Positions 1-52,569 of a stretch of 52,569 nt of DNA are shown here, one piece after another. This stretch comes from Firmicutes bacterium FC7 (GTDB lineage: Bacteria; Bacillota; Clostridia; Tissierellales; Tissierellaceae), in assembly GCA_022760735.1 (NCBI GenBank), contig JAKELU010000003.1, forward strand, positions 129,092-181,660. The letters are read 5' to 3'. Every line of letters begins with the position of its first letter. The stretch's first letter is position 1. Under the pieces are notes generated by a model that saw only the letters and a list, made by a program, of their open reading frames with translations, was not told the DNA's origin and made no database searches. Both the position numbers and the translations under genes were made by a program.

Positions 1-402
1 ACTTCATCAATAGTTGAATTGATGTTTGCTCTAACACCGTACCTAGAATACCTATAAGGAATTGAAACAATCCTTTTCTGATGTGATTCGAACTATCTCT
101 TTTGGTACCTAGAATACCTATAAGGAATTGAAACCACCTTTCTCCAATCATTGGATTTAACTACAAGGCTGCGTACCTAGAATACCTATAAGGAATTGAA
201 ACTCATATTGCACTTCATTATATTCCCAACCACTAAATTCCGTACCTAGAATACCTATAAGGAATTGAAACAGACAAGATATGAAGCATACAGAACAGGA
301 ATACAGTACCTAGAATACCTATAAGGAATTGAAACTACTCTTGTATTGGGTTCGTCAGGCGAACCTATAAAAGTACATAGATTACTTACAAGGTATTAAA
401 AC
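1..402 (+). CRISPR. CRISPR array 1 (leader-distal end)
   Basis: Five intact 30-nt repeats start at 39, 105, 173, 242 and 306, followed by a decayed sixth at 373-402. The repeat begins GTACCTAGAATACC and ends GGAATTGAAAC. The last eight bases, ATTGAAAC, are the typical 5' handle of type I-B and related crRNAs, so crRNA is read on the plus strand. The decayed repeat at the right end marks the leader-distal end, so the leader and newest spacers lie left of the window. Bases 1-38 are part of a further spacer. Spacers are about 34-39 nt and unrelated to each other by eye. No cas gene is visible nearby. Confidence 0.97.
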
Positions 403-585
403 AAAGAAACTATAATTTCTAAATTCCTTATTCATAGATTTTGTTATATTTATAAATAAGATTTTTATTCTATACACTTTTCTACTTTTATCAAATCATT
501 TAGGTTAACTTATAGACAATAATTGTATGCTAATTATCACATCTGTTAAACTGTACAATTCATAAGATAAAAATTTTATTTTATT
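403..585. other. AT-rich intergenic region
   Basis: Between the CRISPR end and the MerR promoter I see only AT-rich sequence with no convincing gene, RNA or long inverted repeat. Confidence 0.6.
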
Positions 586-618
586 CCTTGACATTGACGT
601 AACGTAAAGGTGTATATT
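586..618 (+). promoter_or_regulatory. MerR-type promoter with 19-bp spacer and dyad operator
   Basis: TTGACA (588-593) and TATATT (613-618) are separated by exactly 19 bp, the over-long spacer typical of promoters activated by MerR-family proteins through DNA untwisting. An imperfect dyad fills the spacer: CCTT at 586-589 mirrors AAGG at 607-610, with further matching positions (AC, TT / AA, GT) inside. It lies directly upstream of the MerR gene, which suggests autoregulation. Confidence 0.75.
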
Positions 619-638
619 AAAAACAGGAGATGATTGCG

Positions 639-1403
639 ATGGAATACACAGTACAAAATTTAGCTCGTTTAGCTGGAGTTAGTACAAGAACATTACGATA
701 TTATGATGAAATTGGTATCCTAAAGCCGGCAAGGATCAATTCATCAGGATATCGTATATATGGACAGAAAGAGGTAGATAGACTGCAGCAGATTATGTTC
801 TATAGAGAATTAGGATTAGAATTGGCAACAATAAAGGAAATTATTACCTCAGAAGATTTTGATGAAAAGGCTGCACTTAGAGAACATCGTATGAGACTCC
901 TAGAGCAGAAATATAGGATTGAGTTGCTAATCAATAATGTTGAAAAGACATTAGCACATAAGGAGGGAAAAATTAAAATGACTGATAAAGAAAAATTTGA
1001 AGGTCTTAAAGATAGACTATTAAAAGAAAATGAAGAAAAGTTTGGTACTGAGATTAGAGAAAAATACGGTAAAGATATAGTTGAAAAATCAAATGAAAGA
1101 TTTAAGAATATGACACAAGAAGAGTTCAATAGGTTAAATGAATTGGCTTCGCAGATCAAATTCTATTTAGGCCAAGCGATGAATCATAGGGATCCATCAA
1201 GTGACCTTGCACAAAAAGCAGCAGAATTACACAAGGAATGGATTACAGCTTGCTGGGGAACCTATGATAAGGAAGCACATGCAAATCTAGCACAAATGTA
1301 TGTAGACGATGAAAGATTTAGAGCATATTATGATGATGAAGTTGAAGGTGCAGCAGAGCTATTAAGAGATGCAATATTCATTTTAACAGGAAGAAGTAAA
1401 TAG
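639..1403 (+). CDS. TipA-like MerR-family multidrug-sensing regulator
   Basis: 254 aa. The N-terminus (residues 1-70) is a MerR winged helix (LARLAGVSTRTLRYYDEIG, then GYRIYG), followed by a dimerisation helix to about residue 110. The C-terminus (about 115-254) is a TipAS antibiotic-recognition domain, recognisable from its Trp/His-rich helices (HKEWITACW, YVDDERFRAYYD). TipA proteins bind thiopeptides and other drugs and activate their own promoter. I start at ATG 639 because AGGAG at 625-629 touches the ATG at 630 and is correctly spaced for 639. An internal ribosome site precedes Met-114, so a short TipAS-like product is possible. The promoter upstream has the 19-bp MerR spacer. The target genes beyond itself are not evident; the FMN reductase downstream is separated by a terminator. 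Confidence 0.9.
   Translation: MEYTVQNLARLAGVSTRTLRYYDEIGILKPARINSSGYRIYGQKEVDRLQQIMFYRELGLELATIKEIITSEDFDEKAALREHRMRLLEQKYRIELLINNVEKTLAHKEGKIKMTDKEKFEGLKDRLLKENEEKFGTEIREKYGKDIVEKSNERFKNMTQEEFNRLNELASQIKFYLGQAMNHRDPSSDLAQKAAELHKEWITACWGTYDKEAHANLAQMYVDDERFRAYYDDEVEGAAELLRDAIFILTGRSK
961..980 (+). promoter_or_regulatory. Internal ribosome binding site for a TipAS-like short product
   Basis: AGGAGGG at 961-967 lies 10 nt before an in-frame ATG at 978-980 inside the regulator gene. Initiation here would give a 141-aa protein consisting of just the drug-binding domain. Streptomyces tipA makes the same pair of products (TipAL and TipAS of about 144 aa) from one gene by internal initiation. Confidence 0.6.
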
Positions 1404-1409
1404 CAATTT

Positions 1410-1448
1410 AAAGCCAACTAAGAGTTATTCTTTTAGTTGGCTTTAATA
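1410..1448 (+). terminator. Rho-independent terminator after the regulator gene
   Basis: AAAGCCAACTAA (1410-1421) and TTAGTTGGCTTT (1433-1444) form a perfect 12-bp stem followed by a short, weak T/A tract. Confidence 0.75.
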
Positions 1449-1489
1449 ATGGGTATATCTTTACTAGTGTAATAATAGGAGGGGTATTG

Positions 1490-2032
1490 ATGAAGGTTGC
1501 TATAATAGTAGGAAGCTTAAGAAAGGATTCATATAACAAAAGAATTGCTAATTTTATGATTGAACGCTATAAGGATAAAATCAACTTTGAAATTGTACCA
1601 ATAGATAAACTGCCTTTATTTAATGAAGATATTGAGAAGGAACCACCTAATGAGGTGCTAGAATTTAAACGCAAAATAAAGGAAAGTGATGGGGTTTTAT
1701 TCATTACACCTGAATATAATCATTCTATATCTGGGGGGTTGAAAAATGCTTTGGACTGGTGTTCTAGAGTTGATAGAGTCCTTGTTAATAAGCCTGTATT
1801 TATAATTGGTGCTTCTAATGGCAATGTGGGGACAGCAAGATGCCAGTCTCATTTAACTCAAGTTTTAAATTCACCTGGAGTAATGGCTCGAAATTTACCA
1901 GGTACACATATACTAATACCAAATGTTCAAGATCATTTTGATCTTGAAGGTAATTTTAATTGCGAAAGAACAATTAACTATCTTGACAAAGTTGTTATAA
2001 AGTTTGTTCAATGGGTTGAAAAATCTAAATAG
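1490..2032 (+). CDS. NADPH-dependent FMN reductase (flavodoxin-like)
   Basis: 180 aa, the usual length for the FMN_red family. The start MKVAIIVGSLRKDSYNKRI carries the FMN phosphate-binding GSLRxxSxN loop. TPEYNHSISGGLKNALDW (about residues 78-95) is the family's second flavin-binding signature. Such soluble enzymes reduce flavins, quinones, azo dyes or chromate with NAD(P)H; the true substrate cannot be told from sequence. ATG 1490 is chosen over TTG 1487 because AGGAGGGG at 1477-1484 is too close to the TTG. It lies between two terminators and so is probably transcribed alone. Confidence 0.9.
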   Translation: MKVAIIVGSLRKDSYNKRIANFMIERYKDKINFEIVPIDKLPLFNEDIEKEPPNEVLEFKRKIKESDGVLFITPEYNHSISGGLKNALDWCSRVDRVLVNKPVFIIGASNGNVGTARCQSHLTQVLNSPGVMARNLPGTHILIPNVQDHFDLEGNFNCERTINYLDKVVIKFVQWVEKSK

Positions 2033-2157
2033 TCTAACTACAGGTTTGCAATATTTTGAAAAATATAGTATTATTAAATAGTGAGTAATTTAATTGTACA
2101 TTTTCAAATATATGGGCAAACCGATTATCTTAAACAATCCTTTTAATGTTCCTTTTG

Positions 2158-2185
2158 GACTATGGTTTCCCATAGTCTATTTTTA
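2158..2185 (+). terminator. Rho-independent terminator after FMN reductase
   Basis: GACTATGG (2158-2165) and CCATAGTC (2170-2177) form an 8-bp stem with a 4-nt loop, followed by TATTTTTATT. Confidence 0.8.
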
Positions 2186-2267
2186 TTCTTTATTTTATAC
2201 CTATAGGAAATTCGATATTTTTCCAAGATTAATTTAATTAAAAACTAAATACTAAAGGAGGAATGTT

Positions 2268-3260
2268 ATGTTACATGTTGGACTACTTTATAGAAAAGTA
2301 GAGGCAAGTAATAGAGACATTGATCCGTTGGATCCTCATGGAGCTATTCAAGTAGACCTTACAGTGAAGGGTATTGAAAAGGCTCTATTAAGCAAAGGAT
2401 ACAAAGTTTCATTAATTCCTGCCTCATTAGACTTATTACAGAGAATAGCTGAAATTAAGGACTTAGATGTGATTTTTAATGCTTGTACAGGGATAACTAA
2501 TAAAAGACAGCAAGCAAACGTTGTAGCTATGTTAGAGTTACAAGATGTTCCATTTGTAGGCTCAAGCTTATCAACTCATATCTTAGGTCTTCATAAACAG
2601 ATAAGCAAAAGGTTGTTTAGGAGTGTAAATATTCCTACTCCAAATTTTCAAGTCTTCTATACTGGAGATGAGGAAATAAACAATAGCCTAAAATATCCAC
2701 TTATCGTTAAGCCTGAACACGAAGGCTCAAGTCTTGGAATCTCGAATGATAGTGTAGTTTTTAATGAAGATGATTTAAGGAAAAAGGTGGCTGAGGTCAT
2801 TAATGTATTTAAACAGCCTGCCCTTGTAGAAGAATTTGTTAGAGGGCGTGAATTTACTGTTGGAGTGTTAGGTAATGATGATCCAGAGGTGTTACCAATA
2901 TTAGAGATACTATACGGTAATAAAGAAGGATTAATGACAGTAGACATAAAGGCAAAGGATTCTGTAGGACAACAATGCCCTGCAAATATTAGTGAAGAGC
3001 TGGTTGATCAAATAAAGGATTATGCAAAAAAAGCTTATAAAGCTTTAAACTGTCATGAATATGCAAGAATTGATGTTAGATTAGATGAGAATAATGTTCC
3101 AAACTTTATTGAAATAAATACTTTACCTGGTCTGCAACCTGATTATAGTGACTTTCCTAAGATGGCAAAGGTAGCGGGTTATAGCTATGAGGATTTAATA
3201 GATAAGATGGTACGATTGGCTATAGAACGCGCTAATAAAGAGTTAAGCTATAATATTTAA
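2268..3260 (+). CDS. D-Ala-D-Ala-ligase-like ATP-grasp enzyme
   Basis: 330 aa. ATP-grasp features of the Ddl family are clear: KPEHEGSSLGIS (about 149-160, ATP-binding Lys and glycine-rich loop), the Asp/Arg of ARIDVRLDENN, and the metal-binding EINTLPGLQPDYSDFP near residue 283. The N-terminal region is unlike ordinary Ddl, which has a GGxSxEHxVS motif; here it reads LYRKVEASNRDIDPLDPHG. The enzyme therefore probably joins a carboxylate to an amine of a different substrate. It opens a three-gene operon (36 bp to the opine-dehydrogenase-like gene, then 5 bp to the B12 protein), which argues against a simple cell-wall role. AGGAGG precedes ATG 2268. Confidence 0.8.
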   Translation: MLHVGLLYRKVEASNRDIDPLDPHGAIQVDLTVKGIEKALLSKGYKVSLIPASLDLLQRIAEIKDLDVIFNACTGITNKRQQANVVAMLELQDVPFVGSSLSTHILGLHKQISKRLFRSVNIPTPNFQVFYTGDEEINNSLKYPLIVKPEHEGSSLGISNDSVVFNEDDLRKKVAEVINVFKQPALVEEFVRGREFTVGVLGNDDPEVLPILEILYGNKEGLMTVDIKAKDSVGQQCPANISEELVDQIKDYAKKAYKALNCHEYARIDVRLDENNVPNFIEINTLPGLQPDYSDFPKMAKVAGYSYEDLIDKMVRLAIERANKELSYNI

Positions 3261-3295
3261 CATATTTTACCTGTATGATAAAAGGAGGTGGATAG

Positions 3296-4375
3296 ATGAA
3301 AGTAACTATTTTGGGAGCTGGAAATTCTGGTATTGCAATGGCTGCTCATTTAAGCAAGGAAGGAAATGAAGTAACCTTATGGAATAGATCTCGTTCAACT
3401 ATATCGAAACTTATTAAAACTAGAACAATCCATTGTGAAGGTGTTATAAGTGGCGAAGTTAATGTAGATATGGTAACAGATGACATAAAAGTTGCTCTAA
3501 AAGATCCAGATATTATTTTGATAACAACACCTGCAAACTCTCATAAAGAACTTGCAGAGTTAATAGCAAAGAATATAGATAAATCAACAGCTATAGTTTT
3601 AAATCCAGGAAGGACATTTGGAGCAATAGAGTTTAAAAGTACTTATAAAAAATATAATAAGATTCATAGACAAATTATAGGGGAGACCCAGACTATAATA
3701 TATACATGTAGAAAAACCGCTGAAGATGCAGTGAACATAATGGCATTTAAAGATTCTGTACTAATATCTTCATTGAATACAGAACCTAATAATACTATTA
3801 TGGATTACTTACCAGATTGCTTAAAAAACTATTTTACTCCAGCTAAATCCATAATAGAAACTTCCATTGGAAATGTTGGTATGATACTTCATTGTGCTCC
3901 ATTGTTATTAAATGCTGGATGGACAGAAAATTTATCAAATAGCTATAAATACTATTATGATGGCATAACTCCTACAATAGCAGGATTATTAGAGAAAATT
4001 GATATGGAAAGAGTGGCTGTATCAGAAGCCTTAGGGCATAGAGTTGAATCAACTATGGAATGGATGAAACGAACATATCACGTTAGTGGAAATAGCCTTT
4101 ATGAGTGCATCCAAAATAATGATGCTTATAAAACTATTGAAGCACCGAGTTCTCTAAGGCATAGATATATCTTTGAGGACATTCCTTGTGGTCTGGTGCC
4201 ATTAGAAGCTATAGGTATTAGATTAGGACTAGATATGAGCTATACAACATTAATAGTTGACTTAGCATCCAAGCTAATGAATGTTGACTTTAGACTAATC
4301 GGACGTAATTTGAAGTATTTAGATATTTCATTAAGTAAATATATACATGGAGACAATCTTTGGAGGGTGGGCTAA
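3296..4375 (+). CDS. Opine/octopine-dehydrogenase-like NAD(P)-dependent enzyme
   Basis: 359 aa. The Rossmann motif GAGNSGIAMAAHL (residues 7-19) binds NAD(P). The C-terminal half carries the family helical domain, with ETSIGNVGMILHCAPLLLNAG (near 195-215; the His is the family's catalytic residue) and HRYIFEDIPCGLVPLEA near 290. Opine dehydrogenases reductively join an amino acid to an alpha-keto acid; distant relatives make opine metallophores. The gene is tightly coupled to the B12-protein gene downstream (5-bp gap) and follows the ATP-grasp ligase, so it likely acts in the same pathway. AAAGGAGG sits just before ATG 3296. The exact substrate cannot be read from the sequence. Confidence 0.82.
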   Translation: MKVTILGAGNSGIAMAAHLSKEGNEVTLWNRSRSTISKLIKTRTIHCEGVISGEVNVDMVTDDIKVALKDPDIILITTPANSHKELAELIAKNIDKSTAIVLNPGRTFGAIEFKSTYKKYNKIHRQIIGETQTIIYTCRKTAEDAVNIMAFKDSVLISSLNTEPNNTIMDYLPDCLKNYFTPAKSIIETSIGNVGMILHCAPLLLNAGWTENLSNSYKYYYDGITPTIAGLLEKIDMERVAVSEALGHRVESTMEWMKRTYHVSGNSLYECIQNNDAYKTIEAPSSLRHRYIFEDIPCGLVPLEAIGIRLGLDMSYTTLIVDLASKLMNVDFRLIGRNLKYLDISLSKYIHGDNLWRVG

Positions 4376-4380
4376 TAGTT

Positions 4381-6276
4381 ATGGGAAAATATATAAAATA
4401 TGGCTTTATAAAACCTGCCTTAGACGCACATACATTAGGAATTAATACTGCAGCGGAGCTTTTGCGTGATTGTGGCTATGATGTAACGATTGCTAAGGAG
4501 TCAATCGCCCAGGCTATGAACGACTATAGGCATGAAGTCCGACGCAAAATAGTTATAGATTGGATAATTTTAGATAAAATAACTAGACTTGGTATCAGCT
4601 ATAGGCTGGATAAAGATGATGCAGTTAATATGTTAGGGTTCCTAATTGAAGAATTAAAAAAAGCAAATCTATTGCAATTCCAAGGTGGGCAAATTGAGAA
4701 TATATTCTTTGCAGGACTTCCTAAGACCTGCGAAGCAGTTGAAAAAGAATTTAAAGGTTTAGTAAAGACTTTTATTGGAGGAGAAACAATTCGAGAGTCA
4801 TTGATAAAAATGGGTGTATCGGAAGAGAGAATTCCTAGTGATATATCTGAAGGAAGTAAATATGATGAATCATTGTTGGAATTTGGTAAAAAAATAATTG
4901 ACTCCCAGGAGTACTTAAAATACAAACCAAGTGATAGATCAGGATACTTAGAATTTGGAACGGATAAAGATAATGTTACAAAGAGAATAGATTCAAATAT
5001 TAGGGAGAATTTCGAACCTTTGATGAGAGCCCATGTAGGACCTTACTCATCTAAAATGACTCGTATGGAATCAGTAAATGAATTTGTTAATTGGGCAAGG
5101 ACTTTAGCTCAATCAAATTATTTAGATATACTTTCAATCGGGAGCTCTCAGTTAACTCAATCTAACTTTGGTGAAGATTGGGGAGATAAAACTAACGGTG
5201 GAGGAGTTCCGATAAATTCTCCTAAAGAATATAGAATGATATGGGAAGCATCAAGACCATTATTAGTAAGAACCTATGCAGGAACTAAGAATATTCCATA
5301 TCTTGCTGAAGTTTATGAGAAAACTCTAAATATATGTTGGCATGCATTGTCATTATGGTGGTTTAACAAGTTAGACGGTAGAGGGCCATATGATGTATAT
5401 ACAAATTTAAGCCAACATATTGAAACGATAAAATATATTGCAAAAACAAATAAACCTCTTGAGGCAAATGTATCTCATCATTTTGCTTTTAGAGGTGCAG
5501 ATGATATTACTTACATTGTATCTGCATACTTAGCAGCTAAATTGGCAAAGACATTAGGGATAAAGACATTTATACTTCAGAACATGTTAAATACTCCAAG
5601 ATCCACTTGGGGAATACAAGACTTAGCAAAATCAAGGGCGATGCTTAAACTTGTAAAAAGTCTAGAAGATAGTAATTTTAGGATTTTATTACAACCGAGA
5701 GCGGGCTTAGATTACTTTAAACCAGATCTTTATGAAGCTAGAATACAATTAGCTGCAGTAACGGGATTGATGGATGATATAGATCCATATAATGAAATGA
5801 GTCCACCGATAATCCATGTTGTCAGCTATTCAGAAGCATCTCACTTGGCAACTCCAGAGATTATAATTGAAAGCATAAAAATTACACAGCATTCTTTACA
5901 AAAGTATCGTGAACTAAGAAGACAAGGTAAAATTGAAGATATGGGCAAAAATTCTGATGTATATGAAAGATCAATTGAACTCTATGAGTCTGCTAAGAAG
6001 ATGATTGCTGCTATAGAAAGTCGCGTTAATAATCCTTACTCTGCTGAAGGGTTTTATAAAATATTTGCAGCAGGCTTTTTACCAGTACCATATTTATGGG
6101 GAGAAGTTGAAGAGTTTAAACACGCAAGAAATTGGAGAACAAAACCTATTAGAGGTAGTATAAAAATAGTTGATGAAAATAATAAGGTAATTAAAACAGA
6201 AAAGGTTATTGAAATTGCTACGGGAAATTTAAAAGATGCAGAATATAATTTAAAACAGCGCCAAAAAATCCAATAG
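4381..6276 (+). CDS. Fused B12-binding / glutamate-mutase-E-like protein
   Basis: 631 aa. Residues 1-150 resemble a cobalamin-binding Rossmann domain: ALDAHTLG at 13-20 contains DxHxxG, whose His is the lower cobalt ligand in base-off B12 enzymes, and FIGGET follows at about 130. From about residue 200 the protein resembles the TIM-barrel E subunit of methylaspartate (glutamate) mutase; QPRAGLD (near 437) parallels the AQPRAGV stretch of GlmE. Normal glutamate mutase has separate S and E subunits, so this is a fused arrangement. No methylaspartate ammonia-lyase gene is nearby. I infer a B12-dependent carbon-skeleton mutase acting with the ligase and dehydrogenase. ATG 4381 is chosen; an upstream TTG at 4360 would overlap the previous gene. 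A non-catalytic or different B12 role is possible. Confidence 0.6.
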   Translation: MGKYIKYGFIKPALDAHTLGINTAAELLRDCGYDVTIAKESIAQAMNDYRHEVRRKIVIDWIILDKITRLGISYRLDKDDAVNMLGFLIEELKKANLLQFQGGQIENIFFAGLPKTCEAVEKEFKGLVKTFIGGETIRESLIKMGVSEERIPSDISEGSKYDESLLEFGKKIIDSQEYLKYKPSDRSGYLEFGTDKDNVTKRIDSNIRENFEPLMRAHVGPYSSKMTRMESVNEFVNWARTLAQSNYLDILSIGSSQLTQSNFGEDWGDKTNGGGVPINSPKEYRMIWEASRPLLVRTYAGTKNIPYLAEVYEKTLNICWHALSLWWFNKLDGRGPYDVYTNLSQHIETIKYIAKTNKPLEANVSHHFAFRGADDITYIVSAYLAAKLAKTLGIKTFILQNMLNTPRSTWGIQDLAKSRAMLKLVKSLEDSNFRILLQPRAGLDYFKPDLYEARIQLAAVTGLMDDIDPYNEMSPPIIHVVSYSEASHLATPEIIIESIKITQHSLQKYRELRRQGKIEDMGKNSDVYERSIELYESAKKMIAAIESRVNNPYSAEGFYKIFAAGFLPVPYLWGEVEEFKHARNWRTKPIRGSIKIVDENNKVIKTEKVIEIATGNLKDAEYNLKQRQKIQ

Positions 6277-6287
6277 TAAATAATTAA

Positions 6288-6329
6288 GGCTTAGGAAGAT
6301 ATAAAACATATTACCCTAAGCCCTTTTTT
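6288..6329. terminator. Terminator between convergent genes
   Basis: GGCTTAGG (6288-6295) and CCTAAGCC (6315-6322) form a stem followed by CTTTTTT on the plus strand. It ends the B12-protein operon just before the convergent aminopeptidase gene. Confidence 0.8.
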
Positions 6330-6350
6330 GCTAAATTTTGTTTGGCCACC

Positions 6351-7586
6351 TTATATTGCCCATTCGCCATCTTTAAATATTTGGACTTTCTCTCCTGTAT
6401 GAGTCTCACCTACAATCGATAAGTCGTTGGAGCCAATCATAAAGTCTTCGTGCGTAAGAGAGTTATTTACACCTGCTTTTGCAAGTTCCTCATCAGTCAT
6501 ATTTTCCCCATTTTTTATACTAGTAGGGTATGCTTTTCCAAAGGCTAAATGACAGCTTGCATTTTCATCAAACAATGTATTAAAGAATACGATATTAGAT
6601 TGAGAAATTGGTGAGCTATATGGAACTAAAGCAACTTCACCTAAGTACTTAGCACCCTCATCTATATTAAGTAAATCCTTAAGTATCTCCTGGCCTACTT
6701 TAGCTTCGAAATTAACTACCTTGCCATTCTTGAACTCCAATTTAAATTCATCGATTAAATTTCCACCATAGTTTAATGGCTTTGTACTGTACACTACTCC
6801 GTTAACACCATCTTTATGAGGAAGTGTATATACTTCTTCAGTAGGCATATTTGCAACAAATGGTATCCCTTTTATGTTTTTACTTCCTCCACCCTGCCAG
6901 ATATGTCCTTCAGGCAATTCTAGAACTAAATCAGTACCATTAGATGATGAAAAATGAAGAGTTTTAAAATTCTTCTCATTCAAGAAAGCACTTCTTTCTT
7001 CTAGTGATTTAACATGTTCCTTCCATGCTTCAATTGGATTATCAAGGTTCATTCTAGTTGCTTTAAATATTGCATCCCATAGCATTTCTACAGCCTTTTC
7101 TTCATCAACGTCTTTAAATACCTTGCTAGCCCATCCTTTTGTTGGAATGGAAACAACACACCAGGAATTTATGTCATTCATTGTGTATTTTCTAAATTCC
7201 TTCATACCAAGGCTAGCAGCTTTATTTGCTACTGCTATTTTCTTAGGATCTATATCCTTCAATAGCTCTGGATCATCTGCATGAATGGAAATAAAACCTG
7301 CTCCCTTTTCAGCGTAAAAAATCATAGCGTCTTGCTTCCATTTAGGAAAATTTTCGAACACTTCCATTGGGGCATTTTCATATTTTAACTTTGTTAGGGT
7401 GTCATCCGACCAATTTATATAAACATCACTGGCACCATACTCATAAGCATTTTTAGCAAGTAATCTTACAAATTCAGCTCCTTCTACAGGTGCTGAAATT
7501 ACTAAAGGTTGATTTTTTTGAAGATTTATCCCTACTTCAATAATTAGCTTTGCATACTCATTTAATTTTGATTCAAAATTTCCCAC
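6351..7586 (-). CDS. M29-family aminopeptidase (AmpS/aminopeptidase T type)
   Basis: 411 aa, the usual length for peptidase family M29 (dimetal, cytosolic, broad aminopeptidases). Recognisable stretches are LPEGHIWQGGGSKN with FVANMPTEEVYTLPHKDGVNG (metal-binding Glu and His), and GEVALVPYSSPISQSNIVFFNTLFDENASCHLAFGKAY near residues 317-354. The C-terminus LTHEDFMIGSNDLSIVGET also fits. It starts at GTG (7586-7584) with AGGTGAG about 6 nt upstream. It stands alone on the minus strand between the B12 operon and the second CRISPR leader region, and probably recycles peptides. Confidence 0.9.
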   Translation of the reverse strand: MGNFESKLNEYAKLIIEVGINLQKNQPLVISAPVEGAEFVRLLAKNAYEYGASDVYINWSDDTLTKLKYENAPMEVFENFPKWKQDAMIFYAEKGAGFISIHADDPELLKDIDPKKIAVANKAASLGMKEFRKYTMNDINSWCVVSIPTKGWASKVFKDVDEEKAVEMLWDAIFKATRMNLDNPIEAWKEHVKSLEERSAFLNEKNFKTLHFSSSNGTDLVLELPEGHIWQGGGSKNIKGIPFVANMPTEEVYTLPHKDGVNGVVYSTKPLNYGGNLIDEFKLEFKNGKVVNFEAKVGQEILKDLLNIDEGAKYLGEVALVPYSSPISQSNIVFFNTLFDENASCHLAFGKAYPTSIKNGENMTDEELAKAGVNNSLTHEDFMIGSNDLSIVGETHTGEKVQIFKDGEWAI

Positions 7587-7794
7587 TAAAAACTCACCTC
7601 ATCTAATTAATAAGTATAGTTTACCTCAAATTCCATAACATGTAAATGTGTAGATATGATATAAAATACTACTATGAAGTATATTAAATTATTAACTAAA
7701 CTATTCAAATATTTGTATATGCGGAATATGATTATAAACTAATTGTTTTAAGTGTATAAATGGAACTTAAAAAATTTTCTGTAGAGGGAAGGAT

Positions 7795-7821
7795 TTTAAT
7801 ACTTCTTGTAGAAGTATTAAA
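7795..7821. repeat. Perfect 12-bp hairpin upstream of CRISPR leader
   Basis: TTTAATACTTCT (7795-7806), loop TGT, AGAAGTATTAAA (7810-7821). There is no T run directly after it on either strand. The role is unknown; it could terminate transcription heading into the leader. Confidence 0.7.
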
Positions 7822-7911
7822 TAATCAAATATGGTTTGTCACGATTTACAGATAAAGAATGTAAAAGGATAGTCAGTTATGTAATTAAATTTATAATAAA
7901 TATTATTTTCC

Positions 7912-7949
7912 GTCGACCTATAATACAGTAAAATATCTAAGGGGTCGAC
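7912..7949. repeat. Inverted repeat GTCGACC...GGTCGAC in CRISPR leader
   Basis: GTCGACC (7912-7918) and GGTCGAC (7943-7949) are perfect inverted repeats separated by 24 nt, about 100 bp before the first repeat. They stand out as GC-rich islands in nearly pure AT sequence, which suggests a protein-binding site such as one for an adaptation or regulatory protein. The function is inferred only. Confidence 0.65.
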
Positions 7950-8048
7950 AGAAGTAAAAATCCCTTAATTTCAATATTATAATAAATATTATAAGATAAT
8001 TATTAAATATGATAGAATAATGGTGTAGTATTAGTGCCATGTGCACGG

Positions 8049-9425
8049 GTACCTAGAATACCTATAAGGAATTGAAACACCTTGAAAGAGAAAAGGTATA
8101 TAAAAAAGCTTTAGGTACCTAGAATACCTATAAGGAATTGAAACTCAGACTTTAAAAGAAAATATAGACAACAAATAGAGTACCTAGAATACCTATAAGG
8201 AATTGAAACATTAGACAAGCTAATAGCATTGTAAATGCTAGAGATAGTACCTAGAATACCTATAAGGAATTGAAACCACTACAATTCTCAGAACACTCTA
8301 CTTCATCTTCAATGGTACCTAGAATACCTATAAGGAATTGAAACTAATACCTCTTGCACAATATCTTAATACCTTATCCAATGTACCTAAAATACCTATA
8401 AGGAATTGAAACCTGGACAAGTTATTCAAATTTGCAAGGATCATGTGACGGTACCTAGAATACCTATAAGGAATTGAAACAATTTCACTTGTAAAGTATT
8501 TCGATCTTTTTTCTTTGTACCTAGAATACCTATAAGGAATTGAAACAAACTCAAATGATTGACATAGCGTGTGATAGTAAAGTACCTAGAATACCTATAA
8601 GGAATTGAAACTCATTCTCATATAATGAAATAGTTGATTTAACAATTCCAGTACCTAGAATACCTATAAGGAATTGAAACTAGCAATGTGATACCAATGC
8701 AATATACAGGGATGAAAGGTACCTAGAATACCTATAAGGAATTGAAACCCCAGTTTCAGAAGGTTATTCAAGAAACATTACATCGTACCTAGATTACCTA
8801 TAAGGAATTGAAACCTAATCATTTCTGTATCAAATTTTTTTTCTTTAACGTACCTAGATTACCTATAAGGAATTGAAACATGAGTAAAAATATCGGAGTT
8901 CGTTACATGCAGTATAGTACCTAGATTACCTATAAGGAATTGAAACAAAAAATAGCTGAAAAGGTATCAAGAGGTAGAAGTCAATAGTACCTAGAATACC
9001 TATAAGGAATTGAAACCATTCAAGCAATAAGTCGTAAAACTCTTCAATATTGTACAGTACCTAGATTACCTATAAGGAATTGAAACTAACCTTTGTAACC
9101 TTTCTTTATGTCAATTACTTTATGTACCTAGATTACCTATAAGGAATTGAAACGAAATAATTGTACTAAATCTATTTAAACTTTCGTCTGGTACCTAGAT
9201 TACCTATAAGGAATTGAAACTTGAAGGTGAACAAGACGGCAATGTAGCACAATATAGAAGTACCTAGATTACCTATAAGGAATTGAAACCAACATTATCA
9301 GGACTTATTACATGATTATTTTCGTACCTAGAATACCTATAAGGAATTGAAACGCACTATCTTTTGCTTTTAAGGTTTTACTTCCAAGAATATGATTACC
9401 TAGACTACCTATAAGGAATTCGTGC
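8049..9425 (+). CRISPR. CRISPR array 2 (20 repeats plus decayed terminal repeat)
   Basis: Twenty 30-nt repeats begin at 8049, 8115, 8180, 8247, 8315, 8383, 8451, 8517, 8582, 8651, 8719, 8785, 8850, 8917, 8987, 9057, 9124, 9191, 9260 and 9324. A decayed terminal copy starts at 9396 and loses its 3' end after GGAATT. The repeat is the same as in array 1 and ends ATTGAAAC, so it is read on the plus strand. Spacers are 34-42 nt. Repeats 1-11, 15 and 20 carry A at repeat position 10; repeats 12-14 and 16-19 carry T (AGATTACC). Repeat 6 carries an extra change (CTAAAATACC). The degenerate right end shows the leader is on the left. The handle suggests type I-B or a Cas6-processed system, but cas genes are not in the window. 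Confidence 0.99.
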
Positions 9426-9462
9426 CCATAGCTAATCTTTAAATCATTGTTGTTAAAAATTT

Positions 9463-9502
9463 AAAATAAAAGCGATTGTAATAAACAAATCGCTTTTATT
9501 TT
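9463..9502. terminator. Bidirectional terminator
   Basis: AAAATAAAAGCGATT (9463-9477) and AATCGCTTTTATTTT (9488-9502) form a perfect 15-bp stem with A/T flanks on both sides. It can end the CRISPR transcript (plus) and the hydrolase gene (minus). Confidence 0.85.
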
Positions 9503-9518
9503 ATGCAAATCTACTAGA

Positions 9519-10328
9519 TTAACCAATAAATTTAACTAATTCTTCATTGAATTTATCTCGTTGATCATAGAAGGAGCCATGACCGCTATACTCAAAAGGT
9601 ACTAACTTAGAATTTCTTATACTTTGATTTTGTATTTCGCTTAATTCATATGGAACTATCTTGTCATGGATTCCTTGAATTATAAGAGTTGGAACGTTAA
9701 TCGTTGTCAAATCATAGAATAATTCTTCTCTTAACCATGTTTTTGCAACTGCTGCAGTTGACCATCCTGCTGCTTGTAACCCTATTTGGAAGAACCAGCT
9801 GGAAAATGGTTCGGATAAGTATTGGTAGAAGAATTTATCTCCAAAGTCTCTCAACATTTTAGGTCTATCATTATATGTTCCTTCAATTATATCAAGGATA
9901 ACTTCCTCGTCTAGGCCATATTGAAAGTAAGGGCGTTTGACTAGACTTGGTGCAGCCGCAGCTACTAGTACCAATTTTGATACTCCAAATCCACTATGCC
10001 TTGACATATATCTGATAGCAATAGCTCCACCTGTTGAATGGCCTACAAGAGTAAAATGGTGTAAGTTCAACTCTTCAATTATAGCTCTAACATCATCTGA
10101 TAATCGATTATAATCATATCCATGCCATGGTTTATCTGATTTTCCAAATCCTCTTTGGTCAATACCTATACATCTAAAACCTAATTCTGGAAGTTTATTA
10201 AACTGATATTCATATAGCTTGTGACTTCCTGGCCAACCATGAAGAAATACAATTGTTTTTTCCCCTACTGGATTTAAATCTTCTACATAGAGCTTTACAT
10301 CTTTCTCTACAGAAACATAGTATCCCAT
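9519..10328 (-). CDS. Alpha/beta hydrolase (haloperoxidase/esterase-like)
   Basis: 269 aa. Oxyanion motif HGWPGS (about residues 30-35), nucleophile elbow GHSTGG (Ser near 98), acidic residue in QGIHDKIVP (near 220), and His in YSGHGSFYDQ (near 250) make a complete catalytic triad. IDQRGFGKSDKP is typical of the haloperoxidase / arylesterase branch. It has no signal peptide and is cytosolic. The natural substrate cannot be inferred. The start ATG has GGGGG 7 nt upstream. It is transcribed divergently from the ribbon-helix-helix gene. Confidence 0.9.
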   Translation of the reverse strand: MGYYVSVEKDVKLYVEDLNPVGEKTIVFLHGWPGSHKLYEYQFNKLPELGFRCIGIDQRGFGKSDKPWHGYDYNRLSDDVRAIIEELNLHHFTLVGHSTGGAIAIRYMSRHSGFGVSKLVLVAAAAPSLVKRPYFQYGLDEEVILDIIEGTYNDRPKMLRDFGDKFFYQYLSEPFSSWFFQIGLQAAGWSTAAVAKTWLREELFYDLTTINVPTLIIQGIHDKIVPYELSEIQNQSIRNSKLVPFEYSGHGSFYDQRDKFNEELVKFIG

Positions 10329-10456
10329 TTAAATACCCCCAATAAGTAATATATTTTAATATTATTCATTTCAATATATTTGTGTTAATTAGCATATACA
10401 TTAAAAAAGGTGAATGAAATATCTTCAAATACTTAAAAGAACTAGGGGGGATTCTC

Positions 10457-10774
10457 ATGTCTACAGGAACATATAAAAAACTAGAAGTTATATTACCATC
10501 AACAATGGTGAATAAACTTTATGAAATTGCGCAAAAAGAAAAGCGATCAATAAATCAGCAAATTGCCTTTATTTTAGCTAAATACCTAAGGGAATATTAT
10601 AAAATTTATGAGGTAGTCAATGAACAAGATTTTGGTGTGATAACTGAGGAGAAATTAAGAGAGTTTTTAAGTAAAGAAGAAAATCAAATTAATTATAAAT
10701 ATGAGGATATAAAGGATTTTTCTTTTGACGAGCTATTTCAATTTTGGCTTGCAAATTACGTTGAGAAGAATTAA
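10457..10774 (+). CDS. Small ribbon-helix-helix-like protein
   Basis: 105 aa, not recognised as a named family. Residues 6-50 (YKKLEVILPSTMVNKLYEIA, then KRSINQQIAFILAKYL) resemble an Arc/MetJ-type ribbon-helix-helix DNA-binding fold: one beta strand followed by two helices. The C-terminal half is acidic and helical (FSFDELFQFWLANYVEKN). It could be a DNA-binding antitoxin-like or plasmid-type regulator, but no toxin gene is adjacent. A strong AGGGGGG site lies upstream of ATG 10457. Function unknown. Confidence 0.7.
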   Translation: MSTGTYKKLEVILPSTMVNKLYEIAQKEKRSINQQIAFILAKYLREYYKIYEVVNEQDFGVITEEKLREFLSKEENQINYKYEDIKDFSFDELFQFWLANYVEKN

Positions 10775-10868
10775 TTTAATAAGAAATGATTACTATAATG
10801 ATTTAATTTTAGTTGTTGTGGTAAAAAGGTTATAGTAAAAATAAATATATAAGTTTTAAATATTAAAT

Positions 10869-10899
10869 AATAGGAATGCTAATATATGTAGCGTTCTTA
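10869..10899 (+). terminator. Possible weak terminator or RNA hairpin
   Basis: GAATGCTA (10873-10880) and TAGCGTTC (10889-10896) pair with one G-U, followed by TTATATTG. It is weak and lies about 100 nt after the ribbon-helix-helix gene. Confidence 0.35.
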
Positions 10900-10972
10900 T
10901 ATTGTTTGAATTTGGATTATAGATGGTTTTTAGGTTATAATCATATTAACAACAATATCGGGAGGTTTATTA

Positions 10973-11395
10973 ATGGAATACAAAAGATTTCAAAATAAGT
11001 ATGTAGTAAGATTAAATAGCGGTGATGAAATTGTAGAATCCATAAAGGAGCTTGCGAAAAAAGAAAATATAAGATTAGGCACAGTTTCTGGAATAGGAGC
11101 TGTAAATAAAGCAAAAATAGGGCTTTATGAATTGGCTAAGAAGGAATATCATTCAGCTGAATTTATGGGAGATATGGAGATAGTATCTCTTGCAGGGAAT
11201 ATAACTGAAATGAATGGTGAGGTATATATTCATCTTCATATAGCATTGTCGGATGAAAGCTATGGTGTAAAAGCAGGTCATTTATATTCTGCAACAATTA
11301 GTGCAACTGGTGAGTTATTTATAGATGTTATCGATGGGGCTGTAGATAGAGTAAAAGATGAAAAAATAGGTCTAAATTTAATAGATTTTAACTAA
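10973..11395 (+). CDS. PPC/DUF296-domain protein
   Basis: 140 aa, a single PPC (plant and prokaryote conserved, DUF296) domain. SGDEIVESIKELAKKENI and LGTVSGIGAVNKAKIGLYE are typical of its start. The conserved histidines of YIHLHIALSD and GHLYSATI (about residues 83-103) are proposed metal ligands that form a trimer site. In plants the domain occurs in AT-hook proteins; in bacteria its biochemical function is unknown. GGGAGG lies before ATG 10973. Confidence 0.88.
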   Translation: MEYKRFQNKYVVRLNSGDEIVESIKELAKKENIRLGTVSGIGAVNKAKIGLYELAKKEYHSAEFMGDMEIVSLAGNITEMNGEVYIHLHIALSDESYGVKAGHLYSATISATGELFIDVIDGAVDRVKDEKIGLNLIDFN

Positions 11396-11471
11396 CTTTA
11401 ATCACAAAATTAAAATCTAATTCATATTCTTGTGATATACTGTATATATCAAAGATATAAAGGGAGATAAT

Positions 11472-11699
11472 ATGGATAATCAGATCGATATGTTTTCAAT
11501 TATTAATATAAAAAATGAGAATCCTGACAGAGCTATACCTAAGGGTGTTAAACTTAAGGACAAACAAAAATGGTGTCCATATTGCTCTAAACCAGTAATA
11601 TTTGTTAAAGACAAGGAACACGGCGTCAAGAGATGCCCTTATTGCAATATAAGCCATAAGGACTATTATGTAAAAATGGTAAATAATAATTGGGTATAG
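11472..11699 (+). CDS. Small zinc-ribbon protein
   Basis: 75 aa. Two CPYC pairs (WCPYCSKP near 36 and RCPYCNIS near 55) form a four-cysteine zinc ribbon. The N-terminal 30 residues have no recognisable domain. GGGAG precedes ATG 11472. Similar short zinc-ribbon proteins are common in clostridia and uncharacterised. It could bind nucleic acid or a protein partner. Confidence 0.75.
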   Translation: MDNQIDMFSIINIKNENPDRAIPKGVKLKDKQKWCPYCSKPVIFVKDKEHGVKRCPYCNISHKDYYVKMVNNNWV

Positions 11700-11719
11700 C
11701 CAAATATTGGTATTAATCA

Positions 11720-11748
11720 TTGACAAAAGATAAAAAATGTGTTGATAT
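11720..11748 (+). promoter_or_regulatory. Promoter for the CNNM/HlyC gene
   Basis: TTGACA (11720-11725) is followed 17 bp later by TGATAT (11743-11748), with an overlapping TATATA. It lies about 60 bp before the start codon. Confidence 0.5.
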
Positions 11749-11806
11749 ATATATTAAGTATTGAAAACTTTAAATTATTACTGAAATTGGGAGGAATAAA
11801 GACAAT

Positions 11807-13156
11807 ATGGGAGATGAATCTGGGGCCCCGATAACAGGAAAGTTGCTATTAATACTAGTATTGACACTAGTAAATGCATTTTTTGCTGCATCGGAAATGG
11901 CTTTTGTATCAGTCGATAAGAAAAAACTAAATGTACAAGCAGAGGAAGGCGATAAAAGGGCTAAAATGCTATTGGCGCTTTTAAAAGAACCTTCAAGATT
12001 TCTTTCAACTATTCAAGTTGGAATCACCTTTGCAGGATTTTTCTCATCTGCATCTGCAGCTGTAGGAATATCGGGGCATTTAGGAGAAGTATTATCTGGT
12101 TTTGGCGTACCTTTTGCAAAGGATGTCGCATTTGTACTAGTAACGCTAATTTTATCATATGTAAGCCTTGTCTTTGGAGAATTGGTGCCAAAGAGAGTTG
12201 CGTTACAATACGCTGAAAAATTTTCAATGTTCGCTGTAAAAACTATAACTATTGTATCCAAGGTAATGAGTCCTTTTGTAAGCTTTTTATCATTATCAAC
12301 AAATGGAATTATGAAGATATTAGGTATTAGTTCTCAAGGAGTAGAGGAAAAGATTACATTGGAAGAAATACGTTCAATAGTTGAAGTGGGACAGGAACAA
12401 GGAGTAATTAACCCTGTAGAAAGGGAAATGATAGATAGTGTAATAGGATTTGATGACAAGCTGGCTGAAGAAGTAATGACAGCTAGAACCGAGGTATTCA
12501 TGATTGATATTGAGGATCCAATAGATGATTATCTTGGAGAAATGATGGAGCTTAAATATTCACGTATACCTGTATATGAAGGTGACGTTGATAACATAAT
12601 TGGTATACTTTACTTAAAAGACTTTCTACTAGAGGCGTATAAGGTTGGCTTTAATAATGTAGACATCAAAAAAATTCTTCGCCCTGCATATTATGTTCCT
12701 GAACGTAAAAATATAAATGATTTATTTAATGAGCTGCAGGAAAAAAGAATGCATATGGCCATCTTAATAGATGAATATGGTGGATTCTCTGGAATTGTTA
12801 CTATGGAAGACTTAATTGAGGAAATCGTAGGTGATATTGATGACGAATATGATCATGATGAACCAGATATTAAGCAAATAAGCGACAATGAATTTTTAGC
12901 CAAAGGTGTTATTTCGGTAAAAGAACTTAATAGCAATATAGGTACTAAATTAGACGAGGATTCAGAGGATTACGATACTTTAGGAGGCCTACTAATAGAT
13001 TTAATGGGCTATATACCTGAAGATGGTGAAAAGGTCAAAGTTGAATACGAAAACCTAGATTTTTATATAGAAGAAGTAAATGAGAAAAGGATACAACTAG
13101 TACGTATAGTTATCAATAATTATGTAGATGATAACAAGGAAGAATATGAGGAATAA
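11807..13156 (+). CDS. CNNM/HlyC-CorC family membrane protein (DUF21-CBS-CorC_HlyC)
   Basis: 449 aa with the full family architecture. A DUF21 membrane domain with about four helices spans residues 10-190 (LLLILVLTLVNAFFAASEMA, then SVDKKKL). A tandem CBS pair lies at about 210-330 (EVMTARTEVFMID and HMAILIDEYGGFSGIVTMEDLIEEIVGDI). A C-terminal CorC_HlyC domain ends the protein. The family is linked to Mg2+ or other divalent-cation transport and is often mislabelled hemolysin. It stands alone, followed by a clear terminator. Confidence 0.93.
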   Translation: MGDESGAPITGKLLLILVLTLVNAFFAASEMAFVSVDKKKLNVQAEEGDKRAKMLLALLKEPSRFLSTIQVGITFAGFFSSASAAVGISGHLGEVLSGFGVPFAKDVAFVLVTLILSYVSLVFGELVPKRVALQYAEKFSMFAVKTITIVSKVMSPFVSFLSLSTNGIMKILGISSQGVEEKITLEEIRSIVEVGQEQGVINPVEREMIDSVIGFDDKLAEEVMTARTEVFMIDIEDPIDDYLGEMMELKYSRIPVYEGDVDNIIGILYLKDFLLEAYKVGFNNVDIKKILRPAYYVPERKNINDLFNELQEKRMHMAILIDEYGGFSGIVTMEDLIEEIVGDIDDEYDHDEPDIKQISDNEFLAKGVISVKELNSNIGTKLDEDSEDYDTLGGLLIDLMGYIPEDGEKVKVEYENLDFYIEEVNEKRIQLVRIVINNYVDDNKEEYEE

Positions 13157-13162
13157 ACTATT

Positions 13163-13200
13163 AGTCAGGTGCTTTAAAATCTAAAGTGCCTGACTTTTTT
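13163..13200 (+). terminator. Rho-independent terminator
   Basis: AGTCAGG (13163-13169) pairs with CCTGACT (13189-13195), extended by GCTTTA / TAAAG, and is followed by TTTTTT. Confidence 0.9.
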
Positions 13201-13238
13201 GAAAAGAATCGAAAAATATTACTTAAGGCAGGTGTATT

Positions 13239-14387
13239 ATGAACTTTAGATACAAGGGATTAAAAAGTGCAATATTCTTAATTACATATGGAATTATATT
13301 AATGTGGTTACTTGATAACATTGAAGGAGTAGGTTCTTTTTTTAGTAAGATTTTAGCTATATTCTCTCCATTTATAATAGGAGGAGCACTTGCCTTTATA
13401 ATGAATAGCCCTATGATGTTTATTGAAGAGGCTTTTTTTGGCAAAAGGAGCTTATTAAAAAATACAAGGGATAATATAAAGAGACCAATTAGCTATATAA
13501 TAACTCTAATAATATTCGTTGCTACTATAATTATAATTTTATTTATAATCATACCAGAATTGACTAAGACTATTCAGGAGCTAGCTGTCAAGTTACCCGG
13601 AGTATGGAGAGAAGTACAAATATTTGTCGTTAAAAATTTAATAGATAATCCTCAGCTTAAGGATTGGATAACTAGCATTAATGTGGATTGGGTTAGATTG
13701 GAGCAAAGTGCCATTAGTTTCTTAAAGGATAGTGCAGCTAGTTGGATAAGTTCAACTTATAATTTTGCAACATCATTTTTAGGAGGTATAGTTACCTTTA
13801 TATTGGCCTTTATATTCTCCATCTATCTACTATTGCAGAAGGAAACTCTAGGAAGGCAGCTTCAAAAGCTAATACTGGCATTTACTTCTGAAAAAGTTGC
13901 AATGAAGATATTCTATGTTGCTAGTTTATCCAATAGAGTATTTGCAAATTTTCTTTCAGGACAATTGTTAGAGGCATTAATATTAGGCGGCTTATTTCTA
14001 GTTGCTATGCTTATATTTAAGTTTCCATATGCTCTGATGATTAGTTTAATCATAGCTATTACAGCTTTAATACCAATTGTAGGTGCATTTATAGGATGCT
14101 TTATAGGAGTGTTGCTGATTTTAGTAGATAGTCCTACTAAAGCCTTTTGGTTTATCATAATGTTTCTCATAATCCAGCAAATTGAAGGAAATTTGATTTA
14201 TCCACATGTAGTAGGAAAGGCAGCAGGACTTCCATCCATATGGATACTCGTGGCAGTAACTGTTGGAGGAAGTTTAATGGGTGTTTTAGGAATACTACTA
14301 TTTATACCAATTTGCTCTATACTTTATACCCTTTTACGTGAAGCAGTAAATGAGCGACTTGAGAGAAAGAACATTAGGAAGGTATAA
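13239..14387 (+). CDS. AI-2E family transporter (predicted permease)
   Basis: 382 aa with six to eight hydrophobic segments. The family pattern is visible: N-terminal pair of helices, a soluble middle (about 100-170), then LGGIVTFILAFIFSIYLLLQ and the C-terminal block ALIPIVGAFIG, IIQQIEGNLIYPHVVGKAAG (near 310-330). Members include E. coli TqsA and Na+/H+ antiporter-like proteins in bacilli, so the cargo here is not certain. It starts at ATG 13239 with AGGCAGG upstream. Confidence 0.9.
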   Translation: MNFRYKGLKSAIFLITYGIILMWLLDNIEGVGSFFSKILAIFSPFIIGGALAFIMNSPMMFIEEAFFGKRSLLKNTRDNIKRPISYIITLIIFVATIIIILFIIIPELTKTIQELAVKLPGVWREVQIFVVKNLIDNPQLKDWITSINVDWVRLEQSAISFLKDSAASWISSTYNFATSFLGGIVTFILAFIFSIYLLLQKETLGRQLQKLILAFTSEKVAMKIFYVASLSNRVFANFLSGQLLEALILGGLFLVAMLIFKFPYALMISLIIAITALIPIVGAFIGCFIGVLLILVDSPTKAFWFIIMFLIIQQIEGNLIYPHVVGKAAGLPSIWILVAVTVGGSLMGVLGILLFIPICSILYTLLREAVNERLERKNIRKV

Positions 14388-14427
14388 ACATTTATCAAGG
14401 TTAAGCTGAAAATAATAGGGTATACTA

Positions 14428-14456
14428 TTGATAAGTTTAATCTATATGTGTTATAC
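14428..14456 (+). promoter_or_regulatory. Promoter of the selenocysteine glutaredoxin gene
   Basis: TTGATA (14428-14433) and TTATAC (14451-14456) are separated by exactly 17 bp, about 35 bp before the TTG start codon. Confidence 0.6.
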
Positions 14457-14489
14457 CATATATAGATGCAATTTATAGGAGGGATTCTT

Positions 14490-14729
14490 TTGAACAATAA
14501 AAATGTAATAGTATACTCAACAACAACTTGACCATGGTGTGTAAAGGTAAAGGATTACCTAAAATCTAAAAATGTACCATATACTGAGTATAATGTAAGA
14601 GAGGATATGGATAAGGCTGTGGAAATGATTGAGAAATCAGGTCAACGAGGCGTACCAGTAATTGAAATAGATGGAGAGATAGTCATAGGTTTTGATAAAT
14701 CTAGTATAGATAAATTATTAGGGCTGTAA
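14490..14729 (+). CDS. Glutaredoxin-like selenoprotein (UPWC active site)
   Basis: 79 aa if the in-frame TGA at 14529-14531 is read as selenocysteine. The frame starts at TTG 14490, five bases after AGGAGGG (14478-14484), and stops at TAA 14727-14729. Translated through, it begins MNNKNVIVYSTTT-U-PWC; the TGA replaces the first cysteine of the CPWC redox motif of glutaredoxins. The rest is a normal small glutaredoxin: cis-Pro segment GQRGVPVIEIDG and C-terminal helix DKSSIDKLLGL. A small hairpin lies about 14 nt after the UGA, in the usual bacterial SECIS position. It has its own promoter and terminator. A nonsense-mutated pseudogene is the alternative, but TGA exactly at the redox Cys in an otherwise intact gene strongly favours Sec. 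Confidence 0.87.
14532..14566 (+). promoter_or_regulatory. Candidate bacterial SECIS element
   Basis: AGGTAA (14545-14550) and TTACCT (14555-14560) form a 6-bp stem capped by AGGA. The loop carries G residues, as SelB-binding loops do, and lies about 20 nt after the UGA, matching known bacterial SECIS spacing. Identification rests on position and shape only. Confidence 0.55.
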
Positions 14730-14733
14730 ATAA

Positions 14734-14775
14734 AAAGGCAGGTTATATAATAAGACCTGCCTTTAAGGCTTTTTG
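14734..14775 (+). terminator. Rho-independent terminator after glutaredoxin gene
   Basis: AAAGGCAGGT (14734-14743) and ACCTGCCTTT (14755-14764) form a 10-bp stem followed by AAGGCTTTTT. Confidence 0.88.
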
Positions 14776-14805
14776 AGCTAAAATAAAATATTGATATATA
14801 TTTCT

Positions 14806-14813
14806 GGTATAAT
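14806..14813 (+). promoter_or_regulatory. Extended -10 promoter for the nuclease-helicase gene
   Basis: TGGTATAAT (14805-14813) is an extended -10 element about 90 bp before the start codon. No good -35 is visible. Confidence 0.4.
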
Positions 14814-14901
14814 GAGAAGAAAGATGCTTTATTCTTTCTTTTCATTGCGGTGTGATGAAATTGTTTAGGATATTGAAATAAAGATATTTAGGAATGATAC
14901 T

Positions 14902-17229
14902 ATGAACAATATTATTAGAATATCTGTTAGAAACCTTGTTGAATTTGTACTTCGCTCTGGTGATATCGATAATAGCTTCATGTCCATGAGTAGAGCTGTA
15001 GAAGGTACTTTGGCACATCAAAAGGTTCAAAAGTCATATGGACCTGAGTATAAGCCAGAGGTTACACTAAAGCATGAAGTTGAATATGATCAGTTTAAAA
15101 TTCTGCTTGAAGGACGAGCTGATGGAATAATCACAAAGGATGACATAGTCATAATTGATGAAATTAAAAGTACAACCAAGGATTTAGAAACCATCGAAGA
15201 GGACTATAACCTATTGCATTGGGCTCAAGCAAAAATTTATGGGTTTATTTATGCTGTACAAAACAAGATAGAGAATATAGATATTCAACTAACATATTTT
15301 CATATAGAGACTGAGGAATATAAGAAATTTGTTAAGAGATTTACTCTAAAAGACTTAGAGAAATTCTTCTTTGAAATAATTGATACCTATATTGAATGGG
15401 CAAATTTAACTTTCTATTGGGCAGAAATAAGGAATGAAACTATCAAGAACTTAAACTTCCCATTTGATAACTATAGAAGAGGACAAAGAGAGCTTGCAGT
15501 TGCTGCATATTCTACCATTAGAGAGGGTAAAAAGCTATTTGCTCAAGCACCAACTGGTATTGGAAAAACCATGTCTACGTTATTTCCTAGTATTAAGTCA
15601 ATTGGGGAAGGTCTTACATCAAAAATATTTTATCTTACAGCAAAGACCATTACTCGTGAAGTACCAATTGCTTCTATGGAGCTTCTAATGAGTAAGGGGC
15701 TTAGAGCAAAAACATTGGTAATTACTGCAAAGGATAAGATTTGCACCAATGCTGAAGTAAAATGCAATCCAAGAGACTGTAAAGCAGCAAAGGGACACTA
15801 TGATAGGGTAAATGACGCTATAATGGACATATTCCAGAATGAGGACCTTATAAATCGAGAGGTCATTGTTTCATATGCATTAAGACATAATGTATGTCCC
15901 TTTGAGTTTGCTCTTGATGTTAGTCTTTGGTGTGATGTAATAATATGTGACTACAATTATGTATTTGACCCACAAGTATATTTACGTAGATTCTTTGATA
16001 CCGAAGTAAATGATTACGTGTTTTTAATAGATGAAGCACACAATTTAGTAGATAGATCAAGAGAGATGTTTTCTGCCCAAATAAATAAAGTTGATTTTCT
16101 GGATATTAAGGGCATTTTTGTGGATAAGTATGAAAAAATAATTAAATCTATCAACAAGTGCAATAGTATTATGAACAAATTTAAAAAGGACTTTGAAATA
16201 GAGACTAATTATTATCAGCCAGAAGAGATTACTGAATATTATTACCCGTTTAAGAAACTTATTACATTATTGGAACCGTGGTTAGTTGAAGAAAAGAACC
16301 ATCCAGAATATGATAAGGTACTGGATTTTTATTTTAATTTGAATACATTTTTGAAGATATCAGATTATTATGATGAACATTATGTAACAAGCTTTGAGAA
16401 AAATGGAAGAGATATGATTATGAAGTTGTACTGTGTTGATTCTTCATACTTGTTAAGCCAAGCTTTAAAGAGAGGAAGAGCAGCTGTTTTTTTCTCAGCT
16501 ACTTTAACTCCTCTTCACTATCATATTGATTTATTAGGTGGAGACAAGGATGACTATCACATAAAGTTAAGTTCACCTTTTCCAAGAGAAAATCTTTTGT
16601 TGATGATAAATGATAATATATCAACTAGGTATAAGGATAGGGAAGACACTTATTTTCATATAGTTGAAAATATTGAAGCTATAGTAAATAGTAAAAGGGG
16701 GAATTATTTCGTATTTTTTCCATCTTACGTATATATGAGAAACATTTATGAAATAATCATTGATAGGAATCCTAAGTTAAATATTATCATTCAGGAAAGT
16801 AATATGACAGAAAATGATAGAGAAGAATTCTTGTCTCATTTTGATAAAGATGATGATATTATAGCCTTTGCTGTTATGGGAGGAATATTTTCCGAGGGAA
16901 TTGATTTAACTGGAGAAAGACTAATTGGTGCTATTATTGTAGGAGTAGGGCTACCGCAAATCTGCTTTGAGAGGGATATTATAAAGGATTACTTTAATGA
17001 CAGAATCGGACAGGGCTTTGACTATGCCTATGTCTACCCGGGAATGAATAAAGTATTACAAGCAGCAGGACGCGTTATTAGATCAGAAAAGGACAGGGGT
17101 ATAATACTACTAATAGATGATAGGTATGGTACCCATAGGTATAAAGAACTGTTTCCAAATGAATGGTCCCATTACATGAAAGTATCAGGGAAAGCACATA
17201 TTCAAATGCTGTTAAAAAAGTTTTGGTAG
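14902..17229 (+). CDS. DinG/XPD-like DNA helicase with N-terminal PD-(D/E)XK nuclease domain
   Basis: 775 aa. Residues 1-170 resemble a RecB/Cas4-like PD-(D/E)XK nuclease domain: EGRADGI (near 68) and IIDEIKST (near 82) supply the D and ExK residues. From residue 190 follows a superfamily 2 helicase of the XPD/DinG type: Walker A AQAPTGIGKT (about 214-223), four cysteines between motifs Ia and II (KICTNAEVKCNPRDC and NVCPFEF) that should hold a 4Fe-4S cluster, DEAH in FLIDEAHNLVD (near 375), and motif VI AAGRVIRSEKDRG (near 722). It should unwind DNA 5'-3' with possible nuclease action in repair. AGGAA precedes ATG 14902; the gene has its own promoter and no close operon partner. Confidence 0.88.
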   Translation: MNNIIRISVRNLVEFVLRSGDIDNSFMSMSRAVEGTLAHQKVQKSYGPEYKPEVTLKHEVEYDQFKILLEGRADGIITKDDIVIIDEIKSTTKDLETIEEDYNLLHWAQAKIYGFIYAVQNKIENIDIQLTYFHIETEEYKKFVKRFTLKDLEKFFFEIIDTYIEWANLTFYWAEIRNETIKNLNFPFDNYRRGQRELAVAAYSTIREGKKLFAQAPTGIGKTMSTLFPSIKSIGEGLTSKIFYLTAKTITREVPIASMELLMSKGLRAKTLVITAKDKICTNAEVKCNPRDCKAAKGHYDRVNDAIMDIFQNEDLINREVIVSYALRHNVCPFEFALDVSLWCDVIICDYNYVFDPQVYLRRFFDTEVNDYVFLIDEAHNLVDRSREMFSAQINKVDFLDIKGIFVDKYEKIIKSINKCNSIMNKFKKDFEIETNYYQPEEITEYYYPFKKLITLLEPWLVEEKNHPEYDKVLDFYFNLNTFLKISDYYDEHYVTSFEKNGRDMIMKLYCVDSSYLLSQALKRGRAAVFFSATLTPLHYHIDLLGGDKDDYHIKLSSPFPRENLLLMINDNISTRYKDREDTYFHIVENIEAIVNSKRGNYFVFFPSYVYMRNIYEIIIDRNPKLNIIIQESNMTENDREEFLSHFDKDDDIIAFAVMGGIFSEGIDLTGERLIGAIIVGVGLPQICFERDIIKDYFNDRIGQGFDYAYVYPGMNKVLQAAGRVIRSEKDRGIILLIDDRYGTHRYKELFPNEWSHYMKVSGKAHIQMLLKKFW

Positions 17230-17252
17230 TATATTTTAATAAAGTACAATTA

Positions 17253-17261
17253 TGGTATAAT
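17253..17261 (+). promoter_or_regulatory. Extended -10 promoter for the ATP-grasp ligase gene
   Basis: TGGTATAAT at 17253-17261, about 75 bp before the start codon; no clear -35 element. Confidence 0.4.
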
Positions 17262-17336
17262 GATTCTAATTAAATGATTAATTCTATACATTGGACTCAA
17301 ATATAAAATAATTCTTGAACAAGGTGGTGTCTAAAG

Positions 17337-18530
17337 ATGAGAAACAAGGCAGTTGTTTTAGGTACAAATTATTATGTTGGTTTAAGTATAATAAGATGCT
17401 TAGGAAGAGAAGGCGTTCATGTCGTAGCTGTAGACTATAGTGAGGAGAGTAGATACGGAGCTAAATCTAAATATTTAAGCGAAAAACACCTTGCACCACA
17501 TTATAAGGAGGACCCTGAAGGATTACTTAAATTTTTAATAGACTATTCTAAGGCACAGGAGAAAAAACCAGTATTATATCCAGGTGCTGACCCTTATGTT
17601 GAATTTATAGATAAATATTTCTATGAACTAAAAGAACACTATCTTTTTCCAATGGATAAGAAGGGTTTATGGACTGAGGTAATGGATAAATACAGGATGA
17701 GTTTATTAGCTCATAAACATGGAGTAAAGGTTCCTGAGACTATAAATTCAAAAGAGGAAAATCTTATTGAGCGTGTAAGAGAAGAAATAGGATATCCATG
17801 TATTATAAAACCTATGGATTCAGCTTCCTTTGTTAGAGCTTACAGAAGAAAGGTATTCTTTATAAACTCTGAAGAGGAATTAATTGAAAAGGTAAACATG
17901 ATACATAAGGATGGACATGGAATTACTATTCAAAGAATCATACCTGGGCCTGAGGAAAATTGTTACTGCTATGATGCATATTTGAATCAGGATTCAAAGG
18001 TAACTCATTATACAGCAGCATACAAGATAAGACAATGGCCAAATAACTTTGGTGCATCTACTTATGCTAAGCAAACATGGATACCTGAACTACATGAAAT
18101 ATGTAAACCATTCTTAGAGGGAATAGGATTTAAGGGATTTGTTGAGTGTGAGTTAAAACGAGATGTGAATACTGGTGAAATATATCTAATAGAGGTTAAT
18201 GTAAGAACCATAAACTTTAACGAAATGCTTTATAAAGCCGGACTCAATTTCCCATATATAGCTTATTTAGAGATGACTGATAAATTACCGGAGCCTAAGA
18301 GCATTGAGTATGAGACAGGTTATGTGTTCCATTATATGTATGAGGACTTATTTGCTATTAGAAATTACTTAAAAACTGGACAAATGTCCTTAGGAAAAAT
18401 AATAAGGGATAATACCTTTAAGAAAGTACACTCTACATGGTCATGGACAGATCCAGGCCCAGGATTATATTTTGTTGGCACGATAGCTGGGAAGGTATTT
18501 AAAAGGTTAATAGGAAAAGAAGAGGTATAG
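17337..18530 (+). CDS. ATP-grasp carboxylate-amine ligase
   Basis: 397 aa. N-terminal Rossmann-like domain (AVVLGTNYYVGLSIIRCLG), then an ATP-grasp fold: DKYRMSLLAHKHGVKVPET (about 119-137), YPCIIKPMDSASF (near 153) and the metal-binding EVNVRTINFN (near 285). It resembles the COG3919-type ATP-grasp ligases, some of which attach D-Asp or other residues in cell-wall or peptide synthesis. The C-terminal about 80 residues are family-specific (DPGPGLYFVGTIAGKVF). No neighbour reveals the substrate; it stands alone between a promoter and a terminator. GGTGGTG lies before ATG 17337. Confidence 0.72.
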   Translation: MRNKAVVLGTNYYVGLSIIRCLGREGVHVVAVDYSEESRYGAKSKYLSEKHLAPHYKEDPEGLLKFLIDYSKAQEKKPVLYPGADPYVEFIDKYFYELKEHYLFPMDKKGLWTEVMDKYRMSLLAHKHGVKVPETINSKEENLIERVREEIGYPCIIKPMDSASFVRAYRRKVFFINSEEELIEKVNMIHKDGHGITIQRIIPGPEENCYCYDAYLNQDSKVTHYTAAYKIRQWPNNFGASTYAKQTWIPELHEICKPFLEGIGFKGFVECELKRDVNTGEIYLIEVNVRTINFNEMLYKAGLNFPYIAYLEMTDKLPEPKSIEYETGYVFHYMYEDLFAIRNYLKTGQMSLGKIIRDNTFKKVHSTWSWTDPGPGLYFVGTIAGKVFKRLIGKEEV

Positions 18531-18559
18531 GGTACGAAATTGGGATATTGGTTACTTGT

Positions 18560-18607
18560 GGATGTATGGCTTGATATTATTTAGGAGCCATACATCCTTT
18601 TCTTTTT
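18560..18607 (+). terminator. Rho-independent terminator
   Basis: GGATGTATGGCT (18560-18571) and AGCCATACATCC (18586-18597) form a perfect 12-bp stem followed by TTTTCTTTTTT. Confidence 0.92.
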
Positions 18608-18703
18608 TAGAATCTTTCTTTTATTGAAGTCTAGAAGTTTATATCAACTTAGATCAGTCTATTTAATTGCAAAAATATTTCAAATATTATAATATTTTAA
18701 ATA

Positions 18704-18717
18704 TGAAAACGTTTTTA
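18704..18717 (+). promoter_or_regulatory. cre-like site before the CdaR-type gene
   Basis: TGAAAACGTTTTTA resembles the CcpA catabolite-response element (TGWAARCGYTWNCW) with one mismatch at the C. It abuts the ribosome binding site of the regulator gene, where CcpA binding would block transcription. Confidence 0.35.
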
Positions 18718-18728
18718 GGAGTGGTCTT

Positions 18729-19862
18729 ATGAATGTATCTAAGGATGTAGCTCAAAATATAGTAGAAGAAATGAAAAAAATAATAAATCAAGATATTAAT
18801 TATTTCGATACCAATAGTACAATCATTGCTAGTACCGATAAATCAAGAATAGGGCAGTATCATGGAGGGGCTAAAAAGGTTATCTCGCAGAAAAGTGACT
18901 TAATAATACAATATGACCAGCAATATGAAGGAGCAAAAAAAGGAATAAATCTACCTGTATATTTTGAGAATCAAATAGTGGGAGTAATAGGAATCACAGG
19001 TGAAAAAAAAGAGGTAGAGAAGTATGGAAGAATAATAAAGAGGATGACAGAAATCCTTATTAGAGAAGAATATATCAAAGAACAAGAAAACATCGATAAG
19101 GAGAGTAAGAGACAATTTATAGAGGAATTACTTTTTAGAAACAACTCTGATGAGAAGGCTCTTATGATGAGGGGTGACTTACTTAATATTAAGACAAACA
19201 TACCAAGAGTAGTTGTAGTTGGTAGGCTTCTAGATAGTGATGATAAAGAAGCTTTATTAGATCCAAACATTAATGAAAAGATACTGTCAGTATTTAGAAA
19301 TCATTTGAATTATGATAATCAAAATTTAATTGCTCAAAGCGGGACAAGCTTTATTATGATAATAAATACAGTTAATCAAAATAATATAGAACGTATAATT
19401 CATAATATTAAAAAAGACATTATAAGGTTTTTTGATGGAAGGATATATTTTGGAATTGGAAATGTAAGCAATAATTCTAAGGAAATAAAAAGATCATATT
19501 TAGAAGCAAAAAAGGCTTTGAATTTTGCTGTTAATAACAAGGATAGTAGCTTAATTTTTTATAAAAATATGGATGTTGGTCTTTTATTAGATGATATATC
19601 AAAAGAAACATCTGAAAAATTTTTAAAAAAGGTTTTTGGGAATATGAAAAATGAACAAATTGTTGAATATATGAAGATATTTAACGTGTTTGTAAAACAT
19701 AATGGTTCAATTAACAATGCATCAGATGAATTATTTATACATAAAAACACCCTTCAATATAGATTAAATAAATTGCGTGAATTAACTGGCTATGACCCTA
19801 GAAACTTAGCTGATAATCATGTTTTGCAGTTGGCTTTCATGCTATATAGATTAAAGAAATAA
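18729..19862 (+). CDS. CdaR-family (sugar diacid) transcriptional regulator
   Basis: 377 aa, the usual length of the family. The N-terminal sugar-diacid recognition domain (about 1-135) contains DTNSTIIASTDKSRIGQYHGGA and NLPVYFENQIVGVIGITG. A middle region (about 160-290) leads to a PucR-type helix-turn-helix at the C-terminus (NNASDELFIHKNTLQYRLNK, near 335). E. coli CdaR activates glucarate, galactarate and glycerate genes. Here the gene is followed by glycerate kinase and tartronate semialdehyde reductase, the same partners, so it probably controls the whole downstream locus. GGAG precedes ATG 18729. A cre-like site overlaps its leader. Confidence 0.92.
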   Translation: MNVSKDVAQNIVEEMKKIINQDINYFDTNSTIIASTDKSRIGQYHGGAKKVISQKSDLIIQYDQQYEGAKKGINLPVYFENQIVGVIGITGEKKEVEKYGRIIKRMTEILIREEYIKEQENIDKESKRQFIEELLFRNNSDEKALMMRGDLLNIKTNIPRVVVVGRLLDSDDKEALLDPNINEKILSVFRNHLNYDNQNLIAQSGTSFIMIINTVNQNNIERIIHNIKKDIIRFFDGRIYFGIGNVSNNSKEIKRSYLEAKKALNFAVNNKDSSLIFYKNMDVGLLLDDISKETSEKFLKKVFGNMKNEQIVEYMKIFNVFVKHNGSINNASDELFIHKNTLQYRLNKLRELTGYDPRNLADNHVLQLAFMLYRLKK

Positions 19863-19993
19863 GGAGGGAAAATACCATAAATTTGTTATTTATACTAAAA
19901 TATACAAGTTAAGTAGCAGAAAACATTGTACTCTGTACTATACAATCACTATCTAATATAATGCTAAACTTATATTAAGGCCTTAGAAATGAG

Positions 19994-20008
19994 TTCATGA
20001 TTCATGAA
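19994..20008. promoter_or_regulatory. Candidate operator before glycerate kinase
   Basis: TTCATGA-T-TCATGAA is a perfect 7-bp inverted repeat with one central base, lying just upstream of the glycerate kinase ribosome site at the start of the catabolic operon. It could be the CdaR-type regulator's binding site; this is position-based inference. Confidence 0.4.
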
Positions 20009-20027
20009 TGACAGGAGTGAGATGCTT

Positions 20028-21179
20028 GTGAAGATTGTTATTGCATCGGATTCGTATAAGGGGAGCTGTTCTGCCATTGAAGTTGCCAAATATATTGAAA
20101 GAGGAATTAGGAGAATTTATAAAGATTCAGAGATAGTGAAAATACCTGTAGCTGATGGTGGAGAAGGGACAGTTGATGCTTTAGTTATTGGTACTAAAGG
20201 CAGATATGAAACATTAGAGGTTATTGGGCCACTAGGAGAACCAGTAAAAGCTCAATATGGCATTATTTATGATGAAGTTGCTGTAATTGAAATGGCTGCT
20301 GCATCCGGAATTACCCTGGTAGATAAGGATAAACTTAATCCCTTAATTACAACTACCTATGGGACTGGACAATTGATAAAATCTGCTATGGAAAAGGGAA
20401 TACGAAAGATCCTAGTTGGGCTTGGAGGGTCTAGCACTAATGATGCAGGAGTTGGAATGGCTCAAGCTTTAGGATTTTCATTTAAAAATGAATATGGTGA
20501 TGAAATTGGTTTCGGTGGTGGGGAGTTAGTTAATATAAAAGAAATTGATGATACTAATATTCACCCGCTGCTAAAGGAGACAGAGATTATTGCCATATCT
20601 GATGTAAAAAATCCTCTGTATGGCCCATCAGGAGCTGCATACATATTTGGACCTCAAAAGGGCGCAGATAGTTCAATGGTAAAAAAGTTAGATAATAATC
20701 TAAGGTACTTTGGAGATTTAATAAAAAAATACTTGAACAAGGACATAAGTAATATACCAGGTGCGGGTGCTGCTGGAGGACTTGGGGCCGGCTTGATTGC
20801 ATTTTGTGGTGCTAGTATAGAGCCTGGCATTGAGAAAATATTAGATATTCTAGACATAGACTCTAGTATAAAAGATGCAGATTTGGTAATAACAGGCGAA
20901 GGTAAAATTGATGGGCAATCAAAATATGGAAAGGTCCCTGTTGGAGTAGCTAAAAGAGCACAAAGATATAATGTTCCTGTAATTGCCATTGTAGGAAGTG
21001 TTGGTAAGGGTGCTAAGGATGTTTATGATTATGGTATCAATTGGATATATGATATTATTAATAAGCCTATGACATTGAACGAGGCAATAGAAAATGTAGG
21101 AACATTAATTGAAGATGCAGCTGAGAATGTAGCAAGAATGTATAAAATGAAACTAAGGTCAAGTGAGGAAGCGCTATAA
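20028..21179 (+). CDS. garK: Glycerate 2-kinase (GarK/GlxK type)
   Basis: About 383 aa, the usual family length. It phosphorylates D-glycerate to 2-phosphoglycerate with ATP. Signatures: KIVIASDSYKGSCSA at the N-terminus, IPVADGGEGTVDALV (near 44-58), GLGGSSTNDAGVGMAQALGF (near 137-156), ISDVKNPLYGPSGAA (near 190), PGAGAAGGLGAGLIAF (near 245) and VITGEGKIDGQSKYGKVP near 285. The open frame extends to ATG 20004, but AGGAG (20013-20017) indicates a start at ATG 20022 or GTG 20028; the latter matches family members that begin MKIVIA. It opens the operon and feeds the product of the reductase downstream into glycolysis. Confidence 0.95.
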   Translation: MKIVIASDSYKGSCSAIEVAKYIERGIRRIYKDSEIVKIPVADGGEGTVDALVIGTKGRYETLEVIGPLGEPVKAQYGIIYDEVAVIEMAAASGITLVDKDKLNPLITTTYGTGQLIKSAMEKGIRKILVGLGGSSTNDAGVGMAQALGFSFKNEYGDEIGFGGGELVNIKEIDDTNIHPLLKETEIIAISDVKNPLYGPSGAAYIFGPQKGADSSMVKKLDNNLRYFGDLIKKYLNKDISNIPGAGAAGGLGAGLIAFCGASIEPGIEKILDILDIDSSIKDADLVITGEGKIDGQSKYGKVPVGVAKRAQRYNVPVIAIVGSVGKGAKDVYDYGINWIYDIINKPMTLNEAIENVGTLIEDAAENVARMYKMKLRSSEEAL

Positions 21180-21245
21180 ATGAAGTACTAATTAGAGGTC
21201 TTCATTTAAAATATTTAGCATTTAAAACTGAAGGGGGAATTTATA

Positions 21246-22136
21246 ATGAGAATCGGATTTATCGGGCTTGGTATTATGGGGAAACCTATGAGCAAGAATT
21301 TGATAAAGGCTGGTTATGATTTGGTAGTTTACAACAGAAGTAAATCTTCAGTTGAAGAGCTTGTAGAATTAGGAGCGGTAGCTGCAGCTTCACCAAAAGA
21401 AGTAGCAGAAAAAACAGATGTAATTATTACTATGTTACCAAACTCTCCAGAAGTTTTAGAGGTTTGCTTAGGGGAAAATGGAATTATCGAAGGAGCAAAA
21501 GAAGGGCAAGTAGTAATCGATATGAGTTCAATTGACCCTTTAAAGAGCAAAGAAGCTTATGAAGCATTATCAACTAAGGGAGTAGATTTCTTAGATGCAC
21601 CAGTAAGTGGAGGAGAACCAAAAGCTATTGATGGTACAATCTCTGTTATGGTTGGTGGTAAGAAAGAAGTATTCGATAAGACTTATGATATTATGAAAGC
21701 GATGGCTGGATCCGTTGTGTATGTAGGTGAAATAGGGGCAGGAAATATAACTAAATTAGCCAATCAAATAATTGTTGCTTTAAATATCGCAGCAATGAGT
21801 GAGGCATTTACATTAGCTACTAAAGCAGGAGTAGATCCAGAATTGGTATATCAAGCAATTAGAGGTGGATTAGCTGGAAGTACAGTATTAGATGCAAAAG
21901 CACCATTAGTAATGGCTAGAAAATTTGATCCAGGATTTAGAATTGAGCTACACATAAAAGACTTGCAAAACGTATTAGATACTTCGCATAAATTAGGAAC
22001 TTCATTACCATTAACGGCTCAAGTTATGGAAATTATGCAGGCATTAAAGATTGATGGACATCACAAAGATGACCACTGTGGTATTATAAAATATTACGAA
22101 AAAATGAACAACATAGTAGTTGAGAAAAAGAAATAG
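21246..22136 (+). CDS. garR: Tartronate semialdehyde reductase (beta-hydroxyacid dehydrogenase)
   Basis: 296 aa. N-terminal NAD(P)-binding GLGIMGKPMSKNLIKAGY (about 6-23), substrate-binding DAPVSGGEPKAIDGTISVMV (near 118), and the catalytic-lysine stretch GAGNITKLANQIIVALN (near 165-181) define the beta-hydroxyacid dehydrogenase family. With glycerate kinase directly upstream, reduction of tartronate semialdehyde to D-glycerate is the best assignment; 3-hydroxyisobutyrate dehydrogenase is a relative but has no fitting partner here. GGGGG precedes ATG 21246. Confidence 0.92.
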   Translation: MRIGFIGLGIMGKPMSKNLIKAGYDLVVYNRSKSSVEELVELGAVAAASPKEVAEKTDVIITMLPNSPEVLEVCLGENGIIEGAKEGQVVIDMSSIDPLKSKEAYEALSTKGVDFLDAPVSGGEPKAIDGTISVMVGGKKEVFDKTYDIMKAMAGSVVYVGEIGAGNITKLANQIIVALNIAAMSEAFTLATKAGVDPELVYQAIRGGLAGSTVLDAKAPLVMARKFDPGFRIELHIKDLQNVLDTSHKLGTSLPLTAQVMEIMQALKIDGHHKDDHCGIIKYYEKMNNIVVEKKK

Positions 22137-22172
22137 TTCTTAGTAATTTTGAGTCAAGAAATTTACCTGTCG

Positions 22173-22186
22173 TGAAAACGATACCA
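22173..22186 (+). promoter_or_regulatory. cre-like site before the ABC transporter genes
   Basis: TGAAAACGATACCA matches the CcpA catabolite-response consensus except for one base (A for Y). It lies in the 160-bp gap between the reductase and the solute-binding protein genes, so the transporter part may be separately repressed by good carbon sources. Confidence 0.45.
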
Positions 22187-22303
22187 AAATCCTTTTTGTG
22201 ATTCTATAATGGAATCTAATAAGGGAGGAGGTAAAGGAAAAGCGAGCCTAAATTGTCCACATAAGTTGCATTGTAAAAAATTATAGAAAGGAATGATTTG
22301 AGA

Positions 22304-23635
22304 ATGTTTAAAAGAAGATTGGCACTGTTTTTGGCAATGGTAATGATAGTTTTAACATTTGCAGGGTGTGGTAGCTCAACAAGCAACACTTCAACTACAG
22401 TAGAAAACCAAGTCGCAGAAAAAGAAGTTGAAGATAGTAAAGAGCCAGTTTCATCAAAAGAGCCAGTTAAATTCTTGGCTTATGCTTGTATCACAGGAAA
22501 CAATGCAGAATCAGGCCGTCAAGTAACAATGGCAGCAGAAACCGCTGAATGGTACATAAATGAGAAGCTTGGCGGATTCAAATCTTTAGGTGGACGACCA
22601 ATAAAAATTGAAGTTCTTGATTCTACATCTGACGCAGCAACGGCGTCTCTTCCTCTAGAAAGAGCACTTTCTAGTGGTGGATATACAGCTGTAATTGGGA
22701 ACTCAACATCTTCTATAGCGCTTACTATGCTTCCAATCCTAGAAAAATATGAAATTCCTGCTATAACTGGTGCTGCTGCAAATAAAGCAGTTACTGAACA
22801 AGGCTGTAGTTTTGTGTTCCAGCCTGCAGCAACTTCTAGTTCCTTTATTCCTACACAGTTAGATTTCTTAGAAGAATTTGCTACAAAATTAGGTAAGAAT
22901 GTTAAGGATTTAAAACTTGGATTGATATATGCAAATGATGCGTGGGGAACAGACCAAGCAAAGAATACTAGAGAGCAAGTAAAAGCTAGAGGCTTAAATT
23001 TGGTACTTGATGAATCATATGAAATCAACTCTTTTACAGATGCAAGTCCTTTAATAACAAAGTTTAGAAATGCAGGTGTAGATGTTATTCTACCAAGCTC
23101 TTATCCAAACGATATAAAATTAATATTTACAGCTATGAAATCACTAAACTACAGTCCACTAATTGTAGGTGGTGGAGCTGCAATGACATGGCCTTCTCTA
23201 TATAAAGATTTAGGTGATGATGTAAATGGAATTACCTCTGTAGATTCATGGTGTTGGAATCAAAAAGGTGCTTTAAATAATGAAAAATGGATGGAAATGA
23301 ACAATTACTACGAAGAGACTTATGGTGAATTTATAGCTGGGCAGTCTGGTCCTACTCTAGTAAGTATAATGTTGGCTTATCAAGCTGTTGAAAATATAGG
23401 TGATACTGATCCTGTTAAAGTACGTGATGAGCTTAGAAGATTAAATTCAGATAACACTGAATGGTTCAGAGTACTAAATGGATATGGTGATTTTGATGAT
23501 GTTACAGGTTTAAATACTGGTTCTAGAGCTGTAATGATGCAATGGCAAAATGGTAAACCACATTGTATTTTCCCAGAAGAATTTGCAACTTCTCAGTTGC
23601 TTAATCCAGAAACAATGGAACCTTATGACAATTAA
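22304..23635 (+). CDS. Liv-type ABC transporter substrate-binding lipoprotein
   Basis: About 443 aa. Signal peptide MFKRRLALFLAMVMIVLTF ends in a lipobox AGC (Cys near 21), so it is a membrane-anchored extracellular lipoprotein. A Ser/Thr-rich linker follows, then a type I periplasmic-binding fold of the Leu/Ile/Val family (Peripla_BP_6): VIGNSTSSIALTMLPILEKY, PAITGAAANKAVTEQG, LGLIYANDAWGTDQAKNTRE. Liv-type proteins bind amino acids, amides or other small polar organics. Next to sugar-acid enzymes the ligand is likely not an amino acid, but this is inference. TTG 22298 is an alternative start with closer spacing to AAAGGA. Confidence 0.9.
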   Translation: MFKRRLALFLAMVMIVLTFAGCGSSTSNTSTTVENQVAEKEVEDSKEPVSSKEPVKFLAYACITGNNAESGRQVTMAAETAEWYINEKLGGFKSLGGRPIKIEVLDSTSDAATASLPLERALSSGGYTAVIGNSTSSIALTMLPILEKYEIPAITGAAANKAVTEQGCSFVFQPAATSSSFIPTQLDFLEEFATKLGKNVKDLKLGLIYANDAWGTDQAKNTREQVKARGLNLVLDESYEINSFTDASPLITKFRNAGVDVILPSSYPNDIKLIFTAMKSLNYSPLIVGGGAAMTWPSLYKDLGDDVNGITSVDSWCWNQKGALNNEKWMEMNNYYEETYGEFIAGQSGPTLVSIMLAYQAVENIGDTDPVKVRDELRRLNSDNTEWFRVLNGYGDFDDVTGLNTGSRAVMMQWQNGKPHCIFPEEFATSQLLNPETMEPYDN

Positions 23636-23642
23636 GTAAAAT

Positions 23643-23672
23643 GAGTATTTCGGGAGTAATCCCGAAATACTC
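23643..23672 (+). repeat. 13-bp perfect hairpin between binding protein and permease genes
   Basis: GAGTATTTCGGGA (23643-23655), loop GTAA, TCCCGAAATACTC (23660-23672). No T run follows, so it is more likely an mRNA-stabilising or processing stem than a full terminator. Such stems let the binding protein be made in excess over its permease. Confidence 0.75.
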
Positions 23673-23694
23673 TATAAAGGAGGGGAGGATACAA

Positions 23695-24570
23695 ATGGTT
23701 CAAATAATTATTAATGGATTGCTTATAGGTGGTGTTTATGCATTAATTGCAGTTGGAATTACTATGATTCATGGTGTAATGAAGATTGTAAATTTTGCAC
23801 AAGGTGATTTCCTTGCAGCTGGAATGTATTTCACATATGCTATGTATAAACTTTTGCCTGAAGGGAGTATGCCTTACTGGCTATTAATTCCAGTTGGAGC
23901 TGCAATGTACTTGCTAGGTTGCATTATTTATACCACTACTATAAGAAAAGTTATTGGCAAGGGTGATAGCAACTACATATTACTAACAATTGGGTTGTCT
24001 TATCTACTTCAAAATGTTATTCAATTAATATTTGGTCCGGATTTTAAAAGTGTTCCAGTTTCTGACGGTCTGAGATATGGAGCAATAATTATAGGTGAAG
24101 CTTCTATTTCTATTCCAAGACTGATTGCCTTTATTTCAGCAGCTATATTTGTAGTGTTTGTAAACTGGTTTTTAAGTCAAACTGATTTGGGACGTGCTAT
24201 GCGTGCTACTTCGGAGAACAAAGTAGTTGCCGAATCACTTGGAATAAGAACTCAACAAGTTTATGTGACAGCTTTTGCACTAGGGACAGTTTTTGCAGGT
24301 ATTGCTGGTTTACTGTTGACACCTATGTTTCTTCCTTTCCCTAAAATAGGCGCTCAGTTTTCTACAATTGCAATGTCTGCAATGGTATTAGGTGGTTTAG
24401 GTAATATAAAAGGTGCGCTAGTAGGGGGACTTATTATAGGATTAGTTGAATCTGCTAGTAGTACCTATCTAAGTGTCAATTTATCTCAAGCTGCTATTAA
24501 TGTAGTATTAATGTTGGTACTTGCATTAAGACCGTACGGTTTGTTTGGTATGAAAGGAAGGGTAGCGTAA
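23695..24570 (+). CDS. Liv-type ABC transporter permease (LivH-like)
   Basis: 291 aa, eight hydrophobic segments. IINGLLIGGVYALIAVGITM and IHGVMKIVNFAQGDFLAAGMY (about 6-45) are hallmark LivH sequences; GRAMRATSENKVVAESLGI (near 165) is the coupling-helix region that meets the ATPases. I start at ATG 23695 because AAAGGAGGGGAGG lies just before it; the open frame upstream runs through the hairpin. Its stop overlaps the next permease start (TAATG). Confidence 0.93.
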   Translation: MVQIIINGLLIGGVYALIAVGITMIHGVMKIVNFAQGDFLAAGMYFTYAMYKLLPEGSMPYWLLIPVGAAMYLLGCIIYTTTIRKVIGKGDSNYILLTIGLSYLLQNVIQLIFGPDFKSVPVSDGLRYGAIIIGEASISIPRLIAFISAAIFVVFVNWFLSQTDLGRAMRATSENKVVAESLGIRTQQVYVTAFALGTVFAGIAGLLLTPMFLPFPKIGAQFSTIAMSAMVLGGLGNIKGALVGGLIIGLVESASSTYLSVNLSQAAINVVLMLVLALRPYGLFGMKGRVA

Positions 24571-25586
24571 TGATTAAAGTCTTAAAGAAAAACCTCATAA
24601 CATTTATTTTTATAACCATTTGCTTAATCTTTCCCTTTATTAGTGCCAATCAATATTTAGTTCGTGTTTTAATGGAAGTTTTTTTCTTTGCAGCAATGGG
24701 AAATGCATGGAATATTATCGGAGGATATGGTAAGCAAACATCCTGGGCATCATCAATATTTTTTGCTGTTGGTGCTTATACAAGTATTATTTTGTATACC
24801 AGACATGGAGAAATTTCTCCTTGGATTAGTTCGCTTTTAGGTATAGCATTTGCAATAGTTTTAGCTATATTTATCGGATGGCCTTGTTTTAGATTAAGGG
24901 GAGTATTTTTTTCTATCGCTACAATTGCATGTACAACAATTTTTCGTCAATTATTAATTTATTTTGAAGATTTTACAGGTGGATCCTTGGGAATAGCTTT
25001 TAAAATTAGGAAAGGAAATAGCTTGTGGAAGTTACATTTTACTAGTGAAATTCCATTTTACTATATAGCATTAATATGGATGCTTATTACTGTAGTAATT
25101 GTTATGTATATAGAACGTAACAGACTTGGATATTATCTAAGAGCAATTTGTGAAGATCAAGATGCGGCTGAGTCTCTTGGCATTGAATCATCAAAAGTTA
25201 AGCTAAAGGCTTTTATTATTAGTAGTATAATCCTATCTTTTACAGGTACTCTTTATGTATTTAAGACAGGATTTGCAGACCCAAATACCCTAGCTTCTCA
25301 TGACATGGCAATAAGGATAGGTATCGTAGCCATACTAGGAGGAATGGGATATGTGTGGGGACCTGTTGTTGGTGCTCTTATTAGTGTGCCACTTTTGGAA
25401 CTTTCCAATGCATATTTACAGGATTTTGGAGGTGGCGTAGCTGGTTGGGCGCTATACGGGCTTTTAATAGTCCTTATGGTTTTATTTAGACCTAATGGAA
25501 TAATATCTATTTGGAATGATATTAAAGAAATTATATGGAAAAGAAAAGCACGCAGAAAGGAGAAGCCGCATGGAGCAAAAGCCTAA
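24570..25586 (+). CDS. Liv-type ABC transporter permease (LivM-like)
   Basis: 338 aa. Eight to ten hydrophobic segments; GNAWNIIGGYGKQTSWASSI (near 46) and GYYLRAICEDQDAAESLGI (near 188) are the LivM loop and coupling motifs. The C-terminus is strongly basic (KRKARRKEKPHGAKA). It overlaps both neighbours, so expression is translationally coupled within the importer. Confidence 0.93.
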   Translation: MIKVLKKNLITFIFITICLIFPFISANQYLVRVLMEVFFFAAMGNAWNIIGGYGKQTSWASSIFFAVGAYTSIILYTRHGEISPWISSLLGIAFAIVLAIFIGWPCFRLRGVFFSIATIACTTIFRQLLIYFEDFTGGSLGIAFKIRKGNSLWKLHFTSEIPFYYIALIWMLITVVIVMYIERNRLGYYLRAICEDQDAAESLGIESSKVKLKAFIISSIILSFTGTLYVFKTGFADPNTLASHDMAIRIGIVAILGGMGYVWGPVVGALISVPLLELSNAYLQDFGGGVAGWALYGLLIVLMVLFRPNGIISIWNDIKEIIWKRKARRKEKPHGAKA

Positions 25587-26328
25587 AAAAATTATGGAAC
25601 TAAAAAATGTTTATAAATCCTTTGGTGGCGTGAAAGCTATTAATGACCTTAGCTTTGATATATATGAAGGTGAAATCTTAGGGCTTATAGGTCCTAATGG
25701 ATGCGGAAAATCAACAACTGTGAATCTTATTACAGGTGTATATACTCAAGATAAAGGTGAGATTATTTACCATACAAAAGATGGAAAATTAAATCTAAAA
25801 GATCAGCCTGTAACTTATCGGGCAAAGATTGGCCTAGGTAGAACATTTCAAACTCCAAAACCTTTCAGCGATCTAACAGTACTTGAAAATATATATACAG
25901 TTGCGATGTTATATAACAAGTCAATGAAGGAAGCATATAGAATTGCAGAAGAAATAGTAGAATTTGTTGGCATGTCTGATATGGCAGATAGCAAATGTGC
26001 AAAACTTCCAATTGAAAAGCGTAAATGTTTAGACATGGCAAGAGTCTTAGCAATAAATCCAAAACTTTTGATGTTAGACGAATGTTTGGCGGGACTTACT
26101 CCGGCAGAGATGGAAGATAGTCTTGAAATGATTAAAAAAATCAATAAACGTGGTATTACAATACTGTTTATTGAGCATGTTATGACCGCTGTAACCAAGC
26201 TTTGTAGCAGGGTTGTTGTTATGGAGGAGGGACGCTTTATGACAGAAGGTCATCCAAATGAAGTTATGAAGAAACCTGAGGTTATTAGGGCTTACTTGGG
26301 GGGGGACTATCAAAATGCAGATGTTTAA
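25570..26328 (+). CDS. Liv-type ABC transporter ATPase (LivG-like)
   Basis: 252 aa. Walker A GPNGCGKST (about 43-51), Q-loop LGRTFQTPKPF, Walker B LLMLDECLAGL (near 172) and switch His in FIEHVMTAV. The signature motif is degenerate: LPIEKRKCLDMARVL replaces the usual LSGGQ-type sequence, close to the LSYGxQRxLEIARAL of LivG but without LSYG. ATG 25570 has AAAGGAG upstream; the open frame extends further left without support. The gene overlaps LivM by 17 bp. Confidence 0.92.
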   Translation: MEQKPKKIMELKNVYKSFGGVKAINDLSFDIYEGEILGLIGPNGCGKSTTVNLITGVYTQDKGEIIYHTKDGKLNLKDQPVTYRAKIGLGRTFQTPKPFSDLTVLENIYTVAMLYNKSMKEAYRIAEEIVEFVGMSDMADSKCAKLPIEKRKCLDMARVLAINPKLLMLDECLAGLTPAEMEDSLEMIKKINKRGITILFIEHVMTAVTKLCSRVVVMEEGRFMTEGHPNEVMKKPEVIRAYLGGDYQNADV

Positions 26329-27028
26329 ATTAGATAAGGTATGCGCTGGATATGGGGATTTAAAGATTCTGTTTGATATTGACCTCTCGGTAAATGAAGG
26401 CGAGGTTGTAGCCTTAGTTGGTTCTAATGGGGCAGGAAAAACAACAATACTTAGAACTATTTCTGGTGAGGTAAAGATACAATCAGGTTCTATTACGTGG
26501 TATGACGAAAGACTTGATACAAAACCAGGCTATACAAGAGCAGAAATTGGTATAGCTCATATTCCTCAAGGTCGAGGTATTTTAGGTGGTATTTCTGTAA
26601 AAGACAATCTAATTCTTGGATCATATTGCAAAAGAGTTAAAGAAAAGAGAAATGAGAATTTGGAAAAAGTGTATAATACCTTCCCAATTTTAAAAGAAAG
26701 AGAGAATTATTTAGCAAATACATTAAGTGGTGGTCAGCAACAAATGTTAGCCATTGGTAGAGCAATGATGATGGAACCAAAACTTTTGATTTTGGACGAA
26801 CCTTCATTGGGACTAGCGCCCATAATAGTTGAGGAAGTGTTTAATATTCTGGCACAGATAAAAGCTCAAGGAACATCAATGTTAATTATTGAGCAAAATT
26901 TAGTTAAAGCTCTTGAGATAGCAGATAGAGGCTACGTATTGGAGACTGGGAAAATTACATTATCAGGAGATAGTAAGGATTTACTAAATAATCCTGAGGT
27001 ACGGAAAGCATATCTTGGTATAGCATAA
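26315..27028 (+). CDS. Liv-type ABC transporter ATPase (LivF-like)
   Basis: 237 aa. Walker A GSNGAGKTT (about 36-44), signature LSGGQQQMLAIGRAMM (near 138), Walker B LLILDEPSLGLAP and the LivF-specific IIEQNL near 190. It pairs with LivG to energise the importer. The start overlaps LivG by 14 bp, with a GGGGGGG ribosome site. This completes a five-gene Liv-type system. Confidence 0.95.
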   Translation: MQMFKLDKVCAGYGDLKILFDIDLSVNEGEVVALVGSNGAGKTTILRTISGEVKIQSGSITWYDERLDTKPGYTRAEIGIAHIPQGRGILGGISVKDNLILGSYCKRVKEKRNENLEKVYNTFPILKERENYLANTLSGGQQQMLAIGRAMMMEPKLLILDEPSLGLAPIIVEEVFNILAQIKAQGTSMLIIEQNLVKALEIADRGYVLETGKITLSGDSKDLLNNPEVRKAYLGIA

Positions 27029-27058
27029 AGTGTATTTTAATAAATAGGGGGTTATATT

Positions 27059-28084
27059 ATTAAAGCTTTAATGTATAAAGGACCAAAGCAACTAGAAATT
27101 GTTGACATGCCTCAGCCTATCCCACAAAGAGATGAACTTTTAATAAAAGTTAAGGCTTGTGGGATATGTGGAAGTGATGTCCATGGGTACTTAGGAATTA
27201 CAGGTAGAAGAATTGCGCCTATGATAATGGGCCATGAGTTTTCAGGTGAGGTTGTAGGTCTTGGAGAGAATGTAAGACTTGGATACAAAGTTGGAGACCG
27301 AGTAGCAATTCAACCATGCGTGTCATGTTGGGAATGTGTTAAATGTAAAGAAGGATATAATAACGTATGCGAAAATCGTAACTTTATGGGTGCAATGGAC
27401 TATAATGGGGCAATGGTAGAATATATATGTGTTCCTGAAAAACAGGTTTATAGGCTTCCACAAGATATGTCTTACAGTGTGGGAGCTTTAATTGAAGCGC
27501 TAGCAGTTGCATATTCAGGTGTAAAAAAAGCGGGTAATCTTGAGGGTAAAAATGTTGTTATAATAGGTGGCGGAACTATAGGACAGCTAGTATTAATGTG
27601 TGCTAAGGTACAAAGGCCTAAGAAAATTATATTGTCAGACTTAAGCGATAATAGATTATCCATAGCTAATACTTTAGGTGCAGATGTTACTATTAACCCT
27701 AGAGGAAAAGATTTCAGTGAGGAAGTATATAAAGCATTTGACGGGGAAAAGGCAGATGTTTCTATAGAAGCAGTAGGTATAGGAGCGACAGTTTCTCAAG
27801 CTCTAGATTCTTTAAAATCACAGGGTACATGTGTATTAATCGGAAATAGTGCAAAGGTCATTGAAGTTAACATGCAGCAAATTGTAACAAGAGAATTAAA
27901 AATCTATGGTTCGTATCTATACACTCATGAAGAATTTGGAGAAACTATAGACTTTATCCATAATAATAACTTGGATTTATCAACACTTATTTCAAAAGAG
28001 ATTAGTCTTGAGGATGCTCCACAAATGTTCGAAGCTCTTACAACTCAAACGGACAAATACCTTAAGTGTATAATAAAGTTTTAG
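27059..28084 (+). CDS. Zinc-dependent medium-chain alcohol/polyol dehydrogenase
   Basis: 341 aa. Catalytic zinc motif CGICGSDVHGY (about 38-48), GHEFSGEVV (near 60), structural-zinc cysteines in CVSCWECVKCKEGYNNVC (near 87-104), and NAD-binding IIGGGTIGQLVL near 167. It resembles sorbitol, threitol and threonine dehydrogenases. The first ATG (27071) is 19 nt from AGGGGG (27046-27051), too far. ATT at 27059 is 7 nt away, in frame, and gives the family-typical start MKALMYKGPK, so I infer a rare ATT start. In this operon it probably oxidises a secondary alcohol to a ketone for the transketolase. Confidence 0.87.
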   Translation: MKALMYKGPKQLEIVDMPQPIPQRDELLIKVKACGICGSDVHGYLGITGRRIAPMIMGHEFSGEVVGLGENVRLGYKVGDRVAIQPCVSCWECVKCKEGYNNVCENRNFMGAMDYNGAMVEYICVPEKQVYRLPQDMSYSVGALIEALAVAYSGVKKAGNLEGKNVVIIGGGTIGQLVLMCAKVQRPKKIILSDLSDNRLSIANTLGADVTINPRGKDFSEEVYKAFDGEKADVSIEAVGIGATVSQALDSLKSQGTCVLIGNSAKVIEVNMQQIVTRELKIYGSYLYTHEEFGETIDFIHNNNLDLSTLISKEISLEDAPQMFEALTTQTDKYLKCIIKF

Positions 28085-28106
28085 AATATCTTGGGAGGTA
28101 ATTTAA

Positions 28107-28934
28107 ATGACTTACAGTACAGAATTGCTTAATGATTTGCGAAAAAAAGCGCAGACACTAAGAAGAAATGTTATTAAAAGTGTAGGAGTAGGAATAGCTG
28201 GACATATTGGTGGTTCATGTTCTGCAGCTGATATTGTAGCAGCATTATATTTTTATAAAATGAAATATGACCCTAAAAATCCAAAAATGCCAGATAGAGA
28301 TCGATTCCTCCTTAGTAAAGGACATGTTGCAATTCTTCAATATGCAGCATTAGCTGAGGCTGGATTTTTTCCAGTAGATGATTTACTACATACTAAAGAA
28401 GTAGGATTTCATCTTCAAGGTCACCCTGATGTAATAAAAACTCCAGGTATTGAAGCAGGTACTGGCTCCTTAGGGCAAGGTCTATCTATTGGAGCAGGTA
28501 TGGCCATAGGGCTAAAAATGAATAAAATCGATTCTAAAGTATATGTTCTATGTGGTGACGGTGAACTTGCTGAGGGACAAATTTGGGAAGCTGCTATGTC
28601 TGCAAAGGTATATAAGTTGGATAATCTTGTTGCTATTGTGGACCATAACAAATTACAGGCTCAGGGAATAATAGAGAAAAGATTTGACATTAATCCTATA
28701 CCAGAAAAGTGGAAAGCATTTGGTTGGAATGTAGTAGAGATTGACGGACACAATATGGAAGAGATTCTTGCGGCTTTAGATGGAGCGGATGAAGTTAAGG
28801 GAAAATCAACAGTTATTATATCCCATACTATCAAGGGCAAAGGCATAAGTTTTGCTGAAAATGTGGTAGGATTTCATAATGGTACACTGACTGAAGAAAC
28901 ATATGCACAAGCACTATCTGAGTTAGCGGAATAA
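28107..28934 (+). CDS. Transketolase, N-terminal (TPP-binding) subunit
   Basis: 275 aa, the usual size for split transketolase. HIGGSCSAADIVAALYF (near 31), RFLLSKGHVAILQYAALAE (near 67), GTGSLGQGLSIGAGMAIG (near 116) and the TPP/Mg motif GDGELAEGQIWEAAM...NKLQAQG (near 150-185) are all present. It moves two-carbon ketol units together with the next gene product. Its own GGGAGG site precedes ATG 28107. Confidence 0.94.
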   Translation: MTYSTELLNDLRKKAQTLRRNVIKSVGVGIAGHIGGSCSAADIVAALYFYKMKYDPKNPKMPDRDRFLLSKGHVAILQYAALAEAGFFPVDDLLHTKEVGFHLQGHPDVIKTPGIEAGTGSLGQGLSIGAGMAIGLKMNKIDSKVYVLCGDGELAEGQIWEAAMSAKVYKLDNLVAIVDHNKLQAQGIIEKRFDINPIPEKWKAFGWNVVEIDGHNMEEILAALDGADEVKGKSTVIISHTIKGKGISFAENVVGFHNGTLTEETYAQALSELAE

Positions 28935-28948
28935 AGGAGGTAGCAAAG

Positions 28949-29881
28949 ATGAATTATACTAATCAAAGACTTGCATATGGAAGTACTTTAGTAGAGCTTG
29001 GAAAGGAAAATGAAAAAGTTGTGGTTTTAGATGCGGACTTAAGTGGTTCTACCATGGGTAAGATGTTCGAAGCAGAATACCCAGAACGCCATATTGAAAT
29101 GGGGATTGCTGAGGCAGACATGTTATCAGTTTCTGCAGGCTTAGCACAAACGGGTATGATCCCATTTGCTAACTCCTTTGCAGTATTTGCAACGGGACGT
29201 GCATTTGACCAAATACGTCAAACAATTGCTATTGGTAAGCTTAATGTTAAAATAGTTGGTTCTTCAGCAGGACTTTCTGACTTTGGGGATGGAGCTACAC
29301 ACCAAAGTATTGAAGACATTGCAATTATGCGTGCTATACCAAATATGGTTGTAGTTTGTCCTGCTGATGCCAATGAAACTGTTCAAGCAACAAAAGCTAT
29401 TGCAAACTACCATGGTCCAGTTTATATGAGATTAAATAGAAATGATTACGAAAATGTAACAGATGCGGACAAGCCATTTATAATTGGTGAGCCTACTGTA
29501 CTTAGAGAAGGTAAAGATATAGTAATTTTTGCTACGGGATATATGGTGGGACTTGCACTTAAGGCAGCAGAGGAGTTAAAAGATAGCATATCTGTAAAGG
29601 TAGTAAATGTAAGTACAATAAAGCCACTTAACAATAAAAAGATTGTTGAATTAGCAAAAGACTGTAAAGCAGTTATAACAGCAGAAGAACATAGTATTAT
29701 AGGTGGATTAGGAGGGGCTATTGCAGAAGCACTTTGTAAATCCTGCAAGCCTATTGAATTTATTGGGATAGAGGATGTCTTTGGTTGTAGTGCACATAAT
29801 TACCTTGAACTACTTGAACATTACAAATTAACTAAAGATACAGTTGTAAATGCTATTAAAAAGATGTACGAATCATATTAA
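28949..29881 (+). CDS. Transketolase, C-terminal (pyrimidine-binding) subunit
   Basis: 310 aa. DADLSGSTMG (near 28), HIEMGIAEADMLSVSAGLA (near 48), with the catalytic Glu that activates TPP, SFAVFATGRAFDQIRQ (near 76), and the C-terminal transketolase domain (VKVVNVSTIKPLNNKKI). It starts 14 bp after its partner with AAAGGAGG. A dedicated pair inside a catabolic operon suggests a special substrate, as in sulfoquinovose and apiose pathways, rather than the pentose phosphate route. Confidence 0.94.
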   Translation: MNYTNQRLAYGSTLVELGKENEKVVVLDADLSGSTMGKMFEAEYPERHIEMGIAEADMLSVSAGLAQTGMIPFANSFAVFATGRAFDQIRQTIAIGKLNVKIVGSSAGLSDFGDGATHQSIEDIAIMRAIPNMVVVCPADANETVQATKAIANYHGPVYMRLNRNDYENVTDADKPFIIGEPTVLREGKDIVIFATGYMVGLALKAAEELKDSISVKVVNVSTIKPLNNKKIVELAKDCKAVITAEEHSIIGGLGGAIAEALCKSCKPIEFIGIEDVFGCSAHNYLELLEHYKLTKDTVVNAIKKMYESY

Positions 29882-29920
29882 AGGCTAAATTAAAAAATTA
29901 GCTTCAAGAGGGGAATAAAA

Positions 29921-30730
29921 ATGAGTAAAAATTCATATTTAGAGCAAATGTTTTCTTTGAAAGATAAAGTTGTTATGTTTACAGGTGCCGGGGGAGGTAT
30001 TGGAAGCGAAGTTGCCCTAGGTATGGCAAAGGCTGGGGCCCATGTAGCATTGTGCGATATAAATATGGAACAGTTAAATAAAGTACAGAAGAGAATTGAG
30101 GATGAAAATGGTAAAGCTTCTAGCTTTTTATTAGATGTTACTAATATGGAAAATATCCGTAAATGTGTTGATGAGGTAGCAGGAATTAACGGTAGAATAG
30201 ATGTATTAGTGAACTGCGCAGGAATCAATAAACGAGAGGGTCTTGCAGATGTTGATGAAGCGACCTATGATAGGATTATGAACGTTAATCTTAAAGGTGT
30301 ATTTTTCACCTCTCAAGCCGTAGCCCATTATATGAAAAAACAAAATGCAGGAAGCATAATAAATATTGGTTCCCATAATACTGGATGGGTTTTAGGTGGT
30401 TGCTCTGTTTATGGAGCCACAAAATCTGGTGTTGTATCTCTAACAAAGTCTATGTCTGTTGAGTGGGCAAAGTATAATATTCGTGCTAACTGTGTAAGTC
30501 CGGGTCATATAAAAACAGATTTAACTAAAGTAACTTGGGAGCATCCTGAAAGGTCTAAATATTTACTTGAGCGAATAGCGTTGAATAGACCAGGATATCC
30601 TGAGGACATTGTAGGAGTTTGCCTTTTACTTGCATCGGATGCATCTTCATACATTACTGGGTGTGAATATCGTGTAGACGGTGGTTGTATAAGTGGTGGA
30701 CAACCATGGCCATACGATACGAACTTCTAA
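29921..30730 (+). CDS. Short-chain dehydrogenase/reductase (SDR)
   Basis: 269 aa. Classical SDR: cofactor loop TGAGGGIG (about 20-27), NCAGINKREG (near 97), catalytic Ser in NIGSHNTG, YGATKSGV (Tyr-x-x-x-Lys near 166) and the C-terminal ITGCEYRVDGGCISGG. It resembles gluconate 5-dehydrogenase / KduD-type sugar-acid or polyol oxidoreductases. Being last in the operon, it likely oxidises or reduces a hydroxyl of the imported substrate in concert with the zinc enzyme. GAGGGG precedes ATG 29921; a terminator follows. Confidence 0.92.
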   Translation: MSKNSYLEQMFSLKDKVVMFTGAGGGIGSEVALGMAKAGAHVALCDINMEQLNKVQKRIEDENGKASSFLLDVTNMENIRKCVDEVAGINGRIDVLVNCAGINKREGLADVDEATYDRIMNVNLKGVFFTSQAVAHYMKKQNAGSIINIGSHNTGWVLGGCSVYGATKSGVVSLTKSMSVEWAKYNIRANCVSPGHIKTDLTKVTWEHPERSKYLLERIALNRPGYPEDIVGVCLLLASDASSYITGCEYRVDGGCISGGQPWPYDTNF

Positions 30731-30779
30731 ATTTAATAATTATAGTAGCGTAAGTTATGCGAGTCTCTAAATCAAAGTG

Positions 30780-30821
30780 AAGTAGGTACGGAAGTTTATA
30801 TTCAGTACCTACTTTATTTTT
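30780..30821 (+). terminator. Terminator of the catabolic operon
   Basis: AAGTAGGTAC (30780-30789) and GTACCTACTT (30805-30814) form a perfect 10-bp stem followed by TATTTTTG. Confidence 0.88.
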
Positions 30822-30948
30822 GATAATATATATTGTTTCCAGCGCTTTCTAAATTGATTCTATAAATTGATAATCCCTTGCATATTGCTGCAGCAAATGC
30901 ATCCATTGATACACTAATCGCAATTATAAACAATTCGAATAAATTCAT
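30814..30948 (-). pseudogene. mntP: Remnant of mntP (manganese efflux pump), 5' end only
   Basis: On the minus strand, ATG at 30948 opens a 44-codon frame whose product starts MNLFELFIIAISVSMDAFAA and continues with ICKGLSIYRINLESAG. This is the first transmembrane helix of MntP/YebN proteins, which typically begin with a very similar SMDAFAVSICKGL stretch. Full MntP is about 185 aa; here the frame stops at TAA 30816-30814, right at the terminator of the operon to the left. The rest of the gene is absent from the window, so this is a broken fragment rather than a functional pump. Confidence 0.8.
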
Positions 30949-30976
30949 ATGTATACCTATTTTCTTGGTGGTTATT

Positions 30977-31017
30977 TCAAAAAAGACCCATCTGCAGATT
31001 TTCTGCAGATAAGTCCT
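30977..31017 (-). terminator. Terminator of the suf operon
   Basis: ATCTGCAGA (30990-30998) and TCTGCAGAT (31002-31010) form a 9-bp stem. Read on the minus strand it is followed by GGGTCTTTTTTG. Confidence 0.8.
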
Positions 31018-31068
31018 AGTTCCTAAGTGATCAATTTATTACATTATTAGATATATTTGGTGTGAATA

Positions 31069-31506
31069 CTACTGAACATTTTGCTTAGCTATAGCTTCTT
31101 TTAAAGTATGCCAAGCTAGAACTGCACACTTAACCCTTGCAGGCATATTTGATATGTTCTTAAGTGCAACAGCATCTTCTAATATTTCAAGTTCATTATC
31201 ATCTGTTATTTCTTTTTTTATCATCCCTATGAAGGTCTCAACTAGCTTTAGTGCTTCCTCAATAGAAATACCTTTTATTAAATCTATCATAATTGAAGTT
31301 GAGGCTTGAGATATGGCACATCCATGACCTACAAAAGAAGCATCTTCAATAATATTGTTATTAAATTTCAATTCTAAAGTTATGTCATCACCACAGCTTG
31401 GATTATGTCCCCTTTCAGCAATGTTTGGGTTATTCAAATGTCTTTTATTGTGACTGCTTTTATTATGTTCCATTATTAGTTGAGTATATATTTCATCAAG
31501 ATGCAT
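31069..31506 (-). CDS. sufU: SufU iron-sulfur assembly sulfurtransfer/scaffold protein
   Basis: 145 aa. The three conserved cysteines of SufU are in NPSCGDD (near 38), GHGCAISQAS (near 62) and ARVKCAVLAW (near 127), with the conserved Asp. It accepts persulfide sulfur from SufS through a zinc site. It is the last gene of sufCBDSU, overlapping sufS by 11 bp. Confidence 0.95.
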   Translation of the reverse strand: MHLDEIYTQLIMEHNKSSHNKRHLNNPNIAERGHNPSCGDDITLELKFNNNIIEDASFVGHGCAISQASTSIMIDLIKGISIEEALKLVETFIGMIKKEITDDNELEILEDAVALKNISNMPARVKCAVLAWHTLKEAIAKQNVQ

Positions 31507-32734
31507 AGCCTAACCACTTCCTAATATTTTTTATAGCGTAAATCAATTGTTCTACATCTTCCATACTGTTGTATAGATAGAAGCTTATTCTAGATGTTGC
31601 AGGTAAGTTTAAGTATTTCATCAATGGTTGTGCACAATGGTGCCCTGATCTAATGGCAACACCATAGGAGTCCAATATAGTAGCAACATCATGAGGGTGT
31701 ACATCATCTACCGTAAAGGATATGATTCCACCTTTATTGTCCATATTTTTAGGTCCTTGTATTTTAATGTAGGGGATGCTTAGTAATTTATCCATTGTGT
31801 ATTCAGTCAATTTTCTCTCATGCTCAGTAATATTATCAATACCAATTTGTTGTATATAGTTAATAGCTGCTTTTAAGCCAATGGCTCCCTCAACATTTTG
31901 TGTTCCAGCTTCAAATTTAAATGGAAGTGGAGCAAAAGTAGCATCCTGTTCAGTTACATATTCTATCATATCTCCTCCTAATAGATAAGGAGACATCTTT
32001 TCCAATAGCTCTTTTTTACCATATAATACGCCGATACCCATTGGTCCCATAAGTTTATGGCCTGAAAATACAAAAAAGTCTGCACCAAGCTTTTGTACAT
32101 CTATTTTCATATGAGGAGCGCTTTGAGCTCCATCGACTATTACAATCGCACCTATTTTATGCGCATAATCAACAATTTCCTTAATTGGATTAATAGTTCC
32201 TAAAACATTTGACATTTGGGCTATACTTACAATTTTAGTATTCTTAGAAATTTTATTTACAATTTCTTCAGGAGTTATTCTGCCTTCCGCATTTAAATAA
32301 AGGTACTTTAGTTTGGCGCCTCTAAGTCTTGCAACTCTTTGCCATGGCAGAATATTACTATGATGCTCTGAAATAGCTATTACTATTTCATCATTTTCTT
32401 TTATATTATCTAAACCATAGGACTGAGCTACTAAGTTTAAGCTTTCTGTTGCACCTTTAGTAAATATTATCTCCTCTATTGATTTAGCATTAATAAATTG
32501 ACGAACAACTTCTTTTGCAAGATCATATTCTTCAGTTGCTTTAATACTTAATTGGTGAGCACCTCTATGGGGATTACCATGAGAATGCTTATTATATTCA
32601 CTCATTGCATTAATAACTTGAGAAGGTTTTTGTGTAGTAGCGCCGTTATCTAAATAAGCTAGTCTCTTTCCATTAAAGTTTTGGCTTAATACTGGAAAGT
32701 CTTTTATTATCTTTTCAAGATTTAAATTAGACAT
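31496..32734 (-). CDS. sufS: SufS cysteine desulfurase
   Basis: 412 aa, class V PLP aminotransferase fold. YLDNGATTQKP (near 26), TKGATESLNLVA (near 93), VDGAQSAPHM (near 205), PLP-lysine motif FFVFSGHKLMGPMGIG (near 225-240) and the active-site cysteine in RSGHHCAQPLM near 368. It takes sulfur from L-cysteine for Fe-S cluster building. The start ATG 32734 has AGGAGAT upstream; the frame extends to TTG 32752 without support. Confidence 0.96.
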   Translation of the reverse strand: MSNLNLEKIIKDFPVLSQNFNGKRLAYLDNGATTQKPSQVINAMSEYNKHSHGNPHRGAHQLSIKATEEYDLAKEVVRQFINAKSIEEIIFTKGATESLNLVAQSYGLDNIKENDEIVIAISEHHSNILPWQRVARLRGAKLKYLYLNAEGRITPEEIVNKISKNTKIVSIAQMSNVLGTINPIKEIVDYAHKIGAIVIVDGAQSAPHMKIDVQKLGADFFVFSGHKLMGPMGIGVLYGKKELLEKMSPYLLGGDMIEYVTEQDATFAPLPFKFEAGTQNVEGAIGLKAAINYIQQIGIDNITEHERKLTEYTMDKLLSIPYIKIQGPKNMDNKGGIISFTVDDVHPHDVATILDSYGVAIRSGHHCAQPLMKYLNLPATSRISFYLYNSMEDVEQLIYAIKNIRKWLGYAS

Positions 32735-33764
32735 TTGCAAATCTCCTCTCAACCTCTAGATTTATTTCTTCTCTAAGTTCATCAGAAGGAATACTATCAA
32801 TAATAGGTCTAAATGATGCCTCCACAATTAATTTCTTAGCATCTCTTTCACTTAAACCTCTGCTCATTAAATAGAATAGTTTATTTTTATCAAGTTGTCC
32901 TGCACTGGCAGCGTGATTGCCTTCTACATCGTCCTCTTCACAGAATAAACCTGGTATTGAATCTGATTTTACCTTAGGGTCTAGTAATATTACGTATTCT
33001 TCTTCATTACCTTTAGCCCTTCTTGCTCCTTTCTTAAAGTCAAGGTTTCCTCTAAATACTTTTCTTGCCTCATTCATTAAGACTCCTTTGGTATCAATAT
33101 TGCTTATACTTCGAGGGCCTCTATGGATCATTGAATAGCTAATATCCATCTTACGATTTCCATCTCCAAAATAAATTGAAGAAAGATAACCCTCGCTTGC
33201 TTCTCCATCTAAAAATGTGGTATAGTTAGCACCACTGATACTGCTTCCTAATTCAACTGAAATCCAGTTAACTTTTCCTCGTCCTTCTACAATGGCAACA
33301 TTTGAGTCAAAGTTAAAAGAGCTTTCATTCATTCTTTGAATTTTAATGATGTTAACTATAGAATTTTCCTTAGCATATACTTTTGTTATACCGTTATGAA
33401 AGGCCTTAGTATCAGAAATAGTTTTATAATCTATAATAACTGTAACTTCACTATCCTCGTCTACTTTAATGATATTTTTATCAACAACAGTTGGATTTTC
33501 ATCATTCATTATATATTCGACTCTTATTGGTTCTCTAATCTTATCCCTTCTTCGAACATGGAGGGTAAAGCCAGAATTATAATTGTTGTCTATATGTTCA
33601 AGAAATTCATTGCCTAGTCCAAGAAAGCCTTGGGGTGATATATCATCACTTGGTTCGTATATTTTAATATTTAAGGGTTGACCCATATCATTTATAAAGT
33701 CCTTTGTGTACTTAGGAACATTAGGAAATGTAAGGTCCATTCCAATTCTTTTCCATTTTACCAT
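32727..33764 (-). CDS. sufD: SufD Fe-S scaffold complex subunit
   Basis: 345 aa. The SufBD-type beta-helix domain is clear: LSSIYFGDGNRKMDISYSMI, HRGPRSISNIDTKGVL, and the C-terminal ASAGQLDKNKLFYLMSRGL followed by ERDAKKLIVEASF, with the His/Asp region used in cluster assembly. It forms the SufBC2D complex. ATG 33764 is chosen from AGGAGGG about 10 nt upstream; the open frame reaches 33803 inside sufB. Confidence 0.93.
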   Translation of the reverse strand: MVKWKRIGMDLTFPNVPKYTKDFINDMGQPLNIKIYEPSDDISPQGFLGLGNEFLEHIDNNYNSGFTLHVRRRDKIREPIRVEYIMNDENPTVVDKNIIKVDEDSEVTVIIDYKTISDTKAFHNGITKVYAKENSIVNIIKIQRMNESSFNFDSNVAIVEGRGKVNWISVELGSSISGANYTTFLDGEASEGYLSSIYFGDGNRKMDISYSMIHRGPRSISNIDTKGVLMNEARKVFRGNLDFKKGARRAKGNEEEYVILLDPKVKSDSIPGLFCEEDDVEGNHAASAGQLDKNKLFYLMSRGLSERDAKKLIVEASFRPIIDSIPSDELREEINLEVERRFANV

Positions 33765-33777
33765 CCTAATTTCCCTC

Positions 33778-35184
33778 CTATCCGATAGAGCCTTCAAGCT
33801 CAATGTTTATTAAATTATTTAATTCTACAGCGTATTCTAATGGTAGTTCCTTTGTAATTGGTTCTACAAAGCCTCTTACAATCATTGCCTTAGCTTCCTC
33901 TTCGCTTATACCTCTACTCATTAGGTAGAATATTGCTTCATCGCTAATTCTACCTATCTTTGCTTCGTGTCCAATATCTATATTGTCATTATCCAAGGAT
34001 ATTATAGGGAGAGTGTCTGACTTTGAATCATTATCAAGCATAAGTGATTCACAGGATATAGTTGCCTTACAATTATGAGCATTAGGTGCAACCTTTAATA
34101 ACCCCCTATAGAAGGCGTGTCCACCATCTTTAGAAATGGATTTAGAATTAACCGTAGATGTTGTATAAGGTGCTGCGTGGACTACCTTTGTCCCAGTGTC
34201 TAAATATTGTCCCTTGGACGCAAAGGTAATACCTGTGAATTCTGATTTAGCTCCTTCTCCTCTTAAAATACTCATAGGATATAGCATGGATACTCTAGAA
34301 CCGAAGGAACCTGAAACCCATTCTATACTTCCATTTTTATCTACTACGCATCTCTTTGTATTTAAGTTATACATATTCTTAGACCAGTTTTCTATGGTAC
34401 TGTATCTAAGCCTTGCATTTTCTTTAACGTATAGTTCCACACAACCTGCATGTAAGTTGTTTACCTTATATTTAGGCGCAGAGCAACCTTCGATAAAATG
34501 AAGAAAAGCTCCTTTTTCTACTATTATTAAGGTATGTTCAAATTGACCTGCGCCTGGTGCATTTAATCTAAAGTAGGATTGAAGTGGAATATCTACATTA
34601 ACACCTTCTGGTACATAAACAAAGGATCCACCTGACCAAACAGCTCCGTGTAATGCCGCAAATTTATGATCAGTAGGAGGGACTAGCTTCATAAAGTATT
34701 CCTTTATTACATCTTCATAATCCCTAAGAGCAGTTTCCATATCTGTATATATAACACCTTGGTCTACAAGTTCCTGCCTTATATTATGGTATACAACTTC
34801 AGAGTCGTATTGAGCTCCAACACCAGCAAGACTTTCTCTTTCTGCTTGAGGAAGTCCCAACCTTTCAAAGGTATCTTTAATTTCCTCAGGAACATCTTCC
34901 CAACGAGTCTTCATATCTGCATTAGGTCTTATATAAGTTATGATTTCATCTAAATTTAGGTCACTTAAATCTGCACCCCATGTAGGCATTGGCTTACTAT
35001 TATAAATTTCTAAGGATTTTAATCTAAAATCCGTCATCCATTGAGGCTCGTTTTTTTCCTTAGAGATTTCTATGATTATATCAGGGGTAAGACCTTTTTC
35101 TGCTTTATATTTGTAGGTGAACTCATTTTTAATATCATAAATTCCTCTATCTATATCATCTATAAAAGTCTTCTTTCTTTCCAT
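33778..35184 (-). CDS. sufB: SufB Fe-S scaffold subunit
   Basis: 468 aa. The long N-terminal part is typical (FTYKYKAEKGLTPDIIIEIS, PTWGADLSDLNLDEI). GGSFVYVPEGVNVDIPLQSY and HFIEGCSAPKYKVNNLHAGCVEL carry conserved cysteines; HNCKATISCESLMLDN (near 382) carries the Cys essential for cluster formation in E. coli SufB. The C-terminus is SRGISEEEAKAMIVRGF. The start is ATG 35184 (AGAGGTG upstream) rather than GTG 35193. It is the most conserved protein of the operon. Confidence 0.96.
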   Translation of the reverse strand: MERKKTFIDDIDRGIYDIKNEFTYKYKAEKGLTPDIIIEISKEKNEPQWMTDFRLKSLEIYNSKPMPTWGADLSDLNLDEIITYIRPNADMKTRWEDVPEEIKDTFERLGLPQAERESLAGVGAQYDSEVVYHNIRQELVDQGVIYTDMETALRDYEDVIKEYFMKLVPPTDHKFAALHGAVWSGGSFVYVPEGVNVDIPLQSYFRLNAPGAGQFEHTLIIVEKGAFLHFIEGCSAPKYKVNNLHAGCVELYVKENARLRYSTIENWSKNMYNLNTKRCVVDKNGSIEWVSGSFGSRVSMLYPMSILRGEGAKSEFTGITFASKGQYLDTGTKVVHAAPYTTSTVNSKSISKDGGHAFYRGLLKVAPNAHNCKATISCESLMLDNDSKSDTLPIISLDNDNIDIGHEAKIGRISDEAIFYLMSRGISEEEAKAMIVRGFVEPITKELPLEYAVELNNLINIELEGSIG

Positions 35185-35195
35185 ATTCTTCACCT

Positions 35196-35951
35196 CTACT
35201 TATTAGCAAATTCTTGTCTAATATTTTCGTATCCTTTTTTGTCTATTTCCTTTGCTAATTCTATCCCACCAGTTTTTACTATCTTGCCATCGAGAAGAAT
35301 ATGAACAAAGTCTGGTTCCAAGTAATCTAATAATTTATGATAATGTGTAATAACTAGAACAGAATTGTTTTCATTGTGTAATCTTTTAACACCTTCAGCT
35401 ACAATTCTAATAGCATCCACATCAAGGCCAGAATCCGTTTCATCTAAAATTGCAAGCTTTGGCTCTAGAATTGACATTTGAAGAATTTCGTTTTTCTTTT
35501 TTTCTCCTCCTGAAAATCCTAGATTTAAATATCTATTTGCATACTCTTCCTTCATTTCTAAAAGTTCCATTTTTTCCTTTAGCAACTTTCTAAAAGGTAT
35601 TATTCTTTGCTGTTCTCCAGTAATAGAGGATTTGGCAGTACGAAGAAATTCTTCAACTGTAACACCAGGTATTTCCTCAGGATATTGGAAGGATAAAAAA
35701 ATCCCTTTTTTAGCTTTTTTGTCAGCGCTTAAATCATTTATTAATTGATCTTCAAATTTTATTTCACCGTCTGTAATTTCATATCTAGGGTGCCCCATTA
35801 ATGTATAGGCTAATGTGGACTTACCTCCACCATTAGGTCCCATTATAATGTGGATTTCCCCGTGTCCGATATTTAGGTCTAATCCCTTTAAAATTTCTTT
35901 ATCTTCTATATTTACTTTTAAATTACGTATACTTAATAGTTTCTTACTCAT
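35196..35951 (-). CDS. sufC: SufC ATPase of the Fe-S assembly complex
   Basis: 251 aa, ABC-type ATPase without membrane partner. Walker A GPNGGGKST (near 37), signature LGFSGGEKKKNEILQM (near 145), Walker B LAILDETDSGLDVDA (near 165), and His in VITHYHKLLDYL. It powers conformational change of SufB-SufD. It is the first gene of the operon, with GGAG before ATG 35951. Confidence 0.96.
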   Translation of the reverse strand: MSKKLLSIRNLKVNIEDKEILKGLDLNIGHGEIHIIMGPNGGGKSTLAYTLMGHPRYEITDGEIKFEDQLINDLSADKKAKKGIFLSFQYPEEIPGVTVEEFLRTAKSSITGEQQRIIPFRKLLKEKMELLEMKEEYANRYLNLGFSGGEKKKNEILQMSILEPKLAILDETDSGLDVDAIRIVAEGVKRLHNENNSVLVITHYHKLLDYLEPDFVHILLDGKIVKTGGIELAKEIDKKGYENIRQEFANK

Positions 35952-35986
35952 ATGGACTCCTTTATTAACATAGTTTTATGTCTTTT

Positions 35987-36000
35987 ATGACATATGTCAT
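35987..36000. promoter_or_regulatory. Palindromic operator at the suf start site
   Basis: ATGACATATGTCAT is a perfect 14-bp palindrome that begins 4 bp downstream of the suf -10 box, so it covers the transcription start. A repressor bound there would block transcription. It does not match a site I can name with confidence. Confidence 0.55.
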
Positions 36001-36004
36001 TTAT

Positions 36005-36032
36005 ATTATATCCTATTATAAGAAAAATTCAA
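36005..36032 (-). promoter_or_regulatory. suf operon promoter
   Basis: On the minus strand, TTGAAT (36032-36027) and TATAAT (36010-36005) are 16 bp apart. The mRNA would start about 45-50 bp upstream of sufC. Confidence 0.6.
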
Positions 36033-36129
36033 TCCTACAATTTAACTAGGAATTGCTTTTTTGTTATTTTAAGAAAACCTATTAAAAAAATAATGAAATA
36101 TTATTTTAATATAAAGTACTTTACAAAAA

Positions 36130-36447
36130 CTAATTATCGTGGTAAAGTGTTAAATAATTAAATTGATATATTAATGCGATGAGAAGAAATAGTAAATATA
36201 TTAATATTTTGTAGAGAGTGCATGGCTGGTGAAAATGCATAAATATCGTATATTGAACACATCTTTGAGCAATTCCTACGAAACCTATAGGGAGTAGTTG
36301 ATTCGGGAGCACCCGATACAGTGCTAGGGTATGTTAGTACCTAAAGAGTTTGATGTCGCGAGGCATCAATAAATAGAGGTGGAACCACGTGAATAATACT
36401 CTCGTCCTCTAGCAAGCAATATGCTAGAAGACGGGAGTTTTTTATGA
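36130..36447 (+). promoter_or_regulatory. T-box riboswitch, probably histidine-specific
   Basis: AGAGGTGGAACCACG (36375-36389) is the conserved T-box sequence. Upstream, stem I is recognisable (AGAGAG near 36213, GGTGAAA near 36229). Its specifier loop has A/T-rich strands pairing above (AATATA / TATATT) and AAGA / TCTT below; the 3' side reads GAACACA, so the specifier is most likely CAC (36258-36260, His). Downstream, ACTCTCGTC (36398-36406) and GACGGGAGT (36430-36438) form the terminator, followed by TTTTTT. Uncharged tRNA-His would switch on the amino-acid importer downstream. ATC (Ile) is a less likely alternative reading. Confidence 0.85.
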
Positions 36448-36449
36448 CC

Positions 36450-36620
36450 TAACCCGATTTGCGACTTTTGCAAATCGATGGTAGGTCAGATGTCGCGAAG
36501 TCTAAATCTTGGATTTAGTTAACGGAGCCGACTTAATGAGCAACACAATTTGTTGAATGTTTTTCAACAAATTGATGGTTGATCAGATTTAGCTAACATA
36601 GCCTAGATCTTAAATTTAAA
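36450..36620 (+). repeat. Two diverged hairpin repeats between T-box and importer gene
   Basis: Copy A: GATTTGC (36456-36462) / GCAAATC (36470-36476), then GATGGTAGGTCAGAT. Copy B: CAATTTGTTGAA (36546-36557) / TTCAACAAATTG (36563-36574), then ATGGTTGATCAGAT. Both are followed by related CTAAATCTT / CTAGATCTT text. They lengthen the leader after the T-box terminator by about 170 nt and contain no gene. Confidence 0.6.
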
Positions 36621-36647
36621 ATTGTGAAAAAGGAGAGAGTATTGAAA

Positions 36648-37460
36648 ATGAAAATATTTAATAAAAGATCTTTCAAACTATTATTACTAATGACAATTAT
36701 AGCAAGTTTATTATCAGGTTGTTCATCAGAAGTAGGGACAAGCAGTGGCCAGTCACCTGAATGTGTAGAAAAAGATACTTATATTGTAGGACTTGATGAT
36801 ACTTTTGCACCAATGGGATTTAGGGATGACAATGGAAATCTAGTTGGATTTGACATTGACTTAGCCAATGAAGTAGCAAAGAGATGGGGAATTACATTTA
36901 AATTTCAACCTATCGATTGGTCAATGAAGGAAACTGAATTAAATACGGGAAACATAGATTTTATATGGAATGGTTATACAATAACTGAGGAAAGAAAAGA
37001 AAAAGTAAACTTTTCAGAACCATATTTAGAATATAGTCAGCTTCTTGTAACTTTAGCTAATTCAGAATTTAATTCTATTGAAGATATGGCTGGGAAAGTA
37101 GTTTCCACTCAGGGCGAATCAAGTGCAGTAGATGCAGCCTACGCCCAACCAGGATTAGTAGAATCCTTTAAGAATGGAGAACTTGTTGAGTTTCCAACAT
37201 ATAACGAAGTATTTAATGACCTTGAGGCAGGAAGAAGTGATATAGTTATAGCTGATGAAGTATTGGCAAGGTATTATATGAAGAATAAAGGAGAAGAAAA
37301 ATACAAGATCCTAGAAGAAAATCTTGGTCTTGAAGAATTTGGAGTAGGTGTAAGAAAAGAGGATCCAGAATTATTAGAAAGATTGAACAACACACTTAAA
37401 GATATTAAAGAAGATGGAACCTATGACGAAATTTATTCAAAGTGGTTTTCAGCAAACTAG
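36648..37460 (+). CDS. Amino-acid ABC transporter substrate-binding lipoprotein (HisX-like)
   Basis: About 270 aa. Signal peptide with lipobox LLSGC (Cys near 23), then a family 3 solute-binding fold: YIVGLDDTFAPMGFRDDNGN and LVGFDIDLANEVAKRWGI are hallmark sequences, followed by NFSEPYLEYSQLLVT. The downstream permease and ATPase complete a polar amino-acid importer. The T-box specifier points to histidine, the known case of T-box regulated hisXYZ. TTG 36642 and GTG 36624 are less likely starts. Confidence 0.9.
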   Translation: MKIFNKRSFKLLLLMTIIASLLSGCSSEVGTSSGQSPECVEKDTYIVGLDDTFAPMGFRDDNGNLVGFDIDLANEVAKRWGITFKFQPIDWSMKETELNTGNIDFIWNGYTITEERKEKVNFSEPYLEYSQLLVTLANSEFNSIEDMAGKVVSTQGESSAVDAAYAQPGLVESFKNGELVEFPTYNEVFNDLEAGRSDIVIADEVLARYYMKNKGEEKYKILEENLGLEEFGVGVRKEDPELLERLNNTLKDIKEDGTYDEIYSKWFSAN

Positions 37461-37484
37461 ATAATTTAGAAAGAGGTCAAAGTA

Positions 37485-38135
37485 ATGAATGTTTTTAATA
37501 TGTTGATACCCATGACAATAGAAGGTTTAAGAATAACAATAGGTGTGTTTTTAGCTACATTAGTAATTTCGATACCATTATCAATCATAGTTGCAAAGTT
37601 AAGAATGTCTAAGAATAAAATTATAGCAAAGATTACAGGTATATATATTTACATAATGAGAGGAACTCCTCTTCTATTGCAATTGATGTTTATATTCTTT
37701 GGCTTTCATTATATTCCACTAATAGGATTTGCTTTTGGAAGATACCAAGCAATAATAATAGCCTTTGTACTAAATTATACTGCTTACTTAGCGGAAATAT
37801 TTAGAGGAGGTATAGGTTCTATTGATATAGGACAATTTGAGGCTTGCCAAGTCCTCAGTTTAAGTAAGAGATTCACATTTATGAAGGTTATACTACCTCA
37901 AGTTGTTAAAAATGTAATGCCTTCCATTGGAAATGAAGTTATCACATTAGTTAAAGATACATCACTAGTATATATACTAGGGGTAGCAGATATACTAAAG
38001 GCTGCAAAATCAGTTTCTAATACTTATTCAACCTTTATACCTTATATTTTTGTAGGAATAGTGTATTTGCTAATTACTGCAATACTTACAAAGCTATTGG
38101 ATAATTTTGAAAGTAAATTTAGTTACTATAGATAG
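37485..38135 (+). CDS. Amino-acid ABC transporter permease (HisY-like)
   Basis: 216 aa with five hydrophobic segments. IYIYIMRGTPLLLQLMFIFFG (near 51) and FRGGIGSIDIGQFEACQVLSL (near 108) are the polar amino-acid permease signature and the EAA coupling loop. It lies 25 bp after the binding-protein gene. Confidence 0.93.
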   Translation: MNVFNMLIPMTIEGLRITIGVFLATLVISIPLSIIVAKLRMSKNKIIAKITGIYIYIMRGTPLLLQLMFIFFGFHYIPLIGFAFGRYQAIIIAFVLNYTAYLAEIFRGGIGSIDIGQFEACQVLSLSKRFTFMKVILPQVVKNVMPSIGNEVITLVKDTSLVYILGVADILKAAKSVSNTYSTFIPYIFVGIVYLLITAILTKLLDNFESKFSYYR

Positions 38136-38144
38136 GAGAGAATT

Positions 38145-38810
38145 ATGACATTAGTTGTAGAGAATTTAAGCAAATCATATGGTGATACAAATGTTTTTAG
38201 TGATATATCATTTGCTTTAGAAAAAGGAGAAATTCTTTGTATAAGGGGCAAATCTGGACAAGGCAAAACAACACTACTCAGATGTTTAAACAACTTAGAA
38301 ACACTAGATAAGGGTTCTATTAAAATAAATAATAGATATCTTTGTAAAGAAGTAAATGGCAAAGTAAATTATGCCTCTCAACAAGAATTAAAAGTGATTA
38401 GGCAGGACATAGGATTTGTTTTTCAAAGTTTCAATCTATTTCCTCATATGACAGTAAAAGAAAATCTATTATTAGCACCAAAATTTCTAAAAAAATTATC
38501 AAATGATGAAATTGAAAAAAAGGCTGATGAATTAATATTGAAATTGGACTTGAGTACTAAATCAGATAATTATCCATATCAACTATCAGGTGGTCAAAAA
38601 CAGAGAGTAGCCATAGCTAGAGCTTGTATGTTAAGCCCATCTATCCTCTGTTTTGATGAACCAACTTCTGCTTTAGACGAAGAAACTATGGGACAGATTT
38701 CTAAGATTATTAAAGAATTAGCCGCTCAGGGTATAGCAATAATAATTGTAACCCACGACAGTGCTTTTGTTGAAGAAATAGGTGGAAAGGTAATTACATT
38801 GAAGAATTGA
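38145..38810 (+). CDS. Amino-acid ABC transporter ATPase (HisZ-like)
   Basis: 221 aa, somewhat short for the roughly 240-aa family. Walker A GKSGQGKTTLL (near 33), Q-loop FVFQSFNLFPHMTVKENLLL, signature YQLSGGQKQRVAIARACML (near 145), Walker B ILCFDEPTSALDEET, switch VTHDSAF. It starts 10 bp after the permease gene and closes the importer operon. Confidence 0.94.
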   Translation: MTLVVENLSKSYGDTNVFSDISFALEKGEILCIRGKSGQGKTTLLRCLNNLETLDKGSIKINNRYLCKEVNGKVNYASQQELKVIRQDIGFVFQSFNLFPHMTVKENLLLAPKFLKKLSNDEIEKKADELILKLDLSTKSDNYPYQLSGGQKQRVAIARACMLSPSILCFDEPTSALDEETMGQISKIIKELAAQGIAIIIVTHDSAFVEEIGGKVITLKN

Positions 38811-38818
38811 GATGAGAA

Positions 38819-38862
38819 AAAGTGGCAAGTTAAGTATCATATCATACTTAACTTGCCACTTT
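38819..38862. terminator. Bidirectional terminator between two importer operons
   Basis: AAAGTGGCAAGTTAAGTAT (38819-38837) and its perfect complement (38844-38862) form a 19-bp stem with A/T flanks, serving both convergent operons. Confidence 0.92.
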
Positions 38863-38863
38863 A

Positions 38864-40048
38864 TTAATGTATTGAAGATAAAACGTCTGCTTTTGTAACA
38901 ATGCCCTTTAGGCTTTTATCTGTTTCGTCTATTACTGCAATTGGGTATTTTGTTTTAGCAGCAATATCTATAATATCAGTTATTAGAGTGTCTGTTGTTG
39001 TAGTATCTACATCCTTTATTAGAATATCAGAAATTGATAATTTTTCTTTATTTGCTCGAATTGCATCATCAATAGTAACAACACCTTCAAACTGCATTTT
39101 CTCTCTTACCACATAAGCAGTAGAGACCTTATTTGCTCGCATCATATTAATTGCATAATTAGGCGTATCCTTAAGTCTTATAATGCTATTAGGAGTAGAC
39201 ATTACATTCTTAACGCTTATAACTTGGGTTTTGTCCGCACTATCTATAAATTGTCTAACATAGTCAGTTGCAGGGTTTGAACTCATTTCTTCGGGTGTAG
39301 CTACTTGTATAAGTTCTCCGTCCTTCATTATGGCAACTTTATCACCTAACTTAAAGGCCTCATTTATATCATGGGTAATAAATATTATTGTTTTATCTAA
39401 CTTTCTCTGAATTGACAGCAATTCAAATTGCATATCCTTTCTAACTAAGGGATCTAGTGCCGAAAAAGGCTCATCCATAAGGAGTATTTCAGGGTCATTT
39501 GCCAATGCCCTAGCAATACCTACCCGTTGCTTCATACCTCCTGATAAGCTTGATATAGGTTCGTTTTCATAGCCTTCAAGACCGACCATTTGTATCATTT
39601 CTTTAGCCTTATTATAACGTTCTTCCTTTGATACACCCTTTACTTCCAGGCCATATTCAACATTGCTTATTACATTTCTGTGGGACATAAGTCCAAAATT
39701 TTGAAATACCATAGATATCTTATTTCTTCTATAATCTAACAGTTCATTATTGTTAAACTTATTAATACTTTTTCCTTTAAATAGTATTTGTCCCTTTGTT
39801 GGTTTGTTTAACAAGTTAAAACAACGTACTAAAGTGGATTTTCCAGAACCTGACAAACCAATAATTACAAATATTTCACCTTTCTTAATATCTAAATTAA
39901 TATCCCATAGAGCTATAGTTGAACCTGTTTTCTTGTAGATTGAATTTTTATCTGCACCACTTTGTTTAAGCTTAATTGCTCTATTTTTTTCCGGTCCATA
40001 AATTTTATATAGATTTCTTACACTCAATATTGTTTCATTATTTGCCAC
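38864..40048 (-). CDS. opuAA: Glycine betaine/choline-type ABC transporter ATPase with CBS domains
   Basis: 394 aa. ABC domain: Walker A GLSGSGKST (near 58), signature LSGGMKQRVGIARALA (near 164), Walker B ILLMDEPFSALDPLVRKDM. The C-terminal 120 residues hold a CBS pair (VMSTPNSIIRLKDT and ISDILIKDVDTTTTDTL), which in OpuA senses ionic strength and c-di-AMP. It starts with GTG (40048-40046), AGGTGA upstream, and overlaps the fused transporter gene by 11 bp. ProV is the E. coli counterpart. Confidence 0.94.
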   Translation of the reverse strand: MANNETILSVRNLYKIYGPEKNRAIKLKQSGADKNSIYKKTGSTIALWDINLDIKKGEIFVIIGLSGSGKSTLVRCFNLLNKPTKGQILFKGKSINKFNNNELLDYRRNKISMVFQNFGLMSHRNVISNVEYGLEVKGVSKEERYNKAKEMIQMVGLEGYENEPISSLSGGMKQRVGIARALANDPEILLMDEPFSALDPLVRKDMQFELLSIQRKLDKTIIFITHDINEAFKLGDKVAIMKDGELIQVATPEEMSSNPATDYVRQFIDSADKTQVISVKNVMSTPNSIIRLKDTPNYAINMMRANKVSTAYVVREKMQFEGVVTIDDAIRANKEKLSISDILIKDVDTTTTDTLITDIIDIAAKTKYPIAVIDETDKSLKGIVTKADVLSSIH

Positions 40049-41924
40049 TGTTGTTCACCTCGCTTCTCTTAACTAATCCCTGAGTTATTCTATCCAGTAT
40101 TACAGCGATAATGACTACTGCAATTCCTGAAATAAGACCTCTTCCAATTTCGATACGATTTACTCCTATAAGTACTTCCATACCTAGCCCAGTAGCACCT
40201 ATCATAGATGTAGTTACTACCATACTCATGGCCATCATAAGAGTTTGATTGACTCCTGCCATAATTGTTGGTAAAGCTTGGGGTATCTGTACTTTTATTA
40301 AGGATTGAAGTTTTGTTGAACCGAAAGCAATACTTGCCTCTATTAATTCTTCTTCTATCTGTCTGATTCCGTGATTTGTTAGTCTAATTATTGGAACTAT
40401 GGCATAAATAGTAGTAGCTATAACAGCCGGAGGATTACCTAATCCAAAGAATAATAATGCTGGGATTAAATATACAAAGACAGGCATTGTTTGCATTGTA
40501 TCTAATATTGGCCGCATGATTCTATCTGCTTTATCACTTGTCGATAAAAACACACCTATTGGGAATCCAAAAAGCAATGAAATAACAACAGAAGCTATCA
40601 CGATAGATAATGTTTGAATCATGTGGCTCCAAAAGCCTACTACTCCAATTAGCAATAGTAATATTGCATATAAAATTCCTTTTCCTATACTGTTACTCAT
40701 TCTCCATCCCAATAGAAATACTACAATTAAGAATATAAACCAAGGAATGAAAGCGAGAATGTTGTATATTATACTAACAAGATTGCCTAAGACCAATCTT
40801 ATACTATTAAAAAATGAATCATATTTGACACTAAATGCTCTGATAGATTCATCAATTTTATTTAAATCTAGTGGTATTTTAAAAGGAATTTCATAAAGCC
40901 ACGTTGCACTATCTTGTACTTCATTGCCAGCCAGGTAGGTTCTTATAATTTTAGCATCTTCTTCGTTTAACCACTCATCGATTAAATTATCATGTTCTTG
41001 TAGGAACCATTTGGCTGTTTCTTCATAATCCGCTCCTGTGTCTTGCATATATGCTAGAGCCTTTGAAGTTAAGGAGCTGGAAGTTTTATATTTGCTTAGG
41101 AAATTAACCATTTCTGGATTGTTTTTATAAAAATTATTGCTAACTGCTATTGTTACTTCAACAGGAGGCAGTTCAGTTTTACCTTCCTTAAATGCTGTAT
41201 CATCAATATATGGTTCATCCTGCAAAAGTACCATATCTAGCTTACCTAATAGCCATGTTGGTTCCCAATAGTAAGCCACTATTGGCTCTCCTCTTTCATA
41301 AGCGGAAGTTATAGCTGAAGCTAAAGCAGCATCTGAACCTGGTCTAAAATATATAAAGTTATCATCTAAATCATAATGCAAATATTTGTTATAAAGTATA
41401 GTATCTACTTCCCATCCAGGTATTCCACCATAGATTCTACCCATATTAGGGTTTTCTGCATCTTGGAACACATTATGATAGTTCTTTAAATCCCAAACAT
41501 ATTTTAAATCTGGGGCCATTGGCTCAATCCCTCTTTCAGGATCTCCCTCTATAACATATCTTGGGACATAAAGACCTTGAAAGTTATCATCAAAATTAAT
41601 ACCTAGTTCAACTAACTTTCCTGATTCAAGATCACCTTCATAAGTGGCTATATTGTCAGTCCATTCTTCCATATGAATGTCAACTTCACCATTTATTAAA
41701 CCTTCATGTAGTACTGCTGATGACCCTGGAACCTCTCTCCAGGTATATCCATATAGCACTTCGGCTATTAATCCTGCCACTGCATTATGAAATTTAACAC
41801 TATCCCAGCCAGCGTCTGCAAAGATAATTTCATTGCCTGAGTAGTCATTTTTATTGCTGGAATGTGCAACTGTAGTACCTATAATAAGGAGAATTATCAA
41901 TAATGTGCAAATAAATTTTTTCAT
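40038..41924 (-). CDS. Fused glycine-betaine-type binding protein and permease (OpuABC-like)
   Basis: 628 aa. A signal-like N-terminus (MKKFICTLLIILLIIGTTVA) leads to an OpuAC-type binding domain (about 30-310: IIFADAGWDSVKFHNAVAG, Trp-rich IVAYYWEPTWLL). A linker follows, then a permease domain (about 375-620: DTMQTMPVFVYLIPALLFFG, EELIEASIAFGSTKLQSLIK, NQTLMMAMSMVV). The order is binding domain first, permease second; Lactococcus OpuABC has the opposite order. It imports betaine, choline or carnitine-like osmolytes with the ATPase downstream. The gene lies behind a c-di-AMP riboswitch; AAGGAAGGTGAT precedes the ATG. Confidence 0.9.
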   Translation of the reverse strand: MKKFICTLLIILLIIGTTVAHSSNKNDYSGNEIIFADAGWDSVKFHNAVAGLIAEVLYGYTWREVPGSSAVLHEGLINGEVDIHMEEWTDNIATYEGDLESGKLVELGINFDDNFQGLYVPRYVIEGDPERGIEPMAPDLKYVWDLKNYHNVFQDAENPNMGRIYGGIPGWEVDTILYNKYLHYDLDDNFIYFRPGSDAALASAITSAYERGEPIVAYYWEPTWLLGKLDMVLLQDEPYIDDTAFKEGKTELPPVEVTIAVSNNFYKNNPEMVNFLSKYKTSSSLTSKALAYMQDTGADYEETAKWFLQEHDNLIDEWLNEEDAKIIRTYLAGNEVQDSATWLYEIPFKIPLDLNKIDESIRAFSVKYDSFFNSIRLVLGNLVSIIYNILAFIPWFIFLIVVFLLGWRMSNSIGKGILYAILLLLIGVVGFWSHMIQTLSIVIASVVISLLFGFPIGVFLSTSDKADRIMRPILDTMQTMPVFVYLIPALLFFGLGNPPAVIATTIYAIVPIIRLTNHGIRQIEEELIEASIAFGSTKLQSLIKVQIPQALPTIMAGVNQTLMMAMSMVVTTSMIGATGLGMEVLIGVNRIEIGRGLISGIAVVIIAVILDRITQGLVKRSEVNNSGK

Positions 41925-41996
41925 CTAATCACCTTCCTTTATTTTTGTGTTTCCCACTTTTTTCTTTATAATGCTATTATTTCCAAAAAAGAACGC

Positions 41997-42152
41997 AAAA
42001 AAAGCTATGGAGTTCCATAGCTTTAATAGCATTATACAACTCCCCTTTACGCTTACGAGGTTAGCTGTCGGGTTAGGATAAAGGGTATCCTTCGTTTTGA
42101 TTCACCCCAAAAAATTGGTTCCCCCGCTTCTTAAAAATAAGAATTCAGCGAT
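41997..42152 (-). promoter_or_regulatory. c-di-AMP riboswitch (ydaO/yuaA class)
   Basis: On the minus strand the hallmark blocks appear in order: CGCTGAATTC (42150-42141), CGGGGGAACC (42126-42117), GGGGTGAATC (42108-42099), CCCGACAGCTAACCTCGTAA (42072-42053), then GGGGAG. A terminator follows: AAAGCTATGG / CCATAGCTTT (42024-42001) and a T run. High c-di-AMP stops transcription in known members, which fits repression of the betaine importer 73 nt downstream when turgor is high. Confidence 0.92.
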
Positions 42153-42222
42153 AATTTGTAGTATATACTTGTATTTAGTTATTTAGTATAACACAATCTA
42201 AATTATAAAGCAAATTGCAGAA

Positions 42223-42486
42223 TTAATGTTGAGGGCTTTTGCTAACTAAAACAGCAGCTTTAGTTATTTCTGTTATTGCATCTACCTCAAACTGTTTTCT
42301 TAGTATATGTAATTTTGAATATAATTGACCTTTTTCGCTAACAACATATTTAGTTGGCAAATTATTAAGAGCAAGAGCGGCAATATCCATCTTACACTTT
42401 TCGCATTTACATATTTCCATATCTTTAAGCACAGAATCCATTATATTTAAAACAACATCTTCCATATAATTCTTTAATATTACCAT
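42223..42486 (-). CDS. ComFB-family protein
   Basis: 87 aa. NYMEDVVLNIMDSVL (near 6), the cysteine pair CKCEKC (near 26-31), and DIAALALNNLPTKYVVSE match the late-competence ComFB family. Recent work describes ComFB-like proteins as receptors of cyclic dinucleotides, in cyanobacteria and B. subtilis. It sits between the c-di-AMP riboswitch and a divergent diguanylate cyclase. GGGGGGG precedes the ATG. Confidence 0.85.
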   Translation of the reverse strand: MVILKNYMEDVVLNIMDSVLKDMEICKCEKCKMDIAALALNNLPTKYVVSEKGQLYSKLHILRKQFEVDAITEITKAAVLVSKSPQH

Positions 42487-42633
42487 ATTATTCCCCCCCT
42501 TTTGTTACTATTTTATCACTTTTAAGCCATTAACTCAAAATATTTATAAAATTTAGAAAGTTGACTAAAATGGAAACGTTTGATACCATATATATAGTAG
42601 GAAAAAAATGTATCTTTATATTGGAGAAGTGTT

Positions 42634-43602
42634 ATGAATAACATGATTACTTTAAATATCAAAGAAACACTAATTATTAACACTATTATGAATATGTCTT
42701 ACGATACAATATATTTTAAAGATATAAATTCCAGAATTATTTTGTCTAGTAAGGCTCATGCAAAGCTATGGGGACTTGATGATCCTGCTGATGCTATTGG
42801 GAAAACTGATTTTGATTTTTTTCCCGAAGAATTTGCTAGAAAAGCGTTAAAGATTGAACAAGAAATTATGGCTACTGGAGTTCCAGTGACAGATATTATA
42901 GAAGAATTAAGAAGAGAAGACGGTAAGAAAATGTGGCTATCTGCTTCAAAATATCCTTTATATGATACTAATGGAAACATTGTTGGGACATGGGGAACTT
43001 CTAAGGATATCACAACTTTAAAAGAAACTGAAGAAGAACTAAAAAAAGTAAATGCTAAATTAAAAGCTGCAAATTTAAAACTAAAGGCATTATCATCTAA
43101 GGATACCCTATCAGGATTGTATAATAAGGGGCATTATTTTGATGTAATGAAAAGTTCCTTTGAAATTTATAAAAGGAGAAGGATTAAAGGTCAAAATAAT
43201 AGCTTTTCATTGATATTATTTGATATTGATAATTTTAAAGATGTAAATGATACATATGGACATCTAATGGGAGACTATATGATAAGACATATATCCAATA
43301 TAATTAGAAATAGCGTTCGTTCAAGTGACACCTGCTGTAGATATGGAGGCGATGAGTTCGCAGTACTAGTATATGATACCGATTTAGACGATGCAATCGA
43401 AATAGCGGAAAAGATACGAAAAAACATAGAGAATTCAAGAGCAAATTATATGGGGATCCAAGTTAAAGTAACAGCAAGTATTGGAGTTTCTACTTTTGAT
43501 GAATCCTATGATTTTATTGATATGATAGATAAAGCTGATAAAAGATTATATATTTCGAAGAGTAGAGGGAAAAATAAGGTCAGCTGTCTGAGTGCCTATT
43601 GA
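42634..43602 (+). CDS. PAS-GGDEF diguanylate cyclase
   Basis: 322 aa. A PAS sensor (about 12-130: SYDTIYFKDINSRIILSSKA, DFFPEEFARKAL), a coiled coil (about 133-152, EELKKVNAKLKAANLKL) and a GGDEF domain (about 155-320). The active-site GGDEF is intact (RYGGDEFAVLVYDTD), and RSSD lies five residues before it, the inhibitory I-site. It should make c-di-GMP from GTP in response to a small ligand or redox signal. It has no transmembrane segment. It is divergent from comFB; a TTGACT -35-like box lies at 42561. Confidence 0.93.
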   Translation: MNNMITLNIKETLIINTIMNMSYDTIYFKDINSRIILSSKAHAKLWGLDDPADAIGKTDFDFFPEEFARKALKIEQEIMATGVPVTDIIEELRREDGKKMWLSASKYPLYDTNGNIVGTWGTSKDITTLKETEEELKKVNAKLKAANLKLKALSSKDTLSGLYNKGHYFDVMKSSFEIYKRRRIKGQNNSFSLILFDIDNFKDVNDTYGHLMGDYMIRHISNIIRNSVRSSDTCCRYGGDEFAVLVYDTDLDDAIEIAEKIRKNIENSRANYMGIQVKVTASIGVSTFDESYDFIDMIDKADKRLYISKSRGKNKVSCLSAY

Positions 43603-43730
43603 TTAAGTTGCCTTATAAAATATTTTTCTGTATAATTTAGAGAAGACACGGAATGTTAAGATTGACAGCATTTCAAGTCTTCTTTTTTGTTTAAAATTCG
43701 AGTAAGCGCTATGCTTATAGGAGGTAAATC

Positions 43731-45092
43731 ATGGTAAAGAGAAACGATGTTATAGAATTCATTATAGATAAGGTGGAATTTCCTAACAAGGGTAAAGGAA
43801 CATACGATGGCCATATTGTTAAATTTAAGGGTGGAATTGAAGGTCAAAAGGTTAAGGCAAGAGTAAGCAAGAAGAGAAAAGGAGTAATTGAAGCAAAATT
43901 AATTGAAGTATTAGAAAAATCACCTTTAGAAGGGGAATCTAGGTGTAAACACTTTGGTATTTGCGGAGGTTGTGCATATCAGACTCTATCCTATGAGGAA
44001 GAGTTAAAGCTAAAAGAAAAGCAGGTAAGGGAACTATTTGAAAAAGAAGGCTTAGATATTAATCTCTTAGGAATAGAGCCAAGTCCTATTGAGGGTACTT
44101 ATAGAAATAAGATGGAATATACCTTTGGTGATGAGGAAAAGGGTGGACCATTATCCCTTGGTCTTCATATAAAGGGAAGGTTTTATGAGACCGTAAATAC
44201 CACAGATTGTAATATAGTAGATAAGGACTTTACCTTAATTAGGGAAACTATTAGAAAGTATTTTGAGGAAAAGGACTTACCTTTTTATAATACAAGACAG
44301 CATAGTGGAGTACTTAGACACTTAGTAATTCGAAAAGCTCTTTCAACAGGAGAGGTCCTAGTTAATTTGGTAACTACAAGTCAACAGGAGATAAATAGGG
44401 AAGAGTTTAAAGAAATGCTTCTTAATCTAGAAATTGATGGAGAAATAAAAGGTATTCTTCATACAATTAATGATGGATTAAGCGATGTTGTAAAGGCTGA
44501 TAGAATTGATTTGCTTTATGGTAGGGATTACATTGTAGAGGAAATTCTAGGTCTTAAGTTTAAGATTTCACCATTTTCTTTCTTCCAAACTAATAGCTTG
44601 GGAGCAGAGAAGTTATACTCAATTGCTAGAGAGTTTGCTGGTGATATAGATGATAAGGTGGTATTTGACCTCTATTCTGGTACAGGTACCATAGCTCAAA
44701 TTATGGCACCTGTAGCAAAAAAGGTAATTGGTATTGAAATAGTGGAAGAAGCAGTAGAAATGGCTAAAGAAAATGCTAAGTTAAACAATCTTGATAATGT
44801 TGAATTCATTGCAGGTGATGTATTAAAGGCAGTAGATGATTTACATGAAAAGCCTGATTTAATAATAATAGATCCACCAAGAGATGGCATACATCCTAAG
44901 GCTATAAATAAAATTATAGATTTTAATCCTGATACTTTTGTATATGTATCATGTAACCCAGTAACATTGGCTAGGGATTTAAAGGTATTTATAGAAAGAG
45001 GATATGAAGTAAAGAAAGCAAAGTTAATGGATATGTTCCCTAGAACAGCACATGTTGAGACGGTGGTATTGATGTCACGCACAAAAAATTGA
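43731..45092 (+). CDS. rlmD: 23S rRNA (uracil-C5) methyltransferase, RlmD/RlmCD family
   Basis: 453 aa. N-terminal TRAM RNA-binding domain (about 1-60), the 4Fe-4S cysteines CKHFGICGGC (near 76-85), SAM-binding DLYSGTGTIAQIM (near 312), and the catalytic cysteine in YVSCNPVTLARDL (near 405). It methylates uracils of 23S rRNA with SAM. AGGAGG precedes ATG 43731. The native-looking sequence ends at this gene's stop; acquired-looking DNA follows, and rum-family genes are known integration targets for mobile elements in streptococci. Confidence 0.94.
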   Translation: MVKRNDVIEFIIDKVEFPNKGKGTYDGHIVKFKGGIEGQKVKARVSKKRKGVIEAKLIEVLEKSPLEGESRCKHFGICGGCAYQTLSYEEELKLKEKQVRELFEKEGLDINLLGIEPSPIEGTYRNKMEYTFGDEEKGGPLSLGLHIKGRFYETVNTTDCNIVDKDFTLIRETIRKYFEEKDLPFYNTRQHSGVLRHLVIRKALSTGEVLVNLVTTSQQEINREEFKEMLLNLEIDGEIKGILHTINDGLSDVVKADRIDLLYGRDYIVEEILGLKFKISPFSFFQTNSLGAEKLYSIAREFAGDIDDKVVFDLYSGTGTIAQIMAPVAKKVIGIEIVEEAVEMAKENAKLNNLDNVEFIAGDVLKAVDDLHEKPDLIIIDPPRDGIHPKAINKIIDFNPDTFVYVSCNPVTLARDLKVFIERGYEVKKAKLMDMFPRTAHVETVVLMSRTKN

Positions 45093-45215
45093 TTGGGCTG
45101 AAAACCCTTATATATCAATGCTTTTAGCACACATGGGTACAAAACCCATCGAGCGAAAAACATGATTTTTTTCGGTTCGGGGAAACAAGTCAATAAAGAC
45201 GGTTTTTAATAGTCA
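45093..45215. other. Junction region after the rRNA methyltransferase gene
   Basis: A gene-free stretch containing small inverted repeats (GGGCTGAAAACCC; ATGGGT / ACCCAT around 45134-45150) leads from native-looking sequence to the repeats and foreign-looking genes. It is a plausible insertion junction, but no attachment site can be proven without the other end. Confidence 0.4.
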
Positions 45216-45331
45216 AGTGGTCAGGTTAGATGTCAGTGTTCCGCGAGTGGTCGGGTTAGATGTCAGCGTTCGCGAGTGGTCAGGTTAGATGTTTTTTCGG
45301 AAGTTTTTGAGGTTGTGTGGTCAGGTTGGAT
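45216..45331 (+). repeat. Tandem repeats of about 30 bp
   Basis: Units begin at 45216, 45246 and 45275, each starting AGTGGTCAGGTTAGATG or AGTGGTCGGGTTAGATG; the first two continue TCAG(T/C)GTTC(C)GCG. A fourth, partial copy (TGTGGTCAGGTTGGAT) lies at 45316-45331. They end about 80 bp before the likely start of the hydrolase gene. Confidence 0.8.
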
Positions 45332-45411
45332 ATTTTCGGCGGATAAACATATTGAATGAGATTATTTGGTTTTATTTCTACAATCTACCTGTAGAAATCA
45401 CGGGGGTTTTT

Positions 45412-46509
45412 ATGGCATTTTATAACTATCTTTTAATTGCTTTGTTGTTTATTTTAATTGGTTTTCTGATTATACCTGTAAAACGAAAACTAATAAAAAA
45501 GGGCCGGTTAAAAAGAACTATAAATGTGTTTGCTACTATTATCATTGTTTTTATAACATGCACAGTTGTCTTGTTTCCCAATTTAAAAAGCATTCAAACC
45601 ACAGGGGAATACTCTTATACTTTTAGTATACTGGAATTGACTGATAAATCACGCATTGATGAGCATAAAACCGATGGCAGTCATCGGAAAATGTCTGTGC
45701 TTGTTTATTATCCACGTGATGACGAAATTGTAAGCAATTCCTGTCCTTTGATTGTATTTTCCCACGGAGGTATTTCAACTAAAACAAGCAATCTTTCACT
45801 TTATAAAGAACTTGCAAGCCATGGCTATGTGGTTGCCAGCATCGACCATACCTATCATGCGTTCAATACGGAAATAGATCGGGAGAAAATACATATCGAT
45901 TTTGAATATATTAAAGAACTTAATGAGGAAGATTCCCATTTGGACATAGAAAATTCTTATGCGTGTTTTCAAAGGTGGATGAAGCTTCGTACCGATGATA
46001 TTAATTTTGTGATTGATACATTCATTGAAAAAGCCATGAATGAAAGTAATTCGTTCTATCAACTAATTGATGCAAATAGAATCGGTGTTGCTGGGCATTC
46101 CCTCGGCGGATCTGCTGCACTCGGGGTTGCGAGACAACGTAGCGAAATTAATGCGGTGATTGCGTTAGAGTCTCCCTATATGTGCGATATTACGGGTGTT
46201 GATGGAAATGAATTTACATGGAATACAGAACCCTACCGGTGTGCAGTTATGAACATCTATAGTGACAGCGGTTATCCTTTGATTACAACTGACAACAAAT
46301 ATGTACAGAACAAAAATCATTTGTTCAATCAAGGAAACATTGGGTATTATTACATAGAAGGCAGTAACCATTATACATTGACAGATTTAGTCAGGACATC
46401 GCCAATTTTATGTGCGTTGCTTGGCGGGGGGTATAAAAAATCAGGATACGATACTCTGAAGTTAATAAACCAAAAGAGCCTTGCCTTCTTTGATGAATAT
46501 CTAAGATGA
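45412..46509 (+). CDS. Membrane-anchored alpha/beta hydrolase (PAF-acetylhydrolase-like)
   Basis: 365 aa. Two or three N-terminal membrane helices (YLLIALLFILIGFLIIPV and TIIIVFITCTVVLF) precede a lipase domain: FSHGGISTKTSNLSLYKELA (near 120), nucleophile elbow GHSLGGSAALG (near 226), and a late His in EGSNHYTLTDLV (near 323). The HGxSxKxS-like segment resembles platelet-activating-factor acetylhydrolase / dienelactone hydrolase relatives. The open frame extends to 45289 through the tandem repeats; ATG 45412 with GGGGG upstream gives a cleaner start. Codon use differs from the genes to the left. Confidence 0.78.
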   Translation: MAFYNYLLIALLFILIGFLIIPVKRKLIKKGRLKRTINVFATIIIVFITCTVVLFPNLKSIQTTGEYSYTFSILELTDKSRIDEHKTDGSHRKMSVLVYYPRDDEIVSNSCPLIVFSHGGISTKTSNLSLYKELASHGYVVASIDHTYHAFNTEIDREKIHIDFEYIKELNEEDSHLDIENSYACFQRWMKLRTDDINFVIDTFIEKAMNESNSFYQLIDANRIGVAGHSLGGSAALGVARQRSEINAVIALESPYMCDITGVDGNEFTWNTEPYRCAVMNIYSDSGYPLITTDNKYVQNKNHLFNQGNIGYYYIEGSNHYTLTDLVRTSPILCALLGGGYKKSGYDTLKLINQKSLAFFDEYLR

Positions 46510-46609
46510 TATATGAACATTTAAAATGATATACGTTCACGAAGATTGCAGCCGTTTTGTTAACACGATAAATAACAGAGCATTATGAGCGGGAGGTGCT
46601 AAAAACTAT

Positions 46610-47311
46610 ATGAAAATACTAATCGCAGACGACGAGGCTGACATTCGAAACCTGATTAAAATAAACCTTGAAGAAAACGGATACACCGTTCTATCAGCAC
46701 AGAACGGCAAAGAAGCGCTCGATTTGCTATTGTCTGAGGACATACATCTGGCTATTCTCGACGTAATGATGCCGATTATGGATGGCTTCAATCTTCTGCG
46801 CAAAATACGGGAATACAACACTATTCCTGTCATCATGTTGACTGCGAGGACTGACGATATGGACAAGGTGCTTGGGTTGGGACTCGGCGCAGATGATTAT
46901 CTCTCAAAGCCCTTCTCGGTCTCCGAGCTGATTGCGCGTGTAGGCGCGCAGCTGCGCCGCAGCAACGAATATCTGACGCCGAGAGAAAAATCCGTTACTA
47001 CCGTTACATATGGGAATTTGTCGATGGATAGAGAAAAATGCTGCGCCTTTAAAGACGGAAAACCCATCGAGCTTGGTGCGAAGGAATATAAACTCCTTTT
47101 GTATTTCGTGGAAAATCCGGAGCGGGTTTTTACTAAGCGACAGCTATACCATGCCGTATGGGAGGAAGATTTCTATTACGATGACAATACCATCATGGTG
47201 CATATCAGTCGTATCCGCAGCCGCATTGAGGATGATCCGCAGAAGCCAAAATACCTGAAAACCATTCGCGGTATCGGATATAAACTGCATTATCTCGGTG
47301 AGAAGCCATGA
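46610..47311 (+). CDS. OmpR/VanR-type response regulator
   Basis: 233 aa. Receiver domain with acidic pair ADDEAD (residues 5-10), phospho-acceptor Asp in AILDVMMPIMDGF (near 51), Thr in MLTARTDD and Lys in DDYLSKPFS; C-terminal winged helix (RVFTKRQLYHAVWEED, then RSRIEDDPQKPKYLKTIRG). It overlaps the sensor kinase start by 4 bp. GC and codon use are clearly higher than in the rest of the window, in keeping with transfer. Confidence 0.95.
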   Translation: MKILIADDEADIRNLIKINLEENGYTVLSAQNGKEALDLLLSEDIHLAILDVMMPIMDGFNLLRKIREYNTIPVIMLTARTDDMDKVLGLGLGADDYLSKPFSVSELIARVGAQLRRSNEYLTPREKSVTTVTYGNLSMDREKCCAFKDGKPIELGAKEYKLLLYFVENPERVFTKRQLYHAVWEEDFYYDDNTIMVHISRIRSRIEDDPQKPKYLKTIRGIGYKLHYLGEKP

Positions 47312-48690
47312 AAAGTAAATTATCAAGTCAAATCTTAAGAAATTTCTGGGTAATCTTTTTACTGACAATCCTTGCTACAGTCCTTGCGTTTGTATTGTTA
47401 TCCGTTGTGAGCATATTTATTTCCGGTTCTCTTGTGAAAAGTCAGTTTTCCGCGAGTGAAATCATCAAAGAAGATTATAGGCAAATCGATGCATCCGCTG
47501 TCGTGGAGAACGGCGGTGGCGTTCAAATTGTTGACAAGGAATACCGTGTTGTTTATTCGCACGGGGTCGACACCATCGGAAAAGATCAACTGACCATCCA
47601 GGATTTTACCACGTTTTTAACAGAAAGTAAGAGCAAGCCTTACCATTATGATATTATTTATCAACCAAAAGGTGAGTTTTGGTTGATTGTTACCTTCCCG
47701 ACCTCAATACGCCTTGATTTTAAGCTGGTACATAATAAAGATGCTTCCACCGGCGATTTCAAACAGGCAGCCGGAGCAATTGCCTTTGTGGTGCTGAGCT
47801 ATTTGCTCATTCTTGCACTTTTCACTTTTATCTATTCAAGGATTACTGCTGCAAGGATTACGGTGCCCCTGAAGAAACTCTGCGACGGCACCAGGCTTTT
47901 ACGGGAGGGCGATTATTCCGCACGGGTAGATTTGCGCCTGAAAAACGAATTTGCCGAATTGCAGAATACTTTTAACGAAATGGCTGCACGTATTGAATAT
48001 GAGATCGCCCTGCGCCAAAAGTCGGAGGAGGATAGGAGAAGGTTGATTCTCGACATTTCTCACGACCTTAAGAATCCCCTTTCAAGTATACAAGGTTATG
48101 CCGAGATGCTTTGTCAAAAATCAGAATCACCGGAACTGACAGTAATTCATCAAAACAGTCAGCGTGCAAACCGACTGCTCAACGAACTGTTTGAGCTATC
48201 CAAAATGGATAGCCCTGATTTTGCATTAAAGCCGGTTAAAACAGACATCTGTGAAACTCTGCGACAGATATGCGCTGAGATTGTGCCTCAGTTGGAAAGC
48301 ACTAATTTTAAATATGAATTCAATATTCCTGAGGACAGTATTTACGTTATGCTGGACACCGGCCACTTTGGGCGCATCATTCAAAATCTTACGGACAACG
48401 CTGTGCGGTATAATCCAAAGGGTACAACCATTTCCGTCAGCCTGACGGTTCAAAACAAGACGGTTGTAATTTACTTCAACGATGACGGAGTCGGCATTCC
48501 CTCACATCTCGTACATGATATTTTCAAGCCCTTTGTGCGTGTGGATGATTCACGCAATTCCCAAACTGGCGGCAGCGGGCTTGGACTTTCCATTGCCAAA
48601 AAAATTTCACAGGCGCATGGAGGGAATCTGATTTTGTGTGAAGACGGCAACAAAGGCTGTAATTTCAAGATAACAATCCCAATAATTTAA
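47308..48690 (+). CDS. Membrane sensor histidine kinase
   Basis: 460 aa. Two membrane helices (about 10-38 and 155-180) flank an extracellular sensor region, then HAMP (about 182-235), phospho-acceptor H-box LILDISHDLKNPLSSIQGYA (near 246-265), N-box NLTDNAVRYNPKG (near 357), and G-boxes DDGVGIP and GGSGLGLSIAKKIS (near 420). It partners the regulator upstream. The signal is unknown; VanS-like and antimicrobial-peptide sensing kinases share this layout. Confidence 0.94.
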   Translation: MKSKLSSQILRNFWVIFLLTILATVLAFVLLSVVSIFISGSLVKSQFSASEIIKEDYRQIDASAVVENGGGVQIVDKEYRVVYSHGVDTIGKDQLTIQDFTTFLTESKSKPYHYDIIYQPKGEFWLIVTFPTSIRLDFKLVHNKDASTGDFKQAAGAIAFVVLSYLLILALFTFIYSRITAARITVPLKKLCDGTRLLREGDYSARVDLRLKNEFAELQNTFNEMAARIEYEIALRQKSEEDRRRLILDISHDLKNPLSSIQGYAEMLCQKSESPELTVIHQNSQRANRLLNELFELSKMDSPDFALKPVKTDICETLRQICAEIVPQLESTNFKYEFNIPEDSIYVMLDTGHFGRIIQNLTDNAVRYNPKGTTISVSLTVQNKTVVIYFNDDGVGIPSHLVHDIFKPFVRVDDSRNSQTGGSGLGLSIAKKISQAHGGNLILCEDGNKGCNFKITIPII

Positions 48691-48827
48691 GATTAATTTA
48701 AGGTTCGTTTCAGCTGTATGACAGGTTCAATTGCTATGATAGTAATGGATCTGAAATACAGCTAATTTTTTTATGAAACTTATTACAAGTACGAAATTTG
48801 AACCTAAAAATTGTTGAGGTGATATGT

Positions 48828-49376
48828 ATGAAGCACGAACCATCTCGTTTTGAGATGTTTCTGACAAGGCTCGCATTTCTCTTTTATGGTAAGTCTGTCT
48901 ACAAGATATTTGCAGACCGTCTGCCACTTAACGGAAATGAGCGGGTGCTTGATTTTGGGTGCGGCATGGGAACGGTTGCACACTATACCGCAAGAAGGCT
49001 TACTCACGGACATATAACCTGCCTTGATATTTCCGAGCGGTGGTTAAAAATCTGCCGAAAAACCCTGCGAGGGTTTTCAAACGCAGACTTTGTTCACGCA
49101 GAAACACTGATACTTCCGGCGGATAGTTTTGATTTGGTCTACTGCCACTTCGTTTTGCACGATGTTGCAGAAGACGCATTGGGGAAGGTTGTCCCTGCGC
49201 TGGCAAAGTCACTCAAATCAGGAGGCGCGCTTGTATTCCGAGAACCGTTGAATGAAGCAGAAAAGCTTGATTTTATAAAGCGGCTGATGCTTCAAAATGA
49301 ATTATCCCTCAGGGACAGCCGAATCATTGATGTTCCGCTGATGGGCAACGCTCTTGAGAGCGTCTATATAAAATAG
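48828..49376 (+). CDS. Class I SAM-dependent methyltransferase
   Basis: 182 aa. Motif I LDFGCGMGTVAHYTARRL (near 40-57), then LDISERWLKICRKTL, motif around FDLVYCHFVLHDV (near 106) and GGALVFREPLNEAE. It lacks any predicted membrane segment and resembles methyltransferases acting on small molecules or lipids. ATG 48828 is chosen from GAGGTGAT upstream; the longer frame from 48798 has no ribosome site. Confidence 0.87.
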   Translation: MKHEPSRFEMFLTRLAFLFYGKSVYKIFADRLPLNGNERVLDFGCGMGTVAHYTARRLTHGHITCLDISERWLKICRKTLRGFSNADFVHAETLILPADSFDLVYCHFVLHDVAEDALGKVVPALAKSLKSGGALVFREPLNEAEKLDFIKRLMLQNELSLRDSRIIDVPLMGNALESVYIK

Positions 49377-49393
49377 TAATTGGAGGCTAGGTT

Positions 49394-50587
49394 ATGTTTT
49401 ATATCATATTGTTTTTTATTTTGATCGTTGTAACGGTCATTACACTCGCATTTGGGTTATTTCAGTTGCTCTTTCGCATCATAGCACAGATTCGAAATAA
49501 AGCAAATCCCAAGCAGCTTACCCGACTGAAAAGGACAGCATTATTCTTTGCCGTAGTGATGGCGATAAACTTCGGGCTGATCGCAATTTCGCAGTTCACC
49601 GCATCAACACCCCGTATTATAGATGAAAGCGGAAATACACCTGCAAATAGCATCGCGGAACTGACAGAGCTTGAGCTAAATGGCAGAAAGCAATGGATAA
49701 GCATGAGAGGATGGGATAAAAATGCGCCGGTCCTGCTTTTTTTGGCAGGTGGCCCCGGCGGCACGCAGATGGCAGCAGTTCGTCATGAACTGGCAGAGCT
49801 TGAAAAGCATTTTGTGGTGGTAAACTGGGATCAGCCGGGCTCCGGCAAGTCTTACTACGCTGAAAAGATACAAAACATCACCATTGACACATACATTCAA
49901 GACGGTTACGCCCTGACAGAGTATTTAAAAGGGCGCTTTTCACAGGAAAAAATCTATTTGATCGGTGAATCTTGGGGCAGTGCGTTAGGGATTTTCTTGG
50001 TGGATAAATATCCGCAGTCTTACCATTCCTTAATTGGCACGGGACAGATGATCGATTTTGCAGAAACCGAGCGGATGGATTATACCAAGGCTATGGAAAT
50101 TGCTGAAAATAATGGAGATACTGCTCTCGTAAAAAAGCTCAAGGCAAACGGTGAGCCGCCCTACTACGGTAAACATGTTACATGGAAGAGCGCGGTATAT
50201 CTTAATTACCTCAGTTCGTATATGGCGAGGAATCCTGATATCCAAAACCCCGGTTACAATACCTTAAGGGATATCGGATCTTCTGAATATGGATTGCTTG
50301 ATAAAATCAATTTTTTCCGCGGAGTAATAAACACTTTTAATGATGTGTATCAGCAGCTTTACGATATTGACCTAAGAGCTGATTACACAAAGCTGGATGT
50401 GCCTGTCTACTTCTTCTTGGGACGGCATGATGTTAATGCTCCTGTGGGACTCGTTGAGGAATATGAGCGGGTGCTTAACGCGCCAGATAAAGGGATTATA
50501 TGGTTTGAGCATTCCGGGCACAGCCCATGGATTAATGAGCGAGATAAATTTATCGAGGAGGTCATGTCATGCTTTTTAGGAAATTAA
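49394..50587 (+). CDS. Alpha/beta hydrolase (proline iminopeptidase-like) with N-terminal membrane helices
   Basis: 397 aa. Two N-terminal hydrophobic segments (about 1-25 and 48-70) anchor an alpha/beta hydrolase domain. LAGGPGGTQMA (near 117) supplies the oxyanion HGGPG-like motif, GESWGSALGIF (near 191) the serine, PVYFFLGRHDVN the acidic residue, and HSGHSPWIN (near 376) the His. The pattern fits proline iminopeptidase-type peptidases or esterases. It lies 17 bp after the methyltransferase, in the same transferred-looking group. Confidence 0.85.
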   Translation: MFYIILFFILIVVTVITLAFGLFQLLFRIIAQIRNKANPKQLTRLKRTALFFAVVMAINFGLIAISQFTASTPRIIDESGNTPANSIAELTELELNGRKQWISMRGWDKNAPVLLFLAGGPGGTQMAAVRHELAELEKHFVVVNWDQPGSGKSYYAEKIQNITIDTYIQDGYALTEYLKGRFSQEKIYLIGESWGSALGIFLVDKYPQSYHSLIGTGQMIDFAETERMDYTKAMEIAENNGDTALVKKLKANGEPPYYGKHVTWKSAVYLNYLSSYMARNPDIQNPGYNTLRDIGSSEYGLLDKINFFRGVINTFNDVYQQLYDIDLRADYTKLDVPVYFFLGRHDVNAPVGLVEEYERVLNAPDKGIIWFEHSGHSPWINERDKFIEEVMSCFLGN

Positions 50588-51000
50588 TTAATAGAAGGAG
50601 TGCGGGCAAGATGAGTATAGCCATCTTTTCAGGAGTTCTAACCTTACTGTTTATTTTTACCCTTTCGGCTTGTATCGGCGCAAAAGGCAGTATTGTGATT
50701 CTTGAGAATGGGCGAGGAACGGGCTTCACAATGGATTTAAAGGAATATAATTCTAAAAGCAAGTGTGAATTATCTCTTGTTAAGGGTGATGTGGTACAAG
50801 TGGAGATAGAATGTAAGGAGGGCGAAATTGCTCTTATGGTAAGCGGCAAAAACGGTAGCGAACCGTATACGGGAAACAACCTTAAATCAGGTATTTTCAC
50901 TGTAACAGTACCAGAAACGGATGAATATATAATGCGAATAACTGGTAAAAATGCAACTGGACAGGTTATGATTAAAAACGTGGGAAGCGCAGTCGAATAG
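50569..51000 (+). CDS. Small secreted lipoprotein
   Basis: 143 aa, no recognised domain. A basic start (LFRKLINRRSAGK) precedes a hydrophobic stretch and a lipobox LSAC (Cys near 34). The mature part is beta-rich and ends PETDEYIMRITGKNATGQVM. The start overlaps the hydrolase gene by 19 bp with GGAGG at 50557-50561; ATG 50611 (AGGAG upstream) is an alternative. Last gene of the apparent operon. Confidence 0.75.
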   Translation: MLFRKLINRRSAGKMSIAIFSGVLTLLFIFTLSACIGAKGSIVILENGRGTGFTMDLKEYNSKSKCELSLVKGDVVQVEIECKEGEIALMVSGKNGSEPYTGNNLKSGIFTVTVPETDEYIMRITGKNATGQVMIKNVGSAVE

Positions 51001-51123
51001 ACGATTGTTATTTATCGCAAATTTAAATGCCAGCTACTGCCCTTGAATAAGAGATTACGGGAGAAAAATATAGTTAGTCTGTTGACAGATAATCCTGTAA
51101 TAAATAAATCTTCCTTATATTAA

Positions 51124-51170
51124 GACGAGCAAGGCAACCTACGTTGTAATTTCGTAGAGTGCCTCGTTCT
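51124..51170 (-). terminator. Hairpin after the serine recombinase gene
   Basis: GACGAGCAAGGCA...CTACG (51124-51143) pairs imperfectly with CGTAG...TGCCTCGTTC (51153-51169). It lies immediately after the recombinase stop codon and likely acts as its terminator. Confidence 0.6.
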
Positions 51171-52569
51171 TTATCGGGCTTGTTCATTAACATCAACCGT
51201 CACGCCCGATTTAAATTCCACAGTAAATTTGTCCTCATATACTGTGACCTTTTCGATCAACCGCCGAATGAGCTGTTCTTCGTATTCAGCAAGGGCGGTG
51301 GACTGCTTCTTTAGGAATGTACTCATATCAGTAATGCGTTTTTTAAGTTCATCACGGTTGGCATTTTCAACCTGCAGCTTTTGCTTTTGGTCACGCAGGC
51401 GGTGAATCTCATCGCCAACCTTATCATAATCCGCGTTGGAAGTGGCCAGCTTTAATAGCTCCGTTTGAAGTTCCTCCAGACGCTTATCGATATCCGCCAA
51501 GGCTCTGTTGCTTTTGCGATTTATGACGGTGGCGATATTGTCCCGTAGAGTTGTGAGGAAAGAGTCTTTGTCGCAAAGCGTCTGATTAATGGCGGTGACC
51601 AGCACTTGCTCGATGGTGCTTTCCGGCACCGTGCGGGCATCGCAGAACAGGCCAGTGTTTTCTAAGCGACTGACGCAGCGCCAGACGACGGACTTTTTGC
51701 CACGATTGTTCCAGTGAACCCTGCGGAAAACCTCGCCGCATTTGCCGCAAATGATTATCTGAGCAAAGACGTGGTTGCTGCTGAAAGTTCTGGTCTTTCC
51801 GTTCGGGCTGGTGTGGACGACACGGCGGCGGACAAGCTCCTCCTGCACCTGCATGAAAACTTCACGCGGGATGATGGCTTCATGGCTGTTCTCTACATAG
51901 TACTGCGGAACGATACCGTTGTTCTTAACCCGCTTTTTTGTAAGAAAATCAACCGTGTAGGTTTTCTGCAAGAGCGCATCTCCGATGTATTTTTCGTTTC
52001 GTAGAATATTATTAATGTTACTGGTGTGCCAGCGCTCTTTGCCTGCACCGTTCAGAATACCGTCGGCCTCTAACCCACGGGCAATCTTCAGCATACTAGC
52101 ACCCTCAAGGTATTCTCGGTAAATGCGCTTTACGATTTCGGCTTCTTCGGGTACAACCACAAGGCGCTTATTCTCATCCTTGGTGTAACCGAGGAACCGT
52201 GCGCAGTTGACTTGTATTTCACCTTGTTGGTAACGATACTGTAAACCCAGCTTCACATTCTGACTCAAGGATTGGCTTTCCTGCTGCGCAAGGGATGCCA
52301 TAATTGTGAGCATGACCTCGCCCTTGGAATCCATGGTGTTTATGTTTTCTTTCTCGAAATAGACCGGTATGTTCTTGTCCTTAAGTTGGCGGATATACTT
52401 CAAACAGTCCAGCGTGTTTCGCGCAAAGCGGCTGATGGACTTTGTAATGATCATATCGATATTACCAGCCATACACTCGTCAATCATGCGGTTGAATTCT
52501 TCACGCTTCTTAGTATTGGTACCGGAAATACCGTCGTCCGCAAAAATCCCCGCCAGCATCCAGTCGGGG
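51171..52569 (-). CDS. Large serine recombinase (5' end outside the window)
   Basis: At least 465 residues of a large serine recombinase. The reading frame stays open to the window edge (..[16 protein letters not shown]), so the N-terminal catalytic serine is not visible. Present are the resolvase-domain parts ADDGISGT and [34 protein letters not shown], the recombinase domain ([38 protein letters not shown]), a zinc ribbon (CGKCGEVF with WRC and FCDA) and a C-terminal coiled coil ([16 protein letters not shown]). Such enzymes integrate and excise transposons or ICEs. GC is visibly higher than elsewhere. It marks the right end as mobile DNA. Confidence 0.93.

Follow-up and report, generated by a model that had tools for sequence, protein, structure and literature searches.

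The question raised by this locus was whether three closely packed genes form a new biosynthetic pathway and, if so, which product they might make. The genes are located at positions 2268 to 6276 of a 52,569-nucleotide stretch of DNA of Firmicutes bacterium FC7 (GCA_022760735.1, contig JAKELU010000003.1, positions 129,092 to 181,660), here called the window. They had been described in a first-pass annotation as an undescribed pathway of an ATP-grasp ligase, an opine-type dehydrogenase and a fused B12 mutase-like protein, with gaps of 36 bp and 5 bp and one shared terminator. In order to answer the question, the genes were re-examined and compared with related loci and genomes, which are numbered below with L and G, respectively.

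The observation itself was confirmed. Gene A (2268-3260, plus strand, 330 aa), gene B (3296-4375, plus strand, 359 aa) and gene C are open reading frames placed as described. C extends from a TTG at 4360 to 6276 or, with a good ribosome binding site (GGAGGGTGGG), from the ATG at 4381 (4381-6276, plus strand, 631 aa); this purine-rich site (4362-4372, plus strand) lies inside the end of B. The gaps are 35 bp, not 36 bp, and 5 bp. An intrinsic terminator was located after C at 6288-6329 (plus strand), with a stem of 8 pairs, 5 of them G-C, an inner stem and a following TTTTTT (-15.3 kcal/mol, z -5.2, 0 of 200 shuffles as good). A simple terminator scan did not list it, probably because the loop limit of that scan is 8.

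A matches Dala_Dala_lig_C with an E-value of 2.5e-44 and is a Ddl-like ATP-grasp ligase, but not a Ddl. In the NCBIfam comparison at least 25 of 52 models were under their curated cut-offs (TIGR01205 reached 168.6 of the 245.65 needed), and A lacks the N-terminal GGxSxE-type segment of the organism's own Ddl. B matches Octopine_DH (PF02317) with an E-value of 1e-43 and 149.3 bits against a cut-off of 30. Its closest solved relative by sequence is N-(1-D-carboxylethyl)-L-norvaline dehydrogenase 1bg6 (E 1e-65, residues 4-345), and His199 of B, which aligns with His202 of 1bg6, was found in 68 of 68 sequences.

The identity of C was less easily resolved. By itself the protein gave only a sub-threshold B12-binding hit (E 0.023), a sequence search of the PDB returned only chance-level hits, no NCBIfam family was found at E<=1, and no match to C was found among plasmids at E 1e-5. 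However, a profile of the family found B12-binding domains of solved proteins (best E 8e-07). The N-terminal cobalamin-binding domain (4396-4905, plus strand, residues about 6-175, end approximate) carries the axial-ligand motif DAHTLG with His17 at 4429-4431, and in the DxHxxG pattern of base-off/His-on enzymes D was present in 85 of 93, H in 93 of 93 and G in 93 of 93 rows with a residue. In a structure model with a pLDDT of 86.3, the barrel domain (4960-6216, plus strand, residues 194-612) matched glutamate mutase E best (1cb7_B, Z 27.8, rmsd 3.2 over 376), followed by 5,6-LAM (25.8), OAM (24.1) and MCM (18.6), and the family profile matched GlmE with an E-value of 9e-5 over 204 columns. 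The Pfam model of the glutamate mutase E chain (PF06368) did not hit C at E<=1; of 5 distant homologs 3 gave hits below the cut-off (E 1.6e-4 to 0.029) and 2 gave none, while one further 549-aa relative in G048 just reaches it (26.7 of 26.6 bits).

Eleven barrel residues (R216, Q260, Y299, W327, D332, R334, E361, R371, D375, H479 and E485) are identical in 95 of 95 rows, so the subfamilies probably share one core reaction. The PLP-binding lysine of B12 aminomutases, located 11 residues after the axial His, is absent from 95 of 95 C rows, whereas Lys was present in 9 of 9 KamE motifs from 10 loci. The putative pocket includes H218, Q260, R297, D332 and R334. It was also considered that C could be a B12 methyltransferase-like or other non-mutase protein, as a COG5012 hint from 2009 would allow, since the best sequence hits of the N-terminal domain include corrinoid methyltransferase proteins and methionine synthases. 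This is very unlikely, because the barrel matches mutases above all.

Neighbourhood in relatives had been proposed beforehand as a refuting condition, and B and C passed this check while A did so only in part. B and C are adjacent in 72 of 95 related loci and in 20 of 20 held-out loci; 67 of 68 pairs are on one strand and 64 of 67 gaps are <=60 nt. Since L107 was counted as lacking B although one lies beside it, the counts of 72 of 95, and likewise of 77 of 95, are lower bounds; several loci end at contig edges. Omitted from the comparison were the duplicates L050, L051, L053, L054 and L057, which lie on the same contigs as other loci of the set, and L135, in which no C was called. The scan of genome contigs kept 80 of 419 relatives and used one peptide pattern, so that it leans to the subfamily of the window. 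The held-out loci are 20 of the 24 remaining C-matching genomes; G023, G031, G097 and G302 (fragments or a weak hit) were left out. The distances among B and C sequences were correlated (Spearman 0.61 against at most 0.19 in 500 permutations), but this does not remove shared descent. Some B genes occur in genomes in which no C was found (G016, G001).

Trios of all three genes recur (the window, L059, L064, L068, L082, L136, and L253, L254 and L262), but an A-type ligase lies within six genes of C in only 6 of 95 loci. The conserved unit is therefore B-C and A is optional. It is possible, although tentative, that A does not belong to the pathway in this organism: G001, of the same genus, has MerR (90%), FMN reductase (79%), A (80%) and the M29 peptidase (87.5%) in the same order, with a DctM transporter gene where the window has B-C, and in G100 an A-type ligase sits by a lysine-2,3-aminomutase-like gene. 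On the other hand, the trio ligases fall on separate branches of the A tree, some forks of which are weak, L254 has the trio behind one riboswitch, and A plus other ATP-grasp genes are enriched within 3 genes of C (29 of 502 ORFs, against 4 of 389 at 4-6 genes and 1 of 200 further out). SDR genes near C in 13 loci look heterogeneous.

An indication of the conditions under which the module may be used came from the regions upstream. c-di-AMP riboswitches (RF00379) with B or C as first gene downstream were found in 8 of 12 loci of more distant subfamilies (L058-L069) and in L098, and upstream of B, or of A-B-C in L254, in 10 of 20 held-out loci. [Clostridium] ultunense DSM 10521 (L079/L234) has B-C under a riboswitch, and Acidaminobacter hydrogenoformans DSM 2784 (L071) has a window-type B-C pair. 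In 11 genomes, 10 of them picked because they had such a site, 11 of 26 c-di-AMP riboswitches head this module, and in G010, G028 and G039 it is the only one found. On the B tree, the rows of which do not include the held-out loci and whose glycan labels were set by hand, the riboswitch label needs 4 changes, gains or losses, at least 3 of them forced by starred branches. Mechanosensitive-channel-like genes stand near B-C in L127, L139 and L146. No riboswitch was found near the window's own trio, also with lax thresholds, and in its subfamily 1 of 84 loci has one upstream of B, some loci being cut by contig ends. Neither a cobalamin riboswitch nor a T-box was found upstream of the trio; the T-box present in the window is far away. 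A 64-nt riboswitch-model hit in L115 (E 0.033) is taken as chance, one in L055 is not upstream of B or C, and A-type loci without B-C (L205-L209, L219, L220) gave no riboswitch.

The two groups are bridged by genomes whose window-type C has no B beside it: in 9 of 9 testable genomes of this kind a B elsewhere carries the riboswitch, and behind one of these B genes (L236) lies a 23-28-codon relic of the shorter C type. This argument is weakened by G447, which keeps a 549-aa C behind its riboswitch-controlled B, and by G022, which also has a second, window-type B (67%, L210) without a riboswitch that could be the true partner of its C. No relic was found behind the other eight B genes without a C that were searched (L212, L213, L214, L216, L232, L233, L235, L237).

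Our preferred reading, to which we assign a probability of about 0.48, is that B and C form a two-enzyme module for a non-protein amino-acid derivative, and that in Firmicutes relatives its output is a metabolite made under osmotic control, most likely a compatible solute. In this view C would bind adenosylcobalamin base-off through His17 and, like glutamate mutase and without PLP, rearrange an amino-acid skeleton by a 1,2-radical shift. B would join, or in reverse free, that amino acid and an alpha-keto acid as an opine-type secondary amine with NAD(P)H. Where an ATP-grasp ligase (A in the window) or an asparagine-synthase-type amidoligase is present, it would use ATP to cap or couple a carboxylate. 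The computations establish the domains, the fold, the invariant barrel columns, the missing PLP lysine, the linkage of B and C, the recurrence of ligases nearby and the riboswitches upstream in relatives, whereas it is inferred that C is a mutase rather than another B12 enzyme and that B forms opines, as are the order of steps, the substrates and the osmolyte nature of the product. For the window's trio the osmotic role is carried over from relatives. Moreover, c-di-AMP riboswitches also control potassium uptake and wall genes, so control alone does not prove an osmolyte.

Many loci of Bacteroidota and rumen Firmicutes lie in surface-glycan clusters instead, and glycosyltransferase, Wzx-type, DegT aminotransferase and ATP-grasp ligase genes surround B-C in many loci. 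The module could thus make an opine-like or branched acyl group that ligases attach to amino sugars or wall peptides, the c-di-AMP link reflecting wall or turgor control rather than a free solute; an alanopine derivative of 4-amino-4,6-dideoxyglucose is a known O-antigen part (PMC10609480). This reading is considered unlikely, as no GT, Wzx or DegT tag appears in the 9 riboswitch loci checked (L059-L065, L069, L098), although the check did not cover the held-out loci. In L064 the neighbours are keto-acid oxidoreductase, phosphate acyltransferase, acyl kinase and fatty-acid genes, and homologous genes of the oxidoreductase occur in L060-L063. These neighbours would rather suit a catabolic role, in which B splits an opine taken up from outside, C rearranges the freed amino acid for fermentation and A is incidental. 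Such a role is even less likely, since glycan-cluster copies and ligase partners point to synthesis and c-di-AMP control of a catabolic set would be odd.

The interpretation in the first-pass annotation was thus only partly supported. A fused B12-binding and GlmE-like protein, an opine-type dehydrogenase, a Ddl-like ligase and one tight operon are supported; its scheme of skeleton rearrangement followed by NAD(P)-linked and ATP-linked coupling remains hypothetical, and the claim that the system is undescribed is not supported. This B12 family was predicted in 2009 (PMC2667541), and the pair was noted in Halothermothrix orenii (PMC2626281). What is new here is the riboswitch link, although prior notice of it is not excluded, because the searches that found no paper joining glutamate mutase with opine dehydrogenase, ydaO with octopine, or carboxyethyl groups with O-antigen and octopine, and no mention of opine in the papers inspected in a further search, covered open-licence papers only. 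An orphan family known as a prediction thereby gains a predicted fold, an active-site pattern, two kinds of genomic setting and a regulatory signal that names osmotic stress as a condition under which to look for its product. If the reading is true, it adds a new radical rearrangement and a new class of bacterial osmolyte, and gives a job to genes of unknown function under c-di-AMP riboswitches. A bolder reading, which is unlikely but not excluded, is that C is the first of a PLP-free B12 mutase class that works on an opine or on its amino-acid part and, with B and a ligase, makes an unknown family of compatible solutes switched on when c-di-AMP falls, the same building block having been recruited to decorate surface glycans in Bacteroidota and gut Firmicutes.

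Among known systems, the closest is the predicted family of 2009 (PMC2667541), which is the same by description: an N-terminal B12-binding protein 'always adjacent' to pfam02317, with Ddl and asparagine synthase in the vicinity in several organisms; section 8 of that paper gives no function, no mutase fold, no riboswitch and no glycan link. Glutamate mutase (GlmS/GlmE) shares the barrel fold, the AdoCbl motif and the absence of the PLP lysine, but in C the B12 domain is fused at the N-terminus, and by the best alignment, which is uncertain in its middle part and thus only a hint, a His stands opposite Arg66 of GlmE and a Gln at or next to Arg100, both claw residues; moreover, the organism has its own glmE. 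Lysine 5,6-aminomutase and ornithine 4,5-aminomutase share the barrel fold and a DAHTxGI-type motif but differ from C in their PLP lysine. N-(1-D-carboxylethyl)-L-norvaline dehydrogenase matches B along nearly its whole length. Finally, the pyrrolysine genes pylB-pylC-pylD offer a works-like parallel of mutase, ATP-grasp ligase and Rossmann dehydrogenase, without any membership being claimed, in which pylB is a radical-SAM enzyme.

The three genes of the module are located on the + strand and run in the order A (2268-3260), B (3296-4375) and C (4381-6276, with a possible TTG start at 4360). They are separated by gaps of 35 and 5 bp and end at a terminator at 6288-6329. The arrangement described in the first-pass annotation was thereby confirmed, while its interpretation as a three-gene pathway was only partly supported and its view of the pathway as undescribed was not supported, since the module proved to be conserved but in part already known. 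In domain searches, A matched the Ddl C-terminal domain and B the octopine/nopaline dehydrogenase domain. C by itself yielded only a sub-threshold B12-binding hit, but the alignment of its family revealed an N-terminal cobalamin domain. In the predicted structure of C (pLDDT 86.3) a barrel was found that matches glutamate mutase E best (E 8e-12; Z 27.8, rmsd 3.2 over 376 residues), followed by lysine 5,6- and ornithine 4,5-aminomutase and then by methylmalonyl-CoA mutase.

In order to narrow down the kind of B12 enzyme, the axial motif of C (DAHTLG) was compared across the family, and the His was present in 93 of 93 rows with a residue. A lysine stands 11 residues after this His in 9 of 9 KamE motifs read from 10 loci, whereas it is absent in 95 of 95 C rows; this lysine holds PLP. 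Of the barrel columns inspected, seventeen are identical in all 95 rows, which span three subfamilies. B matches the solved opine dehydrogenase 1bg6 along nearly its whole length (E 1e-65), and the aligned His is invariant in 68 of 68 adjacent pairs. A remained under the Ddl-type cut-offs of all 25 models compared out of 52 matches, and it differs from the Ddl of the organism itself (locus L218) at the N-terminus and in the loop before the conserved PA segment.

Homologs of C were detected in 23 of 60 relatives and in 22 of 391 genomes of the class, the own genome being included in both counts, as well as in 419 stretches of the genome_contigs collection, of which 80 were kept. In the 95 loci (numbered with the prefix L) with a called C, B is adjacent in 72 and lies within three genes in 77, while an A-type ligase lies within six genes in 6 and another ATP-grasp gene in 24. 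Ligases crowd near C, with 29 of 502 ORFs within three genes, 4 of 389 at four to six genes and 1 of 200 beyond. In 20 held-out loci B adjoins C in 20, and three of these (L253, L254 and L262) are A-B-C trios in the order of the window. In G001, a genome of the same genus, the flanks are the same (MerR, FMN reductase, A, then M29 peptidase), but a DctM gene stands in place of B-C. In the window, the corresponding MerR-TipAS regulator and FMN reductase (630-2032) lie directly upstream of the trio and are kept in synteny with A in G001; the regulator could act on A. B-C is therefore the unit and A a recurrent but optional partner; the ligases of the trios fall on several branches of the A tree, although some forks are weak. 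An A-type ligase was also found to overlap a lysine-2,3-aminomutase-like radical SAM gene in L208 (6690-8890), which represents another mutase-ligase pair, and L220 shows the same layout as far as the arrangement is concerned.

For the analysis of regulation, the loci were searched with Rfam, and c-di-AMP riboswitches (RF00379, over the gathering score) were found at L059 and L064 and at L060, L061, L062, L063, L065 and L069, i.e. at 8 of the 12 loci L058-L069, of which L067 was searched only with the custom model described below. In each case the first gene downstream on that strand is B or C, at a distance of 23 to 179 nt. A custom model was built from these eight sites plus the opu-type site of the window and was run over 96 sources. 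Besides its nine training sites, it identified L098 upstream of B, one site in L055 that is not next to B or C, and a weak hit in L115. Thus, of 84 loci of the subfamily of the window, one has the riboswitch upstream of B. In the 20 held-out loci it lies upstream of the operon in 10, in L254 upstream of A-B-C. Whole-genome counts in 11 genomes, 10 of which were picked because they had such a site, gave 26 such riboswitches, of which 11 head B or C. In the genomes G010, G028 and G039 it is the only one, in G032 both do so, and in the genome of the window itself 0 of 3. One of these 3 is located at 42035-42160 on the - strand (98 bits), upstream of genes that, judged by eye, read like a glycine-betaine ABC transporter (38864-41924). 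On the B tree the riboswitch label requires 4 changes, 3 of them forced by well-supported branches, and the changes may be gains or losses. Among the other elements of the window, a T-box leader is present at 36170-36412 (+) upstream of genes that, also judged by eye, read like an amino-acid ABC transporter (36624 onward), and five evenly spaced CRISPR-DR2-like repeats below the gathering score are present at 39-335, perhaps the end of a CRISPR array.

Additionally, ten genomes with a window-type C that has no B beside it on the contig examined were checked (G008, G022, G032 and G444-G450). Each has a B elsewhere, nine of which are complete and one of which (G449) is cut by a contig end, and each of the nine complete ones carries the riboswitch. 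Behind eight of these nine no C was found, while in G447 a 549-aa C remains. In G444 a relic of 23-28 codons of that shorter C type lies behind the riboswitch-controlled B (L236, 2629-2712), whereas no relic was found at the other such loci searched. One reading is that the window-type C replaced the other type as partner of the osmotically controlled B. However, G447 keeps both Cs, and G022 also has a window-type B (67%, L210) without a riboswitch. This comparison is the main bridge from the riboswitch evidence to the window, and it is indirect.

The module was also found in other settings. In L067, L119, L132 and others, B-C lies among glycosyltransferases, Wzx-type genes, DegT aminotransferase, ATP-grasp and asparagine-synthase-type genes, and opine-substituted 4-amino-4,6-dideoxyglucose is known from an O-antigen (PMC10609480). 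Asparagine-synthase-type genes adjoin in L098, L122 and L127. Small mechanosensitive-channel-like genes stand near B-C in L127 and L139, as assigned by Pfam, and in L146, as assigned by sequence cluster. In L096, L097, L100 and L102, B-C is followed by a conserved gene (441-525 aa), which from its first residues only looks like an amine-oxidase-type flavoprotein, and by an 859-911 aa gene. Taken together, the best reading is a B12-dependent pathway to an osmotically controlled small molecule, to which a rough probability of 0.48 was assigned and which thus remains tentative; the domains, the predicted fold, the linkage of B and C and the riboswitches were obtained by computation, whereas the pathway and the osmotic control of its product are inferred.

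The B12 family was previously predicted in 11 bacteria, with octopine dehydrogenase always adjacent and Ddl or asparagine synthase near in several (PMC2667541), and the pair was reported in H. orenii, where its role was called unknown (PMC2626281). A function was not seen in either account, and no paper linking the pair to c-di-AMP was found in literature searches of partial coverage. The new points compared to these accounts are the predicted mutase fold without the PLP lysine, the shared barrel residues, the repeated c-di-AMP riboswitch and the glycan-cluster copies. With respect to the enzymes that C resembles, the organism has a separate glutamate mutase locus (on its contig C15) and no PF16554 aminomutase was found, so that C is not those enzymes.
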